Shown here in pieces: positions 1 to 64,000 of a stretch of 64,000 nt of DNA (positions are counted from its first letter, which is position 1; each line of letters opens with the position of its first letter). A model generated the notes under the pieces. That model was not told the DNA's origin. It saw only the letters and a list, made by a program, of their open reading frames with translations, and searched no databases. The DNA comes from Pythium myriotylum. Lineage: Eukaryota; Oomycota; Peronosporomycetes; Pythiales; Pythiaceae. The position numbers were made by a program, and so were the translations under genes. The DNA lies in the NCBI GenBank assembly GCA_023091665.1, contig JALJCQ010000015.1, positions 930,001 through 994,000 on the forward strand. The letters are read 5' to 3'.

Positions 1-608
1 GCTTTTAATGGTTGTGGTGTTTGATGGGGGGTTACTATCTTCGTTACTTCTGAGCGAGACTTGGGTTTTGTTTGCGTCGCGCGACGACTCTTATTTGCTT
101 TGCTTCCTGTTTCCACCTGCTTCGCTGACGCAGATCCGCGTTCTTCGTCAGCCCTACTGATACTCCTCGCTTCGCAACTCCTGCCATTAGACAGGGTTGG
201 CTGCGGGGATCGATGATCACCCAAACTCTGTAGCCCTCCTTGCGTTTTCGATGGTTGTATACCCTCTATCGTTGACTCACGGACTCGACTCGCAGCTATC
301 AGGTCGTCAAACTCCTTCCGCTGGGTAATCACACTTAGCTTTCCTCGCTAGACAGGAGCGCTATCCCGTTACGCACCTTCAAAGTGATCATTCCACTGTA
401 CTCCTCTTGAACTGAACTCACGAGACTGCGGTAGCGGCTCATAAGCTGCCAAAACATAAAACGAGATGAGGCATCATGCAGTTAGATTGGGCATATCTCC
501 ATACGGAATCACGGTTTGCTATGAGTTCTCGCTCCCGGTTGTGAAATCGAGTCATCTCTGAGTGTAATGCGTCGACATACTGGATATGCATAGGACAACA
601 TAAGTATC
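1..608. other. no gene recognised
   Basis: No long open frame or family motif is visible on either strand. It may hold the 3' untranslated part, or further short exons, of the coiled-coil gene that follows on the minus strand. Confidence 0.4.
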
Positions 609-2850
609 TCAGCGAGAAACTCCTGTGAAAAGTATTGCGACTACCTTCTCTTCAAGATGCCTTGAGAGTTCGTTTACACCTTTCGCTGGGACTCCATCAA
701 GACTTGTAGCTTCAAGACACCGTACCCTCATTTCGAGCGATGCCTTTGCTTGGTCACACAGAACAATAATTTTGCTACAACGATCAGCTGTCAATCGTAG
801 ATCTTCAAAAATACGATTTTGATGGGATGATTCGTCCTCGCAAGCCATGATCAATGAACTTGTGGCGATTGATAGCTCGTTGTGCGTTGTCGTGAAGCTG
901 CAGATGGCTTCTAATAAACAAGTATTCTTCGTTTGCAACGACATGGCGTCCTTCTGAACAGTGCGGATAGTGCGCTTTTGATCTGAGTGTCGGTTTTCGG
1001 CTTCCCGTAGCAAGTTACACCAAGATTCTCGCTCGCTGCCGGCCTGTACGATGGAGCCTTCATAGGTTTCGATTTCATTCAAAATGTGATCCTTCTCTTC
1101 AATCAGTTGGTCGATCCGTCCGTCGACGATTCGTTTTTGTTCTTCAAACCTTTGCTTCAATATCTCGAAAGCTTACAACACAGTACTGTCAGATTCGTCC
1201 ACACAGTGGAACTTTATGTCGGCATACCTGCTTCATTTGCTTCTCGAGTCGCAACCATACCAGAGTATTCTTTTTTCAGATGAAAGAGTTGACGATCCAA
1301 CCACGTTAGCTGTTCTTCTCGAGTCTGCAAAAATGGAGAATGAAAGTCACTCTATAGGATTGCTCAGGAGCACCACTTGTCTCTTACCAGTAAAGTTGCT
1401 TTTACAACTCCGATCAAGTCCATTTCTTCTTTTCGGTGTAAAAGGGCATCACGTTTAAGATATTTAGTCTCTGCCAGACTCGACTTAAAGCCAAAGTATT
1501 CAGCAAAGATTCCCTCGATACCCGAACACAGCTCTTACTGTCAGTAACTCGACTCTTATTGTAAACGCCGATTTTTTCTTTTCCAGCTCAAGGTCTTCAG
1601 GCAGCACAGCCTTAACGTAAGCAGCATTGTCACTTTACATTATCACAAGTTGACTGGGACTTCACTTACCCCCGATCGACGCATCATGTCTTCGACATGA
1701 CGGAGCGCTCTATTTGATGAATGTAATTAGTAAATCGGCGGAATCATTGTGAGAAACACATTCTGACTTCTCCGCTTCAGTTTTCCTTCCCGATAACAAA
1801 CTGAGGTCTTCAGTAAACAGACCGTGTTTATTCTTGTGAGTCTGAAATGAGCTTGACGTTTTAATAAAGTGCGCGATCCCACCCACAAGCCCAGCTTTTC
1901 TTACGTGAGAAAGGTCTACAATATTCGATTGTATCATCCTCATTGCTGTACTTGCTTCCAACAAAGCGGCTTTGCTCAGCTCGAGGTCACAGATCAGTCC
2001 GGCGATTTTCGATTCCGCAGTTGCAATTGTAAACTCCTCAAACTATCCAAACAGTCGTGAGCATCTTCAGTAATAGTGTGCACATTCTCTCTCAATAACC
2101 TGGAGTTGTTGAGCTAGCCCGCGCATTTGCTCCTTTGCCATATAGTGTCGCTCGTTCGCTGCCAAGTATTTCTGGACTTTAGTACACCGCCACTATTCAG
2201 AGAACCAAAAATCACGAGTCCTTACCCAGGCAAACGTACGCGCGTGATCTTTCGAAAGCAACTGTGTGTCGTTGTTCATCTTCTTCAGCATACATCGCCG
2301 CACATTCAAGTTTTTCTCTTTCCGATGCCATGACATTGAGTAAAGCCCTGCACTGGGCTTCCTTTTCTTGGCTAGTGGGTAGATCTGTGGCGACGGGAGT
2401 TAATTCCAGCACGTTGATGGTGCCTGCACTGATCTTCAATCCCGCTCGAGTATCTTTGAGCTTTTTCTCGCGCATTCGGACTTGTTCACTGCAAGAAGTT
2501 CGGTGAGTATTAGGCAGAATCGACAAGCACCGAGCGAACTCGCTCCAAGTTGCCGTTGATCGTCAGTAATCGCTCGTGAGTCTGCCGTAGTGTGCACAAA
2601 AGCTGTGTGCGTTGGCGTAGACATTCCTCCAACTTGTCGACTTCAGACGCGAGGATCTCGCGCTTCTTGGACAGCCTACATCCAGCCGACCGCAATACGC
2701 TTGACTGGTGAACAAGTGCCCTCGACTCTAAGTTTAAGCTTACACTTCGATCGAGAACGCCTCTAACGCCTCGCCATGAGAGCGAACCTCCCCCTCATCA
2801 GCCGCCACCGGCATTTCCTTCCTCACAGGCTCAACGTCGGTGCTGTTCAT
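609..2850 (-). CDS. multi-exon coiled-coil protein, function unknown
   Basis: This minus-strand gene is assembled from several short exons whose translations are all charged heptad-type helices rich in Glu, Lys, Leu and Gln (for example the frames at 2530-2675, 2225-2500, about 2060-2175, 1850-1960 and 609-1160). The start is the ATG at 2850. The first join is clear: exon 1 ends at 2744, a 68-nt intron runs from 2743 down to 2676 (GTAAGC...TAG), and the frame continues from exon 1 into exon 2. Later joins are only partly resolved. The exon 2 to 3 join near 2510-2530 does not close in phase with the best-looking sites, so the model may be wrong there or the gene damaged. The last frame stops at 609. 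Such proteins are often cytoskeletal, kinetochore or centrosome components, but nothing in the sequence says which. I do not recognise the family. Confidence 0.6.
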
Positions 2851-3542
2851 GCTGGTTTCCCTCTCCCCAACTGGAGATTTCCTCCGCCCAAAACATGCCA
2901 GAGTGATGATCACTTCAACACACAATTTTATGTGTGACACCTTATTTGAGAGTTGATGCGTGTATGTCTGTTTGGTCATCCACTGTTGACTGTCTCAACG
3001 GTTCAAGTCGGTACTGTATGCATCCAACAGAGTCAGTTGACATATCTTGCTGCGGTCCATAGGGATGAGCGAGCGTGCATGATCACTTGCTTCGTTCTCG
3101 CGATCTGATAGCATGCTGTGGGTCTACACACAATATGTCCATAGGCCATTGAAGTCCATCCAAGCGACGAGAAACAGTGACGTTTTTGGCGCGACAGGTT
3201 GATTACTTCCAATGTTGCGTCTCAAGTTACAAACATCATTGTTTGATACAGCGATGTTTCTTTGTATACAAAATCAAAGACATAATACTGTTTTAAACAG
3301 TTCGGATCTCCCTTGCAAATCACGAACGCATCCCTCAGGGAAACATGGAAGCCACAGCCTGCTTGGCGAAGAAGTCCGTCCGAAGACAGGCCAGTCTCGG
3401 GGCAGAGAGAGAACGCGAGGTACTGTAACGTGGTGGCGCCTCGTGGTTGGTCGGCTCATACAGTTGCGGATCTCACCCTCACCCGCATCGTGCATTCGCA
3501 GATTGGTCGTGTCAACATTTCGTCGATCACCCGAAAGCCGCA
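2851..3542. other. divergent intergenic region
   Basis: The spacer lies between two genes that point away from each other, so it should hold both promoters. Overlapping open frames at 3212-3784 continue into the next gene and start upstream of its likely ATG. I see no separate gene. Confidence 0.5.
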
Positions 3543-4299
3543 ATGATCCCCCGCATCCTCTGGCACATGGGCGCTGGCCTTCTCAAGCGCAAGCTCTCAC
3601 CACCCGAGCCGGGGGCGCTGCTGCATTTTCCCGGCGTCTGGCGTTCGCGCGCAAGTCTGAAGGACTGCAATTTCGGTGGCAAGCTCGTCGAGAATGCATA
3701 TTTCCGCAACATGGAACTGGCGATCTGGTACGGCTGTGGGTACGTGTGTTTGTGTGCGTGTGTGTAGCGGTTGTTTGGATTTAGCTCATGATACTAATCA
3801 GCGCGATGTGTTCTCGGGCTTAATAAGACATCAAGGCATTCTCCATGCGTGTGCGCGAAACCGATGGTACTTCGTGTTCGGGTCGCAGGGTCTGCGCCAC
3901 TACAAAGACATCAACGTCTTCCAGCCGTACGAAGTGCACACGCGGAACGTGTACTGGGACGACGACTGGTTCTTCCTGCTGGCGCAGTTTCGCTGCCCAG
4001 ACACGAATGAGATCTTCGCCGAGGGTATTTCCCGTGTGATGTTGCGTCACGGTCGCGAACGCGTCGATTCGCGGATCCTCTACGAAGAGATGGGCGTCCA
4101 CGGCCTCGTCGACCGAGAGATGCCCGAGGTCATCCGCGAGTTCTTGGAGTGGGATTCAGCTTGCGAGAAGAGTATGAAGGCCACGAGCGACCAGAACGCC
4201 GTTGTGTTTGCCAACCGCAAGCGTCCGCCGCCGCTCATGTCGGCGTACTCCATGAACCTCCCGTTCCCTGTCCAGAAGCCCCAAGTGAAACCCGAGTAG
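3543..4299 (+). CDS. THEM6-like thioesterase-fold (hotdog) protein
   Basis: The C-terminal part reads as a THEM6/4HBT-type hotdog protein. It has the family's central block 'FQPYEVHTR' followed by a Trp-Asp-Asp strand (WDDDWFFLLAQF) and a basic ERV stretch, in the order seen in animal THEM6 proteins. The likely start is the ATG at 3543. The first exon ends near 3730-3738 and a short intron, about 60-75 nt and ending at one of the AGs near 3784-3803, joins it to the frame that stops at 4299. At least two donor/acceptor pairs keep the frame, so the exact join is open. The product would be about 225-230 residues, the usual THEM6 length. The family's substrate is not well defined, so acyl-CoA thioesterase activity is only inferred from the fold. 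Confidence 0.75.
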
Positions 4300-4724
4300 G
4301 CTCTGCGAGATCCCTAGGGCCGATTTTGCTTCTACATTGTTTTGAATCCCAATTGACATGAGTGACTCATTGCGTTCTGTCTTCCGCGAAGGATCGGAAC
4401 GGATCGCCTTTTCGCGTGCGAGTCAACTGAGCCACGCGCTACCGATGATTATAACCTTCTAATCACCTTCACCGTAAGAAGGTTATCACTTCTCCAAGGG
4501 ATTATTTGCTACTTCAGAGGAATGTGCGGATCTTCAAGCAAGGCACTCATCAATTTTCGAAGGTCTATCCGTAAAGTGCCAAGGTTATTTGGTCTGCGTC
4601 ACGCGAGCGAATCCCTGCGATTGGCGCGCTTCCATGGATCTCTTGTGTTGGAACAGCGACGAAGGTTGACGGTGTCGAAGTGGGCCACGCTGATCACTCG
4701 TCAGTCGCTCGCCCACCTGCAGCC
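4300..4724. other. intergenic
   Basis: A non-coding spacer between two co-oriented genes. The frame entering the next gene is open back to about 4680, but the first good ATG is at 4725. A short inverted repeat (AACCTTCT...AGAAGGTT) sits near 4452-4488. Confidence 0.5.
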
Positions 4725-5561
4725 ATGCTTCGCTCACTCGCGAATCCTCTCCGCAGCCGCAGCCTTCGCTTCTTCGCCAACATGTCGGACGCCAAGATCG
4801 CTCTCAGCCCGGCCGAGTTCCGCGCCTTCAAGGTCACCCAAGTCGAGACAGTCTCGCACAACACCAAGCGCCTTGTCTTCGCGCTGCCCAGCGCTGAGCA
4901 TGAGATGGGCCTGACAGTCGCGAGCTGCCTCGTCGCCAAGGCTGAAGTCGACGGCGAGACCGTCATCCGTCCGTACACGCCTACCAACTCCAACACTGAG
5001 AAGGGCTTGCTTGAGCTTGTAGTGAAGGGCTACCCGACCGGCAAGCTGAGCAAGCACATCGTCGGACTTCAGGTTGGCGACTCGCTCGAGTTCAAGGGCC
5101 CATTCGTGAAGTTTGAGTACAAGCCCAACCATTACTCGGGCATCGGTCTTATCGCGGGAGGTTCGGGCATCACACCTGCTTACCAAGTGATCAAGGAGAT
5201 CGTCCGCGTTCCTGAAGACAAGACTCCGGTCGACCTCATCTTTGCGAACAACACGGTCGAGGATATTCTGCTCAAAGACGAGCTGGATGCGATCGCGGCC
5301 AAGCACGCGAATGTGCGCGTCCACTACGTCCTCACGCAACCGCCGCAGGGATGGGAAGGCCACGTCGGATTCGTTACGCCTGAGCTTGTTCAGAAGGTAC
5401 TGCCGGCGCCGACAGGCGCGAACGTCTTCATCGGCGTATGTGGTCCCCCGCCGATGATGGAGGCTATCTCCGGCGACAAGAACCCCGACAAGTCCCAGGG
5501 TGAACTCCGCGGTTTCCTCAAGACCCTCGAGTACACTCCCGACCAAGTCTTCAAGTTTTAA
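4725..5561 (+). CDS. NADH-cytochrome b5 reductase, mitochondrial (MCR1-like)
   Basis: A single-exon protein of 278 residues. The first about 20 residues are Arg/Ser/Leu-rich without acidic residues, which suggests a mitochondrial presequence. The ferredoxin-reductase core follows: the FAD-binding RPYTP motif near residue 82, the NAD-binding GGSGITP loop near 145 and the CGPPPM motif near 239. These are hallmarks of cytochrome b5 reductase, which passes electrons from NADH through FAD to cytochrome b5 in sterol and fatty-acid metabolism. The C terminus ends in Phe (VFKF), as is common in the family. The start at 4725 is chosen because it places the basic presequence first; a second ATG 19 codons on would give a cytosolic form. 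A 296-residue open frame on the other strand is a shadow. Confidence 0.92.
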   Translation: MLRSLANPLRSRSLRFFANMSDAKIALSPAEFRAFKVTQVETVSHNTKRLVFALPSAEHEMGLTVASCLVAKAEVDGETVIRPYTPTNSNTEKGLLELVVKGYPTGKLSKHIVGLQVGDSLEFKGPFVKFEYKPNHYSGIGLIAGGSGITPAYQVIKEIVRVPEDKTPVDLIFANNTVEDILLKDELDAIAAKHANVRVHYVLTQPPQGWEGHVGFVTPELVQKVLPAPTGANVFIGVCGPPPMMEAISGDKNPDKSQGELRGFLKTLEYTPDQVFKF

Positions 5562-5679
5562 GACGCGGGGATCTTTGGATTCAATTGAGTTGTTCCTATT
5601 AGCATGAATGCTCACGCATACCACCTATAACGACGAAAAATATAAACAACCATCCGCCTTTCGAATATCGTCCATCCGA

Positions 5680-6948
5680 TCAGTTTTCGGTGATCTGCTG
5701 GGTGGTGAGGTGACCCGTTTGGTTCAAGAACGAGATCTGCACGTTGCCGACCGAATCGATCTCGAGCTCCGTAATGCCACAGTTGCTGTAGCGCATTCGC
5801 CCCCACGTACCCTCCGGGTCCACACCGAGGGCGCGGCACACAAACCACCGGATGACGTTGGCGTGGCAGACGACGACACGGTAACGATCGCCCGTACGGT
5901 GCTGCGTCTTCGTTCCGAAGATCTGCGCGAAGTCGGCCTTCTCCTGCTCGCTCAGGTCACATTCCTTGACGTCGAGGTCTTCCGGGATGAGGTGGCGGAA
6001 CCACGTGCGCCACAAGATGCGCAAACGCGAGCAGTCCGAGACCATGTTATCCAGCTTCTCACGTGCGAGGATCTTGCGGTTGGTCGAAGGCAGTGGGTTT
6101 CCGGGCCAGGCCTCGCGGAAGAGCTTGTTCTCATGCATCTCATACCCTCCCTTGGGGAAACTCTGCGCCATCCACTGCGCGGTCTCGACGGACCGCTTCA
6201 TACCACTGTGGTAGATAGGAAACTTGGGGAATCGCTTGAAGATTTGGCGCTGCGTGAGGTATTCGTTCAAGAAGACACCCGTGCTCTTGCTCTGGGCAAT
6301 GCCCAACTCTGTGAGCGGTCCATGGACGTCTTGCGTCGAGTTTTGCGAGATGTGGTACTGGCCGTGGCGCACGAGGATGATGTGCGTCGTGCGGGAGTGG
6401 TCAACAAGCGTGCGGTCGACCGGCGGCTCGACGGTGATGGCAGTCGAGGCGATGTTGATGGCCGTCATCCAGTCCATCAACGCCTGCACGTTGGGTGCCG
6501 TAAGCACACGTGGCGCGTTGGCGTTGCGCAGCGTGAGCGCGAACTGCAGTCCTTCGAGGCGCTCGACGGTCGCGCCGCGCACGTCCATGGTGCCCTTGTG
6601 CGCGCCGTAGTTGTACCGCGCGCTCTGCTCGATGGTGTAGTACATGAGCTCTTGTCCACGCAGCACGAACATGCGCTGCACGAACCAAACACGTGTGAGC
6701 TCGTTCATTGGTTCCATATTTCCCGTTCAATCTCGGGCCGCACGTACGCTTTTCTTGATCTGGAGCCCGCCTTCGCCCTTCTTGTCGAGCTCGCCCTCCA
6801 TGAGCACGTCGTTGGTGAAGATGGTGACGTTGGCGTCGGCGATCTTGCTCTTGGAGAAGACGTCGGGGCTCGGCGGCGGCGGGCCCGACGTGCCGCGGAT
6901 GAGCGACGGTCGCATCATGGACTGGCGGTTGGGCGCGGGCGACTGCAT
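5680..6948 (-). CDS. PH domain-PGAM5-like histidine phosphatase
   Basis: Two exons, 6748-6948 and 5680-6675, flank a 72-nt intron (GTACGT...GTGCAG) that joins exactly in phase; the product has 398 residues. The N-terminal segment (about 33-155) is PH-like: a MEGELDKKG start, an FVLRG strand and a final helix with a conserved Trp. A histidine phosphatase domain follows with the catalytic LVRHGQY motif at about 168-174, the SGMKRSVETA block and the second catalytic His (VCHANVIRW) near 342. The RHGQYH context and the FREAWPG segment fit the PGAM5 branch, which are protein phosphatases, rather than glycolytic mutases. A PH domain would place it at a membrane, whereas animal PGAM5 uses a membrane span, so this would be a lineage-specific anchor. 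The 462-residue frame on the plus strand is a shadow. Confidence 0.85.
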
Positions 6949-8261
6949 GGTCTGGAGGGCTCGAGCGCGGGTCGAACGCCACGCTGCGCGGCGTGAAGCA
7001 GAATGAGCCCGAGGGAGTGGCGAGCAGAGAGCGTCGCGCTCTTCTCTTCCGGCTCGCGGCCTTCCTCTCTGGTGATCCAGACCAGGCCCCGAGCCCATCC
7101 GGCACTTTTACCCGCAACTTGTACCCGTGTGGGACAGCCGGTTTGCTGGATGAGTGTACCGATGAAATGGTACACTGTACCTCGGAACACAGATAGCCAG
7201 AGTGAAGAGCGAAGTCTGCGCGACAACCAGCTGGTGGCCAAGTGGCCGGTTTTACGCACGTTCTGTCAAACGAGCAGCTGTGTACCCATGATTGGGGGAG
7301 GCGAGGACCAAAAGAGCTCTATGTGACGTGTGCACAAGCGTAGAGTCTGCGCCGACGGGCGGTCTCAACACTGACGTCCTTTGATCGATCCTTTTCGCGA
7401 CGAAGACGCTGAAGTGACAGTGTGTCAAGGACATCGCTTGGCACTGACGCGACTTTCCTTTATTTATCGTTGTTTGGTCAGTGGGTGGATGTGGCGACCA
7501 ACATAAACGCCTATCCGCTCAAAAAAATGTGGATTGGACAGAAAACGTGGAATGGCGGTGCTTGCTGAGTCCGGCATTCAAGATGAAAATGAACAAGGAT
7601 CGTACAATATGATCTTCCAATATGGCCCTCGGAGGGCCATATTGGAAGATGGAGGGCCCCTCCAGCTTCCATTTTCCTGTCTTGTTACTGCAATGTGTGT
7701 AATGCTGATTACCTTACACCGGCGCGACGGCGCGTTCGTCTGGAACCTCTCGCGATGCTGCATCGCCATGCATCAGCGTCACTTGCTCTGTCGGCGAATG
7801 CTGCGTCTTTTTTAGGGAGCCAAAACTCATTCTATCAGTAGTGGAAGTGTTTCTCCACCCTTCTTGCTGTCCTGCCGTAACCTGACTGTAAACGCGGGAC
7901 ACTATCTTCTTGTTTCTGTGATTTTGCCGTCCGGAGGGATCTCCGAAATCTCTGCTGTACGCCACGAAGCGAATGTAGAGTATCCAGCAAACAAATGGAG
8001 TTTGTTGAGGGGAAGCTCGCCTGCTTCGCCTGGGTTTTAGAAGGTCCAGAATGGGAATACGATAGTTTGGATTTGTTTTAGTCGATACAAGACCTAGTCA
8101 GCCCGAATTATCGAGGTAGCCATATGGCATGGTTCGTAAAGCAGATACACTGTATGCAGTTTGAAGTTGGTGCAGATGACTTCTCCTCACCTGGGTCTTG
8201 GCGAGACTTCTCTACATCACGAACGAACTCGTGATGGCAAGGATACCTGCTGTAAGGAGGC
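6949..8261. other. long intergenic region
   Basis: No convincing gene. The only outstanding structure is a perfect hairpin at 7612-7650. Open frames of 60-110 codons here lack codon bias or motifs. Confidence 0.5.
7612..7650. repeat. perfect 19-bp hairpin
   Basis: The arms 7612-7630 and 7632-7650 are exact reverse complements separated by a single base. A further GGAGGGCCCCTCC palindrome follows directly at 7651-7663. It lies in a gene-poor spacer, so it is not explained by coding sequence. Confidence 0.9.
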
Positions 8262-9230
8262 TCATGAGAGGTGAGTGGTGGTCCCGCTCGTTGTAGCAGG
8301 TGTCGAGGTTGGGGTAGATGTCGGTGTCGGTGTCGATGCCGAAGTAGTCGTTGGTGTCGGGGTCGGTGTGACTGAAGCAGTAGGACTGGGGGACTCGGTA
8401 GTGTTCGTTGTTGAGCTCGTCGTCGTGGATGTAGTCGTGTCCTCGGAGCCCATGACTGGATCGTAAAACATGGTCTGTGTGAAAGAAGGGAAGACCCACG
8501 CCAGCTCGATGATCTTGTTAGTGACTGTAATGGTGGAGTTGATCGCCTTGTCTGTGCCATCAACTACCGCCAGCGTCGGTGCGTCCATGAACATGCCCTC
8601 GCCCATGTCGACGCGATCAATATCCGTATGGTTTCCGCCCTTGGCCTTCTTGGACATCGAGCTCTCGTTCGCGTTGTTCTTCCCCCTCGCTTTGAGGTAG
8701 ACACCGAACTGCAAACGGTTGGACTTATCACTGAATGGCCAGTCCTTGATCGCAACTGAGAATTTGAGCGAGCCGGCAGGAACGTCAATCGTCTGATTTC
8801 CGTTCATGGCCGTGCCGTTGTCCGCATAGATGGTGGCGGTGAGGTTGAACCAAGTCGGACTCGCAGCTTTGCCGACTGTGAAGTTTGCCACGAAGGACGT
8901 CGACATTGCGTCGATGCCAACTACGGTGATTGGTTCGAAGTCCGACCACGAGGCGTCAAGAGCGTTGAAGTTCTTGGCTTGCTGAACCATCTTGGGTGTA
9001 TTGTCGATCTCTTCGAGGCGAGACATCGACAGTGTGATGAGTTGACCATTGTCGCAATCTCCACTGGGGCAGAGCTCTATCTTCGCGCCCCCATTGCCAA
9101 ACCTGGCCGCAGTCTTGATTGATGTCATGTTATGATCTCCGCGACTTTCCGTTGGATCAAAAGCGCGGTCAGCCGAGACCAGAGATGCCCACGCCCCAAG
9201 CGTAGTCACTGCAGTCGAGATTATCTTCAT
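8262..9230 (-). CDS. secreted Ser/Thr-rich glycoprotein, function unknown
   Basis: The ATG at 9230 opens a 322-residue protein with a signal peptide (about 20 residues, ending near LVSA). A middle region of about 220 residues carries many N-glycosylation sequons (NMT, NFT, NLT, NGT, NQT, NES, NHT, NST), and from about residue 258 there is a Thr/Ser/Pro tail. This is a wall or extracellular protein layout. In this frame the protein stops at 8262, but the adjacent frame continues with a hydrophobic stretch (SLLTAGILAITSS) ending at 8212, as a GPI-anchor signal would. A one-base frame change inside the low-complexity tail may therefore have removed the anchor, or the tail may be polymorphic or misassembled. 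I do not recognise the middle domain. Confidence 0.8.
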   Translation of the reverse strand: MKIISTAVTTLGAWASLVSADRAFDPTESRGDHNMTSIKTAARFGNGGAKIELCPSGDCDNGQLITLSMSRLEEIDNTPKMVQQAKNFNALDASWSDFEPITVVGIDAMSTSFVANFTVGKAASPTWFNLTATIYADNGTAMNGNQTIDVPAGSLKFSVAIKDWPFSDKSNRLQFGVYLKARGKNNANESSMSKKAKGGNHTDIDRVDMGEGMFMDAPTLAVVDGTDKAINSTITVTNKIIELAWVFPSFTQTMFYDPVMGSEDTTTSTTTSSTTNTTESPSPTASVTPTPTPTTTSASTPTPTSTPTSTPATTSGTTTHLS

Positions 9231-9823
9231 CTTGTTGTTTTGAGGTGTGTAGAAAGCAAGTTGTAGACTGAGGTCAGCCAAAGCAAAGCCAGACGTCGGG
9301 CAGGCGATCCTTTGCGACAAGTACCCGTGCCAGACAGATCCTCCTCCCGCGTGATCTTGGAACGGTCGTCCTATAATACGCGGACCGGAATCGACCACGC
9401 ACATGCACATGCTCACCGATCCGGATCGTCTCAGTGGATTCGATCGCAGTTTCATGTGCGACATAACTTTGGGCTGCCAGAATAACGTCGTATCTGACTG
9501 AGTGTATCTGATCTACGGTCGTGTTGTATGGAGCATGGGTCGTGTCACAAAAGATCTCAGGAATCAGGAACGCGACGTACACGTTGAAGTTGGTGGGAGG
9601 CGCAGTGCAGCCTAAGATCTTATTCGCCGGTGTGCTCTCGAGGGAGTGAGAGTGGGACTCTTCGTTTGTTGGGCGTCGCGGAAAAGCGGTGATTGTACTT
9701 TATTTTAGTGCGCATCACCTGCTTCGCATAACTTAGTGCTGGACTGTGTCCAACAAACTCGGAATCTAACGGATTGATCAACGAAGACGCTTCTGCGGGA
9801 GGCAAGATCCCAGCCATCCAGCC
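9231..9823. other. intergenic
   Basis: The spacer between two minus-strand genes should include the promoter of the secreted protein gene at its low-coordinate end. The frame upstream of 9230 is open but has no signal-peptide-compatible start. No other gene seen. Confidence 0.5.
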
Positions 9824-11650
9824 TCAGCTACCTCGGTCAGATTCTTTCGAAACATCCGAAAAGCGGCGAGGAGACGATAGGGCCGATGACAACGGCGATG
9901 ACGCTTCAAACAGGCGCTTGTAGATCGAACCGCAAAGCATTATGACCTTGTTGGATGGTGGCTCGTGAGCCTTCTTTCCGTATAGTGCTGTTCAGGTAAA
10001 TCAGAGATCGCCAATGAGTATTTCGTTTGGCTTCACTTGAAAGGCGTCAGAAATGAGCTCACCTTGTTCGTCAATAAGCTCGTGGTGGAAATTGGAGTGA
10101 CCGCATGCACAAACGTGCTTTTTCTCGCGGGGGCTATCGTCTTTGTTGCGGGAACAGTCGTAGTCGTCGCTCTCTCGAACTCTGTAGACACTGCATCGTC
10201 CTGTGCGGCAGACTTTGCACTTTGCTCGAAGATGCCCCTCAATGTCCCGTTTGAAGATGACATGGTCGAGAACGTCTACAAATTCAGCGATATCAGTAAG
10301 TGTCTTCTTGGAATATACCAAAACGATCAAACTGACCGTGCGAGACTCCTGTGAATGTGGTCGTCTCGAGGACAGCACCTATGTTTCGTCGCACATAGCT
10401 CGCGCAAATGTCAAGCAATGATGAAGGTGACATCGGGCCAACGTCGATCGAGTAGAGGTCCTGAAGTCGATCTGTACCGTCGTACCCGCCCAATAAATAC
10501 ATCTTGCTACCAACCACAACGGCGCGGTGGAACGTGCGACTGCTGGGAATACTGCCGGTTGTGCACACTTCACTCCACGTGTTCGTGGTAAGATCAAGTC
10601 GCTGGAAGTCGTTGAACCGACTGTGGGTCTTGTCAACACCCCCAAACACGAACATGTTATCGCCATGAATCACGGCAGTATGGCGATATCTATGCGGAGG
10701 AGGTGCCCCGCTGGTCGAAAGCTTCTTCCATTCCTGTGACTCAAAGTTGTACTCGTATAGATCGTTCAGTGTGTCCCGTCCGTCCCATCCACCGAAGACT
10801 ATCAACCGATTCGTCGCAGTGTGGACAACTCCGCTGTGCCCAAATCGCCGCGTTGGTACTTGTCCCTTGGCGTCCACACGACGCCAGCACTGTTGCGAGA
10901 TCGAGTACTCGGTCAGGTCGTTAAAGCGGCTTGTGCCATTGTAGCCACCAAAGACATAGATGCTGTCGGAATGGAGAACCATGATATGGTCGGTTCTCGC
11001 TTCTGGTCTGTCTCCAATAATGCTCGGCATCTCATCCCATCGTTGGGTCTCTATTCATCAAGTGCGATGGTTAGTGTGCCTTTCCCCCATAAACACCTTC
11101 CACAAAAAGCAATCACCCACCAATGTTGAAGAAGAATAAATCGTTAAAGTAGTTGCCGTCGCGACCATCGTAGCCGCCAAAAATGAACATTCGATTCTCA
11201 TGCATGACTCCGAGCGCACCCGATCGCCGCGGTGGGAGCGCTCCACGAGTCTGCACCTCCGACCACGAGCTCGTGGCTGAGCAACGACCATCGGAAACGT
11301 GAGACCCCTCATTCGACCAGCGGAAATCCTCTGGCCCCTACGCACCAATGTCGAATTGGAAGAGGTCTTGCTGCCGTCGGCGGCGGTCCGTGCCTCCGAA
11401 CACGTACAAGCGTCCGTCTATCGCCACCACAAAGCTCCATTAGCGCTCCGAGCGGCTGCGAGCGCTTCCTCGTTCCTGTCTCACCGTTGCTCGTGACCGT
11501 GTGGCCCGTTCGCGGGCTGTAGGCCTCGCCTAGCGGCTGGAGCTTGTCCCAGGCGCGCACCTCGAGCCCGGCGCTCGGGCCGCCGTCGCTGTTGTTGTCG
11601 CCGCCGCCCGCGCTGTCCGAGCCACCGCGCTTCTTCGCCGCCGCCACCAT
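9824..11650 (-). CDS. six-kelch-repeat protein with Cys/His-rich C-terminal region
   Basis: This is a multi-exon gene that starts at the ATG at 11650 with a Gly/Ser-rich leader. Six kelch blades can be seen from their core: LYVFGG near 11400, MFIFGGYDG near 11180, then IYVFGGYNG, LIVFGGWDG, MFVFGGVDK and MYLLGGYDG between 10970 and 10480. They make one complete beta-propeller, usually a protein-interaction platform. Two C-terminal joins fit well: a 43-nt intron at 10276-10318 and a 75-nt intron at 9988-10062 (GTGAGC...ACAG), both in phase, which extend the protein to a TGA at 9824. The region after the propeller (about 10060-10275) carries CxxC and CxCxH elements that could bind zinc. The 5' joins around 11480 and 11040-11130 are less certain. 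Confidence 0.75.
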
Positions 11651-12933
11651 CGTTGCCTCTCCGCGGCGTTTCCCTTTGTGGGTTGCCCCTCGAGTCGCCT
11701 GCGTCCGTTTCTCTTCGGAGGTTACGCTTTGCGACTGTACAACCGCTCTATTTTTTTGTTGGCTTTGCTTTTTTTTTCTTTCTTTCGGGCTTTTTATAGA
11801 AGCGCGTTGATAGGGGTGAACACGGAAAGGAAAGAGAGAAAGAAATCAGTTTGGAGCGCCGCCGCGGCGAGGTTACGCTGTCAGAGTGATGGTCTCTGTG
11901 TAGCCAACTTGGGCCACTCTTGGTTCTTGTATACTTGGTTGAAGTGGCCACGCCAGAAGTGGCACTCCTCTCAAGTCGTCGATCCATTCTCCTTCTCTTC
12001 GAATGGCCACCCGTTGGGATGAGGAAGATGAGAAACCATCGGCCAGTGGACAGTGGCTGGAATGAAATGGAATGCGATGGCCAGAGGAGCGACCATGCGG
12101 ACTCGGAGATTCCACGCTCTGGTTCAACCGAGAGGCGCAGCTGGAGGGCGGGATTCATTTCATTTCGGGGGCTGCCGTGTGGACCACACTCGCGACTGAC
12201 CAGATGGCTACATCTTCCGAAAAAAAAACGGAATGGGATTCCGGAAATACCGTAATTTGTGGATTTGACTACCTGGAAGCCATGGACTCTGATCTGCCAT
12301 CATCGTCTCATCAAGAGAGCGTGTGAAACTCTGTCGACACGGTTGCCTTTCTGCTCGTTGTCCCTCGTGGGCCCCATCCCACCAGTGCATAAATCATAAC
12401 CCTGAGATAACATGAACTTTATAAATCATAAAATCTATTTTGAAATAAGTCTATAAATAGACAATCTAAAATCGTGTTTATTAGTACCCCTTTGAAAGCA
12501 ATGCTTCCAGTGGAGCTCAAGCATGACTCGCAGACTGGCTCTTCCGAGCAAGCCAGCACATGGTGCAACGTTGGCAGGTTTCCTGTAGCGAAAGGGGCCG
12601 CGCGGACTGATACACGACGGTCTCAATACGCTGAGCGCTCCTGCGCGTTCACAGTACCGCCCCATGCACGGCGACGTTCAATGCTCGGGTACACTGTTCG
12701 CTGTCGACCATGTCATGGAAACTGATGGATCTGACACGCATCATGCAGCCGGCTGTTGAAGGGACCAGCGTCCATTCGTTGATGTCGAGATCGGAGAGCT
12801 CCGCAGAGAGCGCGGCCCATTCATAGAGTGCCAATCGGTAGAGTCCCTTTCGGATTGAGTGACTCTGCCCTCATTTGGTGATTCACCTCAAGCCTCGCAA
12901 TTGTCGAAGATCCTCACACCCACGCGCCAAACC
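11651..12933. other. long intergenic region before the secreted island
   Basis: No convincing gene on either strand. A pyrimidine-rich stretch (11740-11790) lies just upstream of the kelch gene. It marks the left edge of the accessory island. Confidence 0.5.
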
Positions 12934-13359
12934 ATGAAGGTGTACACGGTTCTCCTCCTCGCTCTCGCGGCTTGCGTCGCTTGCGCCCAGGGCCAAGACA
13001 CGGCCGCGACTGCTGAGAAGCCCAAGAACAGCATCAACCAAGTCAGCAAAGATGACAATGGATCCAACCGCTTCAAGGTCTCACGTCCACGCACGGGTCG
13101 CATGCTCGACGAGGAGCCTGCGGAGACTCGCGCGACGACTCCGCCTCCCGCGAACTTCGGCATCAACCAAGTCAGCAAGGACGAGAACGGCTCGGACCGC
13201 TTCAAGGTCTCGCGTCCTCGCACGGGTCGCAAGCTTCGGGACGAAGGTGAGCCGACTTCTGCCGAGTCGCCAGCCACGTACGGAGTGAACCAAGTCAGCA
13301 AAGACGAGAACGGATCAGATCGCTTCAAGATCGAGCGTCCTCGCACCGGTCGCGAGTGA
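12934..13359 (+). CDS. secreted triple-repeat precursor of the RTGR family (member A)
   Basis: A 141-residue protein with a signal peptide (about 1-19, ending CVACA). Three near-identical 23-residue blocks follow at about 34-56, 77-99 and 118-140, each of the form NQVSKDxNGSxRF...RPRTGR. Spacers of 18-20 residues are rich in Glu, Ala, Thr and Pro. The first two blocks run into MLDEE and KLRDE, so the sequence RKLRDE at 99-104 resembles an RxLR plus acidic motif. The third block ends the protein (RTGRE). A signal peptide, spacers and identical basic-ended repeats are typical of a precursor cut into several peptides, but processing is inferred. It heads a row of related single-block genes on the same strand. 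I know no named family with this motif. Confidence 0.85.
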   Translation: MKVYTVLLLALAACVACAQGQDTAATAEKPKNSINQVSKDDNGSNRFKVSRPRTGRMLDEEPAETRATTPPPANFGINQVSKDENGSDRFKVSRPRTGRKLRDEGEPTSAESPATYGVNQVSKDENGSDRFKIERPRTGRE

Positions 13360-13717
13360 ACAGTATTCCAAAATCCAGCTGCAAAGGAGGAATCCACTTG
13401 AGATTGCCATTCCATGATTGAGAACTGGTCATACAGTTCGAATTTGTGCTTGATTTGCTTGCGTGTTGGTCTGGCTTGTCCAGGTTGGAGAAGACAATGT
13501 GACTGAGGGGCACCAATGTGGACTGCCTCCACGGAAGCTCTGGCTTTACACCCAAGCTCTCCTCCAACACTGTACCAAACAGTCACTACATCCAAGTGCG
13601 TCACCCACCAACTTGCCGCTGGGGATTTGCGGTCGGTAAAGTCAGCACGCAAAGGACTTCGCGGATATGATCTGTCTGGATCTGAGAAGATTGCTGCGAT
13701 GAAGTCACTATCGATGC

Positions 13718-13735
13718 TTGTTCATTCCCACACAC
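13718..13735 (+). promoter_or_regulatory. initiator-like core promoter of member B
   Basis: The sequence TTGTTCATTCCCACA resembles the oomycete initiator (GCTCATTYYNCAWTTT) and lies about 50 bases before the ATG. Equivalent CTCATTCTCA and TTTCATTCACACA elements occur at the same place before members C (about 15430) and D (about 17556). Confidence 0.5.
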
Positions 13736-13779
13736 TCCAAAATTCTCCTTCATCTTCACACAAGAACCCAGTTTGCACA

Positions 13780-14034
13780 ATGAAAGTGTGCACGGCTGCA
13801 GTCTCCGCACTCGTCATGTTCGCCCTCTTTGCATCGGCTCTTGGCGATCATACGGTCTCAGGTGTTTTGCAAACACCTAGAAACAAGTCACTCCGAGGGG
13901 AAGATACTCCAGCGACTGTCAGAACACCGAGCTCGACCGTGGCTGAGCGATCTGCGACAGCAAACCAAGTTGGCGTCGACCCTTTTGCAAGTCGTCGATT
14001 TGAGATCTCTCGTGATCGTACTGGTCGTGAATGA
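13780..14034 (+). CDS. small secreted RTGR-family protein (member B)
   Basis: 84 residues. A signal peptide (about 1-22) with a long Ala/Leu/Phe core is followed by a short variable region with KSLRGED at 36-42, then a Thr/Ser-rich linker (TPATV, SSTV). The C-terminal block closes with RFEISRDRTGRE. The frame is open upstream to 13516, but the signal peptide fixes the start at 13780, just after the initiator-like element. The (S)LR-acidic motif some 15 residues after the signal peptide sits where RxLR motifs occur in oomycete effectors. It lacks the first Arg of a strict RxLR, so this is resemblance only. Closest relatives are members C and D. Confidence 0.82.
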   Translation: MKVCTAAVSALVMFALFASALGDHTVSGVLQTPRNKSLRGEDTPATVRTPSSTVAERSATANQVGVDPFASRRFEISRDRTGRE

Positions 14035-14963
14035 GCTTGTGACTCCAACGCGTTTGATGCAGCGGAGTCGACAACTGGTTGCGGCTGTTGCGAAAGGAAA
14101 CGTGCTTTTGTAGATGCTTCGTATTGTACAGATGAACTTTTCTTGAATTCGAACGACTCAAATGTATGCTATTAATGGATGTGACGTTGGTGTGAACTGG
14201 TATTGGGGTACTACGAAGCGCTGTCGCTTTTTGAAGGAGTGGCCATGAAACGTCACCTCCGTTACCACCAGTTCATACGTTATTGACGACAAATCCGTCC
14301 CCAAAGCTGTCGAAGTGAGCTTTCGCGCAAAGGATATACTTCGAGGTACCTGCCTCAAAAGCCCGTACAGCATCTGGCCAGCCTCCGAGAATTGCGCGGG
14401 AAGAACCGAAACATGGAGGACGATATTTTCATCCTCCTTGTTTCCATGTTATGGAGCTAAGGCGACGTTCACCAGAACAAAGCCACCCGGCCTCGGCAGA
14501 CGCAATCTAAAGTTGTACGGCATAAACACAATCTAAGAGACAGAAGACTGCTCCTTGGCATATCGCACAGCATGAGAAGACAGTTGAAAAGGAGTCTATT
14601 GGCACAGCGAGTGTGACTTAAAATGGCGGTCGAGTTCGAAAAGTTCCGATACTGAAGCGAGATGCAATGCACTAAAGATTTTGGGTGCAAGTTTTAGTAC
14701 AAGGGAGGTCAGCATAACGTCGTGCCCTGTCCCGATCCTACAATGAAGAGAATATAACACTCCAACGCCGTGTCTCGAGCATGTCGTGCTGAGTTGCACG
14801 CGCCAATTATGATTTCAGCACATTGCAAGATTTGTCGCTTCACGTGTTCTACTAACCGCAGTTGGGGGATTCGTAGCACAACAACGTTCCACACGTAGAA
14901 AATTGGAGTCTTGCGCTCGAGTCTTATTGCGACCGAATGTGAAGAGTTTGTGCCGCTGACATT
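14035..14963. other. spacer between duplication units
   Basis: No gene seen. Open frames here are short and without motif. The spacer may be sequence inserted between units 1 and 2. Confidence 0.45.
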
Positions 14964-15041
14964 GGCATCAACCAAGTGGTCAAAGACGAGAACAGATCAG
15001 ACCGCTTCAAGATCGAGCGTCCTCGCACCGGTCGCGAATAA
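14964..15041 (+). pseudogene. relic of the last repeat of member A
   Basis: These 78 bases encode one complete RTGR block (GINQVVKDENRSDRF...RPRTGRE) and a stop codon, with no signal peptide or start upstream. It copies the end of member A with a few changes and marks the left edge of duplication unit 2, so the breakpoint lay inside member A's coding sequence. Confidence 0.8.
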
Positions 15042-15488
15042 ACAATGTTCCAAAATCTAGCTGCAAAGGAGGAATCTACTTGAAATTGCCACTCCATGAT
15101 TGAGAACTGGTCATAGTATAGTGTACGCATTCGTGCTTGATTTGTTTGCGTGTTGGTCTGACTTGTCTAGGTTGGAGAAGACAACGTGACTCAGGGTCAC
15201 AAATGACTGCCTTCGCGGGATGGTCTGGCTTTCCACCTGGGCTTTTCATCTGGATACACCGCCGCCACCATGGAGTCGCCCAACTCCCAAGAGTCTTTAC
15301 TGGACACTTCCTCACTCATTGCAGAATTGCAGTAGATAGAGTCGGCACAAAATAGAAAGGACTTCCCGATTATGCCATGTCTGGATCGGAGAAGATTGCT
15401 GTCACCAAGTCACTGCTGTATCGGTGCCTGCTCATTCTCAGGCATTCGGCAATTCCGATTCATCCTCGTACGAGACCCCGTTCAGATC

Positions 15489-15731
15489 ATGAAAGTATAC
15501 GCCGCTGCACTCTCCGCACTCGTCATGTTTGCCCTCTTCACTTTGGCTCATGGCAAAGATGGTCAGAAACCAGCTAAGAGCAACTCACTCCGAAACGAAG
15601 AAGCGCCCGCGACTGTCGCAACATCAGTCGCACTTTTAGGTGGACGAGTCACAGGAATTGGTCGAGTTGAGATCGACCCGGACGCAAGCCGACGATTCGA
15701 GATCTCCCGTGATCGTACCGGTCGCGAGTGA
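15489..15731 (+). CDS. small secreted RTGR-family protein (member C)
   Basis: 80 residues. A signal peptide (about 1-22) nearly identical in plan to that of member B is followed by NSLRNEEAPATV at about 32-43, a short linker and a C-terminal block ending in RFEISRDRTGRE. The last 12 residues equal those of member B, while the linker between the LR motif and the block differs strongly. So the two ends are conserved and the middle is free to change. The start at 15489 is set by the signal peptide. It lies in duplication unit 2 on the same strand as A, B and D. Confidence 0.82.
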   Translation: MKVYAAALSALVMFALFTLAHGKDGQKPAKSNSLRNEEAPATVATSVALLGGRVTGIGRVEIDPDASRRFEISRDRTGRE

Positions 15732-16200
15732 GCAAGTGTTCCTAGCACGCTTGTAATCCTACATCATCGTAGTTCTTCCTGATGATGCAATGAAGTCTAT
15801 TGAGTTCAACCGCTGTGACTTCTAATAGCTTTAATGGGCTTGGTTCACTGTCCTAGGTCTCATCGTGCTCGGCCCTAAGGGTCAATCTTCGCAGTTCTTG
15901 TGCTATTGTGCTTATGCATAGCATTACTCCGAGTGGCTGTTGCGAGACCTAGGTGTCGAGAACGAGCGTGGTAGCTTTAGGCAATGCCTGAACAATAAGC
16001 CCAGATACCGTAGTGTTGTCATGGAAGGAAACCACGGGCTTTTGGCGTTTGGAAGATTGTAGTGGGTACAGGCTCATGAAGAGCTTTGCCCACGTCCATT
16101 GCTGAGGATGGTCGCCAAGAGGTGATCATCTCCATCAGACTCTGAGACGGGCGGTGCTATGCACAACACCGCCGTCGGAGAGAACAGCAAAGACTCGCAC

Positions 16201-16272
16201 GGCCGTCGTCGGCATATGGGCCGTCGTCGGCATAATGGCCGCCGTCGGCACAACGGCCGCCGTCGGATGACA
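16201..16272 (+). repeat. four-copy 18-base tandem repeat
   Basis: Four head-to-tail copies of a unit like GGCCGTCGTCGGCATAAT with a few substitutions; a partial copy (GCCGTCGGAG) lies just before at about 16171. Confidence 0.8.
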
Positions 16273-17145
16273 GTTGTGAGCGACAAGCAATAGAATAGGA
16301 CAGATTCCATTAAGCACTGAAGTGCCGAGTATACGTCGGCACAACCTTAGAGAGCTCAGCCAGCTCTCTAAACTTTCGCTTTCCGTGGATTCACTACAAG
16401 ATGCAAACGAAGGCTTCCTGGTATAGTGTGCGCCAATAGATCCGTGAAACTCAATCCACGATTGTAGTCGGTCCGTCCGGTACGACGAGAAGTCTATTGA
16501 GTGTTATAAGATTTTCTGCTCTCGGTACTAGGGTAGAGTAAAACCCTACTTCCATCATCATCTTCTTCTTCACAGTAGTCGGCGTTATGGAGGGCAATCG
16601 CCTCGGAATTCGGCCAGACCAAATGCTGTCAAAGAATCGAGTTCTCCAAGAGAGACTGAAGGCCAAGCTCTCAACACCTTCTGCATACAAGCTGCTTGGA
16701 GTGCAGGGAATGGGTCCGCGACAGAGCTGGATATGTTGCGCAGTCATGCGAGAGGCCAAGTCGCTCTCAAACAGCGTGAACTTGGGATCAAAGGCGGTCA
16801 GCGACCGAGCACTTCGACCCTCTCATGAAAGCTTAACCAAAGGATAAGACTTCAGCGAAGTCTGGCCACTCGGTGAGGTTTGTTTTCATCGCACCACCAG
16901 TGAATCGAAGCGAGACTACATAACCTTTCCACCTGCAAAAATCGAAGTTCCACGTTCAAGATAACGCTGCTTGATTACTTCCGAGTGCGAATATTTTTTT
17001 AAATCGAAGCTCCGACTCATCAATGAGAGAATTCTTTTGTGATTGAGTTGCGTTGTGGATGGGCGCGAGTCGTAAAGTACATGCGTTTAGCGACAAGGCC
17101 TCACTACGAATTCATACAGTACTTGGCACATCACGGGCAACATTT

Positions 17146-17186
17146 GTTCAGACGCTGATACATCACTGATGTATCTGTGTCTGAAC
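17146..17186. repeat. 20-bp hairpin with two mismatches
   Basis: The arms 17146-17165 and 17167-17186 are reverse complements except at two positions, with one base between. It ends about 20 bases before duplication unit 3 begins. Confidence 0.8.
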
Positions 17187-17205
17187 AGCTCAAGCTCTCT
17201 TCTGA

Positions 17206-17878
17206 ATCCAGTCCAACAGGGAAAATTCACTTGAAATCGCCGTTTGGTGATAAGGAAGTGGTCATATGTTTTGGTGGTTGATTCGTCCCCGTGTTAGTCT
17301 GGATTGTCCACGTTGGAGAAGACAACGAGACTAAGGGTCACCAATGTAGACTGCCTCCACGGAGGCTCTGGCTTTCCACCCAGATTTTTCTTCCAGATGC
17401 CATGCTGGTATTGAAAGCATCATGTTGGCTCTGGACACGCCTCGTTCAAAGGGGATTTGTTGTTGGTAAAGTCAGTACAGAATGGAAAGGACTTCGCGGA
17501 AATGATCTATCCGGATGTGAGAAGATTGCTGCCATGAAGTCACTGCCGATGGCTTTTCATTCACACACACTTCAGAATTCTCCTCCATCCTCGCACAAGA
17601 CTCCAGTTCAGACAATGAAATTCTACACGACTGCAGTCTCCGCACTCGTCGTTTTCGCCCTCTTTACATCGGCTCACGACGAACGTACGGCCTCAGAGGC
17701 TCAGAGACCATCAAGACTTCGAAGCAATAACGCTCCAGCAACCGTCAAACCATCGAATGCAACGCAGGCTGAACAACCTGCATCGAAGACCACTGGCCAA
17801 GTCGCTAGTCAAGTTGCCGTCGACCCAAATGCTAGTGATCGGTTCGAGATCTCTCGTGGTCGTACTGGTCGTGAATAA
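17206..17878 (+). repeat. segmental duplication unit 3 (spacer plus member D)
   Basis: It matches the spacer and gene parts of units 1 and 2 but lacks the tail of member A. The recognisable start is near the AATTCACTTGAAATCGCC element; the GAGAAGACAACG and GAGAAGATTGCTGCCATGAAGTCACT elements are shared. Confidence 0.78.
17615..17878 (+). CDS. small secreted RTGR-family protein (member D)
   Basis: 87 residues. A signal peptide (about 1-20) is followed by PSRLRSNNAPATV near residues 32-44, a Gln/Ala/Thr-rich linker and a C-terminal block ending in RFEISRGRTGRE. Here the LR motif is SRLR and has lost the acidic residues seen in B and C, while the APATV that follows is kept. The frame is open upstream to 17291, but the duplicated initiator-like element (about 17556) and the signal peptide support the ATG at 17615. 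Confidence 0.82.
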   Translation: MKFYTTAVSALVVFALFTSAHDERTASEAQRPSRLRSNNAPATVKPSNATQAEQPASKTTGQVASQVAVDPNASDRFEISRGRTGRE

Positions 17879-18425
17879 GTTAGTGTCTCCAACGTAATTG
17901 TTGTGACGCAACATCTTGAGTGCTCGACTACTGTGTTACTGTCCGCCGCATGTTTGTATGCTTCTATCCACTGTAAGTCCAACGCACTCGTGCGTCCCAC
18001 ACTTCGTAGTGAACGAATCCAACGTGCTTTATGGCATTTCGATTGACATAGTCTCCACTTTTCTGTGACGAAATAAAATCCTCGAGTACGACTATGCGTG
18101 CAGTATTAGGGCGTCCACATTTTCGAAGGAAACACTTCAAAATGACGGCAACGTTACCAGTAAATCGGCAGCAGACTTCAGCGTATCCGATTATCACGAC
18201 CGTCCAACACGATACCTCCACGCTGCAACCACTGGCAAACCCGCAGAGTGAAATCCGTCAGCACCTGCTCTCACCCTTGTTCCGGTGCTGTAGGAAACAA
18301 AGCAGTGAGGATGATATGAAACCAAAGTAGTCTCGTATTCTTCCCGAAATCAATCTCAGCAAACTGTCATTTTACGCTTCGTGGACTTCAGGTACATCGG
18401 GTGGGGTTAGACTGAAAGTGCGTGC
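17879..18425. other. intergenic
   Basis: No gene seen; the next recognisable sequence is retroelement debris. Confidence 0.45.
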
Positions 18426-18925
18426 GTGGGCATGTACAGCGGCTTGCAGTCACAGAAAGACAGTTGGAATTGGAGACCTCTAGAAGAGATCCAGATCTCA
18501 CTCAACACGGCTGACGAGCTCGAACAGCTTCGACACGCAATTATCATCGTCGACACTACGAACGCAAACGCGAACACCGTCGAGGGGGCCGAATATCGCG
18601 GTTCCCTCGACGGCCTCCAAGCAGCGATGGAGAACAACTGGCACGACTCAACCGACATAGGGGACAGCGCCATCATTCTTCGCCAGATGCGTGAGTGGGC
18701 CCCTAAGAGCACTAGCTCCGACCGCTCTAATGCAGAGCTTGTCCCCTCGCCGATCTCGTCGACGTCCGCCAATGGTGCCATCGCGTGCATGCCCACTACA
18801 GCGTGGCAGGCACCTTGGAAAATCACGCGATGGACACGATACAAACCATCCAGGTCCATCACCCTTCTCGCGGGATCTGCCGTGCAGACCTGGTTCGGTT
18901 CGCGAACTCCGATTTACGACCCTAG
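18426..18925 (+). mobile_element. decayed retrotransposon RNase H fragment
   Basis: In one frame this reads a late RNase H segment (VEGAEYRGSLDGLQAA, then DIGDSAIILRQMREW). After a frameshift near 18740 another frame continues with the C-terminal RNase H pattern (LADLVDVRQWCHRVHAHY, ending QVHHPS). The same pattern, AEYRGLLDGL then VGDSxLIxRQM, is known from retroelement RNase H domains. The N-terminal catalytic strand is not visible. It is a broken fragment in plus orientation, opposite to the other fragments further on. Confidence 0.7.
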
Positions 18926-19147
18926 CTATCTAGCCAAGTTGACACAGGGTAATGGCAGGAGTACTCTGGGAGCAACGGCTATTAGAGAACATGAATTGCG
19001 CTCATTAGACTCAAACCTTCATCACAAAGTAGTAGAATGGCCACCACAGTATCGCTCCATAATCCTGCAACGTCTGGTGGCTTCGGAACGGAACCTGTTC
19101 GGGCTCTGTAGCCATGATGAAGTGATGATACGTGAAACATGGCAAGT

Positions 19148-19495
19148 TCACTGACGTCCTACACGCGGTCGTTCCTTCTTGAATCGGTCACTGCCGCCTC
19201 GGTCAATGTCAACACGAGTGAATTCAAAGCCTTCGCCCTGAGGCTTTACCTTTGCCGGCGCGTCTTCATCCTGAGGTTGCGTTTTCACGGGGGCGACTTG
19301 TGGTGTGCCGAATGTCATCGGAACAACGTTTCGATCCCCAAAAGTCGCCGTGGTGTCTTCTTGTCGGGGGGAATTGTCGATGTAGCGATTGAAACCGCCG
19401 TTGAACTGCTCGAATCCCTGATTGCCGAAGTCTTGCCCTCGAACGGACTCGGAGAGCCCAAGAATGGCGAGAGTGACGATGGTGCAGAGTTTCAT
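19148..19495 (-). CDS. small secreted RTGR-family protein (member E)
   Basis: 115 residues on the minus strand. A signal peptide (about 1-20, ending SVRG) is followed by a QDFGNQGFEQ segment, then SPRQEDTTATF near 42-52, a linker with DEDAPAKVKPQGE, and a C-terminal block ending RFKKERPRVGRQ. The motif differs from the main form by V for T and Q for the last E. It is the inverted paralogue of member F at 23524: the two agree over almost the whole length and share upstream sequence (CGTAGAGCG...CAGCGAATCA before the ATG). The retroelement debris lies between them. Confidence 0.82.
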   Translation of the reverse strand: MKLCTIVTLAILGLSESVRGQDFGNQGFEQFNGGFNRYIDNSPRQEDTTATFGDRNVVPMTFGTPQVAPVKTQPQDEDAPAKVKPQGEGFEFTRVDIDRGGSDRFKKERPRVGRQ

Positions 19496-20329
19496 GTCGA
19501 TGATTCGCTGATTGGCGCTCTACGAGCTTTGGGGACGATCTCGAAATGGCGAGAGCAGGCAATGGCAGGCATGGGGTCTTGATCCAGATACGACGCTGCT
19601 GAACAGTTGAATCGGGAGAATTTTCCTTCCCTTGATATCGCCCAGAAGTTTGTCGATGACGGCCACCTTGATGAGTACAATGTCGAGTGATCCCAGCAAC
19701 ACACTGCGCGCCTCCGGAGGCTCAAACTGTATTTTGGAGCGCTTGAAGCACAAGAAGCCCAATCTTTTGCGGAACTAAGAGAACGCGCCGCGTGTTCTCT
19801 CAGTTCTGCAAAAGATTGTGCCCGCGTGTCCAAGACGCGGGCAAGGGTCTGAATCGATTTAGGTGCCGAACGCAATTTAGGTTCACACATCCCCATGAAA
19901 ATCTGTGTGGATATTCGTACGTAATGTCGTTCAATCGGTTCATTTGAATCCGCATTCGTTTCTGCCAGATCGAGTGATATACGTGCTCTTTCACGGTGGA
20001 GAGGGTACCTCCAGTCAGTGTGTTGGACTCGTATTGCACTCGCAGACCCATGTAGTGTGCTGCTCTTTTCGTACAGCTGAAGCACGAGCTGCGCGCTATC
20101 ATCCCACTCTATCAACTAGTACACAAGGGCAGGAGCCAGTGCGCTCGTGTGCCGTAGATAGTTGACAGACGCGAGTTATATCATCATCAATGTGAGGTCT
20201 ATTGGTTTACTCGTCTAGAAACCTATAGTCGGCGTGAAGCGCCTGGTTAGGATTGAAGTCCTATTCTGTAATGCGCAATGTCGCTGCTAAGTAGCGCAGC
20301 AATTTGCTTGTGCTCTGGTCGATGAGTTG
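19496..20329. other. intergenic with hairpin
   Basis: Upstream region of member E, then non-coding sequence with a strong hairpin at 19761-19817. A 207-codon minus-strand frame here has no signal peptide or motif and covers the hairpin, so I do not call it a gene. Confidence 0.45.
19761..19817. repeat. long imperfect hairpin, arms about 27-29 bases
   Basis: The arms 19761-19787 and 19789-19817 are near-perfect reverse complements (AATCTTTTGCGGAACT... against ...AGTTCTGCAAAAGATT) with almost no loop. A further CCCGCG...CGCGGG pair follows near 19822-19842. Confidence 0.85.
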
Positions 20330-20915
20330 GGTGAAGAACCTGACTGCTACGTCCCTCGTCCATGGCGAGGTTGGCCGCTGCGTCTACCATACGGTTGGCT
20401 GCTCGCGGGTGATGTTTTCATGTGCGGATGCCAAGGATGTCCGCTAAACGTCGAGCGACTGCATACGAGCGCTGGAGGCTCTGGTTCAGAGGTGCCTTGT
20501 ACCTCTTCATTAGCTGGATAATGAGCATACTATCGCCGACCACCTCTAGTGGCGTCCATTGGAACTGGGTGGCTGCGGTCAACCCGGTGGCGTGGTCCCT
20601 GTACTCTACTTGGTTATTTATGGTCGTCCGCGCGGCGTGTGATATTGCTGCTGTGCACACAACCGTTGCGTGGGTAGCTTCACCAGTAATGCGTTCAATT
20701 ACTGCTCCTGAGCCCCCAGGCCCAAGGTTTCCGCGTGAGCCGCCGTGGAAGAAAAGAAGGTAGCGCGTGTCTCCTGGTACCAATGCGAGGTCAGGTAGAG
20801 ACTCGTCTTGTCTCCACTGCGGTTGTCTGAGGATGTCGAGATTTGCCGCTGTGTGCGGCATGGCTGCGTTGTGTGCGGTTCGACGCCATCGTAAGTCACC
20901 GAGTGACGCCATCAA
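20330..20915 (-). mobile_element. LINE-type retrotransposon RNase H domain, degenerate
   Basis: The minus-strand frame from 20915 to 20418 shows an RNase H fold: the first strand LLFFHGGSRGNLGPGGSGAV, then NNQVEYRDHATGL and VGDSMLIIQLM. After a frame change the C-terminal segment (ANRMVDAAANLAMDEG) continues to about 20330. The first catalytic Asp, normally FDGGSRGNPGPGG, is His here, so the enzyme would be inactive. It belongs to a non-LTR element whose zf-RVT part lies just upstream at 21024-21472. Confidence 0.8.
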
Positions 20916-20960
20916 ACGCGTGTGCAGAAGCCCGTATATATGCTCCGTATTCCAAATCTG

Positions 20961-21002
20961 GTCAGGAATCCTGACCCGATCATCCTGACTCAGGATGATC
21001 GG
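20961..21002. repeat. two adjacent palindromes
   Basis: 20961-20975 (GTCAGGAATCCTGAC) is a palindrome with one central base. It is followed at once by 20976-20988 paired with 20990-21002, again a perfect 13-bp hairpin. They sit between the RNase H and zf-RVT remnants. Confidence 0.85.
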
Positions 21003-21023
21003 CTGAAGTCCGCCAGTTCCAAG

Positions 21024-21472
21024 TTATCTGGAGGCTGACGAGCACATGTTGTCTCCCACGAGCACATGTTGTCTCCCAGCTGCGCACACCGCTGCGTGCG
21101 TGGCGATGACTGCATCTTGTGACGGCAAAGGCAATCGCTGCATCTCGGGGTGAGTCCAGAGGAGGTCCGGGATAGCCGATAATCGAAGAGAAAAAATGTC
21201 AACTTTACTTGCGTCGAGCGTTGGCACGGCGTCGTACGACCAGAGGTATGTCCAGTGTGTCAGAAGATTGTTCCACACCAGCTGTGCCTTCGGGCACTCC
21301 CAAAAGATGTGGGCGTTACAGTATTCTTTGCTTCTGTGCCGTGGTTGATGCAGTGTGGGCATCCGACCCTTTGTTGAGTCCGGTCCCACAAGCTGAGCCG
21401 GTTCCCTTTGAGGCGTGCCAGTATGGCATGTTTGCTATTTCTTTCCAGGTGAGTAGTCCTGGGCATCAGCAA
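21024..21472 (-). mobile_element. LINE zf-RVT (reverse-transcriptase zinc-binding) fragment, frameshifted
   Basis: In one frame the sequence reads AILARLKGNRLSLWDR and GCPHC; in the overlapping frame it continues HIFWECPKAQLVW. Together these are the CxxC...H...C pattern of the zf-RVT domain that follows the reverse transcriptase in plant- and oomycete-type LINEs. A frameshift lies between the two halves near 21345. With 20330-20915 it gives the normal 3' order zf-RVT then RNase H. Confidence 0.75.
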
Positions 21473-22034
21473 TCACTGGGTCCTGGGCCTGCCAACGGTT
21501 GCGTCGTCCATCGTGTTCCTTGTCGGATTTGGCCTTGGCGGGGGCGAGCAATAAAGTCTTGGCTGAATGTGAGGTGAGGGCTTTTGCCTCGCTCTAAATA
21601 CCTCGAGGCTCGTCCAGCCACGGGTGCCTGTCGAATCGAACCGTTGGATCGCGTAGGTGGTGACGTGCTATTGGTGATGCTTCACTGGTCGACGTGACTC
21701 TGCTAACCGGGATGCGGATATCATCTACAGGGTTCCATTCGCAGGCACGAGTTACAGATACAAGGAGCAGGTTGTCGTCAACCCTTCGTCATTTCGATGA
21801 TTTTGGCTTTGGATGCTGACAAACGTCCGCGGGATTGGAGGTTGTACCGGTTAAGGTTCTGATTGAACGCCCAGTCGTGCCTGGGCGCGCTCATCGAATG
21901 CGTCTGTAAGCAGTAAATACCTAAAATGCTATTATTGCTCCTATTTGAACAAACTTCGTCAGCATTGGGAGACGGACAACTAATGTATTCTTCCAGGATG
22001 CGATGTCCTGCGATCATATCGCCGTAGTATACTA
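21473..22034. other. non-coding debris between element copies
   Basis: Probably more decayed retroelement sequence, but no motif can be read with confidence. Confidence 0.35.
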
Positions 22035-22280
22035 CTACCTCCACGAGTCACATTGTGCGTTGTGCGGATCTCCCGCTCCTCCTCGCCCTGGGTTGCCACG
22101 CGAGCCTCCATCGAAGAAGAGAACTCGCATCGGACCGACCAGCGTCGAGATGTTGGTGACAGGATCTTCAGATTCGTACAAGAGCCCCTGATACCTAGTG
22201 ATGATGGTGGCTGCGTAGTCCGGCGAATCCGGATGTCGTTCCAATCTGCCAAGCACATGATGGCAGTTCACTCTTTGCAC
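22035..22280 (-). mobile_element. second LINE RNase H fragment
   Basis: The frame ends in the first RNase H strand FFDGGSRGNPGRGGAG, here with the catalytic Asp intact, preceded by SEDPVTNISTL. It breaks off soon after by frameshift. It is a second copy of the same 3' arrangement, in the same orientation as the copy at 20330-21472. Confidence 0.75.
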
Positions 22281-22858
22281 GTGAGCCGCCTGCTGCTGTG
22301 ACCAGCATTGGAGTAGTCAGCCATGTTGTGTCTCCATGCGATAAGCACTACAAGTGTCTCCATCACAAGCTGTTGCCATACCCCAAGAGAATGTATGGCA
22401 CCTTGCCCATGTGGGCGTGGTGAGGCGGGTGTTAGCGTGCTAGAAAGTTGCAGACTGAGCTATTCTACCGGCCGCGCCGCTTCGCGTCCCGTTGGTATCT
22501 AAAATAAGACTGGGTAAGACGTATCCTCGCGTCTTACTCCGCGGAAACCGCAACATCCTCGCGGACTGCTCTGCTTGGAGTGCGGGACTCCTGTGTCATC
22601 GTCGGATGGGCGACACTTGCGGAGTGAGGGTAGTTTCCAGATCTTGGGCGGTGCGCGGGGTAGGCGGAGGCTGAAGACTGCAGCGAGGAAGTCAGTGGTG
22701 GATGCTGTGTCCGTCGTGGCCCAGAGCCCAAGGGAAGCCCACCGGAGCGCAGGATGGTCCAGAGAGATTGTTATTCCTAGCTATAGCTGTTCGCACAGAC
22801 GTAACGCAATAGACTCCAACTTTTATCATCACCAGAGAGATTGCGCTGCCGCGTATTC

Positions 22859-23125
22859 TCAGACGATCTGGAAGACCGAGCCGCCGTTGGAGCCTGCTGA
22901 GGGGCAGTGGGGGCACCCTCGTCGGTCGTGGAGCCGGTCCCAGCGCGAGAGTCTTGTCCTTTTGACTCGGAAGTAGATCAGTCGTTGTCTGTTAGAACGG
23001 TGCTGTAAGCGATGGATGTCTTCCCACGGTTCCAAGGACCAGACACCCTTTGATCGGCCTTGTTCGAGTCGACACTGTATTCTACAGCGTAGTGGTATCG
23101 CAGTGAATAGATTAAATCCATCCAC
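22859..23125 (-). mobile_element. second LINE zf-RVT fragment
   Basis: The frame shows LIYFRVKRTRLSRWDRLHDRRGCPHCPSAG, cut here into the two blocks VKRTRLSRWDR and GCPHC, matching LKGNRLSLWDR and GCPHC in the copy at 21260-21472. It lies about 0.6 kb upstream of the second RNase H piece, so two LINE 3' ends stand in tandem. Confidence 0.7.
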
Positions 23126-23160
23126 AAATTTTGTGGATGAAGAGATCTCCCGTATCCAAT

Positions 23161-23868
23161 GCTTTTCAGCGAGTTCCTCCTGTAAGTGTTCATCATCTAG
23201 AACATGAGCACTTCCTTACACTATTGATGCAGTATTCAGAGATAATACCTTCTCTACTTTTATAGTCGATTACATTTTCGTTGGCAGGGGAAACGAGCTC
23301 TGTACTAATCAACATGCTGATTTGGCAAATCTGCGGGCATCACGGGAAGGAGAATTCTCCTGATTCGACTGTTACTAGATGTGTCGAGAGTGTCCTTTAC
23401 TGCTGGTGGCATTCTTCATGAATGTCAACCTGGCTAGCTTTCATCATTACGAGATCTTCCTCGCACCACGCACCAAGTTTCACCCAGAGAAGTTCGTAGA
23501 GCGTCAACCAGCGAATCAAGGACATGAAAATCGGCATCATTCTCACTCTCGCCATTCTTGGACTCGCCGAGTCCGTCCGAGGGCAAGACTTCGGCAATCA
23601 GGGATTCGAGCAGCTCAACGGCGTTTTCAATCCCTATGTCGACAGTTCCCTCCGACACGAAGACACCACCGCGACGTTTGGGACTCAAAATGTCGTTCCG
23701 ATGACATTCGGCACGCCGGAAGTCGCCCCCGTGAAAATCCGACCTCAGGATGAAGACGCGCCGGCGAAGGTCAAGCCTCAGGGTGAGGTCTCTGCAGCTC
23801 AGGTTCGCATCGACCGAGTCGGCAGTGACCGATTCAAGAAGACACGAGAGCGTGTAGGACGTCAGTGA
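23161..23868 (+). repeat. tandem duplication unit carrying member F
   Basis: It begins with GCTTTTCAGCGAGTTCCTCC and contains ACTATTGAT...GAGATAA, ACGAGCTCTGT and CATGAATGTCAACCTGG elements. All recur in the same order in the unit at 24029. Confidence 0.8.
23524..23868 (+). CDS. small secreted RTGR-family protein (member F)
   Basis: 114 residues. A signal peptide (about 1-20, ending SVRG) is followed by QDFGNQGFEQLNG, then SLRHEDTTATF near residues 42-52, a DEDAPAKVKPQGE linker and a C-terminal block ending in RFKKTRERVGRQ. Here SLRHED is intact, whereas the inverted paralogue E has SPRQED at the same place. The final GRQ is shared by both. The upstream sequence, including a CATGAATGTCAACCTGG element and TTTCATCATTACGAGATC, is shared with member G. 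Confidence 0.85.
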   Translation: MKIGIILTLAILGLAESVRGQDFGNQGFEQLNGVFNPYVDSSLRHEDTTATFGTQNVVPMTFGTPEVAPVKIRPQDEDAPAKVKPQGEVSAAQVRIDRVGSDRFKKTRERVGRQ

Positions 23869-24028
23869 ACCCGCTATCCTATCCCTCCCTGCACTCCACC
23901 ATGGCTACACAGCTCGAACAGGTTCCGCGCCTACCAGACGTCGCGGGATTATGGAGTGGTGGGGAATGATACTATGGCACCCACAGGGTTGTAGTGGGTG
24001 GGTTTGTGAATGAACAGATCAATAATAC

Positions 24029-24352
24029 GCTTTCCAGCAAGTTCCTCCTGTAACTGTTGATCATCCGGAATGAGAACACTTCCTCAATTAAACTATTGAT
24101 ACAGCAATTGGAGATAACATCTCTGTTTTTTTAGCAGAGCGCGTTTTCGTCAGCAGGGAAATGAGACTCTGTGGATCGACAAATCTGTGGGTAACATGGA
24201 GGGAAGGAGGGTTCTCCCGATCCGACTGTTCAGATATGATAGGAGTACACTGTACTGGTAGCTTTCTCCATGAATGTCAACCTGGATTGCTTTCATCATT
24301 ACGAGATCGTCCCCGCACCACGCAACGAACTTCACCCAGCGAAACACGGACA
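24029..24352 (+). repeat. tandem duplication unit leading into member G
   Basis: The sequence from GCTTTCCAGCAAGTTCCTCC to the ATG of member G matches 23161-23523 with scattered substitutions and small indels. Confidence 0.8.
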
Positions 24353-24822
24353 TGAAAGTCTATGCTCTCGTCTTCCTCGTCATTTCAACTCTCACCGAGT
24401 CCGTTCAGGGACTAGACTTCAAGAGTCAGTTTGATCTTGTCAGCGACAGTTTCAAACCCGTCACGACCGGTTTCCGGGGACAAAAGGAGGCCCCGATGGC
24501 TTTCAAGTCTCGGGATGGGCCTCCCGCGAATATCCAGCCAGAGGGTGAATGAACACAGTACAAGACCAACCCGCATATACGTACGAGCAGAGCACCCTTA
24601 CCACGTGCAAATGAAGTCGACCTAAATAAATCTCCAGGGAGCTGACGCTCGGTGAGTCTGTCTTGACCGCCTGGGCGTCTAACTTCTTCGGTAACAGTAA
24701 TCAAAAGAAAGACCAAGCTGCAGTGGTTGCAACTCAAGTTGGCATCGACTTGCGTGGCATCGACCTGGGCGGCAGCGACCGATCCAAGATTAAACGAGGT
24801 CGGGAAGGTCACCAGTGAGCAC
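24352..24822 (+). CDS. RTGR-family member G, either spliced or decaying
   Basis: The continuous frame from 24352 to 24552 gives 66 residues: a signal peptide (about 1-20, SVQG) and a region like members E and F, stopping just after IQPEGE where F continues (VKPQGEV). About 170 bases on, a frame reads VVATQVGIDLRG...GSDRSKIKRGREGHQ and stops at about 24822, clearly a family C-terminal block. An intron at 24545-24723 (GTGAAT...CTGCAG, 179 nt) would join them in phase. That would be the only intron in the family and longer than others in the window, so a disrupted gene is as likely. The block is also poorer: RS for RF and GREGHQ for RTGRE. Confidence 0.6.
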
Positions 24823-25316
24823 GTCACACTTCCACACACGCGAAGCACACTACACTGTACCTCCCATGTTGCGTGATGAAAACCACCACCTCGTGTCACT
24901 CAACTCCTTGTTCGCGGACGTCGTGGACACAATCGCGATACGTCGCAGCAGCTCCATCGCTTGACATGCAACAAAGTGGCGAAGGAACTCGCCAACACTT
25001 CGCTTGGAGTTGCACGCTTGTATTGAGGCTGATGTCTGACTATTACCTCTGACTGTGAATGTCCGCTCGAGACGAAGCACCGACTCATCAAACTAGCACG
25101 GTAGTACATTTATTGTGGGTGAGAGATGTTGCGGATGCGTGCGAGTCGTAAAGTCGAGGAGAAGTCTACATGTGTTCGGCGATGTCCTACGTACTTGGAT
25201 GCCGTTGTGCTGATTCTTTCCTCACCCATGTTCTCCACGCACTGCTGCACCACTGTCCGTCATTCGGAAATCCTCCCCTTCCATCGCGCAAGGCTTGAAC
25301 CCGACTTGTCCCGAGC
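24823..25316. other. intergenic
   Basis: No gene seen; upstream region of member H. Confidence 0.45.
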
Positions 25317-25598
25317 ATGAAGATCTTCGCCATTCTCTCCGTTGTCGTTGCTGCCCTCGTATCGTCCGCTCGAGCGCAAGAGCAGGATTTCCCGGACTTT
25401 AGTGGGTTCGATCGGAACAACAACGGTCTCGATTCTTTCGGTGACGACACGCTTCCCACGGACAATCTCCTTCGACGAGAAGACCCCCCACCGACGGTCA
25501 AGGCACAGAGTAACTCAAGGCCTATGAGTCAGATTGCCGTCGACCCGAATGCCGGCCGTCGATTCGATGTCAGCCGCCAACGCACTGGCCGCGAGTGA
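25317..25598 (+). CDS. small secreted RTGR-family protein (member H)
   Basis: 93 residues. A signal peptide (about 1-20, ending ARA) is followed by an Asp/Asn/Phe-rich segment (DFPDFSGFDRNNNG) resembling the QDF...GF part of members E and F. Then come NLLRREDPPPTVKAQ near residues 50-64 and a C-terminal block ending in RFDVSRQRTGRE. It therefore links the two subgroups: its front resembles E/F while its end has the B/C/D form. The LLRRED stretch is the best RxLR-acidic look-alike among the single-block members, though the first position is Asn. Confidence 0.85.
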   Translation: MKIFAILSVVVAALVSSARAQEQDFPDFSGFDRNNNGLDSFGDDTLPTDNLLRREDPPPTVKAQSNSRPMSQIAVDPNAGRRFDVSRQRTGRE

Positions 25599-26013
25599 GC
25601 TCGCCGCTGTATCTGTACTGTACGCGGCCATGTTGGATGCAGTTGTTTGGCTAAATGTTATCCAGCTTAACGTATGCCTTATGGTGTCTTTTGTTCACTC
25701 CCTCATGCTTCGCCTATCCTTGAATAATCGACTGGTGTAGATTTTAGTCTGTTCATTTGATCTCAACAGGTGCCACCGGAGCTCAAGCTCGGAGTCAACA
25801 GCAGTAGCTTCTAAAGTAGCGGCCAACGCATTTCTCACAACGAACGGGGTGGACATTCTGCTATCCCAAGTTCGACGCCTGCCGTGACACTACTCTACAC
25901 TGTTCGAATCCGGAGCCGACACAGACCTCCTTGTAAATACGCTTGACACTAACACATAGGGCGCTCCTGCCTGCCTGTCTTGGGGCCAACTGAGCGGCGG
26001 CAACAGCGCCCGT
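25599..26013. other. intergenic
   Basis: A spacer between converging genes H and I; nothing recognised. Confidence 0.45.
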
Positions 26014-26379
26014 CTACTTGTGCAGTCTTGGCGACGGCGCCGTGTTCTCTTCTTCGGTTGTCAGCGAGCGACCCGTGCGCTGGCGCGTGAGCTGGAAGCG
26101 GCTGACGCCGTTTTCGTCCTTGGAGACCTGGCGGACGTCCTCGTTGCCGGTTTGCGGACGGAACTTGCCGATCTGGCCGTCGTTGTTGATGTCTTTGTCG
26201 ACGACGCCCTCGGCCGTGTACGTGACGTCGTTCGCGACGTTCTTGGCCGTGCTGACGACGCCCTTGACGATGCCGCGGACGTTGTCCATGAACTCGGCGT
26301 TGGCCTGGCCGCAGACAAGCACGAGCAGCCAGAGACACAGGAGCGCCACGCGCGACGAGGCCTTCTTGGTGATCGCCAT
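26014..26379 (-). CDS. small secreted RTGR-family protein (member I, divergent)
   Basis: 121 residues on the minus strand. A signal peptide or anchor (about 1-28, ending GQANA) is followed by an amphipathic stretch (FMDNVRGIVKGVVSTAKNV), a degenerate block (DINNDGQIGKFRPQTGNE, about 63-80) and a clear block (VRQVSKDENGVSRF...RQRTGR, about 82-104) like those of member A. After it the protein goes on with SLTTEEENTAPSP, so here the block is internal and is followed by an RxL-acidic stretch, as in A. High GC and codon bias differ from its AT-richer neighbours. The longer upstream frame (to 26547) lacks a signal peptide, so the ATG at 26379 is preferred. Confidence 0.8.
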   Translation of the reverse strand: MAITKKASSRVALLCLWLLVLVCGQANAEFMDNVRGIVKGVVSTAKNVANDVTYTAEGVVDKDINNDGQIGKFRPQTGNEDVRQVSKDENGVSRFQLTRQRTGRSLTTEEENTAPSPRLHK

Positions 26380-26693
26380 GGTGAGAGGAGAGCGTCGAGA
26401 CCTTCCGCGTGGGCGAGAGGGACGGAGTTCGCGAATGGCAGCGACTCTGGTTGAGGTATTCAGACCACGGCATGGGTGGAGCGTGCGGGAAGAGTCGGAG
26501 CTGCTGAAGAGCCTGCCAGCTGGAGGTCCCGACAGACCCTGATTCACCCCGGGTGATCACATCAAGTCGCCGGCGCTGACCAAGACAAACTGCTCTCATT
26601 TCATACACCTTTTTCGTACCAAATACTCGTTATGACAGTTCTTTTTGACAGTAATCACCGTCTCTTTGATATCGTTTTAAAAAGGGATCGGAT

Positions 26694-26870
26694 ATGATGT
26701 CACCAGACGGTGCGCTCGAGTTGATCTGCCAGGTGCTCCGAAACCACCTGGGCGCTTTCTCATTCGATGATCCCAGCTGCCTCGTCAGTGTATGTACGTG
26801 CTCGAAGGGACGTCTCGTAATGTATTGTCCAGACAGTCTTCCTCGGAGGACCGTCGCGATGGCCAGTTGA
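26694..26870 (+). CDS. short F-box-like open frame
   Basis: A 58-codon frame reads ALELICQVLRNHLG...DDPSCLVSVCTCSKGR. It loosely resembles the start of an F-box (L-x-E-L...VL...L...LVS-C-x-x-W/R). A GTATGT donor follows VS at about 26790, so it may be a first exon. No downstream exon can be fixed. An overlapping minus-strand frame of 234 codons competes and has no motif. Confidence 0.25.
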   Translation: MMSPDGALELICQVLRNHLGAFSFDDPSCLVSVCTCSKGRLVMYCPDSLPRRTVAMAS

Positions 26871-27666
26871 AGAGGTGGGCTCGGCGGCGCTGGCTGCCTG
26901 AGGATCCAGCGCCGTCCTTGGCGGCTGGCCGATGCTGCAGAGGGTGCCGGCCACGTGACTTGCAGAGGGTGCCCGGTCGGAAGATCGACCCAGGTGACGG
27001 AAGGGTCACTCGTGCCGCCGCGTAGAGTCCGTGGCCGAAAGCCGCACGACGTGGATGCCGCGCAGCGCTTCTCGTGGCGACCACGCGAGGACATGCGCTC
27101 TGTCACTGTATCCATGATGACGCCGCGTCGTCGAGCGTGATCGGCGACGAATGCAGCAAGCGAGCGATATGTCTGGTCGCCTGTCGACTCGGGTGGCGAC
27201 GGAGAACCCAGAGGCGGGCGTGCATGCATGGAGCATCTCTGCGCAGTGGCTGCTTCAACGAGTGGAAGGATGCGCTGTGGGACCGGTGCCTCGTCAGAAG
27301 ATGGACGCACGGTCAGCACGCAGCAAAGCTTCAAGGAGGAGCCGCCGTCACTGAGGGCATATGGCCCCGTTCTCGGGCAATCAACGACTCGAATGGAGGC
27401 GTGGATGAATGGCCAAACTGTAGTACGTACGAGACAAGAGGGGGGGAGTAGTATTTAGGAGTTAAAGAGCTCCCGAGTACGACGATGGCCCCCCATGATG
27501 TTACAGGAGGAAGTGGTGTTGGTTCATGGCTCTGGTCGAAGGCAGTCAGGACTGCCAAGCGACCGAGTGGCGTGGGGGGTGTTGGGAGAGAGTGAGAGGG
27601 TTCCTAGCGCGCTATTAGTGGGCAGGCTCCAGGGGCTGGAGACCTGCGCCGAGATCATGTCGACGT
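26871..27666. other. GC-rich region without a firm gene
   Basis: Open frames occur on both strands, as expected from high GC. None shows a motif. Confidence 0.4.
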
Positions 27667-28299
<633 letters not shown>

Positions 28300-28509
28300 C
28301 TATTCAGATCAGGCACAAGACGAGCGGGAACTCGACCGAGTGACATCCATGTCAAGGAGACGGGCTCAAGCGCCGTGAGCTCTGTATCAGCAGCATGCAG
28401 GGTGGTCGTGGAGGCATGTGGACGACCCATAAAGCGAGGGGATCATGCATAGAGATAGGCGAGGTCTCTGAGTGCTTTTCTGCTTTCTATTACACGGTCC
28501 TGAAGGTCT

Positions 28510-29196
28510 CTACGCGTCGATGGGCACGACGTCCGTGACGCGCAGCACGGTGACTTCGCGTCGGAAACCGTTCCAGCGGCGGTAGTTCTTTCGGCGCTTC
28601 TTCTTGAAGATGTCGATCTTCTCGTCCAGCGTCTGCTCTTCCACGCGCGCGCGCACGACGGCGCCTTCCACCAGCGGGCGGCCCACGATCGTCTGGTTCA
28701 CGTTGCCCAGCAGCAACACCTACAGCACCACCACCACGACGCCTCAGCTCACTCCTTCTCCAGCGACATCGCCGCCTCTAAGAAAATCTATCCACCCGTA
28801 CCTGGTCCAGGTCCATGATCTCGCCGACCTTGGCGTGCTTGATCTTCTCAGCGACCACCACGTCTCCCTGTACACAAATCCACCCCCACCGGCTCGTCAG
28901 AGACGCCGCCCACGACACGAACGCATTCCTCTTCCTCCTCTCCCACTGTTTCCACGCACCTGAGTGACCTTGTACTGCGTGCCGCCGAGCTTGATGACGG
29001 CGAAGAAGTCCTCGGGCTTGATCTCCTCGTCCGTCACCTTGTGGTTCACGACCGAGTACTTGGGCACGACCTTCTCGCCGGCCTCCGCGGCCGAGACGAC
29101 GGGCGCCGACGGAGTGGAGAGCCATCGGCCGCTGGCGGCCACGCGAGGAGCCGCCGACAGCGCGCGCGCGCCCCGCAGCAGCGACGACGCGAGCAT
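28510..29196 (-). CDS. mitochondrial large ribosomal subunit protein bL21m
   Basis: Three exons, 28960-29196, 28802-28867 and 28510-28719, with introns of 92 and 82 nt. All are in phase 0 and give 170 residues. The first about 45 residues are Arg/Ala/Ser-rich, a mitochondrial presequence. The rest is bL21: FAVIKLGGTQYKV, GDVVVAEK, a VGRPLVEGAVVRA stretch, and the basic IFKKKRRKNYRRWNGFRR followed by TVLRVTDV. It is a structural protein of the mitochondrial ribosome that contacts 23S-type rRNA. Confidence 0.95.
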
Positions 29197-29663
29197 GGGG
29201 CTTCCGGAGCTTTGTGGTCACGCGACGATGGCTGGCGTCGGGTCGGGCGAGCGGCCGGAGGCAGCTTTTCCACCAATCCAAGAGGGCTACGTACTCAAGA
29301 ATACCATAGATTGGAGGAAATAGAGTAAAGAGGAGGAAGATTGGTGGAAATAGAAGGAGGTGGCGCGAAGGTCGCTCGAAGAGAGGTGGTTGCTCGATGG
29401 TTCGCCCTTCCCACAGTCTGGCTGGGCGGAAAGCCTTGGGGAACCTTGGAACTTGCGATTGCGGACGATCCGCCTCGCCCGAGAAGCTCGACGGCGCGCG
29501 CGATTGCTCGCGCTGCAGTGCTCGTCGACGCGCGACCCGCCGCGTATTCCGTAGAGGAGATCCGGCGCTAGTGATCCGTGCCGGAAACGCCTCGCGAAAG
29601 CGACTCGGAGAGCCGTCGTGGACCGTCTTCCGGAGCCCTTTTTTCCGACCACGCCCCGCCAAA
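29197..29663. other. divergent promoter region
   Basis: The spacer between bL21m and the large TPR gene, which point away from each other. The TPR frame is open back to 29397, but its first 89 codons are Arg-rich and look untranslated. Confidence 0.5.
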
Positions 29664-32600
29664 ATGCCCAAGAAGACCGCCCAGCAGAAGAAGACCGCGC
29701 CGAACGGCCGCGCCTTCGACGAGGTGGACGACCGCATCACGATCCCCGTCGCCGCGCCCGTCGCAGCGTCCTCGTCCTCGGTGTTGCTCTCGGGAATCGA
29801 CAAATACCGGAACCTCAAAGGCCGCTCGAGCACGACGCCAGCTACCTCGCCAGCGTCGCTAGACAAGGCCGCCTCTGTCCACGCGACCTTCAAGAGCGGC
29901 ATGGTTGCAGCGGTGCGGGCTTCGGCGGCCGCGCCCGCGGCAGCCGTGAAGGAGCCGCCGCTCGAGCGCGCGCAGCGACTCGTCGAGCTCAAGCAGTACG
30001 CGGCCGCGCTGCCGTTCTTCTCGGAGGCTCTCCACTCGCCGTCCGCCTCTGCACAGACCAAGCTCACGCTCTTTTTCCAGCGCGGCACGTGTGCGCTCAG
30101 TGCGCGGCGGTACAAGCAGGCGGTCGAGGACTTCACGTACGTTATTGAGCTGACGCCCAGCAACGCGCTTCTGTTGGCACGACGCGCCAAGGCGTTTGCT
30201 GCACTCGGACAGCACGATGCCGCCCTCAAGGATTACAGCGCTGCGATCGTCATGACCCCGCCCACACAGGCGGAGCTCCGAACGCTGCTTCTAGCAAGGG
30301 CGGCCGTGCTGGCCCAGATGGGGAGCATTAGCCTCGCGCTTGATGACTTGAATGTCGCGCAGACGCAGACTCACGGTGGCGAGCGAGATCCGGCGCTCTT
30401 TTACCAGCGTGCACAGTTGCGAGTCAAGTGCCAGCAGCCACGCCTCGCAGTCGAGGATCTCGACAAGTTCATGGAGCTCCAGGAGGATTGGACCTCAGCA
30501 ACCGCAGCAAACGACGATCCCGATGCATGTGCTCCACCGACCACGAGTGAAGAGGAGAACGAGGAAGGAAGACGGCTGGTCGATGTGAGAATGGAGCGCG
30601 CGGCGCTGCTTTTGCAGCTAGCCAAAGAGGCCGACGAGATCCGCCGCAAAGATGCAGCTATCCTTGCAGTTGAACAGGGCGAGCAACAACCACTATTGAG
30701 CGACTTGCCACGCGATTACCAGACGTCTGTTGCCACGACAACTACTGCGAGAAGGAAACGCCAGCTGAAATCAGACACCGCGGCAACATCGAATGCACCG
30801 AAGTCAGTCGATAAGAAGACCCACCACAAAAAGGTTTACGATGTACTGGGATATCAGGGAGCCGACGCCATCGCACTTGTTGAGCGAGCAGTGGATGACT
30901 ACACGCAAATTCTCGTATCGGATCCGGCCCACGCTGAAGCGCTGAGGCTTCGCGGGGAGTCGATGGTGAAGATTGGACGGCCGCAGGACGCGTTGCATGA
31001 CTTTGATGCAGCACTTGCGCTGGATAAGGCGGACTATCAAGTCCATATCGCTCGTGCGAAACTCTTGTTCTCGCTCGAAGAGACGGACCAAGCGATCGAA
31101 GAGATGACAAATATGCTGCAACAAACGGGTTTCTTCGTCGACGCACTGTTTCTTCGCGCAGAAATGTATGAGGCAATCGGCGAGCACGAAAAGGCGAAGA
31201 ACGATTACGCCTCGATCGTCAATGTTGAATTCGACGCAAGAAATGTTGGGGATCAAGTTGGAGGAAGCAATAGTGAGGGAATCAGCATTTCCGTTCGGAC
31301 AGACCAAAAGAAAAATTCTACAACTACACTGCCGGGGTCGAGTGGAAAGGTCACGAGTGAGTACAGTATTCAAGCGCTTCTCCTACGTGCGCGACTGTGT
31401 CAGGAAATGAACGATTTCGACGGAGCAGCTGCCGATTATAATCGTATTCTGGAGAGCGTCCCGAACCACCTGGAGGCTCAGTACGAGTCCCAAGAAAACG
31501 AAGAGAAGCGAATCGAGTTTATCAAGCAGCGCGAACTGAACGCACTCGCCTGGCTAGAAGAAATGCAACTGGAAGAGGAGAAGCGAGTGGGTGGAACTGG
31601 CAATTCTGGCGTGCCTGCCTCCGCTTCGAGCGGGGTGAGTAAAGCGAAGAAGAAGAAGAAGGCGAAGAAAAAGAAGAGTGGTGCAGGTGGTACAACACCA
31701 GCAAATGGAGAGAATCTAGAGTTGGATTCAGATGCACAAATGTTAGCTGCAGCAGGGGAAGAAGGTGAGAGTGAAGTACACGCAGAGCCTGCCGAAGGCT
31801 CAGACGCATCAGAAGTGATAGCTGAAACGCTTCCAGTACATCGAATAGAGCAAGACGAAGCAGATATGGCGCAGCAACAATCATCTCCAACTAACTCTCC
31901 ACGGCGGCGGCAAGAGAATAGTCCCAAGGTGAACGGAGGGAATTCCCCTTTGTCAAAGAAGTCGTCATTCTCCTCTGTCTCAATTGTCGTTACGCGCGAC
32001 GAGGCCTGTGAAAGCATGTGGGAGGATCATCCCGACGAGTTAGAGTTGTCCATGCAACTGAGAGAACGACGAAAGAGTCCATTATCGACCGACTTCTACC
32101 CACTCCGTATCCACGATGAAGATGACTCTGTCGACCAAAAGACGAGCAAGACTGATGACGACGAGCTGCGAATACCTCGCTCGAACACGATGACAGACGA
32201 AGACGAGGAACCGGATGTTGAAGAACCCACTCCAATGGAAGTCGTCCCACTTCCTGAGGAAGAGAAGGTCGAGGATCCTGGTATCGGTTCACAAGACGAG
32301 ACTGCTAGCGGGGGTGATGAGGAGGTGGCCCTCAACAAATCGACTACATCCAGTCACGTTGCCATTCGCGAGCGACTGGTCGACGAGAAATACTTAAAGA
32401 AGCGGCAGAAGCAGCTTGATAAATTACGTGTCCAACTGCTGGAGGCTTGTGAAGCCAGAGATCGAGCAGTTATTGAGGAGATCGTTGCTCGTGTTGAGCG
32501 CAAGCAAATGAATGACTCTCTGGAGGAGGAGTTGGCCAACGCCACGCGTGTACTGCAAGATATAGACGCCGAAGCCCGGAGAATAGAGGAAGAGAGACAA

Positions 32601-35111
32601 AAACAAGAGAGGTATCGACAGCAAGAACTTGAACGTGAGCGAAGACGAAAGGTGGAAGATGAAGAGCAGCGAAGAAAAATAGAAGAGCAGGCGCGAGCGG
32701 CGAAGGCGACACCTGACAAAATGCCACCACCGTCGAAGACGAATTCTTTTGAGTCTGCTGAGGTAACGAGTAGCGATGAAAAATCTGGCGGAATCAGCGT
32801 TCAGAAACCTCCTACGCCATCTCTCGTGATTCGTCCGATTGCGTATGGTCACGCCCTTCAAATGGCAGAGCAACATCAGCAACAGCTCCTCCAGTACCAA
32901 CGACTTCTGCAAGAGAAGGACTCGGAGATAGCTTATCTGCGGAGCCTTGTTGCCCAGTCCTCGTCTCCTTCCGTTGTTGTCGATGCTGAAGAGGTTGTTG
33001 TCGCTGGCGGTGAGGCGATCGCGAAACTTCTAGAGCGAGGCGGCAGTGTTGCAAGATCCCCGGCGGCGCGACGCCTTGATAATTTAGTCGAGTGGATGAG
33101 CCCAAGTGCTGAGGCTGATGAGGCACGTTTTCGAATCCTGACGTTTGTGCGAAGGGTATTGGAGCGACACTGGTCCAGCTCGATGAGCTTGGGTCTCAAC
33201 ATGCCACCGCCGCCACTGTTGTTCGTTGCTACGGGATCGTTTCCGATGAAAACGTACCTCCCGACAGCAGATCTCGACGTGACGCTATTTCTCCCGAAGG
33301 AACTGGAACCCACATGGCACTTCACTGTGCTCAATGCACTGTGCATGGCTGGAAGTGGAAGTAGCGAAGACGGATCCACTGCTGGAGTCGGGCCTGGTGG
33401 ACTGATCACTAGCTCTCCTGATGGGAAGACAACTCCATCTTCGTCAACTACAGGGTCGCCCACTATTTCTTCTCACACAGTGCGGAATGTGACAGTGATC
33501 AATGCCGAGGTCCGCGTTGTCAAGTGCACGATCGACAATATTTCGGTGGATTTGACGGCCAATCGCGTAGGAGCGTTGGGTGCACTCCTTTTGCTCGACG
33601 CGATGGATCAGCGTGTGGGCCACGATCACTTGTTGAAGCGCAGCGTGATTTTGATCAAGTCTTGGTGCTTTTACGAAAGCGGAGCGTACGCAAGCAGTGC
33701 GGCAGTGAGTACTAACAGCGCGGCAGGAGCTCAGGGTGGAGCAACAACGAGTGTTCTTGGTGCAAGTAATGGTGCTTTGTCGACTTACGCCATTAACACC
33801 ATCGTCATGTCTCTCTTCAATCAGTACGGTACAAGCATCACACATCCGCTTCATGCGTTGTTGCTATTCCTTGACCGAATGGCTGAGTTCCCGTGGCACG
33901 AGAGTGCGTTGACGCTATTTGGGGCCGTTCCTTTGGCGATGTTGGCTACGACTGGCTCGCTTGCTGCCGCCTTGCAGAAGCTACAGAAAAATACTCGAGG
34001 CCGAAGCCACGGATCTGATGCTGATGCAAAATCCTCCCCGCGAACCCACATGGCTATGATGTCACTTGAAGATGTGGAACAGATTCGGCGGCATGTACAC
34101 GAGCAGTTTGGAGCACTCGACCCATCTTTCATGCCACCATCAACGGCGGGCGCACCGACTCCAACTCCCACTGGCAGTGTCTCGACAACACCAGTTAACT
34201 CAGGAGGAAGTGCGAGTACAGCCTTCAAACTACCGGCGTTCCCGATTCGTGCGTGCAACGTTGTTGATCCGCTCGACGATCAAAACAATCTCGCGCGAAG
34301 CGTCTCCCTCGAGTTGTTTCCTTCAATGAAGCGTGCATTTTGGCTAGGGCGAAATCGGCTTGCCAAGCTCCTAAGTGTCTCACCCGTGACTGAAGACAGT
34401 GTGGACGATTTCTTCTCAACGTGTTGGAAGACCTACGGACGCGGCGACGGTTGGCGACCTGATTTGCTTGTGCATCCCCGCCAGACTTGGCATTCACGAG
34501 CGTCGTCGTCAACGAGTAAGGATACCTACGATCTCAAGTGGCAAACCCTATTGCCCGAGTTCTTGCTAGCACCCACTCCAATGGGTCCAATTGCTGCGTA
34601 TGCAGGTGAGCCCCATCATCCTTACGTACAGTTTCCTCAGCCGCATCTCCACCACCACAACCGACACCATCACACACACCACTACCAGCAGCCACACGTT
34701 GGGGGAAATGGGGTGATGGGAAATGGAGCGGCATCGATGAACGGTCACATCCCACACCACTACCAGCAAGGTCATAATCACAGTAGCCCAGGACATTTCC
34801 CGTCCCATCGGTCATCCGGCTCTAATCGGTATGAAGGCGGTGTGCGATCGTCTCCTCCAGGGGCACATACGTATAAATCTTCACCGCGTCGTGCGCAGTC
34901 CTTGCCTGGCTCCACGTCTGCGGCAGCTCAACTCGCGGCTGTTGCGGCAGTTGCATCTGCCTCTGTCCCCAATTCAAATGGACACGTCTATCCTGCGTCG
35001 ACAATCGGCGTATATGATCACCCGCAGGCTTCAAGGCAAGGATCCCATAAAGGACTGCGAAGGTACGACTCACCCACAACCGCAAAGCACTCGTCGCATG
35101 CGAGTCGATGA
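29664..35111 (+). CDS. large TPR-coiled coil-nucleotidyltransferase (non-canonical poly(A)/U polymerase-like) protein
   Basis: A single open frame of 1815 residues from the ATG at 29664 (MPKKT). Two TPR clusters lie at about 100-200 (ERAQRLVELKQYAAAL, RGTCALSARRYKQAVEDFTYVI) and about 400-610. A Lys-rich tract and acidic disordered regions follow, then a long Glu/Arg coiled coil at about 900-1020. A polymerase-beta-type nucleotidyltransferase domain starts near 1190, with VATGSFPMKTYLPTADLDV giving the GS and DxD metal-binding residues. A third acidic position falls in the VDLTAN strand, and the central PAP domain follows (LIKSWCFYESGAYASS, LSTYAINTIVM). The His-rich C terminus (about 34640-34780) is disordered. 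TUTase/PAP enzymes add A or U to RNA 3' ends; the TPRs suggest a scaffold in RNA decay. The NTase part is close to plant/oomycete PAP/OAS1 proteins. Confidence 0.85.
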   Translation: MPKKTAQQKKTAPNGRAFDEVDDRITIPVAAPVAASSSSVLLSGIDKYRNLKGRSSTTPATSPASLDKAASVHATFKSGMVAAVRASAAAPAAAVKEPPLERAQRLVELKQYAAALPFFSEALHSPSASAQTKLTLFFQRGTCALSARRYKQAVEDFTYVIELTPSNALLLARRAKAFAALGQHDAALKDYSAAIVMTPPTQAELRTLLLARAAVLAQMGSISLALDDLNVAQTQTHGGERDPALFYQRAQLRVKCQQPRLAVEDLDKFMELQEDWTSATAANDDPDACAPPTTSEEENEEGRRLVDVRMERAALLLQLAKEADEIRRKDAAILAVEQGEQQPLLSDLPRDYQTSVATTTTARRKRQLKSDTAATSNAPKSVDKKTHHKKVYDVLGYQGADAIALVERAVDDYTQILVSDPAHAEALRLRGESMVKIGRPQDALHDFDAALALDKADYQVHIARAKLLFSLEETDQAIEEMTNMLQQTGFFVDALFLRAEMYEAIGEHEKAKNDYASIVNVEFDARNVGDQVGGSNSEGISISVRTDQKKNSTTTLPGSSGKVTSEYSIQALLLRARLCQEMNDFDGAAADYNRILESVPNHLEAQYESQENEEKRIEFIKQRELNALAWLEEMQLEEEKRVGGTGNSGVPASASSGVSKAKKKKKAKKKKSGAGGTTPANGENLELDSDAQMLAAAGEEGESEVHAEPAEGSDASEVIAETLPVHRIEQDEADMAQQQSSPTNSPRRRQENSPKVNGGNSPLSKKSSFSSVSIVVTRDEACESMWEDHPDELELSMQLRERRKSPLSTDFYPLRIHDEDDSVDQKTSKTDDDELRIPRSNTMTDEDEEPDVEEPTPMEVVPLPEEEKVEDPGIGSQDETASGGDEEVALNKSTTSSHVAIRERLVDEKYLKKRQKQLDKLRVQLLEACEARDRAVIEEIVARVERKQMNDSLEEELANATRVLQDIDAEARRIEEERQKQERYRQQELERERRRKVEDEEQRRKIEEQARAAKATPDKMPPPSKTNSFESAEVTSSDEKSGGISVQKPPTPSLVIRPIAYGHALQMAEQHQQQLLQYQRLLQEKDSEIAYLRSLVAQSSSPSVVVDAEEVVVAGGEAIAKLLERGGSVARSPAARRLDNLVEWMSPSAEADEARFRILTFVRRVLERHWSSSMSLGLNMPPPPLLFVATGSFPMKTYLPTADLDVTLFLPKELEPTWHFTVLNALCMAGSGSSEDGSTAGVGPGGLITSSPDGKTTPSSSTTGSPTISSHTVRNVTVINAEVRVVKCTIDNISVDLTANRVGALGALLLLDAMDQRVGHDHLLKRSVILIKSWCFYESGAYASSAAVSTNSAAGAQGGATTSVLGASNGALSTYAINTIVMSLFNQYGTSITHPLHALLLFLDRMAEFPWHESALTLFGAVPLAMLATTGSLAAALQKLQKNTRGRSHGSDADAKSSPRTHMAMMSLEDVEQIRRHVHEQFGALDPSFMPPSTAGAPTPTPTGSVSTTPVNSGGSASTAFKLPAFPIRACNVVDPLDDQNNLARSVSLELFPSMKRAFWLGRNRLAKLLSVSPVTEDSVDDFFSTCWKTYGRGDGWRPDLLVHPRQTWHSRASSSTSKDTYDLKWQTLLPEFLLAPTPMGPIAAYAGEPHHPYVQFPQPHLHHHNRHHHTHHYQQPHVGGNGVMGNGAASMNGHIPHHYQQGHNHSSPGHFPSHRSSGSNRYEGGVRSSPPGAHTYKSSPRRAQSLPGSTSAAAQLAAVAAVASASVPNSNGHVYPASTIGVYDHPQASRQGSHKGLRRYDSPTTAKHSSHASR

Positions 35112-35296
35112 CGGTGAGCTGTCTATGTGTGAATACAAGTTGGCCGAGTTTGTCAAGTGTATCAACCCCCACGTTGTGACGTTCCCCGTCTTGAGCGATA
35201 GAGTGTCGTCGCGAAAAGAACAAACCTAAATGCGAAATTGCTACGGCTTACCCCATTCTGTGTTAACTCTACAGATCATCTTCGATTTTTTTCTCC

Positions 35297-37999
35297 CTAC
35301 GCTATCGGTGCTCCCACTATCGTTAAACTGTCATCGACCTCGTCATCACTGGCTTCTATCGCCAGCGCGAAGTTTTCCCAGTCGGTCATCCGATCAGTCG
35401 GCATCATGTCTTCATCGACCGGTGTTATCGTCTGTCTTGAGTTGAATGGCTTGATTTCTTCACACGGGTACGAGGCCGACGGAACCCGCAATCGCTGGGC
35501 AAGTTTGCGACACGGACAGTTGCCTGATCCCGACAACATCTCGGTCGGGTCGACAGGAACGTTGCTTAACCGTCGCCTCTTGCCGCGTTTTGATCGAAAT
35601 TGTGATGACATCGATGAACATCCAAGGCCATGAGACACTAGGAACGATGGTCGAAGAAGGACAAGAAGACCCCGTGAGTCCACTTGCGATGTTGGCAGTG
35701 AGGAGCATGACGATAGCGATGCCCAAGACCCTTTCGAAGACAAGTTCCTCTTGTGCCCACGCCAACTTCTCGCGAGTGCGTCGTCACTGGCACCGTTAGC
35801 GTGAATCATTGACATATCAAAGTAGTATGCCTCCTTCGAGCTCGTTTCGAATGGCCTGGCGTGGGTAGCGTGATGAATGACTGAGGCGTCGAGCAGCAAG
35901 TTTCCTAACCGCAGTGCCTCGCTCCCGTCGTCCGTGTATCCACTTGTGACCAGCATTTCGGCCACATGGGCACCATGCACAATCTCTTTCTGGTGATCCG
36001 AATCTGTATGAAAGGCTGTGAGCAACTTGTGGGCTGCTAGTTTCGTGTACAATCGCTGAGCAAACATGGATCCCACTTCTTCTTGGAGTGATTCGAGGAT
36101 ACCGACGACGTGATCTGCGGTCGGTCGCAGTCGCGGATCTTCGTGCCATGCATTTCGAAGAAGTTCGCGCAGCGTTGGCGGGACTTCATCTCCTACAGGA
36201 GGACGCGCACCTGCAAGAACCATCTCGAAGGCTTTGAGGTGGTTATCACCCGCTTGAGGGTACTTCAACTTTCCCGGGTAAAGAATGTCCCACATGGTGA
36301 CCGCCAAGGCGTAGACGTCGACAGCTTCGCCGTAACAGGCATGACCAGCATGACCCAGCAGCAACTCCGGTGCCATGTACTCAACTGTGCCTTTAATGGT
36401 CATGACGTTGCCTGGAGCTTGAATGCGAGATTGTCGAGGTGGCGTCTGCTGCCAGTCACCAGTTGATGACGGTAGCGCCGACGGTGACAGCGAGTCGAGC
36501 TCCGATAGATCCATGCGGAGCGTTGATGATAGCTGCTGCTCGCGGGTCGGTTTCTTCCGCGCTGTGAGCTCGCTTTCGTTAGGGTCGAAACACAGTGGCC
36601 TCAAGGGGACGCTTCGCGAGTCCCCGAAGTCTGTGAGCTTGACGGTGTTGTTAGAGTCAACTAGGAAGCTGGTCGGCTTGATATCGCGGTGAAGAAATGC
36701 TGGCGTGAAGCTGTGTAAGTATGCGACGGCGCGCGCGGCGTCCAGCATGTATGCAATGTTGATAAGGAGCTGCTGCCGCCGAGACGATCGGCCGACACGC
36801 GAGTGCTTTCGAGCTTTCGCAATTGCCACGTCCGCTAGAGTCCCAGAGCACAGCTCTGAAAGCAAGCAGATTGTGGGAGGGCGCACGCAAAGACCGACAA
36901 ACTGGACGATATTGGGGTGGTGGAGAGCCCCGCATAATGCTGCTTGTTGCGAAAACTGTGCAATGGTCTCTTCGTCGAGCTGCGGAGGAGTGTATACCTT
37001 AGCGGCCACGTCCCGTGCGCCTCGCAGGACACCACGATAGACGATGGCGTCGCGACTGCAGCGACCAATCGCATGTTGGAGCTCCAGGTAAGCAAAGTCG
37101 ATGACGTATTTGCGATGCATCTCGACGAGAACGTGCGAGCCACTGGCCGAGATGCACTCGAGAGCGAAGACATTGCGGCCAACCGATGAAGCTGAACAAG
37201 ATAGGTTCTGTTGAAGCGCAACCGCACGCTGACCAAGTCGTCTCCAGTACTCCGTATCTGCATGAAGGACGCGCCAGATCACAAGGGGACTCAGCGAGCC
37301 CCATACGAGGTTCGCATATGTGAGTAGAAAGCCACATTGGATGTTCTGCTGATAGAACATGGCGTTGTATCCGAACAGCAGCGCATAGTACACGAATGCG
37401 TAAAGGCAGAACTCACGCAGGGCTTGCTTACTCGCGCGACAAGGTGGTTTGATGAAGACGCCGACATACAGAAGCAACAGGATACCACGCGACGTGGTGA
37501 GAACGAGGTAGAAAACTTGCTTGTGAACTGAGTAGTGGACGAGCAAGGCGACGATTGGGATCGTGTAGGTGGCCAACACAAGCGTTATCAACACGGATCG
37601 CTGGAGAGCCTGGATCGAGACACTTGACTGAAGTATGAAGATGATGACACTGAGCAACACGAACTGCCGTCCCGAGTAGAAGATCTCGGTTGCAACTTTG
37701 GAAATGTTTGATGCAAAGAGGTCGGTAGCGAAGGCAATCGAGATGTAGACGACATAAACGAACGTTGCAGCACCAAGAACAACGAGTAGCGGCTCAAATG
37801 CTGGAAGGATGACCTTACGCGCAGCAGCTTGGTCTCCCGAGAACGCACTTCGGCGGTTGGCACGGAGATAGAGGATGAGCGTGCACGACAACAGACACAT
37901 AACACCATAACCCAGGAGCAAGAATAGCAGCAGCATTCGTAGTCGTGACCGAAGGAACTGCTGGCTTGGGGAGCCATCGTCGTCGGTGCCATGCGGCAT
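35297..37999 (-). CDS. seven-span membrane protein kinase (TKL-like)
   Basis: 900 residues in one exon from the ATG at 37999. Seven hydrophobic segments lie at about 22-45, 69-91, 111-129, 135-156, 162-183, 197-215 and 223-242. A cytoplasmic kinase domain follows: a glycine-loop equivalent near 311-323 (IGRCSRDAIVYRG, poor in Gly), the catalytic Lys at about 334 (VAAKVY), HRDIKPTSFL at 437-446 and DFG at 457-459. An activation segment with a Ser/Pro-rich insert runs to GTVEYMAPELL. The order fits the TKL group common in oomycetes. A Ser-rich tail of about 200 residues ends the protein. The upstream frame is open to 38368 and includes another hydrophobic stretch, so a longer form with an eighth span cannot be excluded. 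Seven spans joined to a kinase suggest a receptor. Confidence 0.85.
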   Translation of the reverse strand: MPHGTDDDGSPSQQFLRSRLRMLLLFLLLGYGVMCLLSCTLILYLRANRRSAFSGDQAAARKVILPAFEPLLVVLGAATFVYVVYISIAFATDLFASNISKVATEIFYSGRQFVLLSVIIFILQSSVSIQALQRSVLITLVLATYTIPIVALLVHYSVHKQVFYLVLTTSRGILLLLYVGVFIKPPCRASKQALREFCLYAFVYYALLFGYNAMFYQQNIQCGFLLTYANLVWGSLSPLVIWRVLHADTEYWRRLGQRAVALQQNLSCSASSVGRNVFALECISASGSHVLVEMHRKYVIDFAYLELQHAIGRCSRDAIVYRGVLRGARDVAAKVYTPPQLDEETIAQFSQQAALCGALHHPNIVQFVGLCVRPPTICLLSELCSGTLADVAIAKARKHSRVGRSSRRQQLLINIAYMLDAARAVAYLHSFTPAFLHRDIKPTSFLVDSNNTVKLTDFGDSRSVPLRPLCFDPNESELTARKKPTREQQLSSTLRMDLSELDSLSPSALPSSTGDWQQTPPRQSRIQAPGNVMTIKGTVEYMAPELLLGHAGHACYGEAVDVYALAVTMWDILYPGKLKYPQAGDNHLKAFEMVLAGARPPVGDEVPPTLRELLRNAWHEDPRLRPTADHVVGILESLQEEVGSMFAQRLYTKLAAHKLLTAFHTDSDHQKEIVHGAHVAEMLVTSGYTDDGSEALRLGNLLLDASVIHHATHARPFETSSKEAYYFDMSMIHANGASDDALARSWRGHKRNLSSKGSWASLSSCSSLPTSQVDSRGLLVLLRPSFLVSHGLGCSSMSSQFRSKRGKRRRLSNVPVDPTEMLSGSGNCPCRKLAQRLRVPSASYPCEEIKPFNSRQTITPVDEDMMPTDRMTDWENFALAIEASDDEVDDSLTIVGAPIA

Positions 38000-38807
38000 G
38001 GAGAATGGCACGCTCGTCAGGCTACAAGACACGAATGCCAGTTCTCGCGATGTCGTCAAAAGCAAGGAAGACGCGGTGATCACAAGACGAACACGAAAGA
38101 GTCGATGAGTAAGCGAGAATAGGGATGAGCTCGTGTCTCGTGTCCAGGCTTTCTGACGTTTCGGCTCTGGTTTGGCAGGAAGAGGCCGGTTCGTTCTCAG
38201 CTCGAACCGCCAGTCATCGTGCTTCGGTGATCTCAACAGCCGCGGTATGACCAACGCCGCACTTCCATGCCACCTGCACGCATGAAGAATGTGCACTACG
38301 CTCCGGCTCGGGTGGAACGATCTCCGAAATGTCTTGGAAGAAATCGATTGAATCGAGTGTTCGACCAATCACAGGTCGATATATATATCGGCCACCCTCG
38401 TTGAAGTTGACCAAGTCATCACGTGCGCGGTGCCGGAGGGAGCCAGCAATTATGGGATGGCCACTGGCGACTCTGGTTGCGTTGCAAGTCGTCGATGGAA
38501 CAAAGTCGAGTGGATTGGACTCATCGTACCAACAGATCACTTGGATACCTGCTGCTGCACACGCTCACAGCAACGCCGCTCTTATTAACGGCCCCGGAAA
38601 GAACTCGACTTGAATCGTGACCGATGAAAGGTGACCTTTATCTCAGATCCTGAAGTCCAGCCATGAAGAGCATCTCGTTGATGCCTCAACCAAATTGAGC
38701 CACGTACATGGCTCTTGAGCAGGCAACTTGTGTGAACGGCACAGGGAGATGAGGGGAAATGAATAGTTTGATCATTAGCACAAGACGAGGTTCTTCACAA
38801 AATGGTC
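38000..38807. other. intergenic
   Basis: Upstream region of the kinase gene, with a short TCGATATATATATCGG palindrome near 38378, and the 3' side of the next minus-strand gene. No gene seen. Confidence 0.5.
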
Positions 38808-39743
38808 CTACGATGGGTCGCTGCGGTTGGTAGTGGTGTTCACCTGCAGAGCGTGGGCTGTCGTTTGCACGTGCTGACCGTTCTGCAAGACGTCCACATT
38901 CAAGCTGACCACGAACGACAGCCCACTCGTGTTTGGGGCAGCAGACGAAGGCGTTGCGCTAGCTGTCGTCTGGAGCAAGTGCTGTACGTGGCGATCTTTC
39001 TTGTCGAGCTTCTCGAGCGCCTCTTTCAGTTGCGTCTCAAGAGCTGCAGACTTTACCTTCTCGGCCTCGTACAACGCTCGCCACTGCTTGCTCGACTTGC
39101 CTTCTTTCTTCTGCTGCACATCGGTGCCTGGCGCCTTGCGCTTCTTCAGCACAGGAACGTGTTGGGGCGCCGATGGCCACTGCAAGGTCGTCTTCGAGAC
39201 ATTCGACTCAGTTGGTTTGACGTCGCCGTTGGCTTCGTCCCGCGCCGCCTTCTCCGCCGCCGTCACGCGCGTGCGCAGCAGCGGCCGAGGCGCGCGCGCG
39301 GTGGGGCGCGCGTCCTGCTTCGCCTGCTGGGCTTCCCACTCGCTCTTGATTACCATCTCAACGGCTTCATCCTCCTCGTCCTCGTCTTCTTCTTCTTCTT
39401 CTTCCTCTTCTTCCTCCTCCTCGTCTTCCTCCTCCTGTTGGCCACGTGGCTCCTCTCGACCGACGCGCCGCAGCCCGTCGTCCCTCTGGGTCAACAGCTC
39501 GTGGCGCCGCAAATGCGCCGCCGCGCGCGCCGCCGGCTGGGCTTCTTGGAGCCGCTCGAGCGCCGCGACCTTTTGCTTGTAGCGCGCGAGCGGCACGGCG
39601 GCCTCGGCGCCCGGGAACGCGGCCAGGAACTCGGCGTGGAGCGCGCGCCAGACGTGCGGCGAGCGCGTCGGGTGGATGGCGCGCAGCAGCTGGTCGGCGA
39701 TCCACTCGGACTGCGCGGAGCTGATGTTCGGGCGTCGGCCCAT
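38808..39743 (-). CDS. acidic coiled-coil nuclear-type protein (paralogue 1)
   Basis: 311 residues from the ATG at 39743. The N-terminal 50 residues (SEWIADQLLRAIHP...VWRALHAEFLAAFPG...LARYKQKVAAL) form a small helical domain that recalls SANT/MADF folds. A long poly-Glu/Asp tract follows (about 39370-39430), then a basic region, a coiled coil and a C-terminal strand FVVSLNVDVLQNGQHVQTTAHA. The same N- and C-terminal blocks occur in the gene at 46117-46857, so the two are paralogues. Each lies next to a 14-3-3 gene. Function unknown; a DNA- or chromatin-binding role is only a guess from composition. Confidence 0.75.
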   Translation of the reverse strand: MGRRPNISSAQSEWIADQLLRAIHPTRSPHVWRALHAEFLAAFPGAEAAVPLARYKQKVAALERLQEAQPAARAAAHLRRHELLTQRDDGLRRVGREEPRGQQEEEDEEEEEEEEEEEEDEDEEDEAVEMVIKSEWEAQQAKQDARPTARAPRPLLRTRVTAAEKAARDEANGDVKPTESNVSKTTLQWPSAPQHVPVLKKRKAPGTDVQQKKEGKSSKQWRALYEAEKVKSAALETQLKEALEKLDKKDRHVQHLLQTTASATPSSAAPNTSGLSFVVSLNVDVLQNGQHVQTTAHALQVNTTTNRSDPS

Positions 39744-40846
39744 TATTGACACACACGCACGTTGGGGCGGAGATGGATTGACAGGGGTACACTTGGTGCT
39801 GAAAATGGAAGCCAGGGTTACACTCCCTGTACCGCTCAATCGGTACGTGGTGCCAGTGAGAACGGTACATGTATACCAGGTATACACCGGGCGGTCCGAT
39901 TGGTGGGAGGGCGGGGGAGCGTCATCCTCGCGCCAACTGGTGGCGCGTCGCAGAGAAGACGTTGGGAGCGTTGGTGTCTTTGTCGGCGGTGGCAAGCAGT
40001 CAGCGAAGCGCGGATCTGCGGCGGCGTGCGTGGTGTCGCATGTTCGCGCGTCGAAGGGTGAGATCAGCCACGGCCGACGGGCATTCACCATTGTACAATT
40101 GAGTAAACGGTCGTCCCCTTGAGGCGCCGAGGGCGTTGTTGTGGGGGCACGTCCCAACGGACGAGTTGGTCAGCCGAGAGCTTCAAGTCAGTTGGGAGGG
40201 ACGACCCATCCGCGCGAATCTGTTGGCGTTGGGGCGTCGCATCGGTTTCATGTCTTCGAAAGTTTTCCTCGTAAGTTTTCGCAGGAGAAAGCTTCGCCAA
40301 GGGTTTCACGACGCGACGTTGGCACCAACGCAAGTGCACTCTCTGTCTCTTGCGACTGACTCCCTCTGTTCGATCCGCGCCACGATCCGACGCCAACGCC
40401 AACATCAGCGCTCCCAACTTGAAAAGATCCGCTGCAGAAGGGCGTCGCCAGCTGGTCGGAGGCCCCCCGCCGACTGTCGGCCGATCTCAACACAGAGCTC
40501 ACCCCTCCCGCGTGCACTCTCTGTTCCGGGGGAACACACTTCGTCCCCCCTCCCTTTCCTTTGCCACCAACCCACTTTATCTTCGCCCACCAACGGGAAG
40601 CTTTCCAGCTGTTGGAAACAGTTTCGAAGGAAGTGAATCAAACAACCCGCAACCCAGGTTCCTTGACTGGAATAAAGTATGAAGTCGACGAACAGGTGGT
40701 ACCCATGTGTATAAAACACTCGATCGAAACCGATCCAGCGGCAGTTGAAGAAAAAGGGTGGAAAAAAACCGCTCGGGGTACTTTTTGGGACCACAGAATT
40801 CGTTTTGCTCTCGAAGTACTCAAGCCTCCCTCCCTCCCCAAGCATC
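39744..40846. other. divergent intergenic region
   Basis: The spacer between paralogue 1 and 14-3-3 gene 1, which diverge. Open frames here (for example 40136-40682) have no motif. Poly-pyrimidine stretches lie near 40540-40600 and 40820-40840. Confidence 0.5.
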
Positions 40847-41675
40847 ATGGACCGCGACTCGCTCGTCTTCCTCGCCAAGCTCGCCGAACAGGCCGAACGG
40901 TAGGTCTCCGCAGTGCGCGCTCTCTCCACCAAGCTGCCCGATCGGATCTGCTCACGAGCTCGCTCTTCTTTGCTTTAGTTACGATGAAATGGTCGACCAC
41001 ATGAAGGCGGTCGCCAACAACCACAACGTCGAGCTCACGGTCGAGGAGCGCAACCTCCTCTCGGTGGCCTACAAGAACGTGATCGGCTCGCGCCGCGCGT
41101 CGTGGCGCGTGATCTCGTCGATCGAGAACAAGGGCGACAGCGAGCGTGCCGACCACATCAAGTCGTACCGTCAGAAGATCGAGGCCGAGCTCGTGGAGAT
41201 CTGTAACGACATCCTCACGATCATCGAGAACAACCTCATCCCGAACTCGTCGTCGGAGGAGGGCAAGGTCTTCTACTACAAGATGAAGGGCGACTACCAC
41301 CGCTACCTCGCCGAGTTCCAGACCGACGATGAGCGCAAGGAGTCGTCGGACAAGGCCCTTGAGGCGTACAAGCAGGCCTCGACCATCGCCATGGCCGAGC
41401 TCCCGCCGACGCACCCGATCCGCCTCGGCCTCGCGCTCAACTTCTCGGTGTTCTACTACGAGATCCTCAACTCGCCGGACCGTGCGTGCAACCTCGCCAA
41501 GCAGGCCTTCGACGATGCCATCGCCGAGCTCGACACGCTCTCGGAGGAGTCGTACAAGGACAGCACGTTGATCATGCAGCTGCTGCGTGACAACCTGACC
41601 CTCTGGACCTCGGACCAGGAGCCGGACAACGCCGACGCCAACCAGGGTGACATGAACGTTCAGGACGTTGAGTAA
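40847..41675 (+). CDS. 14-3-3 protein, gene 1
   Basis: Two exons, 40847-40899 and 40979-41675, with a 79-nt intron (GTAGGT...CTTTAG) after codon 18, give 249 residues. All 14-3-3 landmarks are present: AEQAERYDEMV, the [21 protein letters not shown] helix with its phosphopeptide-binding Lys and Arg, [15 protein letters not shown], and the C-terminal [14 protein letters not shown] with [12 protein letters not shown] and [13 protein letters not shown]. 14-3-3 dimers bind phospho-Ser/Thr motifs in many signalling proteins. Strong GC-ending codon bias suggests high expression. It is the most typical of the three 14-3-3 genes in the window. Confidence 0.97.
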
Positions 41676-42490
41676 GCGTGTGACCGTCGCGTCCCTCCGT
41701 CGTCGTGCTAGCCCCGGCCCCGTCGTCGTTATTATAACAGTTGATAGATAATGGTCTGGCGATCGCGGCAGCTTTGGTCCTCGCCGGCGGTCGTGGCACC
41801 AGGATTTCATCTTCGCTTGCATCGTCTTTTCCTCGTTTGGCCGCCGCAGCCGCCTTCGTCTTCGCGTCTCCTTTCGTCGTCTCGTCTTCCCGCTCAAGTC
41901 AATCTGCTCTTCTCTTCCCCCCCTGTTTTTGTTGGGCTGCTGCTGCTAGGCGGCTGCATTGCAGGGAAGCGTGTGTATGAGAAGAAGGCTCGAGTGGTGG
42001 CAGCGAAGCGTGCGGAAGGAAGGAGCAGACGAAAGTGTGGCTGTGGTAGAATGGGAAGAGTGCGGTGGACGTCGTGTGGATGGCTAGTCCTCCCTCTCGG
42101 AGGTCGCAGGACGGCCGCGCCCCTCGTAGAATGTGCATACATAATACAGCGTCCCGCATGCTTCTCTCCCTCATTCGCTTCCCACGCTCATTAACCACGC
42201 GTGCATTCCCAGCGTCTCCAGCGTTGTTTCCCGCGCCTCCCGAAATCCTTCGAGAAGGTTGCCCGCAAACTTCCTTGATCTCGAGTGTGGGCCACATAAC
42301 TGCCTTCGTTTATGTGGACCACGCTATCCATGATCCCAGGGGATTTGCGAGGAGGGATGGACGGGCGTCATCATGCCAGCGACTGGGGCGAGGGACCGTC
42401 ATCCATGCAACCCACTGAGTGTACTAGTAGTCGACGACGACTCACTTAGGAGGTCTGATTGCCTCCCAACTACAGCTAGTAATCACGGCG
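41676..42490. other. intergenic
   Basis: 3' region of 14-3-3 gene 1, with pyrimidine-rich sequence, and the promoter of the RING gene. No further gene supported. Confidence 0.5.
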
Positions 42491-43480
42491 ATGAGCGCGG
42501 CACGCGGGGCCGACGCCAGTACTGAAGCAGCGGCCTCGCGACCACGAGAGATGAAGACGCTACGCAACTGGATGCGGTCGTCCTCGAGCGGCGTCTCGAG
42601 CTCCATTCGCACGCTGCTCGACGACATTTCCTCGGCCTCGGGCAGCGCCGCCATCGCCAACACGATCGTGAACCTCCTCGAGCCGCTCGAGTTCGAGATT
42701 CACACCATCACCAGTCGCGCCGGCGCCGAAGACCTGCGGTACGTGCTCGTCGTCCACCACCGCCGCGCCAAAGCAGTCTGGAAGCACCGCCGCTCGTTCG
42801 ACGAGTACGACATTCTCCAGCGAGACGTGACGCGCGCGCTGCACCACGGCCACTTTTGCTCGGGCGGATGCCCCTGGCTCGAGAGCTTCCTCGGGGCCGC
42901 GTTCCCACAGACCTCGAGTCTGCTGCGGTCGTCGCTGTCGTCGACAATGATCGAGCGGAGGCGCAAGACGCTGCTCGAAGTCGTGCAAACGATCCAGCAG
43001 TTCCTCATCAACCGACTCAACCACTCGTGCTCGCACGTGCTGCAGCACGTTGCCCATGTCTTTCTCGAGTTCGTCTACGGCGACGTGATCGACAGCGCCC
43101 ACGTGCTCGACCGATTCATTAACGCGGCAACCGAAGTCTCACCGACGAATGTGGCTGGCGGGCTCCAGTTCGATTCCTCCACGACCAAAGCGCGTCGAAG
43201 ACGTACGAAATCCACGTCGGCCTTGGGGTCGGCGATGTCGACGCTGACAGCAAATGGCTCGTTGGAGGTGCCCGTGAGCCCAGTGCTTCGCCGCAGCTTC
43301 GTCGGAGTCGCCGAAGAGCCGGAGCTCTGCGCGATCTGCGAGCAGGCCATGCCCGTGAAGGACATCTACGTCGTGCGGCTGCGCTGCGGCCACCGCTTCC
43401 ACGACGAGTGTGCCATGCCCAAGCTCAACGAGCAGCTCAAGTGCCCCACCTGCGACGTGAGCCTCGCGGAGGTTGCCTAG
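42491..43480 (+). CDS. PX-like domain-RING-H2 protein
   Basis: 329 residues in one exon. The region at about 70-195 looks like a PX phosphoinositide-binding domain: a YVLVVHH strand, RRSFDEYDILQRDV, CPWLESFLGAAFP in the place of the Pro-rich loop, IERRRKTLLEVVQTIQQFL and a final helix. A C-terminal RING-H2 finger follows from about 278: CAIC, then CGHRFHDEC and CPTC, with Cys/His spacing as expected. A PX-RING order suggests an E3 ubiquitin ligase held at endosomal membranes, but the PX assignment is by pattern only. It starts 16 bases after an in-frame stop region and is followed after 135 bases by the next gene on the same strand. Confidence 0.8.
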   Translation: MSAARGADASTEAAASRPREMKTLRNWMRSSSSGVSSSIRTLLDDISSASGSAAIANTIVNLLEPLEFEIHTITSRAGAEDLRYVLVVHHRRAKAVWKHRRSFDEYDILQRDVTRALHHGHFCSGGCPWLESFLGAAFPQTSSLLRSSLSSTMIERRRKTLLEVVQTIQQFLINRLNHSCSHVLQHVAHVFLEFVYGDVIDSAHVLDRFINAATEVSPTNVAGGLQFDSSTTKARRRRTKSTSALGSAMSTLTANGSLEVPVSPVLRRSFVGVAEEPELCAICEQAMPVKDIYVVRLRCGHRFHDECAMPKLNEQLKCPTCDVSLAEVA

Positions 43481-43615
43481 AGTTTTTCTCAAATTCGATA
43501 TATGTACCCTTAACATATTATAGATGTTTATTCCGCCTCCAGTAATGCATGTTAGTACATTGCATCGGTTAGCAAGGGTTTATTGGACTTGCAGGCAACC
43601 AACGAAACGCTGGAA

Positions 43616-46000
43616 ATGGCCGAGACGTCCGAAGCTAAGAGCCGCGTTCGCGTGCATATTGGCGGCCTCGCAGGCGACGTCTCTGCGCAAGAGCTGCGCG
43701 AGCGATTCGGCCGGATCGCGACGAGCTCGCAGTGCCGCTTGGCGGCTGTGGAGCTGCCCGAGAGCCGCCTGACGCCGTCGCAAAGCAAGGGCTTCGCGTA
43801 CTTGACGATCGAAGGCCCCAACGCCGAAAAGGTGTTTGAGGACATCGCGAAGGCGTACAACCGAACGAAATGGAGAGGTGGTGTGCTGCGCGTGGCGCTG
43901 GCCAAGCCGGACTTCCAGGAGCGACTGCAGAGCGAGTGGGACGCGCGAGACGCTGAGCAGAGGAAGAGAGAGGAGGCGGTCGAGAGGGAGAGACAGCGAA
44001 TGCAACCAGCAGACGTGATCGAGGAAGTGCATGTTGGCGTGGAGTTTGAAGGTAAACGGACCACGCAGTTCGACTATTCCGATTTAGAGTGGGAGAACCA
44101 CCGCGAGGGCTCGCAAACGGACACTGAGTCAAGCGAGGAGGAGCAGCAGGTGGACGAAGAAATGGAGGAAAGCGAAGAAGAGGTCAGTCAGGACGATGAG
44201 GAGGAGGAAGAAGAAGATGGAGTGAACGCAGCGGCAGTTGTAACGGCGTCGTCCGAGTCCTCAGAGGACGAAGCAGAGCAGACCGATGCATCCTCCTCAC
44301 CACCTTCACCTCCTGCATCAACTCAGTTACAATCTACTCTACCAGCCAAAGGCCCTCTTTCCGTTGAAGAAGCAAACGCACGCCGTCTAGCAGCGCTCCA
44401 AGAGAAGATAAAAAAGCAGCAGGACGCAGCTGCAGCGGCAAAGGGCTTCCTCGGCAAGATCGACGTTGTGGGTGGAGCGACCGGGAAGAAGATCACGTTT
44501 GATGATGACGGTGAGATAGAGGAGGTGGAAGATGGGCGTGACGTTGATGACCGCGGGGATGACAATGAACAACTCGTCACTAACAAGCGAGCAGTGGCGG
44601 ACTGGATGGGCTCAGAAGATGAGGAAGAAGAGACTCGACCCGACAACTATGGCGAACTCGATGACGAGAAAATGTTGAGTCAGGCGCTTCGCAAGAAGTC
44701 GACTCTGAAGACTCTCGAGTTCGACGATGGAGAAGAGCTGGGTGACGAGGAAGATGCTGAGGACCAACAACGTTTCGCGCTTCGTCCCGAGTTCCTTGGC
44801 GAGTCGGGTAAGAAGTTGTTCGAGATGCAGAAACGATTTGGTGGTGACCAGCGCTTTCGGATGGATGCTCGATTCATCGAGGAGGAGGAAAACGAGTACT
44901 TCGGGCACGACGGAGAGGAGGATATTGAACCCATGGCTGACATCGATGAGGCCGGTTTCATTCAGTCATTTCAAGGCGAAGAAGATGATAATAAACTCGC
45001 CGTGTATGCCGAAGAGATGACACGAGAGCGCGACCAGGCACTCGACGTGATCGCCGAGCTGTTTCCTGATGTGGACGTGGAGAAGATCCGATACAAGCTC
45101 GAGGCCCTTAAGAACAAAGATCCAATCAAAGAGGCTTCGTGGATGGGCGAGCAGATGCGATACGATCCTCGTGTGTCCTCGACGCACAAATATGAGTTAA
45201 CGGTCGATGACCGTTCACGGAAAGCCGCTAAAGATGAAGATGAGAAGATGGCCGAGGAAGAACGGCGAATCGCCGAGGAGAAACGGAAACGCGACGAGAA
45301 AGAAGTGCTCATCGGCGGCGATCGTTTCTACTCTGCGTCTTCTTCCCTCGGAAGTTTGTTCTCTCGTGTGCGCAAGAACTCTGAGGATGGTGAAGTTGGT
45401 GAAGCTGCACTGGATGGCGTGTTCGGGTTCTCGAAAGCTGCTGACACGAAAGCCGAGAGCGGTGACGGTGAAGCGGCTGTAGCTCCGTCGGCGTTCAAGC
45501 TCAGCTCGCTCTTCGACTTCTCTTTCGGTGGCGACAGCGAGAAGAACAAAGAACTGGCGATGGGTGAAGACCTCTTAGAAGCGGAAGATGACGACGAGTC
45601 CAAGCCATGGCACTTCACGCAATCGTTCAACGAGAACGGGGGCACGGTTGAGGACCAACCCACGGTGTTTGCAGACGACGACACCGACAAAGAAGACGAC
45701 GACGTCGAGGGAGAAGAGGAGTCCGCGGACGATGATAAGCCCTCCAAGCAAAAGCGTGTACGCGTAAAGCGCAGCCTCGACGACTTCCTCGCGTTCGGGC
45801 GCTCGTTCTTCAACGGCCCGACGCTCGCGGCGCTGGCAAGCAAAGAGGCCAAGGACGCGTGGCAAAAGCAATGGGCCGAGCGGCGGAAGAAGCTGACGCT
45901 CGACTTCAAGCGCAAGCGCCGCGACGCGCTCAAGCAGAAGAAGAAGCAGCAGCAGGCGCTCCAGCGCCACACGGCCAAGCGGCTCAAGGCCGCGAAATAG
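43616..46000 (+). CDS. RRM-containing nucleolar protein (NOL8-like)
   Basis: 794 residues. An N-terminal RRM (about 8-95) shows VRVHIGGLAGDVSAQELRERFG and KGFAYLTI. After that come KPDFQERL and a long acidic, Ser/Glu-rich region with several low-complexity tracts. The EFLGESGKKLFEMQKRFGGDQRF segment, a conserved block of this family that follows the acidic region, is at about residue 396, and AYEEM/AVYAEEM-like and basic C-terminal regions end the protein (KRRRDALKQKKKQQ). This layout matches NOL8, a nucleolar factor in ribosome biogenesis that works with RRAG/exosome-linked proteins. The ATG at 43616 gives the RRM a short leader. A possible upstream exon (AG at about 43592) cannot be excluded. 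Confidence 0.75.
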   Translation: MAETSEAKSRVRVHIGGLAGDVSAQELRERFGRIATSSQCRLAAVELPESRLTPSQSKGFAYLTIEGPNAEKVFEDIAKAYNRTKWRGGVLRVALAKPDFQERLQSEWDARDAEQRKREEAVERERQRMQPADVIEEVHVGVEFEGKRTTQFDYSDLEWENHREGSQTDTESSEEEQQVDEEMEESEEEVSQDDEEEEEEDGVNAAAVVTASSESSEDEAEQTDASSSPPSPPASTQLQSTLPAKGPLSVEEANARRLAALQEKIKKQQDAAAAAKGFLGKIDVVGGATGKKITFDDDGEIEEVEDGRDVDDRGDDNEQLVTNKRAVADWMGSEDEEEETRPDNYGELDDEKMLSQALRKKSTLKTLEFDDGEELGDEEDAEDQQRFALRPEFLGESGKKLFEMQKRFGGDQRFRMDARFIEEEENEYFGHDGEEDIEPMADIDEAGFIQSFQGEEDDNKLAVYAEEMTRERDQALDVIAELFPDVDVEKIRYKLEALKNKDPIKEASWMGEQMRYDPRVSSTHKYELTVDDRSRKAAKDEDEKMAEEERRIAEEKRKRDEKEVLIGGDRFYSASSSLGSLFSRVRKNSEDGEVGEAALDGVFGFSKAADTKAESGDGEAAVAPSAFKLSSLFDFSFGGDSEKNKELAMGEDLLEAEDDDESKPWHFTQSFNENGGTVEDQPTVFADDDTDKEDDDVEGEEESADDDKPSKQKRVRVKRSLDDFLAFGRSFFNGPTLAALASKEAKDAWQKQWAERRKKLTLDFKRKRRDALKQKKKQQQALQRHTAKRLKAAK

Positions 46001-46116
46001 AGCTCTTGTATCCATTCAGTTCTAGCGTCATTTTGGCTCTCCGTGGAGTGGTCCACACGTCCAGCAACGTGCAGGTGAAGCGACGTCACAATCCTTCCTT
46101 CGTCCACGACGCCGGG

Positions 46117-46857
46117 ATGTTCGCGGCGCGCGTCGTGACCGAGACGCAGTCGGCGTGGATCGCCGACCAGATGCGCAAGTACCGCAACGTGCCGCGCACG
46201 CCCGAGGCCTGGAAAGTGCTCTTCGGGGCCTTCTCGCGGCGCTTCCCGCGCGGCGGCTTGCGCGGCGAGCCGATCACGCTCGCGCGGTACAAGAGCCACG
46301 CGAGGTACGTCGAGTGCAAGATGGGCGACGGCGACGAGCCGCGGCGAGCGAGCACGAGAAGCGAGGACGGCGTGACCACGAGAAGCAAGCGCCGCGTGGC
46401 CGAGATCGAGGACGACGAGTCGGTGGATGACGCGGCGACCCCACGGCCGAGAAGGAAGCTGCGCACGAACGCGGCTCTGCGAGAGAGCGAGCAGCACCGA
46501 TTGCAGGCGCGTGCGCCGAGTGAGGCTGTCGTCAAGGAGGAAGTGGTCCGCCACGATCTCGAGTGCGCCAGGCTCCGCAAGGAGCTGGACGAGTGCAAGA
46601 CGACGCTCAAGCGCGTGAAGCATAACGCCGCCGTGTGGAAGGCCAAGTACGAGGAACTGCTGGCCTCCAAGACTGCGAAGAAAGTGTCCAAGCAACAGGC
46701 AGCGCCTCAGTCGTTCGCTTTCACCATCAATGTCAACGTCGACGTGTCCAAGGAAGGAAAGCTCGTGCAGACAGAGAGCCACGCCGTAAATATTAATCAC
46801 GATGAGAGCAAAAGAACAGAAGCTAAAGACAAGGAAGAGAAAGCATCAGCGACATAG
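46117..46857 (+). CDS. coiled-coil nuclear-type protein (paralogue 2)
   Basis: 246 residues. The first 60 residues (SAWIADQMRKY, TPEAWKVLFGAFSRRFP, LARYKSHARYV) and the last 45 (FAFTINVNVDVSKEGKLVQTESHAVNI) match the gene at 38808-39743. The acidic tract of that protein is replaced here by a shorter charged region with a basic segment (RPRRKLRTNAAL), and both have a coiled coil before the final block. The gene follows the NOL8-like gene by 116 bases and converges with 14-3-3 gene 2. Function unknown. The conserved terminal strand ending both proteins is worth a structural search. Confidence 0.75.
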   Translation: MFAARVVTETQSAWIADQMRKYRNVPRTPEAWKVLFGAFSRRFPRGGLRGEPITLARYKSHARYVECKMGDGDEPRRASTRSEDGVTTRSKRRVAEIEDDESVDDAATPRPRRKLRTNAALRESEQHRLQARAPSEAVVKEEVVRHDLECARLRKELDECKTTLKRVKHNAAVWKAKYEELLASKTAKKVSKQQAAPQSFAFTINVNVDVSKEGKLVQTESHAVNINHDESKRTEAKDKEEKASAT

Positions 46858-47057
46858 TGAGCGACAAGACTAATGTGCGTTGAACCATTAGACAATACAG
46901 GGGCGATGTGGCCTTACTCGATGACCCACTTGGACCTCGTCCGCCATCCTGTCGACCGTTCTTCGGAGAACGGGAGGACGGCAGCGCAGGGCCATGTGAC
47001 CGAGTACTCGACCACTCCAGCGGCCAGACATTATCGTTGGATCACTTCAAGCAGTCC

Positions 47058-47862
47058 TTAAGCGAGGGGCTCGTCTTGGTCGTCATCAGAGTCCGTTGAG
47101 GTCCACAGCGTGATGTTGTCACGAAGCAACTGCATGACGAGCGTGCTGTCGCGGTACGAGTCGTCGGTCAACGTGTCCAACTCCGCGATGGCGTCGTCGA
47201 ACGCTTCCCTCGCCATCTTGCAGGCCGCAGCCGTGTCGTGCAAAATGTCGTAGTGGAAGACAGAGAAATTGAGCGCGAGTCCAAGACGGATGCAATGAGT
47301 GGGAGGCATTTCTGCCTGCGCCAGCTGCTGGGCCTGCTCGTAGTCACGTAGTGCGTCGCCAGCAAGGCGCTTCTGTGTGGCCGAGTCAGCAGCGTACTCA
47401 GCCATGTACCGTCCGTAGTCACCCTTCATCTTGTAGTAGAAGATCATGGATTCGGACGTTTCGGCCAGTGGTAGAAGTTTCTTGTCGATCATCGAGATCA
47501 GGCGCGAAGCAGTCGCCGTCAGCTCATTCTCAATGGTCGAGCGTAGGTTCTTGATGAGCTCGGGGGAGGCCTGCCGGTGCGTTCCATACTGCTTCTGAAC
47601 AGCCGAGATCACGCGCCACGACGCACGACGCATGCCTGCAACGTTCTTGAACGCGATCGAGAGCAAGTTGCGCTCCTCGAGCGAGAGGTCCGTCGTCGCA
47701 GACTCCACGACCGCGGTCATGCGCTCAGCCATTTGCTCGTACCTGAATACTCAAACACGGTTAGAATACTTTGGCAACGAGGCAGATGGTTGCTAATTTC
47801 ACGGCTTACCGCTCGGCTTGCTCGTCCAGCTTGGCGAGAAACACGAGTGCGTCACGATCCAT
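47058..47862 (-). CDS. 14-3-3 protein, gene 2
   Basis: Two exons, 47810-47862 and 47058-47742, with a 67-nt intron at exactly the same codon (AER|YE) as in gene 1, give 245 residues. The core is 14-3-3 ([58 protein letters not shown]). It is more diverged than gene 1: an inserted KQYGTHRQ loop, ETSESMIFYY and an Asp-rich tail (DSDDDQDEPLA). This suggests a specialised isoform. Confidence 0.96.
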
Positions 47863-48607
47863 CGCGGTGCAAGTCGACCAAAGTAGCTAGGGGGCAAATT
47901 GCCAACTGAGTCGTTGGGTCTTCTGCATGGCCGCGCTACCATCCACTCTGCTCAACGAGTCAGCTCCACCGTTACGCAAAGGAACTGGATCAAGTTGCCG
48001 TTCTACCGTCATTCCCATCACCCAATGTAGCCATCTACCAACATTCCAATTTGACTGGCGTGCGGCAATGACCACGTTCACAATGACGCGAGGAGCTCAT
48101 TCAAGTTGAAGCAGACGCTCGAGCCAATGGATGCAACGCACGTCGCGCGACGAGAGTCTCCAGCGAAGTTGCACTTCGACCATAACTGCAGATGTGTGAT
48201 GGGGGGGGGGGGGGGGGATTTTCGGGTGTTTTGGTCGTTTCGACGACGAATCAGTTCGTCCACGGTGGCGCGGCGATCAACTCGCTCAGACTCCACAGAG
48301 AGCCCAGTGAAATGGTTGGTGATAATCGCGTAATATACTTCCAGCGAGTGCAGCGAGCGCACAAAGTGCATTGTTGATGACTGAGAATGGATAGTCGAAT
48401 CCCTACACTGTATTGCAGCAGAGGATGGTGCTTTGATGATATGAAAGGCTCTCGCCCGCAGGAGTGTTATTCGGTACAAGCATCCTAATCGTGAGGAGAG
48501 ACCACCCGTCGACTCGTTTGAGGAGGGCAGTGTCGTCGATCCTCGCATAGGCGTTAACTACCTATAACCCTACAAAACCATGAGGCGAGCGTCCGAGATG
48601 AGCTCCC
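47863..48607. other. intergenic with a G tract
   Basis: Non-coding spacer. A run of about 19 G residues lies at about 48200-48218. It could be a mutable homopolymer or an assembly weak point. Confidence 0.55.
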
Positions 48608-49345
48608 CTACTTGGTTTCCTCGCCCTCGGCGACATCGCAGGTCCAAAGCGTGATGTTGTCACGCAATAACTGCATCACAAGCGTGCTGTCCTTGTACGA
48701 CTCCTCCGTGAGCGTGTCCAGCTCTGCAATTGCGTCGTCGAATGCCTGCTTGGCGAGGTTACAGGCGCGTTCCGGCGATCCGACCGTTTCGTAGTAGAAG
48801 ACCGAGAAGTTGAGCGCGAGGCCAAGCCGGATCGGGTGCGTTGGCGTCATTTCTGCCATAGCAAGCGTTGACGCCTTGACGTATGCATCCATGCCCTTCT
48901 TCGCTGTCTCCTCGCGTTCCTCACCCACCTGCACCTCGGCCATGTAGCGGTAGTAGTCGCCCAGAGTCTTGAACAGGAAAATGCGGCCTTCTTCAGAAGT
49001 CGTGCGCGGGAGCAGCCGCTCGCTTACGATCTTTAGTACGTCCTCGCACGCTTCGATGATCTCCTTTTCGATCTCCTTGCGGTAGATTGCTATCTTCTTG
49101 ACATCTGCCGGCTCCGCCGTGCGGTCTTCGATGGACGAGACCACGCGCCAGGACGCGCGTCGCATGCCGACGACATTTTTGGAGGCGACAGCGAGCAGGT
49201 TGCGCTCTTCGACAGTGAGTTCGTCCTCGACCGAGTTGGCGAGCGCCGTCGTGTGCGCGAGCATCTCGTCGTAGCGCTCGGCCTGCTCCGTGAGGCGTGC
49301 GAGGAAGACGAGTCCCGAGCGGTCCATCGTGGATGAGGAGCTCAT
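48608..49345 (-). CDS. 14-3-3 protein, gene 3 (intronless)
   Basis: A single open frame of 245 residues (239 from the second ATG at 49327, which matches the MDR start of the other two). It has [61 protein letters not shown] and LLRDNITLW. The intron present in genes 1 and 2 at AER|Y is absent here, so it may be a retrocopy or have lost the intron. The YYKMKGDY sequence has become FLFKTLGDY. The tail is short and acidic (CDVAEGEETK). It lies next to gene 2 on the same strand. Confidence 0.96.
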   Translation of the reverse strand: MSSSSTMDRSGLVFLARLTEQAERYDEMLAHTTALANSVEDELTVEERNLLAVASKNVVGMRRASWRVVSSIEDRTAEPADVKKIAIYRKEIEKEIIEACEDVLKIVSERLLPRTTSEEGRIFLFKTLGDYYRYMAEVQVGEEREETAKKGMDAYVKASTLAMAEMTPTHPIRLGLALNFSVFYYETVGSPERACNLAKQAFDDAIAELDTLTEESYKDSTLVMQLLRDNITLWTCDVAEGEETK

Positions 49346-49896
49346 GTTCGAATTCGAATGCGTTAGCGTTGGCGAAAATTGGATTGTGAGAGGTGCCAAC
49401 GTTGGCGACTCCCGCCACGATCCAACAAGCACCAGCAATTTCATCCCCGCCAACTTCAAGTGGCGCCAACGAAATTCACCAACAATCCAATTTATGTCCA
49501 TCATTCTTGTATCCGCGACGTCACCCCAATCACAAGTGGCCACGTCGCCTTGAAGAAAGGCAAGGTACAATGATCCTAAAATCCGGTACGTGGATCCTTA
49601 GTACCAGTTTAGTGGTACGAAGGGTACAGTACATCCGTTCGGTTTTGTGATCCCAAGATGGAAGCCCCGGCTCAAGAAGGACTGGGACGAGATGTCGCGC
49701 ATGGACTTGAAGCATGCCATCTCGCTTGCCACGTGAGCCGGGTCTTCTCGTCCAGCTGGTGCCGCGCGAAGGAGAGGCCGGACAACTTGCTTGAGCTCTT
49801 CGTTGGCTCCGAGTAGTCGTCTGTCGTTGATCCCATGCGATTCCCACTCGAGAAATCCGCGGTCGCTGCCCCATTCCTGCACGCCGCATTCCCGTC
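49346..49896. other. upstream spacer
   Basis: Promoter region of 14-3-3 gene 3. Plus-strand sequence at 49650-49735 reads a short open stretch (RWKPRLKKDWDEMSRM) without a fixed start; I cannot assign it. Confidence 0.4.
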
Positions 49897-50073
49897 ATGC
49901 CCACGACAAGGAAGATCGAAGCACTGGTCTCGGTGCTGTTCGCCCCGATGAGCCCAACTGGCTCCGACGTCTCCCTCACGTCTTCTCAAGATCCACCAGC
50001 CGCCGAGACTGCTCAGTCGCCTCCTCGCAGACCAAGTATCGCAGCCTCGGCCTACTGCATGGCCTTCTGGTGA
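49897..50073 (+). CDS. microprotein ending CMAFW (paralogue 1)
   Basis: A 58-residue frame starting MPTTRKIEALVSVLFAP, then a Ser/Thr/Pro-rich middle (SPPRRPS) and the end ASAYCMAFW. It is paired with the 76-residue frame at 50723-50953, which has the same opening (ISALFAP) and ending (SSHCMSYW). Conserved ends with a free middle in two neighbouring frames argue that both are translated, since shadow frames do not do that. No signal peptide is evident: the hydrophobic segment is only about 10 residues. Family unknown. Confidence 0.6.
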   Translation: MPTTRKIEALVSVLFAPMSPTGSDVSLTSSQDPPAAETAQSPPRRPSIAASAYCMAFW

Positions 50074-50722
50074 CGTGAGACCACAAACCTCGTTCTCGGT
50101 GCTACGATCGGGCGGGTTCCGTCGCCAGAGAAGGACCGCTTTCATCTCGCAGATTAGAGGGATGGAGAGAGAAATCGATAGAGAGGATGAGCAGCCAGAT
50201 CGCCTGGAAGATATGCGAAGACCACGTGACGCTTGCGGATGGCAGTCACCTGTCGCTGACGAGACTCATCGGGACGGAGACCGTGTCTCCATGAATGACG
50301 CAGTGCATTACCCAGTGACAGCCAGAGATTTTCTCAGAACCCGCCTCTCCGACTTGCTGTACGAAAATTCCACGCCGTCAATAAAATGCTAGTCCGCCAC
50401 ACAACGCGTTGACCATCGCGCGACAGGAATCCAGGTGTCGCGGTGGCGCAGATTGGTCCCGGCCCAGCAAGCGACGCATGAGAGCCCATTCTGACCAATC
50501 CACTAGCTCCAAAGGCCGTTTTCAGCCAATCCGAGATCGTTTTGAACCGGCTCGTGCGCGATTCAGCAGCTTCCGGCCTTTCCCGGCCTCGACACTGCAC
50601 CCATCACGGCTTGGGGGACGACGTCGGCGGCTGAGTCCAGCTCTCACTATCCATTTTCTCCTCTCGAGCAAGCTCCTCCTCCTCCCACCCTCGCCCTCTA
50701 ATCGATCGACCAAACCACCGAC
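50074..50722. other. spacer between the microprotein frames
   Basis: No other gene seen. A pyrimidine-rich promoter-like stretch (50645-50700) precedes the second microprotein. Confidence 0.45.
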
Positions 50723-50953
50723 ATGTCGATGCGCACGACCTTCCGACTCACGGCGGCCATCTCGGCCTTGTTCGCGCCGGCAGAGACGACGAGCGACGTC
50801 CCACAGGAAGAAGTCGAAGCTCCGAGCGCGGAGCCGGTCAAGAGCTCAACGTCCTCGTCTGAGCAAACTCCTCACTCGCCGACGTGGGCCGCGCCCGAGC
50901 CACCGGTGAGCCCGAGCCTGGAAGCCAGCAGCCACTGCATGTCGTACTGGTGA
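50723..50953 (+). CDS. microprotein ending CMSYW (paralogue 2)
   Basis: A 76-residue frame, MSMRTTFRLTAAISALFAP, then an acidic and Ser/Pro-rich middle (EEVEAPSAEP, SSSEQTPHSP) and the end SSHCMSYW. It shares the LFAP motif, the Ser/Pro-rich middle and the C-terminal Cys-Met-x-aromatic-Trp with the frame at 49897. The start context (GACATGTCG) follows a pyrimidine-rich stretch. Function unknown. A cytosolic or membrane-associated peptide is possible; the N-terminal 18 residues are amphipathic rather than a clear signal peptide. Confidence 0.6.
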   Translation: MSMRTTFRLTAAISALFAPAETTSDVPQEEVEAPSAEPVKSSTSSSEQTPHSPTWAAPEPPVSPSLEASSHCMSYW

Positions 50954-51614
50954 AGCGAAGATGCGTCAATGATTTAATGAGGTGCCTTGGCGTACCGTGT
51001 ACAGTACAAAATGTCAACGTAATTGATGTGCTTCGAATTTTGTTTCGCTTCCCGTCATAGTCTGTCTTTTACCGCTCTGCACACAAGAATGTGGGGGTGA
51101 CTCTTGCTTCGACCAACAGATGGGGAACTTCACAGCCACCACATTCGCACCGGTAGGATTCCGCAGAGGTGGCACAGGCCTCCTATGAGCTCTTGAGCTA
51201 GTTAGGCGTGCCTCTTGAAATTGCTTCGAAGGGATTTCCTGGCGTGCGTGGATCTACAACCAAGTCTCACTCGTGGTTCCCACACGAGCGTCGCCATGTG
51301 TCAGTCATTCTTACGGTCATTCGGACCCCGTTGACGTTGGAGTGCCCTTTGCATCGTCGATCCGAAGAGGCACCAGCTAGACACATGGTGCACGGACAGA
51401 TCTCCAGGACTGCGCGCGAATGGATCCTACAACCGTCCAGCCAGACAAGATGTTGATCCTGCTGTTCATAGTGTAGTGGAGGAACAGAAGGCCGAGCAAA
51501 AGATGCCTGCGATATTGACACGATCGGGCTTGGGATGTCACTCAGACGTTAACGGCCTCATCAGTCGTACCTCTAGAGCCACCACATCACCAGTCGTGCT
51601 GGTCGTTCGGGTTT
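50954..51614. other. intergenic before the second secreted island
   Basis: Nothing recognised on either strand. Confidence 0.45.
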
Positions 51615-52274
51615 TTAAGCGAGCAAGTCCGTCAAGAGCTCATTCCAAAATCTTCCGAGCACGACTCACTCCAGCTCCAACAAGCTCCTACCAGCCCTCA
51701 CCAATCCCAAGACCTAGCCAGTTATCACTTCCATGCACACCATCAAGTCTATCGCGTTCGCCATTGGTGCAGTGCTCGCTCTCTCGTCGCCAGCGATGGT
51801 AGATGCATCTGCGGATGGCCCACGCCGCCACCTGCGGATGCAGCATGGCGGTGTCATCGATGGCGATGAAGTGGCAGGCGAGGCTGGGGTCCCTGGGTAC
51901 GTGAAGGCACCGGTCTCGGCTCCAGCTCCAGCCCCGGCGCTAGTCTCCGCTGCAGCTCCAATTCCAGCGTCGGCTCCAGCTCCTGGTTCGGGTCCAGCCC
52001 CGGCTCCTCAAGCCCAAAATGCTCCAAGCTCCGCCACCACCACTGTCAACGTGGCCCCTGGGACATCCACGACCAACATTAACTACACGCCGCCGACGGT
52101 CAACACGAACGTGAACATCACGCCAGGTACGTCGGCGACTACGGTGAACGGAGTGAATGGGCCGATGCCGGCGTCGGCTCCGGCTCCAGCTCGGGCTCCT
52201 GTTCCGGCTCCTGCTCCTGCCAAGCCCAGTACTAGCGGTCTCGGGTTCGACAGTCTCAACCCGTTGACGATGGT
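51615..52274 (+). repeat. 660-bp inverted repeat, left arm
   Basis: This arm mirrors 53202-53861 with no net indels (paired coordinates add to 105476 throughout). It starts about 120 bases before the gene, inside the promoter, and ends within the coding sequence at LTMV. Confidence 0.9.
51638..51654 (+). promoter_or_regulatory. initiator-like core promoter
   Basis: GCTCATTCCAAAATCTT matches the oomycete initiator consensus GCTCATTYYNCAWTTT at most positions and lies about 80 bases before the ATG. The mirror copy is at 53822-53838. Confidence 0.6.
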
Positions 52275-52380
52275 GGCGACGCTGGCTCACCAAGCGCATG
52301 GGATGCTCCTTGGCCACACGGGCACGCTTCCGAGCTCGTACATGCAGGGCCAGGGTAAATCAGGCGGCCACGGCCACTAG
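51733..52380 (+). CDS. secreted Ala/Pro-rich NxTPGTS-repeat protein (X1)
   Basis: 215 residues. A signal peptide (about 1-25, ending MVDA) is followed by RHLR at 32-35 and an acidic stretch (DGDEVAGE), as in RxLR effectors. Next come Ala-Pro repeats, a short array of VAPGTSTT / ITPGTSATT units with Asn-Thr/Ile-Asn steps, more Ala-Pro, and the conserved C-terminal domain: GLGFDSLNPLTMV, LAHQAHGMLLGHTGTLPSSYM and a Gly/His end (SGGHGH). The repeat part resembles wall-bound or mucin-like proteins. The Gly-His tail could bind metal. The function is unknown; the RxLR match may be chance in one protein but recurs in all seven proteins of the island. Confidence 0.85.
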   Translation: MHTIKSIAFAIGAVLALSSPAMVDASADGPRRHLRMQHGGVIDGDEVAGEAGVPGYVKAPVSAPAPAPALVSAAAPIPASAPAPGSGPAPAPQAQNAPSSATTTVNVAPGTSTTNINYTPPTVNTNVNITPGTSATTVNGVNGPMPASAPAPARAPVPAPAPAKPSTSGLGFDSLNPLTMVATLAHQAHGMLLGHTGTLPSSYMQGQGKSGGHGH

Positions 52381-53149
52381 ATTGGAGCTGCTCTGTAGGA
52401 GTACGCATCATTCGGCTCCCGACGCCGTCTACTTTTCGTTTCAAATGCAAATCCATTCTTGTGTCAGTGCCATTAACATATGTTGCATGTTGTGTCTACT
52501 TGCGATCTATTCCTGAATTTCGTAGTGGATGTAGCTGGATCGACACGGAGTGGAGAGTTTAGACTACTACGCCAACAAAAGCTGCTTTTCTCACGTCTGC
52601 AATAGATCTTCACACTCAAGCCCTTCCAAGCCAGTTTTTGAGCTCATCAGACTTCATTTACATCATCATCACCTTCACTCGTCTGCGTCAACGGCGGACA
52701 AAAACGGACGTGGAGTGGCGAGAAGCGCTAACAAGAGTGGACTGCTGTGTGAATTGTGAGGCCATGGCGATCAAGCAATGGATATTCATTTGGAGATCGC
52801 ATCTTCATCATTACGTCGGACACGAATCTGACGGCAAGGAAGAGTTGTGCCTTCTAGACGACTAGGCACGGGAGTGGGAAGAGCACATGCCTCCGTCTTA
52901 CTCAATATTGTATGCTTCAGGCACCCAACTCGTGCCCATCGTGCTCTCGTCGCTGCACTAATACCAGTGCTCCGATCAGAACTACAAATCATCGTTTTTG
53001 TCGAATTTATTACACACACAGGATACTTTTCTTCACTTCCGAGCCATTACGTGGGTTTTCCGATGATCCCAACAGCTACAGAGCCAAACCGACGATGTAC
53101 ATACATCATCGATATATGGAGATCCACACTCTTACAGAGCAGGTCCGAT
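52381..53149. other. spacer at the centre of the 660-bp inverted repeat
   Basis: A non-coding spacer between the two converging X genes. No hairpin or gene of note. Confidence 0.5.
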
Positions 53150-53743
53150 CTAGTGGCCATGGTATGGAAGCATCCCGTGAAGATGCTGAGCCAGCGACAG
53201 AACCATCGTCAACGGGTTGAGACTGTCGAACCCGAGACCGCTAGTACTGGGCTTGGCAGGAGCAGGAGCCGGAACAGGAGCCCGAGCTGGAGCCGGAGCC
53301 GACGCCGGCATCGGCCCATTCACTCCGTTCACCGTAGTCGCCGACGTACCTGGCGTGATGTTCACGTTCGTGTTGACCGTCGGCGGCGTGTAGTTAATGT
53401 TGGTCGTGGATGTCCCAGGGGCCACGTTGACAGTGGTGGTGGCGGAGCTTGGAGCATTTTGGGCTTGAGGAGCCGGGGCTGGACCCGAACCAGGAGCTGG
53501 AGCCGACGCTGGAATTGGAGCTGCAGCGGAGACTAGCGCCGGGGCTGGAGCTGGAGCCGAGACCGGTGCCTTCACGTACCCAGGGACCCCAGCCTCGCCT
53601 GCCACTTCATCGCCATCGATGACACCGCCATGCTGCATCCGCAGGTGGCGGCGTGGGCCATCCGCAGATGCATCTACCATCGCTGGCGACGAGAGAGCGA
53701 GCACTGCACCAATGGCGAACGCGATAGACTTGATGGCGTGCAT
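53150..53743 (-). CDS. secreted Ala/Pro-rich NxTPGTS-repeat protein (X2, shortened C terminus)
   Basis: 197 residues. It is almost identical to X1 from the ATG to LTMV (about residue 180), then differs: the last 17 residues read LSLAQHLHGMLPYHGH. The GHTGTLPSSYM segment is absent and only the final GH dipeptides remain. The divergence starts exactly at the inner edge of the inverted repeat (53202), so the tail was not included in the conversion or duplication. The RHLR motif and signal peptide are intact. A stop at 53150 ends the frame. Confidence 0.85.
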   Translation of the reverse strand: MHAIKSIAFAIGAVLALSSPAMVDASADGPRRHLRMQHGGVIDGDEVAGEAGVPGYVKAPVSAPAPAPALVSAAAPIPASAPAPGSGPAPAPQAQNAPSSATTTVNVAPGTSTTNINYTPPTVNTNVNITPGTSATTVNGVNGPMPASAPAPARAPVPAPAPAKPSTSGLGFDSLNPLTMVLSLAQHLHGMLPYHGH

Positions 53744-53861
53744 GGAAGTGATAACTGGCTAGGTCTTGGGGTTGGTGAGGGCTGGTAGGAGCTTGTTGGA
53801 GCTGGAGTGAGTCGTGCTCGGAAGATTTTGGAATGAGCCCTTGACGGACTTGCTCGCTTAA
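53202..53861 (-). repeat. 660-bp inverted repeat, right arm
   Basis: The mirror of 51615-52274; see that entry. The outer flank at 53861 stops matching just beyond the GCTTAA next to the promoter. Confidence 0.9.
53822..53838 (-). promoter_or_regulatory. initiator-like core promoter of X2
   Basis: The mirror copy of the X1 element at 51638-51654, with a single visible change (GGCTCATT for AGCTCATT just upstream), about 80 bases before the X2 ATG. Confidence 0.55.
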
Positions 53862-54374
53862 TAAGCTGAACGATGTGGTGGCCCTACAAGTACGGCTGTT
53901 GAGGCTGTTGACGTCTGAGTGACATCTCGAGCCCGATCGCGATGGTATAACATGCGATTCTTGCTCGGTTGCACTCGATAGACTCCACCTTCAACGCAAA
54001 GAAAGGTCGGTGCTTGGTCTTCTTCTTCCCCACTACACTTCTAGCTGCAGGACCAATATCTTGTATGGCTGAACGGCTGTACGATCCATTCGCGTGTCGT
54101 CCTGGAGATCGGTCCTTGCACCGTGAGTCTAGTGATTGCCTCTTCAGATCGGAGATGGAAAGGCCGAGGACACTGCTAGACAAACTTTTTCACATCGTGG
54201 AGATCGCACGCTCTTGATTGAAGCTGGGGATAAGACTCCACATCTACATCCCCAGCTTCAATTTCGTGGGAATTTTCATCGTGTCCAGCAGATCATTTTG
54301 ATCTGCAGAGTCGGTCGTGGGCAGAAGTTTGTAATTCACAGTGCCAACTTTGACTCAGAGAGTACGAGTTCGAC
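53862..54374. other. spacer between inverted repeats, with hairpin
   Basis: No gene. A 14-bp hairpin lies at 54217-54262 (ATTGAAGCTGGGGA against TCCCCAGCTTCAAT, 18-base loop). Confidence 0.6.
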
Positions 54375-54573
54375 AAGTCCTTCTCCCGGAACCTCGATCC
54401 TCGATAGGAACAAGAATGAATGCATTCCAGCTTTGTACTATTCAATAATAGACACAACGCAAACTGATTTATTGTACGATGACTTCGACCTCGCAATATA
54501 CTACGCAACCAACCCATACTACACTTCACAAAACAACAGCAACCATTCAACCATGACGAGCCCCGGTATTGAT

Positions 54574-55632
54574 CTAGTGACCATGGCCACCGCCCGATTT
54601 TCCCTCCATGTACGGGCTCGGCACGGTGCCCGTGTGGCCTAAGATCTTGCCGTGAGCGACGTGCGCCATGGTGGCGACTCCGGTGAGAGGATTGCCACCA
54701 CCGCCACCTCCGAGCAAGCTGCTGAAGCCGAGTCCAGGTGACGCCGGTCGAGGACTCACCGACGTGGATGAGGAGCCAGGCGTGACCTTGACGTTGGACG
54801 TGGCAGACCCTGGGACGACGTTGACGTTGTTGGAGACAGTACCCGGCGTGATGTTGACGTTGTTGGTGGACGATCCAGGCGTGACGTTGATGTTGCTAGT
54901 GGACGATCCAGGAGTGACGTTGATATTGTTGGTGGAGGAGCCGGGCACGACGTTGACATTGTTGGAGACAGTACCTGGAGTGATGTTGATGTTCTGGTTG
55001 AAGGACCCAGGTGTGACGTTGATGTTGTTGGTGGAGGAACCCGGGGTGATGTTGACGTTGTTGGTAGAGGTACCTGGTGTGGTGTTGACGGTGGTGGTGG
55101 AAGTGCCGGGAGTGATGTTGACGTCGGTTTTGGCTGTACCTGGTGTGATGTTGACATTGGTTTTGGCTGTACTGGGCGTGGTGTTGACGTTTGTGGTGGA
55201 GGTGCCTGGTGTGGTGTTGACGTTTGTGGTGGACGTGCCTGGTGTTGTGTTGACGGTGGTGGTGGACGTGCCTGGGTTGCCACTGGTCAGCGGCGGCGCT
55301 GGTGGCGCTGGGCCCGGAGCCGGAGCCGGAGCCGGAGCTGGGGCCGGTGCCGGTGCCGGTGCCGGTGCCGGTGCCGGTGCCGGTGCCGGTGCCGGTTCCT
55401 GGGGCGATGGAGGAGCGGGCGCTGGAGCCGATGCTGAGACTGGTGTCGGTGCGGAGGCAGACGTCGGCGCTGCCCCTGTCGGACTTCCCTTTTGGTATCC
55501 AGGCCCAGCGTCGCGGAGATAGCGAGGCGGTGCTGCGATGAGAGAAGCGCTGGTTGTGTCTCCATTGACTGAGTCCATCGCGAGGATGGCCAGTGCGGCG
55601 GCGAGAAGGGCGATCGACTTGAACATACGCAT
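54574..55632 (-). CDS. secreted NxTPGTS-repeat protein (X3)
   Basis: 352 residues. A signal peptide (about 1-24, ending VNG) is followed by RYLR at 37-40, an Ala/Pro tract with about ten uninterrupted AP dipeptides (near 55310-55390), then an array of about 17 units of the type TTPGTSTTNVN / ITPGSSTNNIN, each about 11 residues with PG and Asn at fixed places. It ends with GLGFSSLLGGGGGGNPLTGV, MAHVAHGKILGHTGTVPSPYM and SGGGHGH. The end domain is the same as in X1, so they form one family. The regular PG-Asn pattern suggests a beta-solenoid or extended wall protein. Its twin is X4. Confidence 0.88.
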   Translation of the reverse strand: MRMFKSIALLAAALAILAMDSVNGDTTSASLIAAPPRYLRDAGPGYQKGSPTGAAPTSASAPTPVSASAPAPAPPSPQEPAPAPAPAPAPAPAPAPAPAPAPAPAPGPAPPAPPLTSGNPGTSTTTVNTTPGTSTTNVNTTPGTSTTNVNTTPSTAKTNVNITPGTAKTDVNITPGTSTTTVNTTPGTSTNNVNITPGSSTNNINVTPGSFNQNINITPGTVSNNVNVVPGSSTNNINVTPGSSTSNINVTPGSSTNNVNITPGTVSNNVNVVPGSATSNVKVTPGSSSTSVSPRPASPGLGFSSLLGGGGGGNPLTGVATMAHVAHGKILGHTGTVPSPYMEGKSGGGHGH

Positions 55633-56403
55633 GGCGCTGAGCGTGAGGAAGTGGGCTCGTGGAAGGCGATTGGGGAGTGAGGGGTGAGGAGTGAGCAGTG
55701 CGAGCAGGAAGGAAGGCGAAAGGCAGGCTACTTCGTTGCTGATCTATATCATACCTCTGCTATGAACGGCCCTTGTATTAACTGCGATCAAGAGGCCGGG
55801 GGCGTCCAGTTGTCGCTGCAGCCGACTCGGTCGTGTGGCTGACAGTAGCGATCTTGACCAGGAGGCCATGAGAATGACGACATGCTGTGTTCGTCTTCTC
55901 TCCGCTCAATGCAAAGTCGCGTCTCCGCAGATGTCGACGAGAAGCCACTCGAGCCGTCCATAGTGTCCATGTGTTTCTGTCGTCGACTGTCTATGGACCT
56001 GTGTTTGCACTTCGGAGATCCGATGGGTACAGAATCCCGAACACCGCCTGTACGTGGGATTGTGTACCCGGAAGTGGCTTGACAGGGAAAGAGGGCGAGA
56101 GAGAGGGAGTTCGGAGCGGAGATGTTCCAAGTGAGGTCGTATATTGCGGACCAAATCAAATATGGAGGATAACCAGCCATCTCCATTCGCACGGACTGTG
56201 GTAGACGAAGTAACAGAAACATCAAGATCATGAAGCCACACGGGTAGCCGATGGGAAAATATTCTAGCAACAGGAGACCAACGTTGCAAGGTACATCAGA
56301 GGCAACAAGAAGTACATTTCACGACCGCACAAGCAACAACATAAACAACAAAACAGTAGAAAACTCTACACCGGACACAGAGATAAGGAGACAACCGCTC
56401 AGC
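55633..56403. other. intergenic within the left arm
   Basis: The spacer between X3 and Y1. A 160-codon frame here (55788-56270) is repeated identically in the other arm only because the arm is duplicated; it has no signal or motif. Confidence 0.55.
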
Positions 56404-56766
56404 TTACGCCTGGAAGATGCCGTCAGGCGTGTGCTGGACGCCAGAGACGGCGGCGTTCGAGTTATGAACGTTGTCGCTGGCCATGGCAAGCGGGGCAAGC
56501 AGATCTGGGAAGGCGGCGTAGAGTGGTCCGAGGATGCCGCCAGGGTTCTTGACGCCGGTGTTGGGGTTGATTTCGCCGCCTCCGGGAGAGATGACGCCAC
56601 CCGCCTGTTGAGCACGCAGGTTACGAGACGGCGGTGCGCGGACGGGGAGGTCGGCGTTGATGGCCTGGTAGTCGTCGACGTGGGGGACTGGGATGTCGTG
56701 TGCGAACGACGTAGATGCGCATGCGGCGACGATGGCGAACGTGAGAATCTGGCGGATGTGGAACAT
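56404..56766 (-). CDS. small secreted RxLR-like protein (Y1)
   Basis: 120 residues. A signal peptide (about 1-22, ending SFAH) is followed by a DIPVPHVDDY segment, PVRAPPSRNLRAQQ with RNLR at 48-51, a Gly-rich hinge (VISPGGGEINPNTG) and a conserved C-terminal domain beginning GVKNPGGILGPLYAAF and ending in GIFQA. The C-terminal domain is almost identical in Y3 while the part between the RNLR and the hinge varies. The ATG at 56766 is fixed by the signal peptide. Y2 at 59585 is an exact copy in the other arm. I know no function. Confidence 0.87.
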   Translation of the reverse strand: MFHIRQILTFAIVAACASTSFAHDIPVPHVDDYQAINADLPVRAPPSRNLRAQQAGGVISPGGGEINPNTGVKNPGGILGPLYAAFPDLLAPLAMASDNVHNSNAAVSGVQHTPDGIFQA

Positions 56767-56823
56767 GTCGGTGGTGGCTTGTGGAGGAGGGCTTTGGCTG
56801 AGGCCGGTGGATTTGAGAATGAC

Positions 56824-57928
56824 TTGAATGGTCGCGTGGAGTGATTCCTCGATTCCTTCGATTCCTGGAGCATCCTGCTGCGTCACTCCTGCAGTGCAAT
56901 TGCAATGCGGCTACTGGGTCCATGGATTGTGATACCATGTGGTGCAGACCGTTGGTAAGTGAGACGCCCCTCTGGTCGCTGTCTCGAGGCCACTGTCTCG
57001 TCAATACGTTGAAGCCAGCTGGCGATGGGACAACTGAAATCTCAAGTTCTTAGTGCGACGGGGCAAACGATCTGAGGACTCCGCCGAAGAGGCCAGTCAG
57101 AGAAGACATGGCTGTCGAGTGAGAAGTCTTTACAGACACTTACCAAAAAAGGTGTTAGGAGCATTCGCGTTCGTATCTCTCGTTCGCGTAGTTTTATTCT
57201 GGTTGAGAGTCTTTTTTTTTTCGGGCAACAATGGACTCTGCAGCAAGGTAGAACAGTCGATTGTCTACAGACGCCGTGGCATCTCGTGGAGATGAGGACG
57301 AATGGTATCAACAAGAAAGGAAGAAATAAGTGGTGACGACCCGGTCCGAAAAGTCGTGGGCGGGGCTTCTTTGGGTCACCAAGGAGCCCTTAGAAACTAG
57401 CTGATGCAAGTGAAGTCTGTTGAACTCACCTTGGTGAATCGGAACACCTTGTGGGGTTTGCATCAAATACCTGTTACAATTCACATGTTCACATGAACAT
57501 GGGTTATCTAGGGTGATGCTTGAAGACGATCATGAAAATGAAGTCTGTTCTGAACGACAATTGCTGTATTTGCAGGGGGGGGGGGGGGGTACTGCGAGAC
57601 ATGACGGAGAAGTCTAGGGCGATGTTAGGCACCGGATCTGGAGAGGGACTCTGCGTGGATACATCAGACTAAGGCATCGAATGCATCGAATGCCAATTCC
57701 ACGTGTAAACGCAGAAACTATGTTAGTGACGTTAGCCGGAGTGAAAAACTGGCCAAAAAATATCTCGCATCGATAGGAAGGAGCGTCAAGATTTGATTAT
57801 AACTTGTATGCTGCAACGAAAGACAACCAGGACTACATTACGATTGCGCAAGCAACAACATAAACAACAAAACAGTAGAAAACTCTACTAGTACGCCGGA
57901 CATAGAGACAAGGAGACAACCGCTCAGC
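56824..57928. other. centre of the large inverted repeat, left part
   Basis: Unique sequence with no gene. A G tract of about 14 lies near 57577-57590. Confidence 0.5.
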
Positions 57929-58351
57929 TTACGCCTGGAAGATACCGTCAGGCGTGTGCTGGACGCCAGAGACGGCGGCGTTCGAGTTATGAACGTTGTC
58001 GCTGGCCATGGCGAGCGGTCGGAGAAGGTCTGGGAAGGCGGCGTAGAGTGGTCCGAGGATGCCGCCAGGGTTCTTGACGCCGGTGTTGGGGTTGACGTCC
58101 CCGCCTCCCGGGGGAATGACGTTCCCCGGTTGGCCTTGGGCAGCTTGACCACTGTGATCTTCCCCGTTGTGCTCGGCGCGAAGGTTGCGAGTCGGTGGCG
58201 CGCGCACAGGGAGTTCGACACCGAGACCCATTGGTTGGTTGCCGAAAGCATTCTCATCGTCAATATGAGGCACTGGAATGTTGTGTGCAAACGAGCACGA
58301 TGCACTGGCGGCGACGAGCGCGATCGCGAGACACTGACGAAGATGGAGCAT
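57929..58351 (-). CDS. small secreted RxLR-like protein (Y3)
   Basis: 140 residues, a paralogue of Y1/Y2 in the unique centre between the arms. A signal peptide (about 1-22) is followed by NIPVPHIDDENAF, PVRAPPTRNLRAEHNGED with RNLR at 55-58 and an acidic stretch right after it, a longer hinge (SGQAAQGQPGNVIPPGGG), then the same GVKNPGGILGPLYAAF domain to GIFQA. The last about 60 residues differ from Y1 at one place (RPL for APL). This is strong constraint on the C-terminal part or recent gene conversion. The acidic residues after RNLR make it the best RxLR-dEER look-alike of the window. Confidence 0.86.
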   Translation of the reverse strand: MLHLRQCLAIALVAASASCSFAHNIPVPHIDDENAFGNQPMGLGVELPVRAPPTRNLRAEHNGEDHSGQAAQGQPGNVIPPGGGDVNPNTGVKNPGGILGPLYAAFPDLLRPLAMASDNVHNSNAAVSGVQHTPDGIFQA

Positions 58352-59527
58352 GCTTGTGAGTGGATCTATCGGCTTTTGGTGAAGGCGGTGATTTTCGGAA
58401 TGAAATGGTGGGTCAGTAGGGCTTCTTACTTAATGACAAGAGCGTCTTCATCAGTGTGTCCACAGATACACCAAATTTCTACACAAGAGAAGCGCGGAAA
58501 TTAAAGAGTGTCATGTGGTACAGCCGTTTTTGTCTGCGAGATCTCCCTCCAGCCGCTGGTAGGTAGTCAATGGCCTCGTCAATACGTCGAGATCAGCAGA
58601 TGGAGCGCTTACTGGGGCCTCTATGCGTAGTCCACAGAGAACATCTCAAGAGAAACATAGTGACGGAAAAGACTGTACAAGACCAACAAAGAAGGTCGGT
58701 TCGTTTGATTGCTCGAGATCGTTGTGGATTTTGTGGAATCAATTGCAGGCTTTGTTTTCGTATACGACTGCACTTGCACGCAGTGTGGTAGTTCTTGTTC
58801 TCGTCTGACGACAGCCTACAGTCCTCTCCTTGAAGGAGAGGATAGTACACAGATCAAATGAACTTCTCCCTCAAGGACCCCGTGAGGGAAAAGTTCATTT
58901 GATCTGTGGGCTGCTCTTTGATATAGGTGGAAGGATGTTTTAACTGGAGGAAATCTGTTGTGCTCAAGAAATCGCTCCTTCGTACTCGGAGCGCAACTCG
59001 CCCGTTTCGTGATTATGCATTTTTTGCTTGCTGTTTGCTCTGACCACGCATACGAAATAACCTCAGCTCGACAAACCTGGATATCATGACAAAGGTAACT
59101 CTACGCTGCAGCTCGTATTTTGGTGACAACGAAAGGAAGAGCTTACGGTGTTACGTCGTGAGATTCTCCGAGGTTTGGGGGGGGGAACACAGGTTGAGTG
59201 TGTGTGTGTGGAGAGATCCTCACTATTCTTTACTGTTATGTGCACATGGACATGCAATCTCGTGGTTTATGAAGGTGCCCGCGCAGACCTCAAACCCGAA
59301 TGCCACAGCATACTGCACCGTTTGATTCGTCGAAATTAGAACGAGCCCCGGGTCCACTATTTGACCCATCACCATCTGGCCAAAGACGTAATGACGAGGT
59401 CTTGGACTTGCGGGCAGCTACTGGCAACTCGCAAAGTTCACCAAGATGTCAGATCCACACGGACACACAATCTACGACTTGTGGGCCCTCAGGTAGAGTT
59501 TCCAAAGGACAGAGACCGTCGAAGTTG
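58352..59527. other. centre of the large inverted repeat, right part
   Basis: Unique sequence with no gene; contains the hairpin at 58848-58908 and a short G tract near 59170. Open frames lack signals. Confidence 0.5.
58848..58908. repeat. 26-bp hairpin with one mismatch
   Basis: The arms 58848-58873 and 58883-58908 are reverse complements with a single mismatch and a 9-base loop. A smaller hairpin (TCCTCTCC TTG GAGAGGA type) lies just before, at about 58822-58842. Confidence 0.9.
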
Positions 59528-59584
59528 GTCATTCTCAAATCCACCGGCCTCAGCCAAAGCCCTCCTCCACAAGCCACCACCGAC

Positions 59585-59947
59585 ATGTTCCACATCCGCC
59601 AGATTCTCACGTTCGCCATCGTCGCCGCATGCGCATCTACGTCGTTCGCACACGACATCCCAGTCCCCCACGTCGACGACTACCAGGCCATCAACGCCGA
59701 CCTCCCCGTCCGCGCACCGCCGTCTCGTAACCTGCGTGCTCAACAGGCGGGTGGCGTCATCTCTCCCGGAGGCGGCGAAATCAACCCCAACACCGGCGTC
59801 AAGAACCCTGGCGGCATCCTCGGACCACTCTACGCCGCCTTCCCAGATCTGCTTGCCCCGCTTGCCATGGCCAGCGACAACGTTCATAACTCGAACGCCG
59901 CCGTCTCTGGCGTCCAGCACACGCCTGACGGCATCTTCCAGGCGTAA
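59585..59947 (+). CDS. small secreted RxLR-like protein (Y2)
   Basis: 120 residues, identical to Y1 in sequence. The upstream match to the other arm starts only 57 bases before this ATG (at 59528), so the promoter lies outside the repeat and differs from that of Y1. Expression of the two copies may therefore differ although the proteins do not. Features are as for Y1: signal peptide, RNLR at 48-51, GVKNPGGILGP domain. Confidence 0.87.
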   Translation: MFHIRQILTFAIVAACASTSFAHDIPVPHVDDYQAINADLPVRAPPSRNLRAQQAGGVISPGGGEINPNTGVKNPGGILGPLYAAFPDLLAPLAMASDNVHNSNAAVSGVQHTPDGIFQA

Positions 59948-60718
59948 GCTGAGCGGTTGTCTCCTTATCTCTGTGTCCGGTGTAGAGTTTTCTACTGTTT
60001 TGTTGTTTATGTTGTTGCTTGTGCGGTCGTGAAATGTACTTCTTGTTGCCTCTGATGTACCTTGCAACGTTGGTCTCCTGTTGCTAGAATATTTTCCCAT
60101 CGGCTACCCGTGTGGCTTCATGATCTTGATGTTTCTGTTACTTCGTCTACCACAGTCCGTGCGAATGGAGATGGCTGGTTATCCTCCATATTTGATTTGG
60201 TCCGCAATATACGACCTCACTTGGAACATCTCCGCTCCGAACTCCCTCTCTCTCGCCCTCTTTCCCTGTCAAGCCACTTCCGGGTACACAATCCCACGTA
60301 CAGGCGGTGTTCGGGATTCTGTACCCATCGGATCTCCGAAGTGCAAACACAGGTCCATAGACAGTCGACGACAGAAACACATGGACACTATGGACGGCTC
60401 GAGTGGCTTCTCGTCGACATCTGCGGAGACGCGACTTTGCATTGAGCGGAGAGAAGACGAACACAGCATGTCGTCATTCTCATGGCCTCCTGGTCAAGAT
60501 CGCTACTGTCAGCCACACGACCGAGTCGGCTGCAGCGACAACTGGACGCCCCCGGCCTCTTGATCGCAGTTAATACAAGGGCCGTTCATAGCAGAGGTAT
60601 GATATAGATCAGCAACGAAGTAGCCTGCCTTTCGCCTTCCTTCCTGCTCGCACTGCTCACTCCTCACCCCTCACTCCCCAATCGCCTTCCACGAGCCCAC
60701 TTCCTCACGCTCAGCGCC
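59948..60718. other. intergenic within the right arm
   Basis: The mirror of 55633-56403. A pyrimidine-rich stretch with a GCTCACTCCTCACC element (60651-60690) precedes X4 and may be its core promoter. Confidence 0.5.
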
Positions 60719-61777
60719 ATGCGTATGTTCAAGTCGATCGCCCTTCTCGCCGCCGCACTGGCCATCCTCGCGATGGACTCAGTCAATGGAGACACAACCA
60801 GCGCTTCTCTCATCGCAGCACCGCCTCGCTATCTCCGCGACGCTGGGCCTGGATACCAAAAGGGAAGTCCGACAGGGGCAGCGCCGACGTCTGCCTCCGC
60901 ACCGACACCAGTCTCAGCATCGGCTCCAGCGCCCGCTCCTCCATCGCCCCAGGAACCGGCACCGGCACCGGCACCGGCACCGGCACCGGCACCGGCACCG
61001 GCACCGGCCCCAGCTCCGGCTCCGGCTCCGGCTCCGGGCCCAGCGCCACCAGCGCCGCCGCTGACCAGTGGCAACCCAGGCACGTCCACCACCACCGTCA
61101 ACACAACACCAGGCACGTCCACCACAAACGTCAACACCACACCAGGCACCTCCACCACAAACGTCAACACCACGCCCAGTACAGCCAAAACCAATGTCAA
61201 CATCACACCAGGTACAGCCAAAACCGACGTCAACATCACTCCCGGCACTTCCACCACCACCGTCAACACCACACCAGGTACCTCTACCAACAACGTCAAC
61301 ATCACCCCGGGTTCCTCCACCAACAACATCAACGTCACACCTGGGTCCTTCAACCAGAACATCAACATCACTCCAGGTACTGTCTCCAACAATGTCAACG
61401 TCGTGCCCGGCTCCTCCACCAACAATATCAACGTCACTCCTGGATCGTCCACTAGCAACATCAACGTCACGCCTGGATCGTCCACCAACAACGTCAACAT
61501 CACGCCGGGTACTGTCTCCAACAACGTCAACGTCGTCCCAGGGTCTGCCACGTCCAACGTCAAGGTCACGCCTGGCTCCTCATCCACGTCGGTGAGTCCT
61601 CGACCGGCGTCACCTGGACTCGGCTTCAGCAGCTTGCTCGGAGGTGGCGGTGGTGGCAATCCTCTCACCGGAGTCGCCACCATGGCGCACGTCGCTCACG
61701 GCAAGATCTTAGGCCACACGGGCACCGTGCCGAGCCCGTACATGGAGGGAAAATCGGGCGGTGGCCATGGTCACTAG
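60719..61777 (+). CDS. secreted NxTPGTS-repeat protein (X4)
   Basis: 352 residues, identical to X3 at the protein level, including the Ala-Pro tract and the number of PG-Asn units. Perfect identity in such a slippage-prone array is a strong sign that the two copies are very young or are kept alike by gene conversion. Unlike Y2 it has its whole upstream spacer inside the arm, so X3 and X4 share promoters. Signal peptide, RYLR at 37-40 and the GHGH end are as in X3. Confidence 0.88.
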   Translation: MRMFKSIALLAAALAILAMDSVNGDTTSASLIAAPPRYLRDAGPGYQKGSPTGAAPTSASAPTPVSASAPAPAPPSPQEPAPAPAPAPAPAPAPAPAPAPAPAPAPGPAPPAPPLTSGNPGTSTTTVNTTPGTSTTNVNTTPGTSTTNVNTTPSTAKTNVNITPGTAKTDVNITPGTSTTTVNTTPGTSTNNVNITPGSSTNNINVTPGSFNQNINITPGTVSNNVNVVPGSSTNNINVTPGSSTSNINVTPGSSTNNVNITPGTVSNNVNVVPGSATSNVKVTPGSSSTSVSPRPASPGLGFSSLLGGGGGGNPLTGVATMAHVAHGKILGHTGTVPSPYMEGKSGGGHGH

Positions 61778-61976
61778 ATCAATACCGGGGCTCGTCATGG
61801 TTGAATGGTTGCTGTTGTTTTGTGAAGTGTAGTATGGGTTGGTTGCGTAGTACATTGCGAGTTCGAAGTCATCGTACAGTAAATCTGTTTGCGTTGTGTC
61901 TATTATTGAATAGTACATAGCTGGAATGCATTCATTCTTGTTCCTATCGAGGATCGAGGTTCCGGGAGAAGGACTT

Positions 61977-62284
61977 TCGGTTCATGTATGGCAATGTTTG
62001 AATTGTCGAGTTTGAAATGCAGTATGAAACTGGAGTGTGTGTGAACAGTTTTGTTCGCCATCATATTGGAGGGCCTTAACTCCACGGATGCTACAACGGT
62101 ATATTTGTACTTGCACAAGGCGCCTGGATTCCTGCTGTCTATCTTCGTTAGAATCACTATGAGTTAGCCGTAAGCTATGCCACGAGCTAGTTATCCTCGG
62201 ATAGCCATTGTGAGCCATTGAAGGATTGGCTTAGCTTCGACCTCCTCGTCGTAACCGGATCGTGCCTTTAAGACATCCCCCATC
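61977..62284. other. intergenic
   Basis: The unique flank to the right of the large inverted repeat, running up to the 3' end of the SANT gene. Nothing recognised. Confidence 0.5.
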
Positions 62285-63528
62285 TCATGTCGTCTTCTGG
62301 CGCTCTTGCTCGGTTTGTTCGCGTTCCAATGCTCGCGCACTTTTCCTAGCTCGATGTAACAGAGCCTGCCGCATCAGTGTAAAGTACTCTCGGCCGTCTT
62401 TGTCAGGCGGAAGTGTCTGCGAAAACAATTGCATGCCGAGCTGCATCTCTAGAAGGCGATTCTTCTCTTCCGCGACATCATTTGATCGCTTTTGTTCTTT
62501 TAACAATTCCAGCCGCAATTCATCGGATTGCTGACGAACTCCGATTACATCAACTGGGCCCGTTGGAGCATGTTCACCGCTAGAAAGAGCTTCAGCTGTT
62601 GTCTGTTCTTGAGGTTCAGAGACTTGTGCATCTTCCATCGTCGCGTGTTGACCATCGTGCGCTGTTTGCTGGGATTCGGTGGGTTGATCGGCGCTGCATG
62701 TGGATACTTCACCGATAGTACTTGCCGTCACAAGGGGATGCTTACGAGGTCGACCGCGTCCACGCTTCTTGACCGGCACTGCTGCATTCGTGACAGTTCC
62801 CTGAGGTGTCTGAAGGGGTGTCTCCTGACTCGAGTCTTCATGTAGGGATCCTTTAGGTCGGCGTTTCTTGCTGCGTCCAGCTGTTGGTCTCTCGACTTGG
62901 AACTCGGGCCGCGCCTTCAAAAATGTATAGCAGTGCTTGAATCGGAAGTCGTCTTCCGAGACAGCACCTTCGTGGAACTCGCGGCACGCGCGCTTGATCT
63001 CTCGCCACCGGAAGAAACTGTTCTGCCACGGGGTGCCCTTCAACCCCCGGGCCACAGACTCCCACACAGACTTGCGAGTCTCGTACAAAGCAACATCGCT
63101 GGCGCTCTTGCCAGTCATCACGCGTATCCACGAACGACACAGCGCCTCGTCGCCGTCTTTGGTCCAAGCACTGGTGACAGCATTCTCCTCATCGTTTATC
63201 GACGCCGTCGCCGGTCGTACGTCCCAGATGTCCCAGCAGCGATGATGAGGGAACTGCCCGCCTGTCAATACGTAGAACAATCCGACCGCTTGCTCGAACG
63301 CGCGGCGCCGTGTTGTCGCGTATGCGTCGCGTGCAGCATCGACGCAGAGATCGAATTTCTGTAGATCCGGGCGAAGGACGCGCGTCCAGCGCGAGCGACA
63401 CGCCTCTGGCGACCGCCGCGGGACACGCAGCGCGACGGCGTTCCAGCGTGCGTCGCCGTGAGCCATGGAGAGAGTCGACTCGACCCACGCTTTGGTGAGA
63501 GCGACGTCCTCGTCCTCTTCCCACTGTT
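62285..63528 (-). CDS. SANT/Myb-like, AT-hook protein (5' exon not fixed)
   Basis: The frame from about 63528 to the stop at 62285 gives some 413 residues. It begins with a SANT/Myb-like domain (EQWEEDEDVALTKAWVES, then ACRSRW), has a second Trp-rich helical domain (TKDGDEALCRSWIRVM...WESVARGLKGTPWQNSFFRWREI), a basic stretch with an AT-hook (KKRGRGRPRKHP) and a C-terminal coiled coil (LRLELLKEQKRSNDVAEEKNR cut short here). An intron ends at 63529-63531 (TTTCTGTCAG), so a short first exon lies upstream. A candidate is the ATG at 63724, only 38 bases from the neighbouring gene's stop, but the join is not proven. A nuclear DNA-binding role is likely; such proteins also occur as parts of transposons, which I cannot decide here. 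Confidence 0.7.
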
Positions 63529-63761
63529 CTGACAGAAATAAAATGATACAGGTGAACTTGTGGTTTCTTGTATACAAAGTGAGCTTTCTATGAAAGGTAT
63601 ATCGATAAAGAGAGGCAAGAAGCGAAGAACACCAATTGTATTTTTTGTTTGAAAATCAGAATAAATCAATGCGTCTCGTCACAGGCTCAACAACTCACAG
63701 CACTCTGTTCGATCTTCCACACCATCACTTCTCGACCTGGCTTCCCGACCACACGTTGAGA

Positions 63762-64000
63762 TCACGCGAATAGTCGGCGCTTGTAGTGGGTCACGCACAG
63801 ATTGTCGGTGCGCTCGAAGGCGGGACGCGAACAGCCCTCCATTCTACACCGCTTGCCTCCTCCGTGGGCCCAGCACAATCCGCGTGACACTGCGATGGTG
63901 GTGCAGCCATCGTGCTTGCACGTTGTACCACCGCCATGGCTCCAGCACAGGCCCTTGGACTTGGCACGATTGAGACAGTCGGGGACGTTGCACTTGAAGC
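63762..64000 (-). CDS. tandem HGGG zinc-finger protein, partial (5' end outside the window)
   Basis: The last 78 codons of a minus-strand gene. They show repeats of the type C-x4-C-x(about 9)-C-x2-HGGG (CNVPDC...GLCWSHGGG, CKHDGC...GLCWAHGGG) and a final degenerate unit (CRMEGC...NLCVTHYKRR). This WRKY19-like repeat is expanded in oomycetes and presumed to bind nucleic acid. It ends at the TGA at 63762-63764. The frame has no start within the window, and its upstream part is cut by the window end. Confidence 0.85.
   Translation of the reverse strand, partial: FKCNVPDCLNRAKSKGLCWSHGGGTTCKHDGCTTIAVSRGLCWAHGGGKRCRMEGCSRPAFERTDNLCVTHYKRRLFA

What the first reader, a model, noticed from the sequence alone, without database searches (positions are those of the whole stretch)
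12934..26379. A local family of secreted proteins that look like peptide precursors with a shared C-terminal block
Nine genes (A-I) have a signal peptide, a variable middle and a conserved block whose commonest end is RFxxSRxRTGRE. In seven of them it is the extreme C terminus (G only if spliced). Conserved ends and a free middle is the layout of secreted peptide hormones and plant-mimic peptides (CLE, CEP types). I know no named family with this block. Release of the block as a signal or effector peptide is inference.
Basis: partly seen in the sequence, partly recalled or inferred. Interest (0 to 1): 0.88.

Follow-up and report, generated by a model that had tools for sequence, protein, structure and literature searches.

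The report
Oomycete secreted family with shared tail
A water-mould genome carries two clusters of small secreted-looking proteins that differ in much of their length but share one short tail, which is repeated three times in one protein and makes up about half of two others, so the tail is probably the working part, although nothing here shows that it is cut free or what it does.

Summary
Genes A-I exist at 12934-26379; each begins with a signal-peptide-like segment, and a ~25-residue block (xxQVxxDPxGSxRFxxSRxRTGRx) ends seven of them. A has three tandem blocks, I has its block internal, G is a decaying copy, and an orphan block lies at 14961-15038. New here: seven paralogues on another contig (C16:1412098-1442244), two of them (58 and 59 aa) little more than signal peptide plus block. 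Thirteen of 16 chosen starts have an oomycete initiator-like motif within 100 nt. The block matched no Pfam family or solved structure, and two models gave no confident fold. The protein database gave no relatives, though it holds Pythium, Lagenidium and Phytophthora proteins.

Best reading: the block is the functional unit of a lineage-restricted secreted family, and A is a three-copy precursor. Release as a peptide is plausible but unshown. By the tests made it is not a Kex2-processed repeat protein, an RXLR-EER or a YxSL[RK] protein. Internal blocks end in R-x-L, and five of 15 proteins carry LRx[EDQ][ED] upstream; both recall the cut oomycete RXLR site. Against the reading: E-F and J4-J2 show no block constraint, and block and middle do not differ significantly in pN/pS.

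The parts
12934..13359 (+). gene A, 141 aa, signal-peptide-like start + three tandem blocks
13027..13104 (+). A block 1 (its last R begins R-M-L-D-E)
13156..13233 (+). A block 2 (its last R begins R-K-L-R-D, the only exact RXLR string among the 15 intact proteins)
13279..13356 (+). A block 3, C-terminal
13780..14034 (+). gene B, 84 aa from the chosen ATG, C-terminal block at 13954-14031
13891..13905 (+). LRGED motif of B
14961..15038 (+). orphan block: part of a 146-nt duplicate (91%) of A's 3' end, with no start codon or signal peptide in frame
15489..15731 (+). gene C, 80 aa from the chosen ATG, C-terminal block at 15651-15728; LRNEE at 15588-15602
17615..17878 (+). gene D, 87 aa from the chosen ATG, C-terminal block at 17798-17875
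19148..19495 (-). gene E, 115 aa, C-terminal block at 19151-19228; inverted duplicate of F
23524..23868 (+). gene F, 114 aa, C-terminal block at 23788-23865; LRHED at 23650-23664
24352..24552 (+). gene G, 66-aa ORF from the chosen ATG, signal-peptide-like start and middle only; tandem duplicate of F, apparently decaying
24757..24818 (+). degenerate block-like stretch downstream of G in another frame (invariant F lost)
25317..25598 (+). gene H, 93 aa, C-terminal block at 25518-25595; LRRED at 25470-25484
26014..26379 (-). gene I, 121 aa, internal block at 26065-26142; its last R begins R-S-L, and 17 residues follow that R

Best explanation
A lineage-restricted family of small, cysteine-poor, probably disordered proteins exported by the default secretory route, whose working unit is the C-terminal ~25-residue block. 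Shown from sequence: the ORFs, signal-peptide-like starts, initiator-like motifs, the strict block in 16 of 17 copies in intact ORFs, three blocks in A, two nearly block-only members, and two gene clusters. Inferred (about 0.7): the block, not the middle, carries the function, as a short ligand- or binding-type element acting outside the cell. Inferred (about 0.35): it is cut from its precursor. In that case A yields three peptides, and the likeliest cut is at the R-x-L / LRxED sites that flank blocks, by an RXLR-type protease rather than Kex2. Whether the target is a host or the oomycete itself is open.
For: Block-only profiles find the other cluster both ways. The C15 profile finds 6 of 7 C16 proteins at E 0.0043 or better (J3 at 3.2). 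The C16 profile finds A, B, C, D, H, I and the orphan block at E 2.6e-5 or better, F at 0.023, and E only at 3.7 (best domain 0.27). J7 and J1 are 58 and 59 aa in all, of which the last 27 are the block. In A the linkers after blocks 1 and 2 begin RMLDE and RKLRD; I has R-S-L at the same place. Block dN/dS is 0.13-0.40 in the five pairs run among B, C, D, H; over six pairs pooled block pN/pS is 0.49, Fisher p 1e-4. No confident fold: A pLDDT 58.9, pTM 0.17; B 63.6, 0.23. Initiator-like YCATTY within 100 nt upstream of 13 of 16 chosen starts, background 9.3%. RXLR is reported to be cut between L and the second R, the motif being perhaps confined to disordered regions soon after the signal peptide (PMC11754927, abstract seen). 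A tandem precursor of this layout that is cut into active peptides exists in a nematode (GrCLE1; PMC4617103, passages seen).
Against: E-F and J4-J2 have relatively more replacement than silent change in the block (2.36 and 1.69, few counts). The pool of six pairs left out four of the ten pairs (B-D, C-D, B-H, J4-J2) because they reuse proteins of kept pairs; J4-J2 among them speaks against. Alignable middle codons are constrained too (pooled 0.70), and block versus middle does not differ significantly (p 0.17). J3 has lost the strict block, and G and the orphan block are decayed. No processing enzyme, transcript or peptide was seen. LRx[EDQ][ED] is in only 5 of 15 proteins, and B and C are close paralogues. 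Two of the three R-x-L junctions are in one protein. Signal peptides were judged by hydrophobicity and the -3/-1 rule only.
Confidence: 0.5

Rival explanations
1. The proteins act uncut: disordered, glycosylated small proteins of the cell surface or apoplast whose C-terminal block is a docking or wall-binding motif, A being a trivalent linker.
For: Middles of B, C, D look Thr/Ser/Pro-rich by eye, and those of J2-J6 hold 4-6 N-glycosylation sequons each. The block, in J3 a degenerate one, is C-terminal in 14 of 15 intact ORFs (I is the exception) and needs no cut there. No KR, RR or KK separates the blocks of A. A repeated wall-binding module in an oomycete surface protein has a precedent in CBEL (PMC4617103, passages seen).
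Against: J1 and J7 have almost no middle and no sequons. Linkers in A and the tail in I share the R-x-L junction, which a plain docking motif does not need. CBEL repeats are 113 and 114 aa with named domains; this block is about 25 aa with no confident fold.
Confidence: 0.3
2. Host-delivered effectors of an RXLR-like kind: LRx[EDQ][ED] is a degenerate RXLR-EER processing site and the block is the effector part.
For: LRx[EDQ][ED] in 5 of 15 proteins, against a mean of 0.09 and a maximum of 3 proteins in 5000 shuffles; it starts at residues 25-52. RXLR cleavage place (PMC11754927 abstract).
Against: Exact RXLR in 1 of 15, at residue 99 and after a block; no EER. The highest-scoring named NAC relatives are Pythium and Lagenidium, and P. 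ultimum is reported to lack RXLR effectors (PMC2926784, passages seen). A, D, E, I and J2-J7 lack LRx[EDQ][ED].
Confidence: 0.12
3. A young orphan family that expands and decays by tandem duplication with little function.
For: Tandem and inverted duplications, decayed G and orphan block, degenerate J3, no relatives found elsewhere, no block constraint in E-F and J4-J2.
Against: Fifteen intact ORFs, initiator-like motifs at 13 of 16 starts, block recognisable across two contigs, pooled block pN/pS 0.49.
Confidence: 0.08

Closest known systems
Fungal KEX2-processed repeat proteins (KEPs; PMC6339444, outline and passages seen)
   Same: Signal peptide; A has three near-identical repeats, the minimum number of repeats used in that survey.
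   Different: KEPs are split at KR/RR/KK; the only dibasic pair in mature A is RK at residue 99. 14 of 15 members have one block. No Kex2/furin P domain was found in the genome (limited).
Nematode multi-CLE effectors such as GrCLE1 (PMC4617103, passages seen)
   Same: Tandem copies of a short motif with spacers in one secreted protein, cut into several peptides there.
   Different: 12-aa CLE motifs, host-processed and receptor-binding; here a ~25-aa block without the CLE consensus (recalled), and release not shown.
Oomycete RXLR-EER effectors (PMC11754927, abstract and outline; PMC4617103, passages seen)
   Same: Small, secreted, duplicated; an LR-acidic motif after the signal peptide in 5 of 15; R-x-L beside blocks of A and I. 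About half of the RXLR effectors in one survey share degenerate C-terminal WYL motifs.
   Different: No RXLR in the N-terminal place, no EER. The block was not tested against WY/W motifs directly; Pfam gave nothing over cut-off.
YxSL[RK] family of Pythium ultimum and other oomycetes (PMC2926784, passages seen)
   Same: Secreted and small; SLR in B, C and F recalls SL[RK].
   Different: YxSL[RK] in 0 of 15. That family has a conserved N-terminal region and a highly variable C terminus; here the best conserved part is the C terminus.
Aphanomyces small secreted proteins (PMC5907361, passages seen)
   Same: Species-restricted small secreted proteins, about 5% of them in clusters of 3-9 genes that look like duplicates.
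   Different: Defined by size and lack of annotation; no shared C-terminal block in the passages that I saw.

Membership tests
KEX2-processed repeat proteins | at least three repeats | tested here: met
   A only, 1 of 15
KEX2-processed repeat proteins | KR, RR or KK sites between repeats | tested here: not met
   no KR, RR or KK in mature A; one RK. Rule taken from PMC6339444 passages
KEX2-processed repeat proteins | a Kex2/furin convertase in the genome | tested here: inconclusive
   PF01483: 0 matches in G000, control rang in 1 of 14; introns could hide it
RXLR-EER effectors | RXLR shortly after the signal peptide | tested here: not met
   exact RXLR in 1 of 15, at residue 99 of A
RXLR-EER effectors | EER after RXLR | tested here: not met
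   [DE]ER found only as DER at the signal-peptide edge of D, 1 of 15
YxSL[RK] family | YxSL[RK] motif | tested here: not met
   0 of 15
Known folded domain | Pfam family over its cut-off | tested here: not met
   0 of 9 window ORFs and 0 of the 6 C16 proteins given, of 7 (J3 not given)
Known folded domain | sequence match of the block to a solved structure | tested here: not met
   3 matches up to E 10, best E 0.85, 9-13 residues each
Peptide-hormone precursor | proteolytic release of the block | not testable with these tools
   needs peptidomics
CLE / CEP plant-mimic peptides | CLE or CEP consensus in the block | tested here: not met
   by eye on the block alignment of 16 copies; consensus recalled, no call

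The most novel reading that the evidence does not exclude
An oomycete multi-copy secreted peptide precursor family, which none of my paper searches turned up, in which near-identical peptides are laid out in tandem and cut apart at RXLR/PEXEL-like R-x-L sites by the export protease instead of Kex2, so that a known effector-processing site doubles as a prohormone cleavage site.
Probability: 0.12. Interest if true: 0.8.

Novelty: new variant of a known kind. Interest (0 to 1): 0.52.

Why it matters
The large oomycete effector families named in the passages that I saw (RXLR, CRN, YxSL[RK]; PMC2926784) are recognised by conserved N-terminal motifs. Here the best conserved part is a short C-terminal block, so motif-based surveys would probably miss the family. 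If the block is released, it would give Pythium-like oomycetes a peptide-ligand system and make the question of whether RXLR-like cleavage also matures peptides directly testable.

Tried and rejected
Pfam: no family over its cut-off; weak matches taken as chance. Solved structures: ribosomal protein S19 (twice) and a P450, 9-13 residue matches; taken as chance. Protein database with a full-length and a block-weighted alignment: nothing at E 1 and E 10, and none of the family's own proteins either; a NAC control showed that oomycete proteins are held. In leave-one-out runs the 15 members score between E 1e-34 and 2.7 at that database size, so a similarly close relative would have shown if it had been a candidate (shared exact words, fitting length; the tool does not say how it measures the length of an alignment query). 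Short or unannotated genes would be missed. Plasmids, protein mode, B only: none, as expected. Peptide amidation PF03712: no match, but no control rang, so uninformative. C11 array matched by J4 (best E 9.6e-4, 40 matches): low-complexity Thr/His sequence; 0 block matches in the 5 kb fetched. C14 and C22 hits of D (E 0.6): 0 block matches in the fetched 1 kb of each. Other hits off the two clusters had E 0.6 or worse. Only 9 of the 15 intact proteins were whole-genome queries (A, H, I, F, J7, J4, D, J1, J5), so a diverged member could be missed. Papers: ten searches (one search returned none) listed no title or abstract start on this block or on an oomycete multi-copy peptide precursor, and none of the 20 papers listed held the string RTGRE; the library lacks most subscription journals. 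Eight papers were opened in part; none was read whole. After the filing check I opened PMC4617103, which tempered my statement on layout: RXLR effectors often share C-terminal WYL motifs.
Full report
What is there. The window (G000:C15:930001-994000 of a 58.7 Mb, 55-contig genome) holds nine ORFs, A-I, at the reported place. Among named proteins the neighbouring NAC-alpha gene scores highest with Pythium oligandrum (83% identity), P. insidiosum (86%) and Lagenidium giganteum (82%); Globisporangium ultimum has 84% over a shorter stretch, and two unnamed metagenome proteins have 93% and 88%. The organism is thus a Pythium-like oomycete; the species was not identified.

The block. Eleven window copies align without gaps over 26 columns. 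With the second cluster the invariant positions are D, RF, R and G (16 aligned copies; the orphan block and J3 were left out of that alignment, and J3 breaks the pattern). The strict pattern occurs 11 times in the window's six frames (positions) against a mean of 0.125 in 40 resamples.

Starts. The frames of B, C, D and G reach back to an earlier ATG, and that of J5 too; I chose the ATG that begins a signal-peptide-like segment. All 15 intact proteins then have a hydrophobic segment near the N terminus and a possible cut site (no SignalP was run).

A second cluster. Nine of the 15 intact proteins were used as whole-genome queries. The only hits outside the window that I credit lie on C16:1412098-1442244: seven ORFs, J1-J7. 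Hits elsewhere had E 0.6 or worse, or were a low-complexity array on C11. J2-J6 have Asn/His/Thr-rich middles with 4-6 N-glycosylation sequons each and end in HTGDRx, HAGDRN in J3. J1 and J7 are 59 and 58 aa, signal peptide plus little more than the block. Block-only profiles of either cluster recover the other: 6 of 7 C16 proteins at E 0.0043 or better (J3 at 3.2); in the window A, B, C, D, H, I and the orphan block at E 2.6e-5 or better, F at 0.023, and E not convincingly (3.7, best domain 0.27). So the kinship does not rest on signal-peptide likeness.

How the cluster grew. A-B looks like a two-gene unit; parts and flanks of it recur at the orphan block + C and upstream of and within D. The orphan block copies A's 3' end (146 nt, 91%). 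E is an inverted duplicate of F (arms of 305 nt at 87% and 130 nt at 79%), and G a tandem duplicate of F.

Are they genes? An oomycete initiator-like YCATTY lies within 100 nt upstream of 13 of 16 chosen starts (15 intact ORFs and G; misses F, G, J5) against 9.3% of random 100-nt stretches of the window. In P. infestans the initiator is given as YCATTYY, later YCAYTYY, and inferred transcription starts lie a median of 50 nt from the ATG (PMC3599244, passages seen). Many of the 16 are recent relatives, so the count is not 16 independent events.

Selection. Block dN/dS is 0.13-0.40 for five pairs among B, C, D, H, but 2.36 for E-F and 1.69 for J4-J2 on few counts; J4-J6, J5-J3 and J1-J7 give 0.47, 0.45 and 0.64. 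Over six pairs (B-C, E-F, J4-J6, J5-J3, J1-J7, D-H; four of ten pairs, J4-J2 among them, left out because they reuse proteins) pN/pS is 0.49 in the block and 0.70 in alignable middle codons. Both are below 1, and the two do not differ significantly (p 0.17). The clearest sign of constraint is thus a nearly indel-free block at a fixed C-terminal place beside middles of very different length.

Processing signs. Mature A has no KR, RR or KK. Its blocks 1 and 2 run into RMLDE and RKLRD, and I continues R-S-L at the same place, so 3 of 3 internal blocks end in R-x-L, two of them in one protein. LRx[EDQ][ED] occurs upstream of the block in B, C, F, H and J1, 5 of 15, against a mean of 0.09 and a maximum of 3 proteins in 5000 shuffles, which ignore kinship. 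RXLR is reported to be cut between L and the second R (PMC11754927 abstract). That makes an RXLR-type cut a better candidate than Kex2, for which no P domain was found (control rang in 1 of 14, introns could hide it). All of this is inference from sequence.

Structure and relatives. AlphaFold models are of low confidence (A 58.9 / pTM 0.17; B 63.6 / 0.23; 8 rows in each alignment). In the B model the last 24 residues have a mean pLDDT of about 74, the highest part after the signal peptide, with one short helix: a weak hint that the block has some order. No Pfam family over its cut-off, credible solved-structure match or database relative was found.

Conclusion. A real family, unnamed as far as my searches reach, whose best conserved part is a short C-terminal block. 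The three-block and nearly block-only members make the block the best candidate for the working unit. That it is cut free, and that it mimics a plant peptide, remain unshown.

Noticed in passing
G000:C11:491283-552687: J4 hit 40 frames here, mostly about 1.25 kb apart, through Thr/His-rich low-complexity sequence; it looks like a tandem satellite, not a gene family.
   Followed up: partly
window 26014-26379 (gene I): I holds DKDINNDGQIG, which looks like an EF-hand or dockerin-type calcium loop (motif recalled), upstream of the block; Pfam gave no hit over cut-off.
   Followed up: no
C16:1416280-1429209 (L004, L005): Long retrotransposon reading frames (Copia- and Gypsy-like by appearance) lie between J3 and J4 of the second cluster.
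   Followed up: no
window 18432-21500: Fragments that look by eye like RNase H parts of retroelements lie between D and F, which may explain the scattered duplications.
   Followed up: no
C16:1400014-1402272 (L003): A large secreted-looking protein, SKN1/KRE6-like by appearance (recalled), lies about 10 kb before the second cluster.
   Followed up: no
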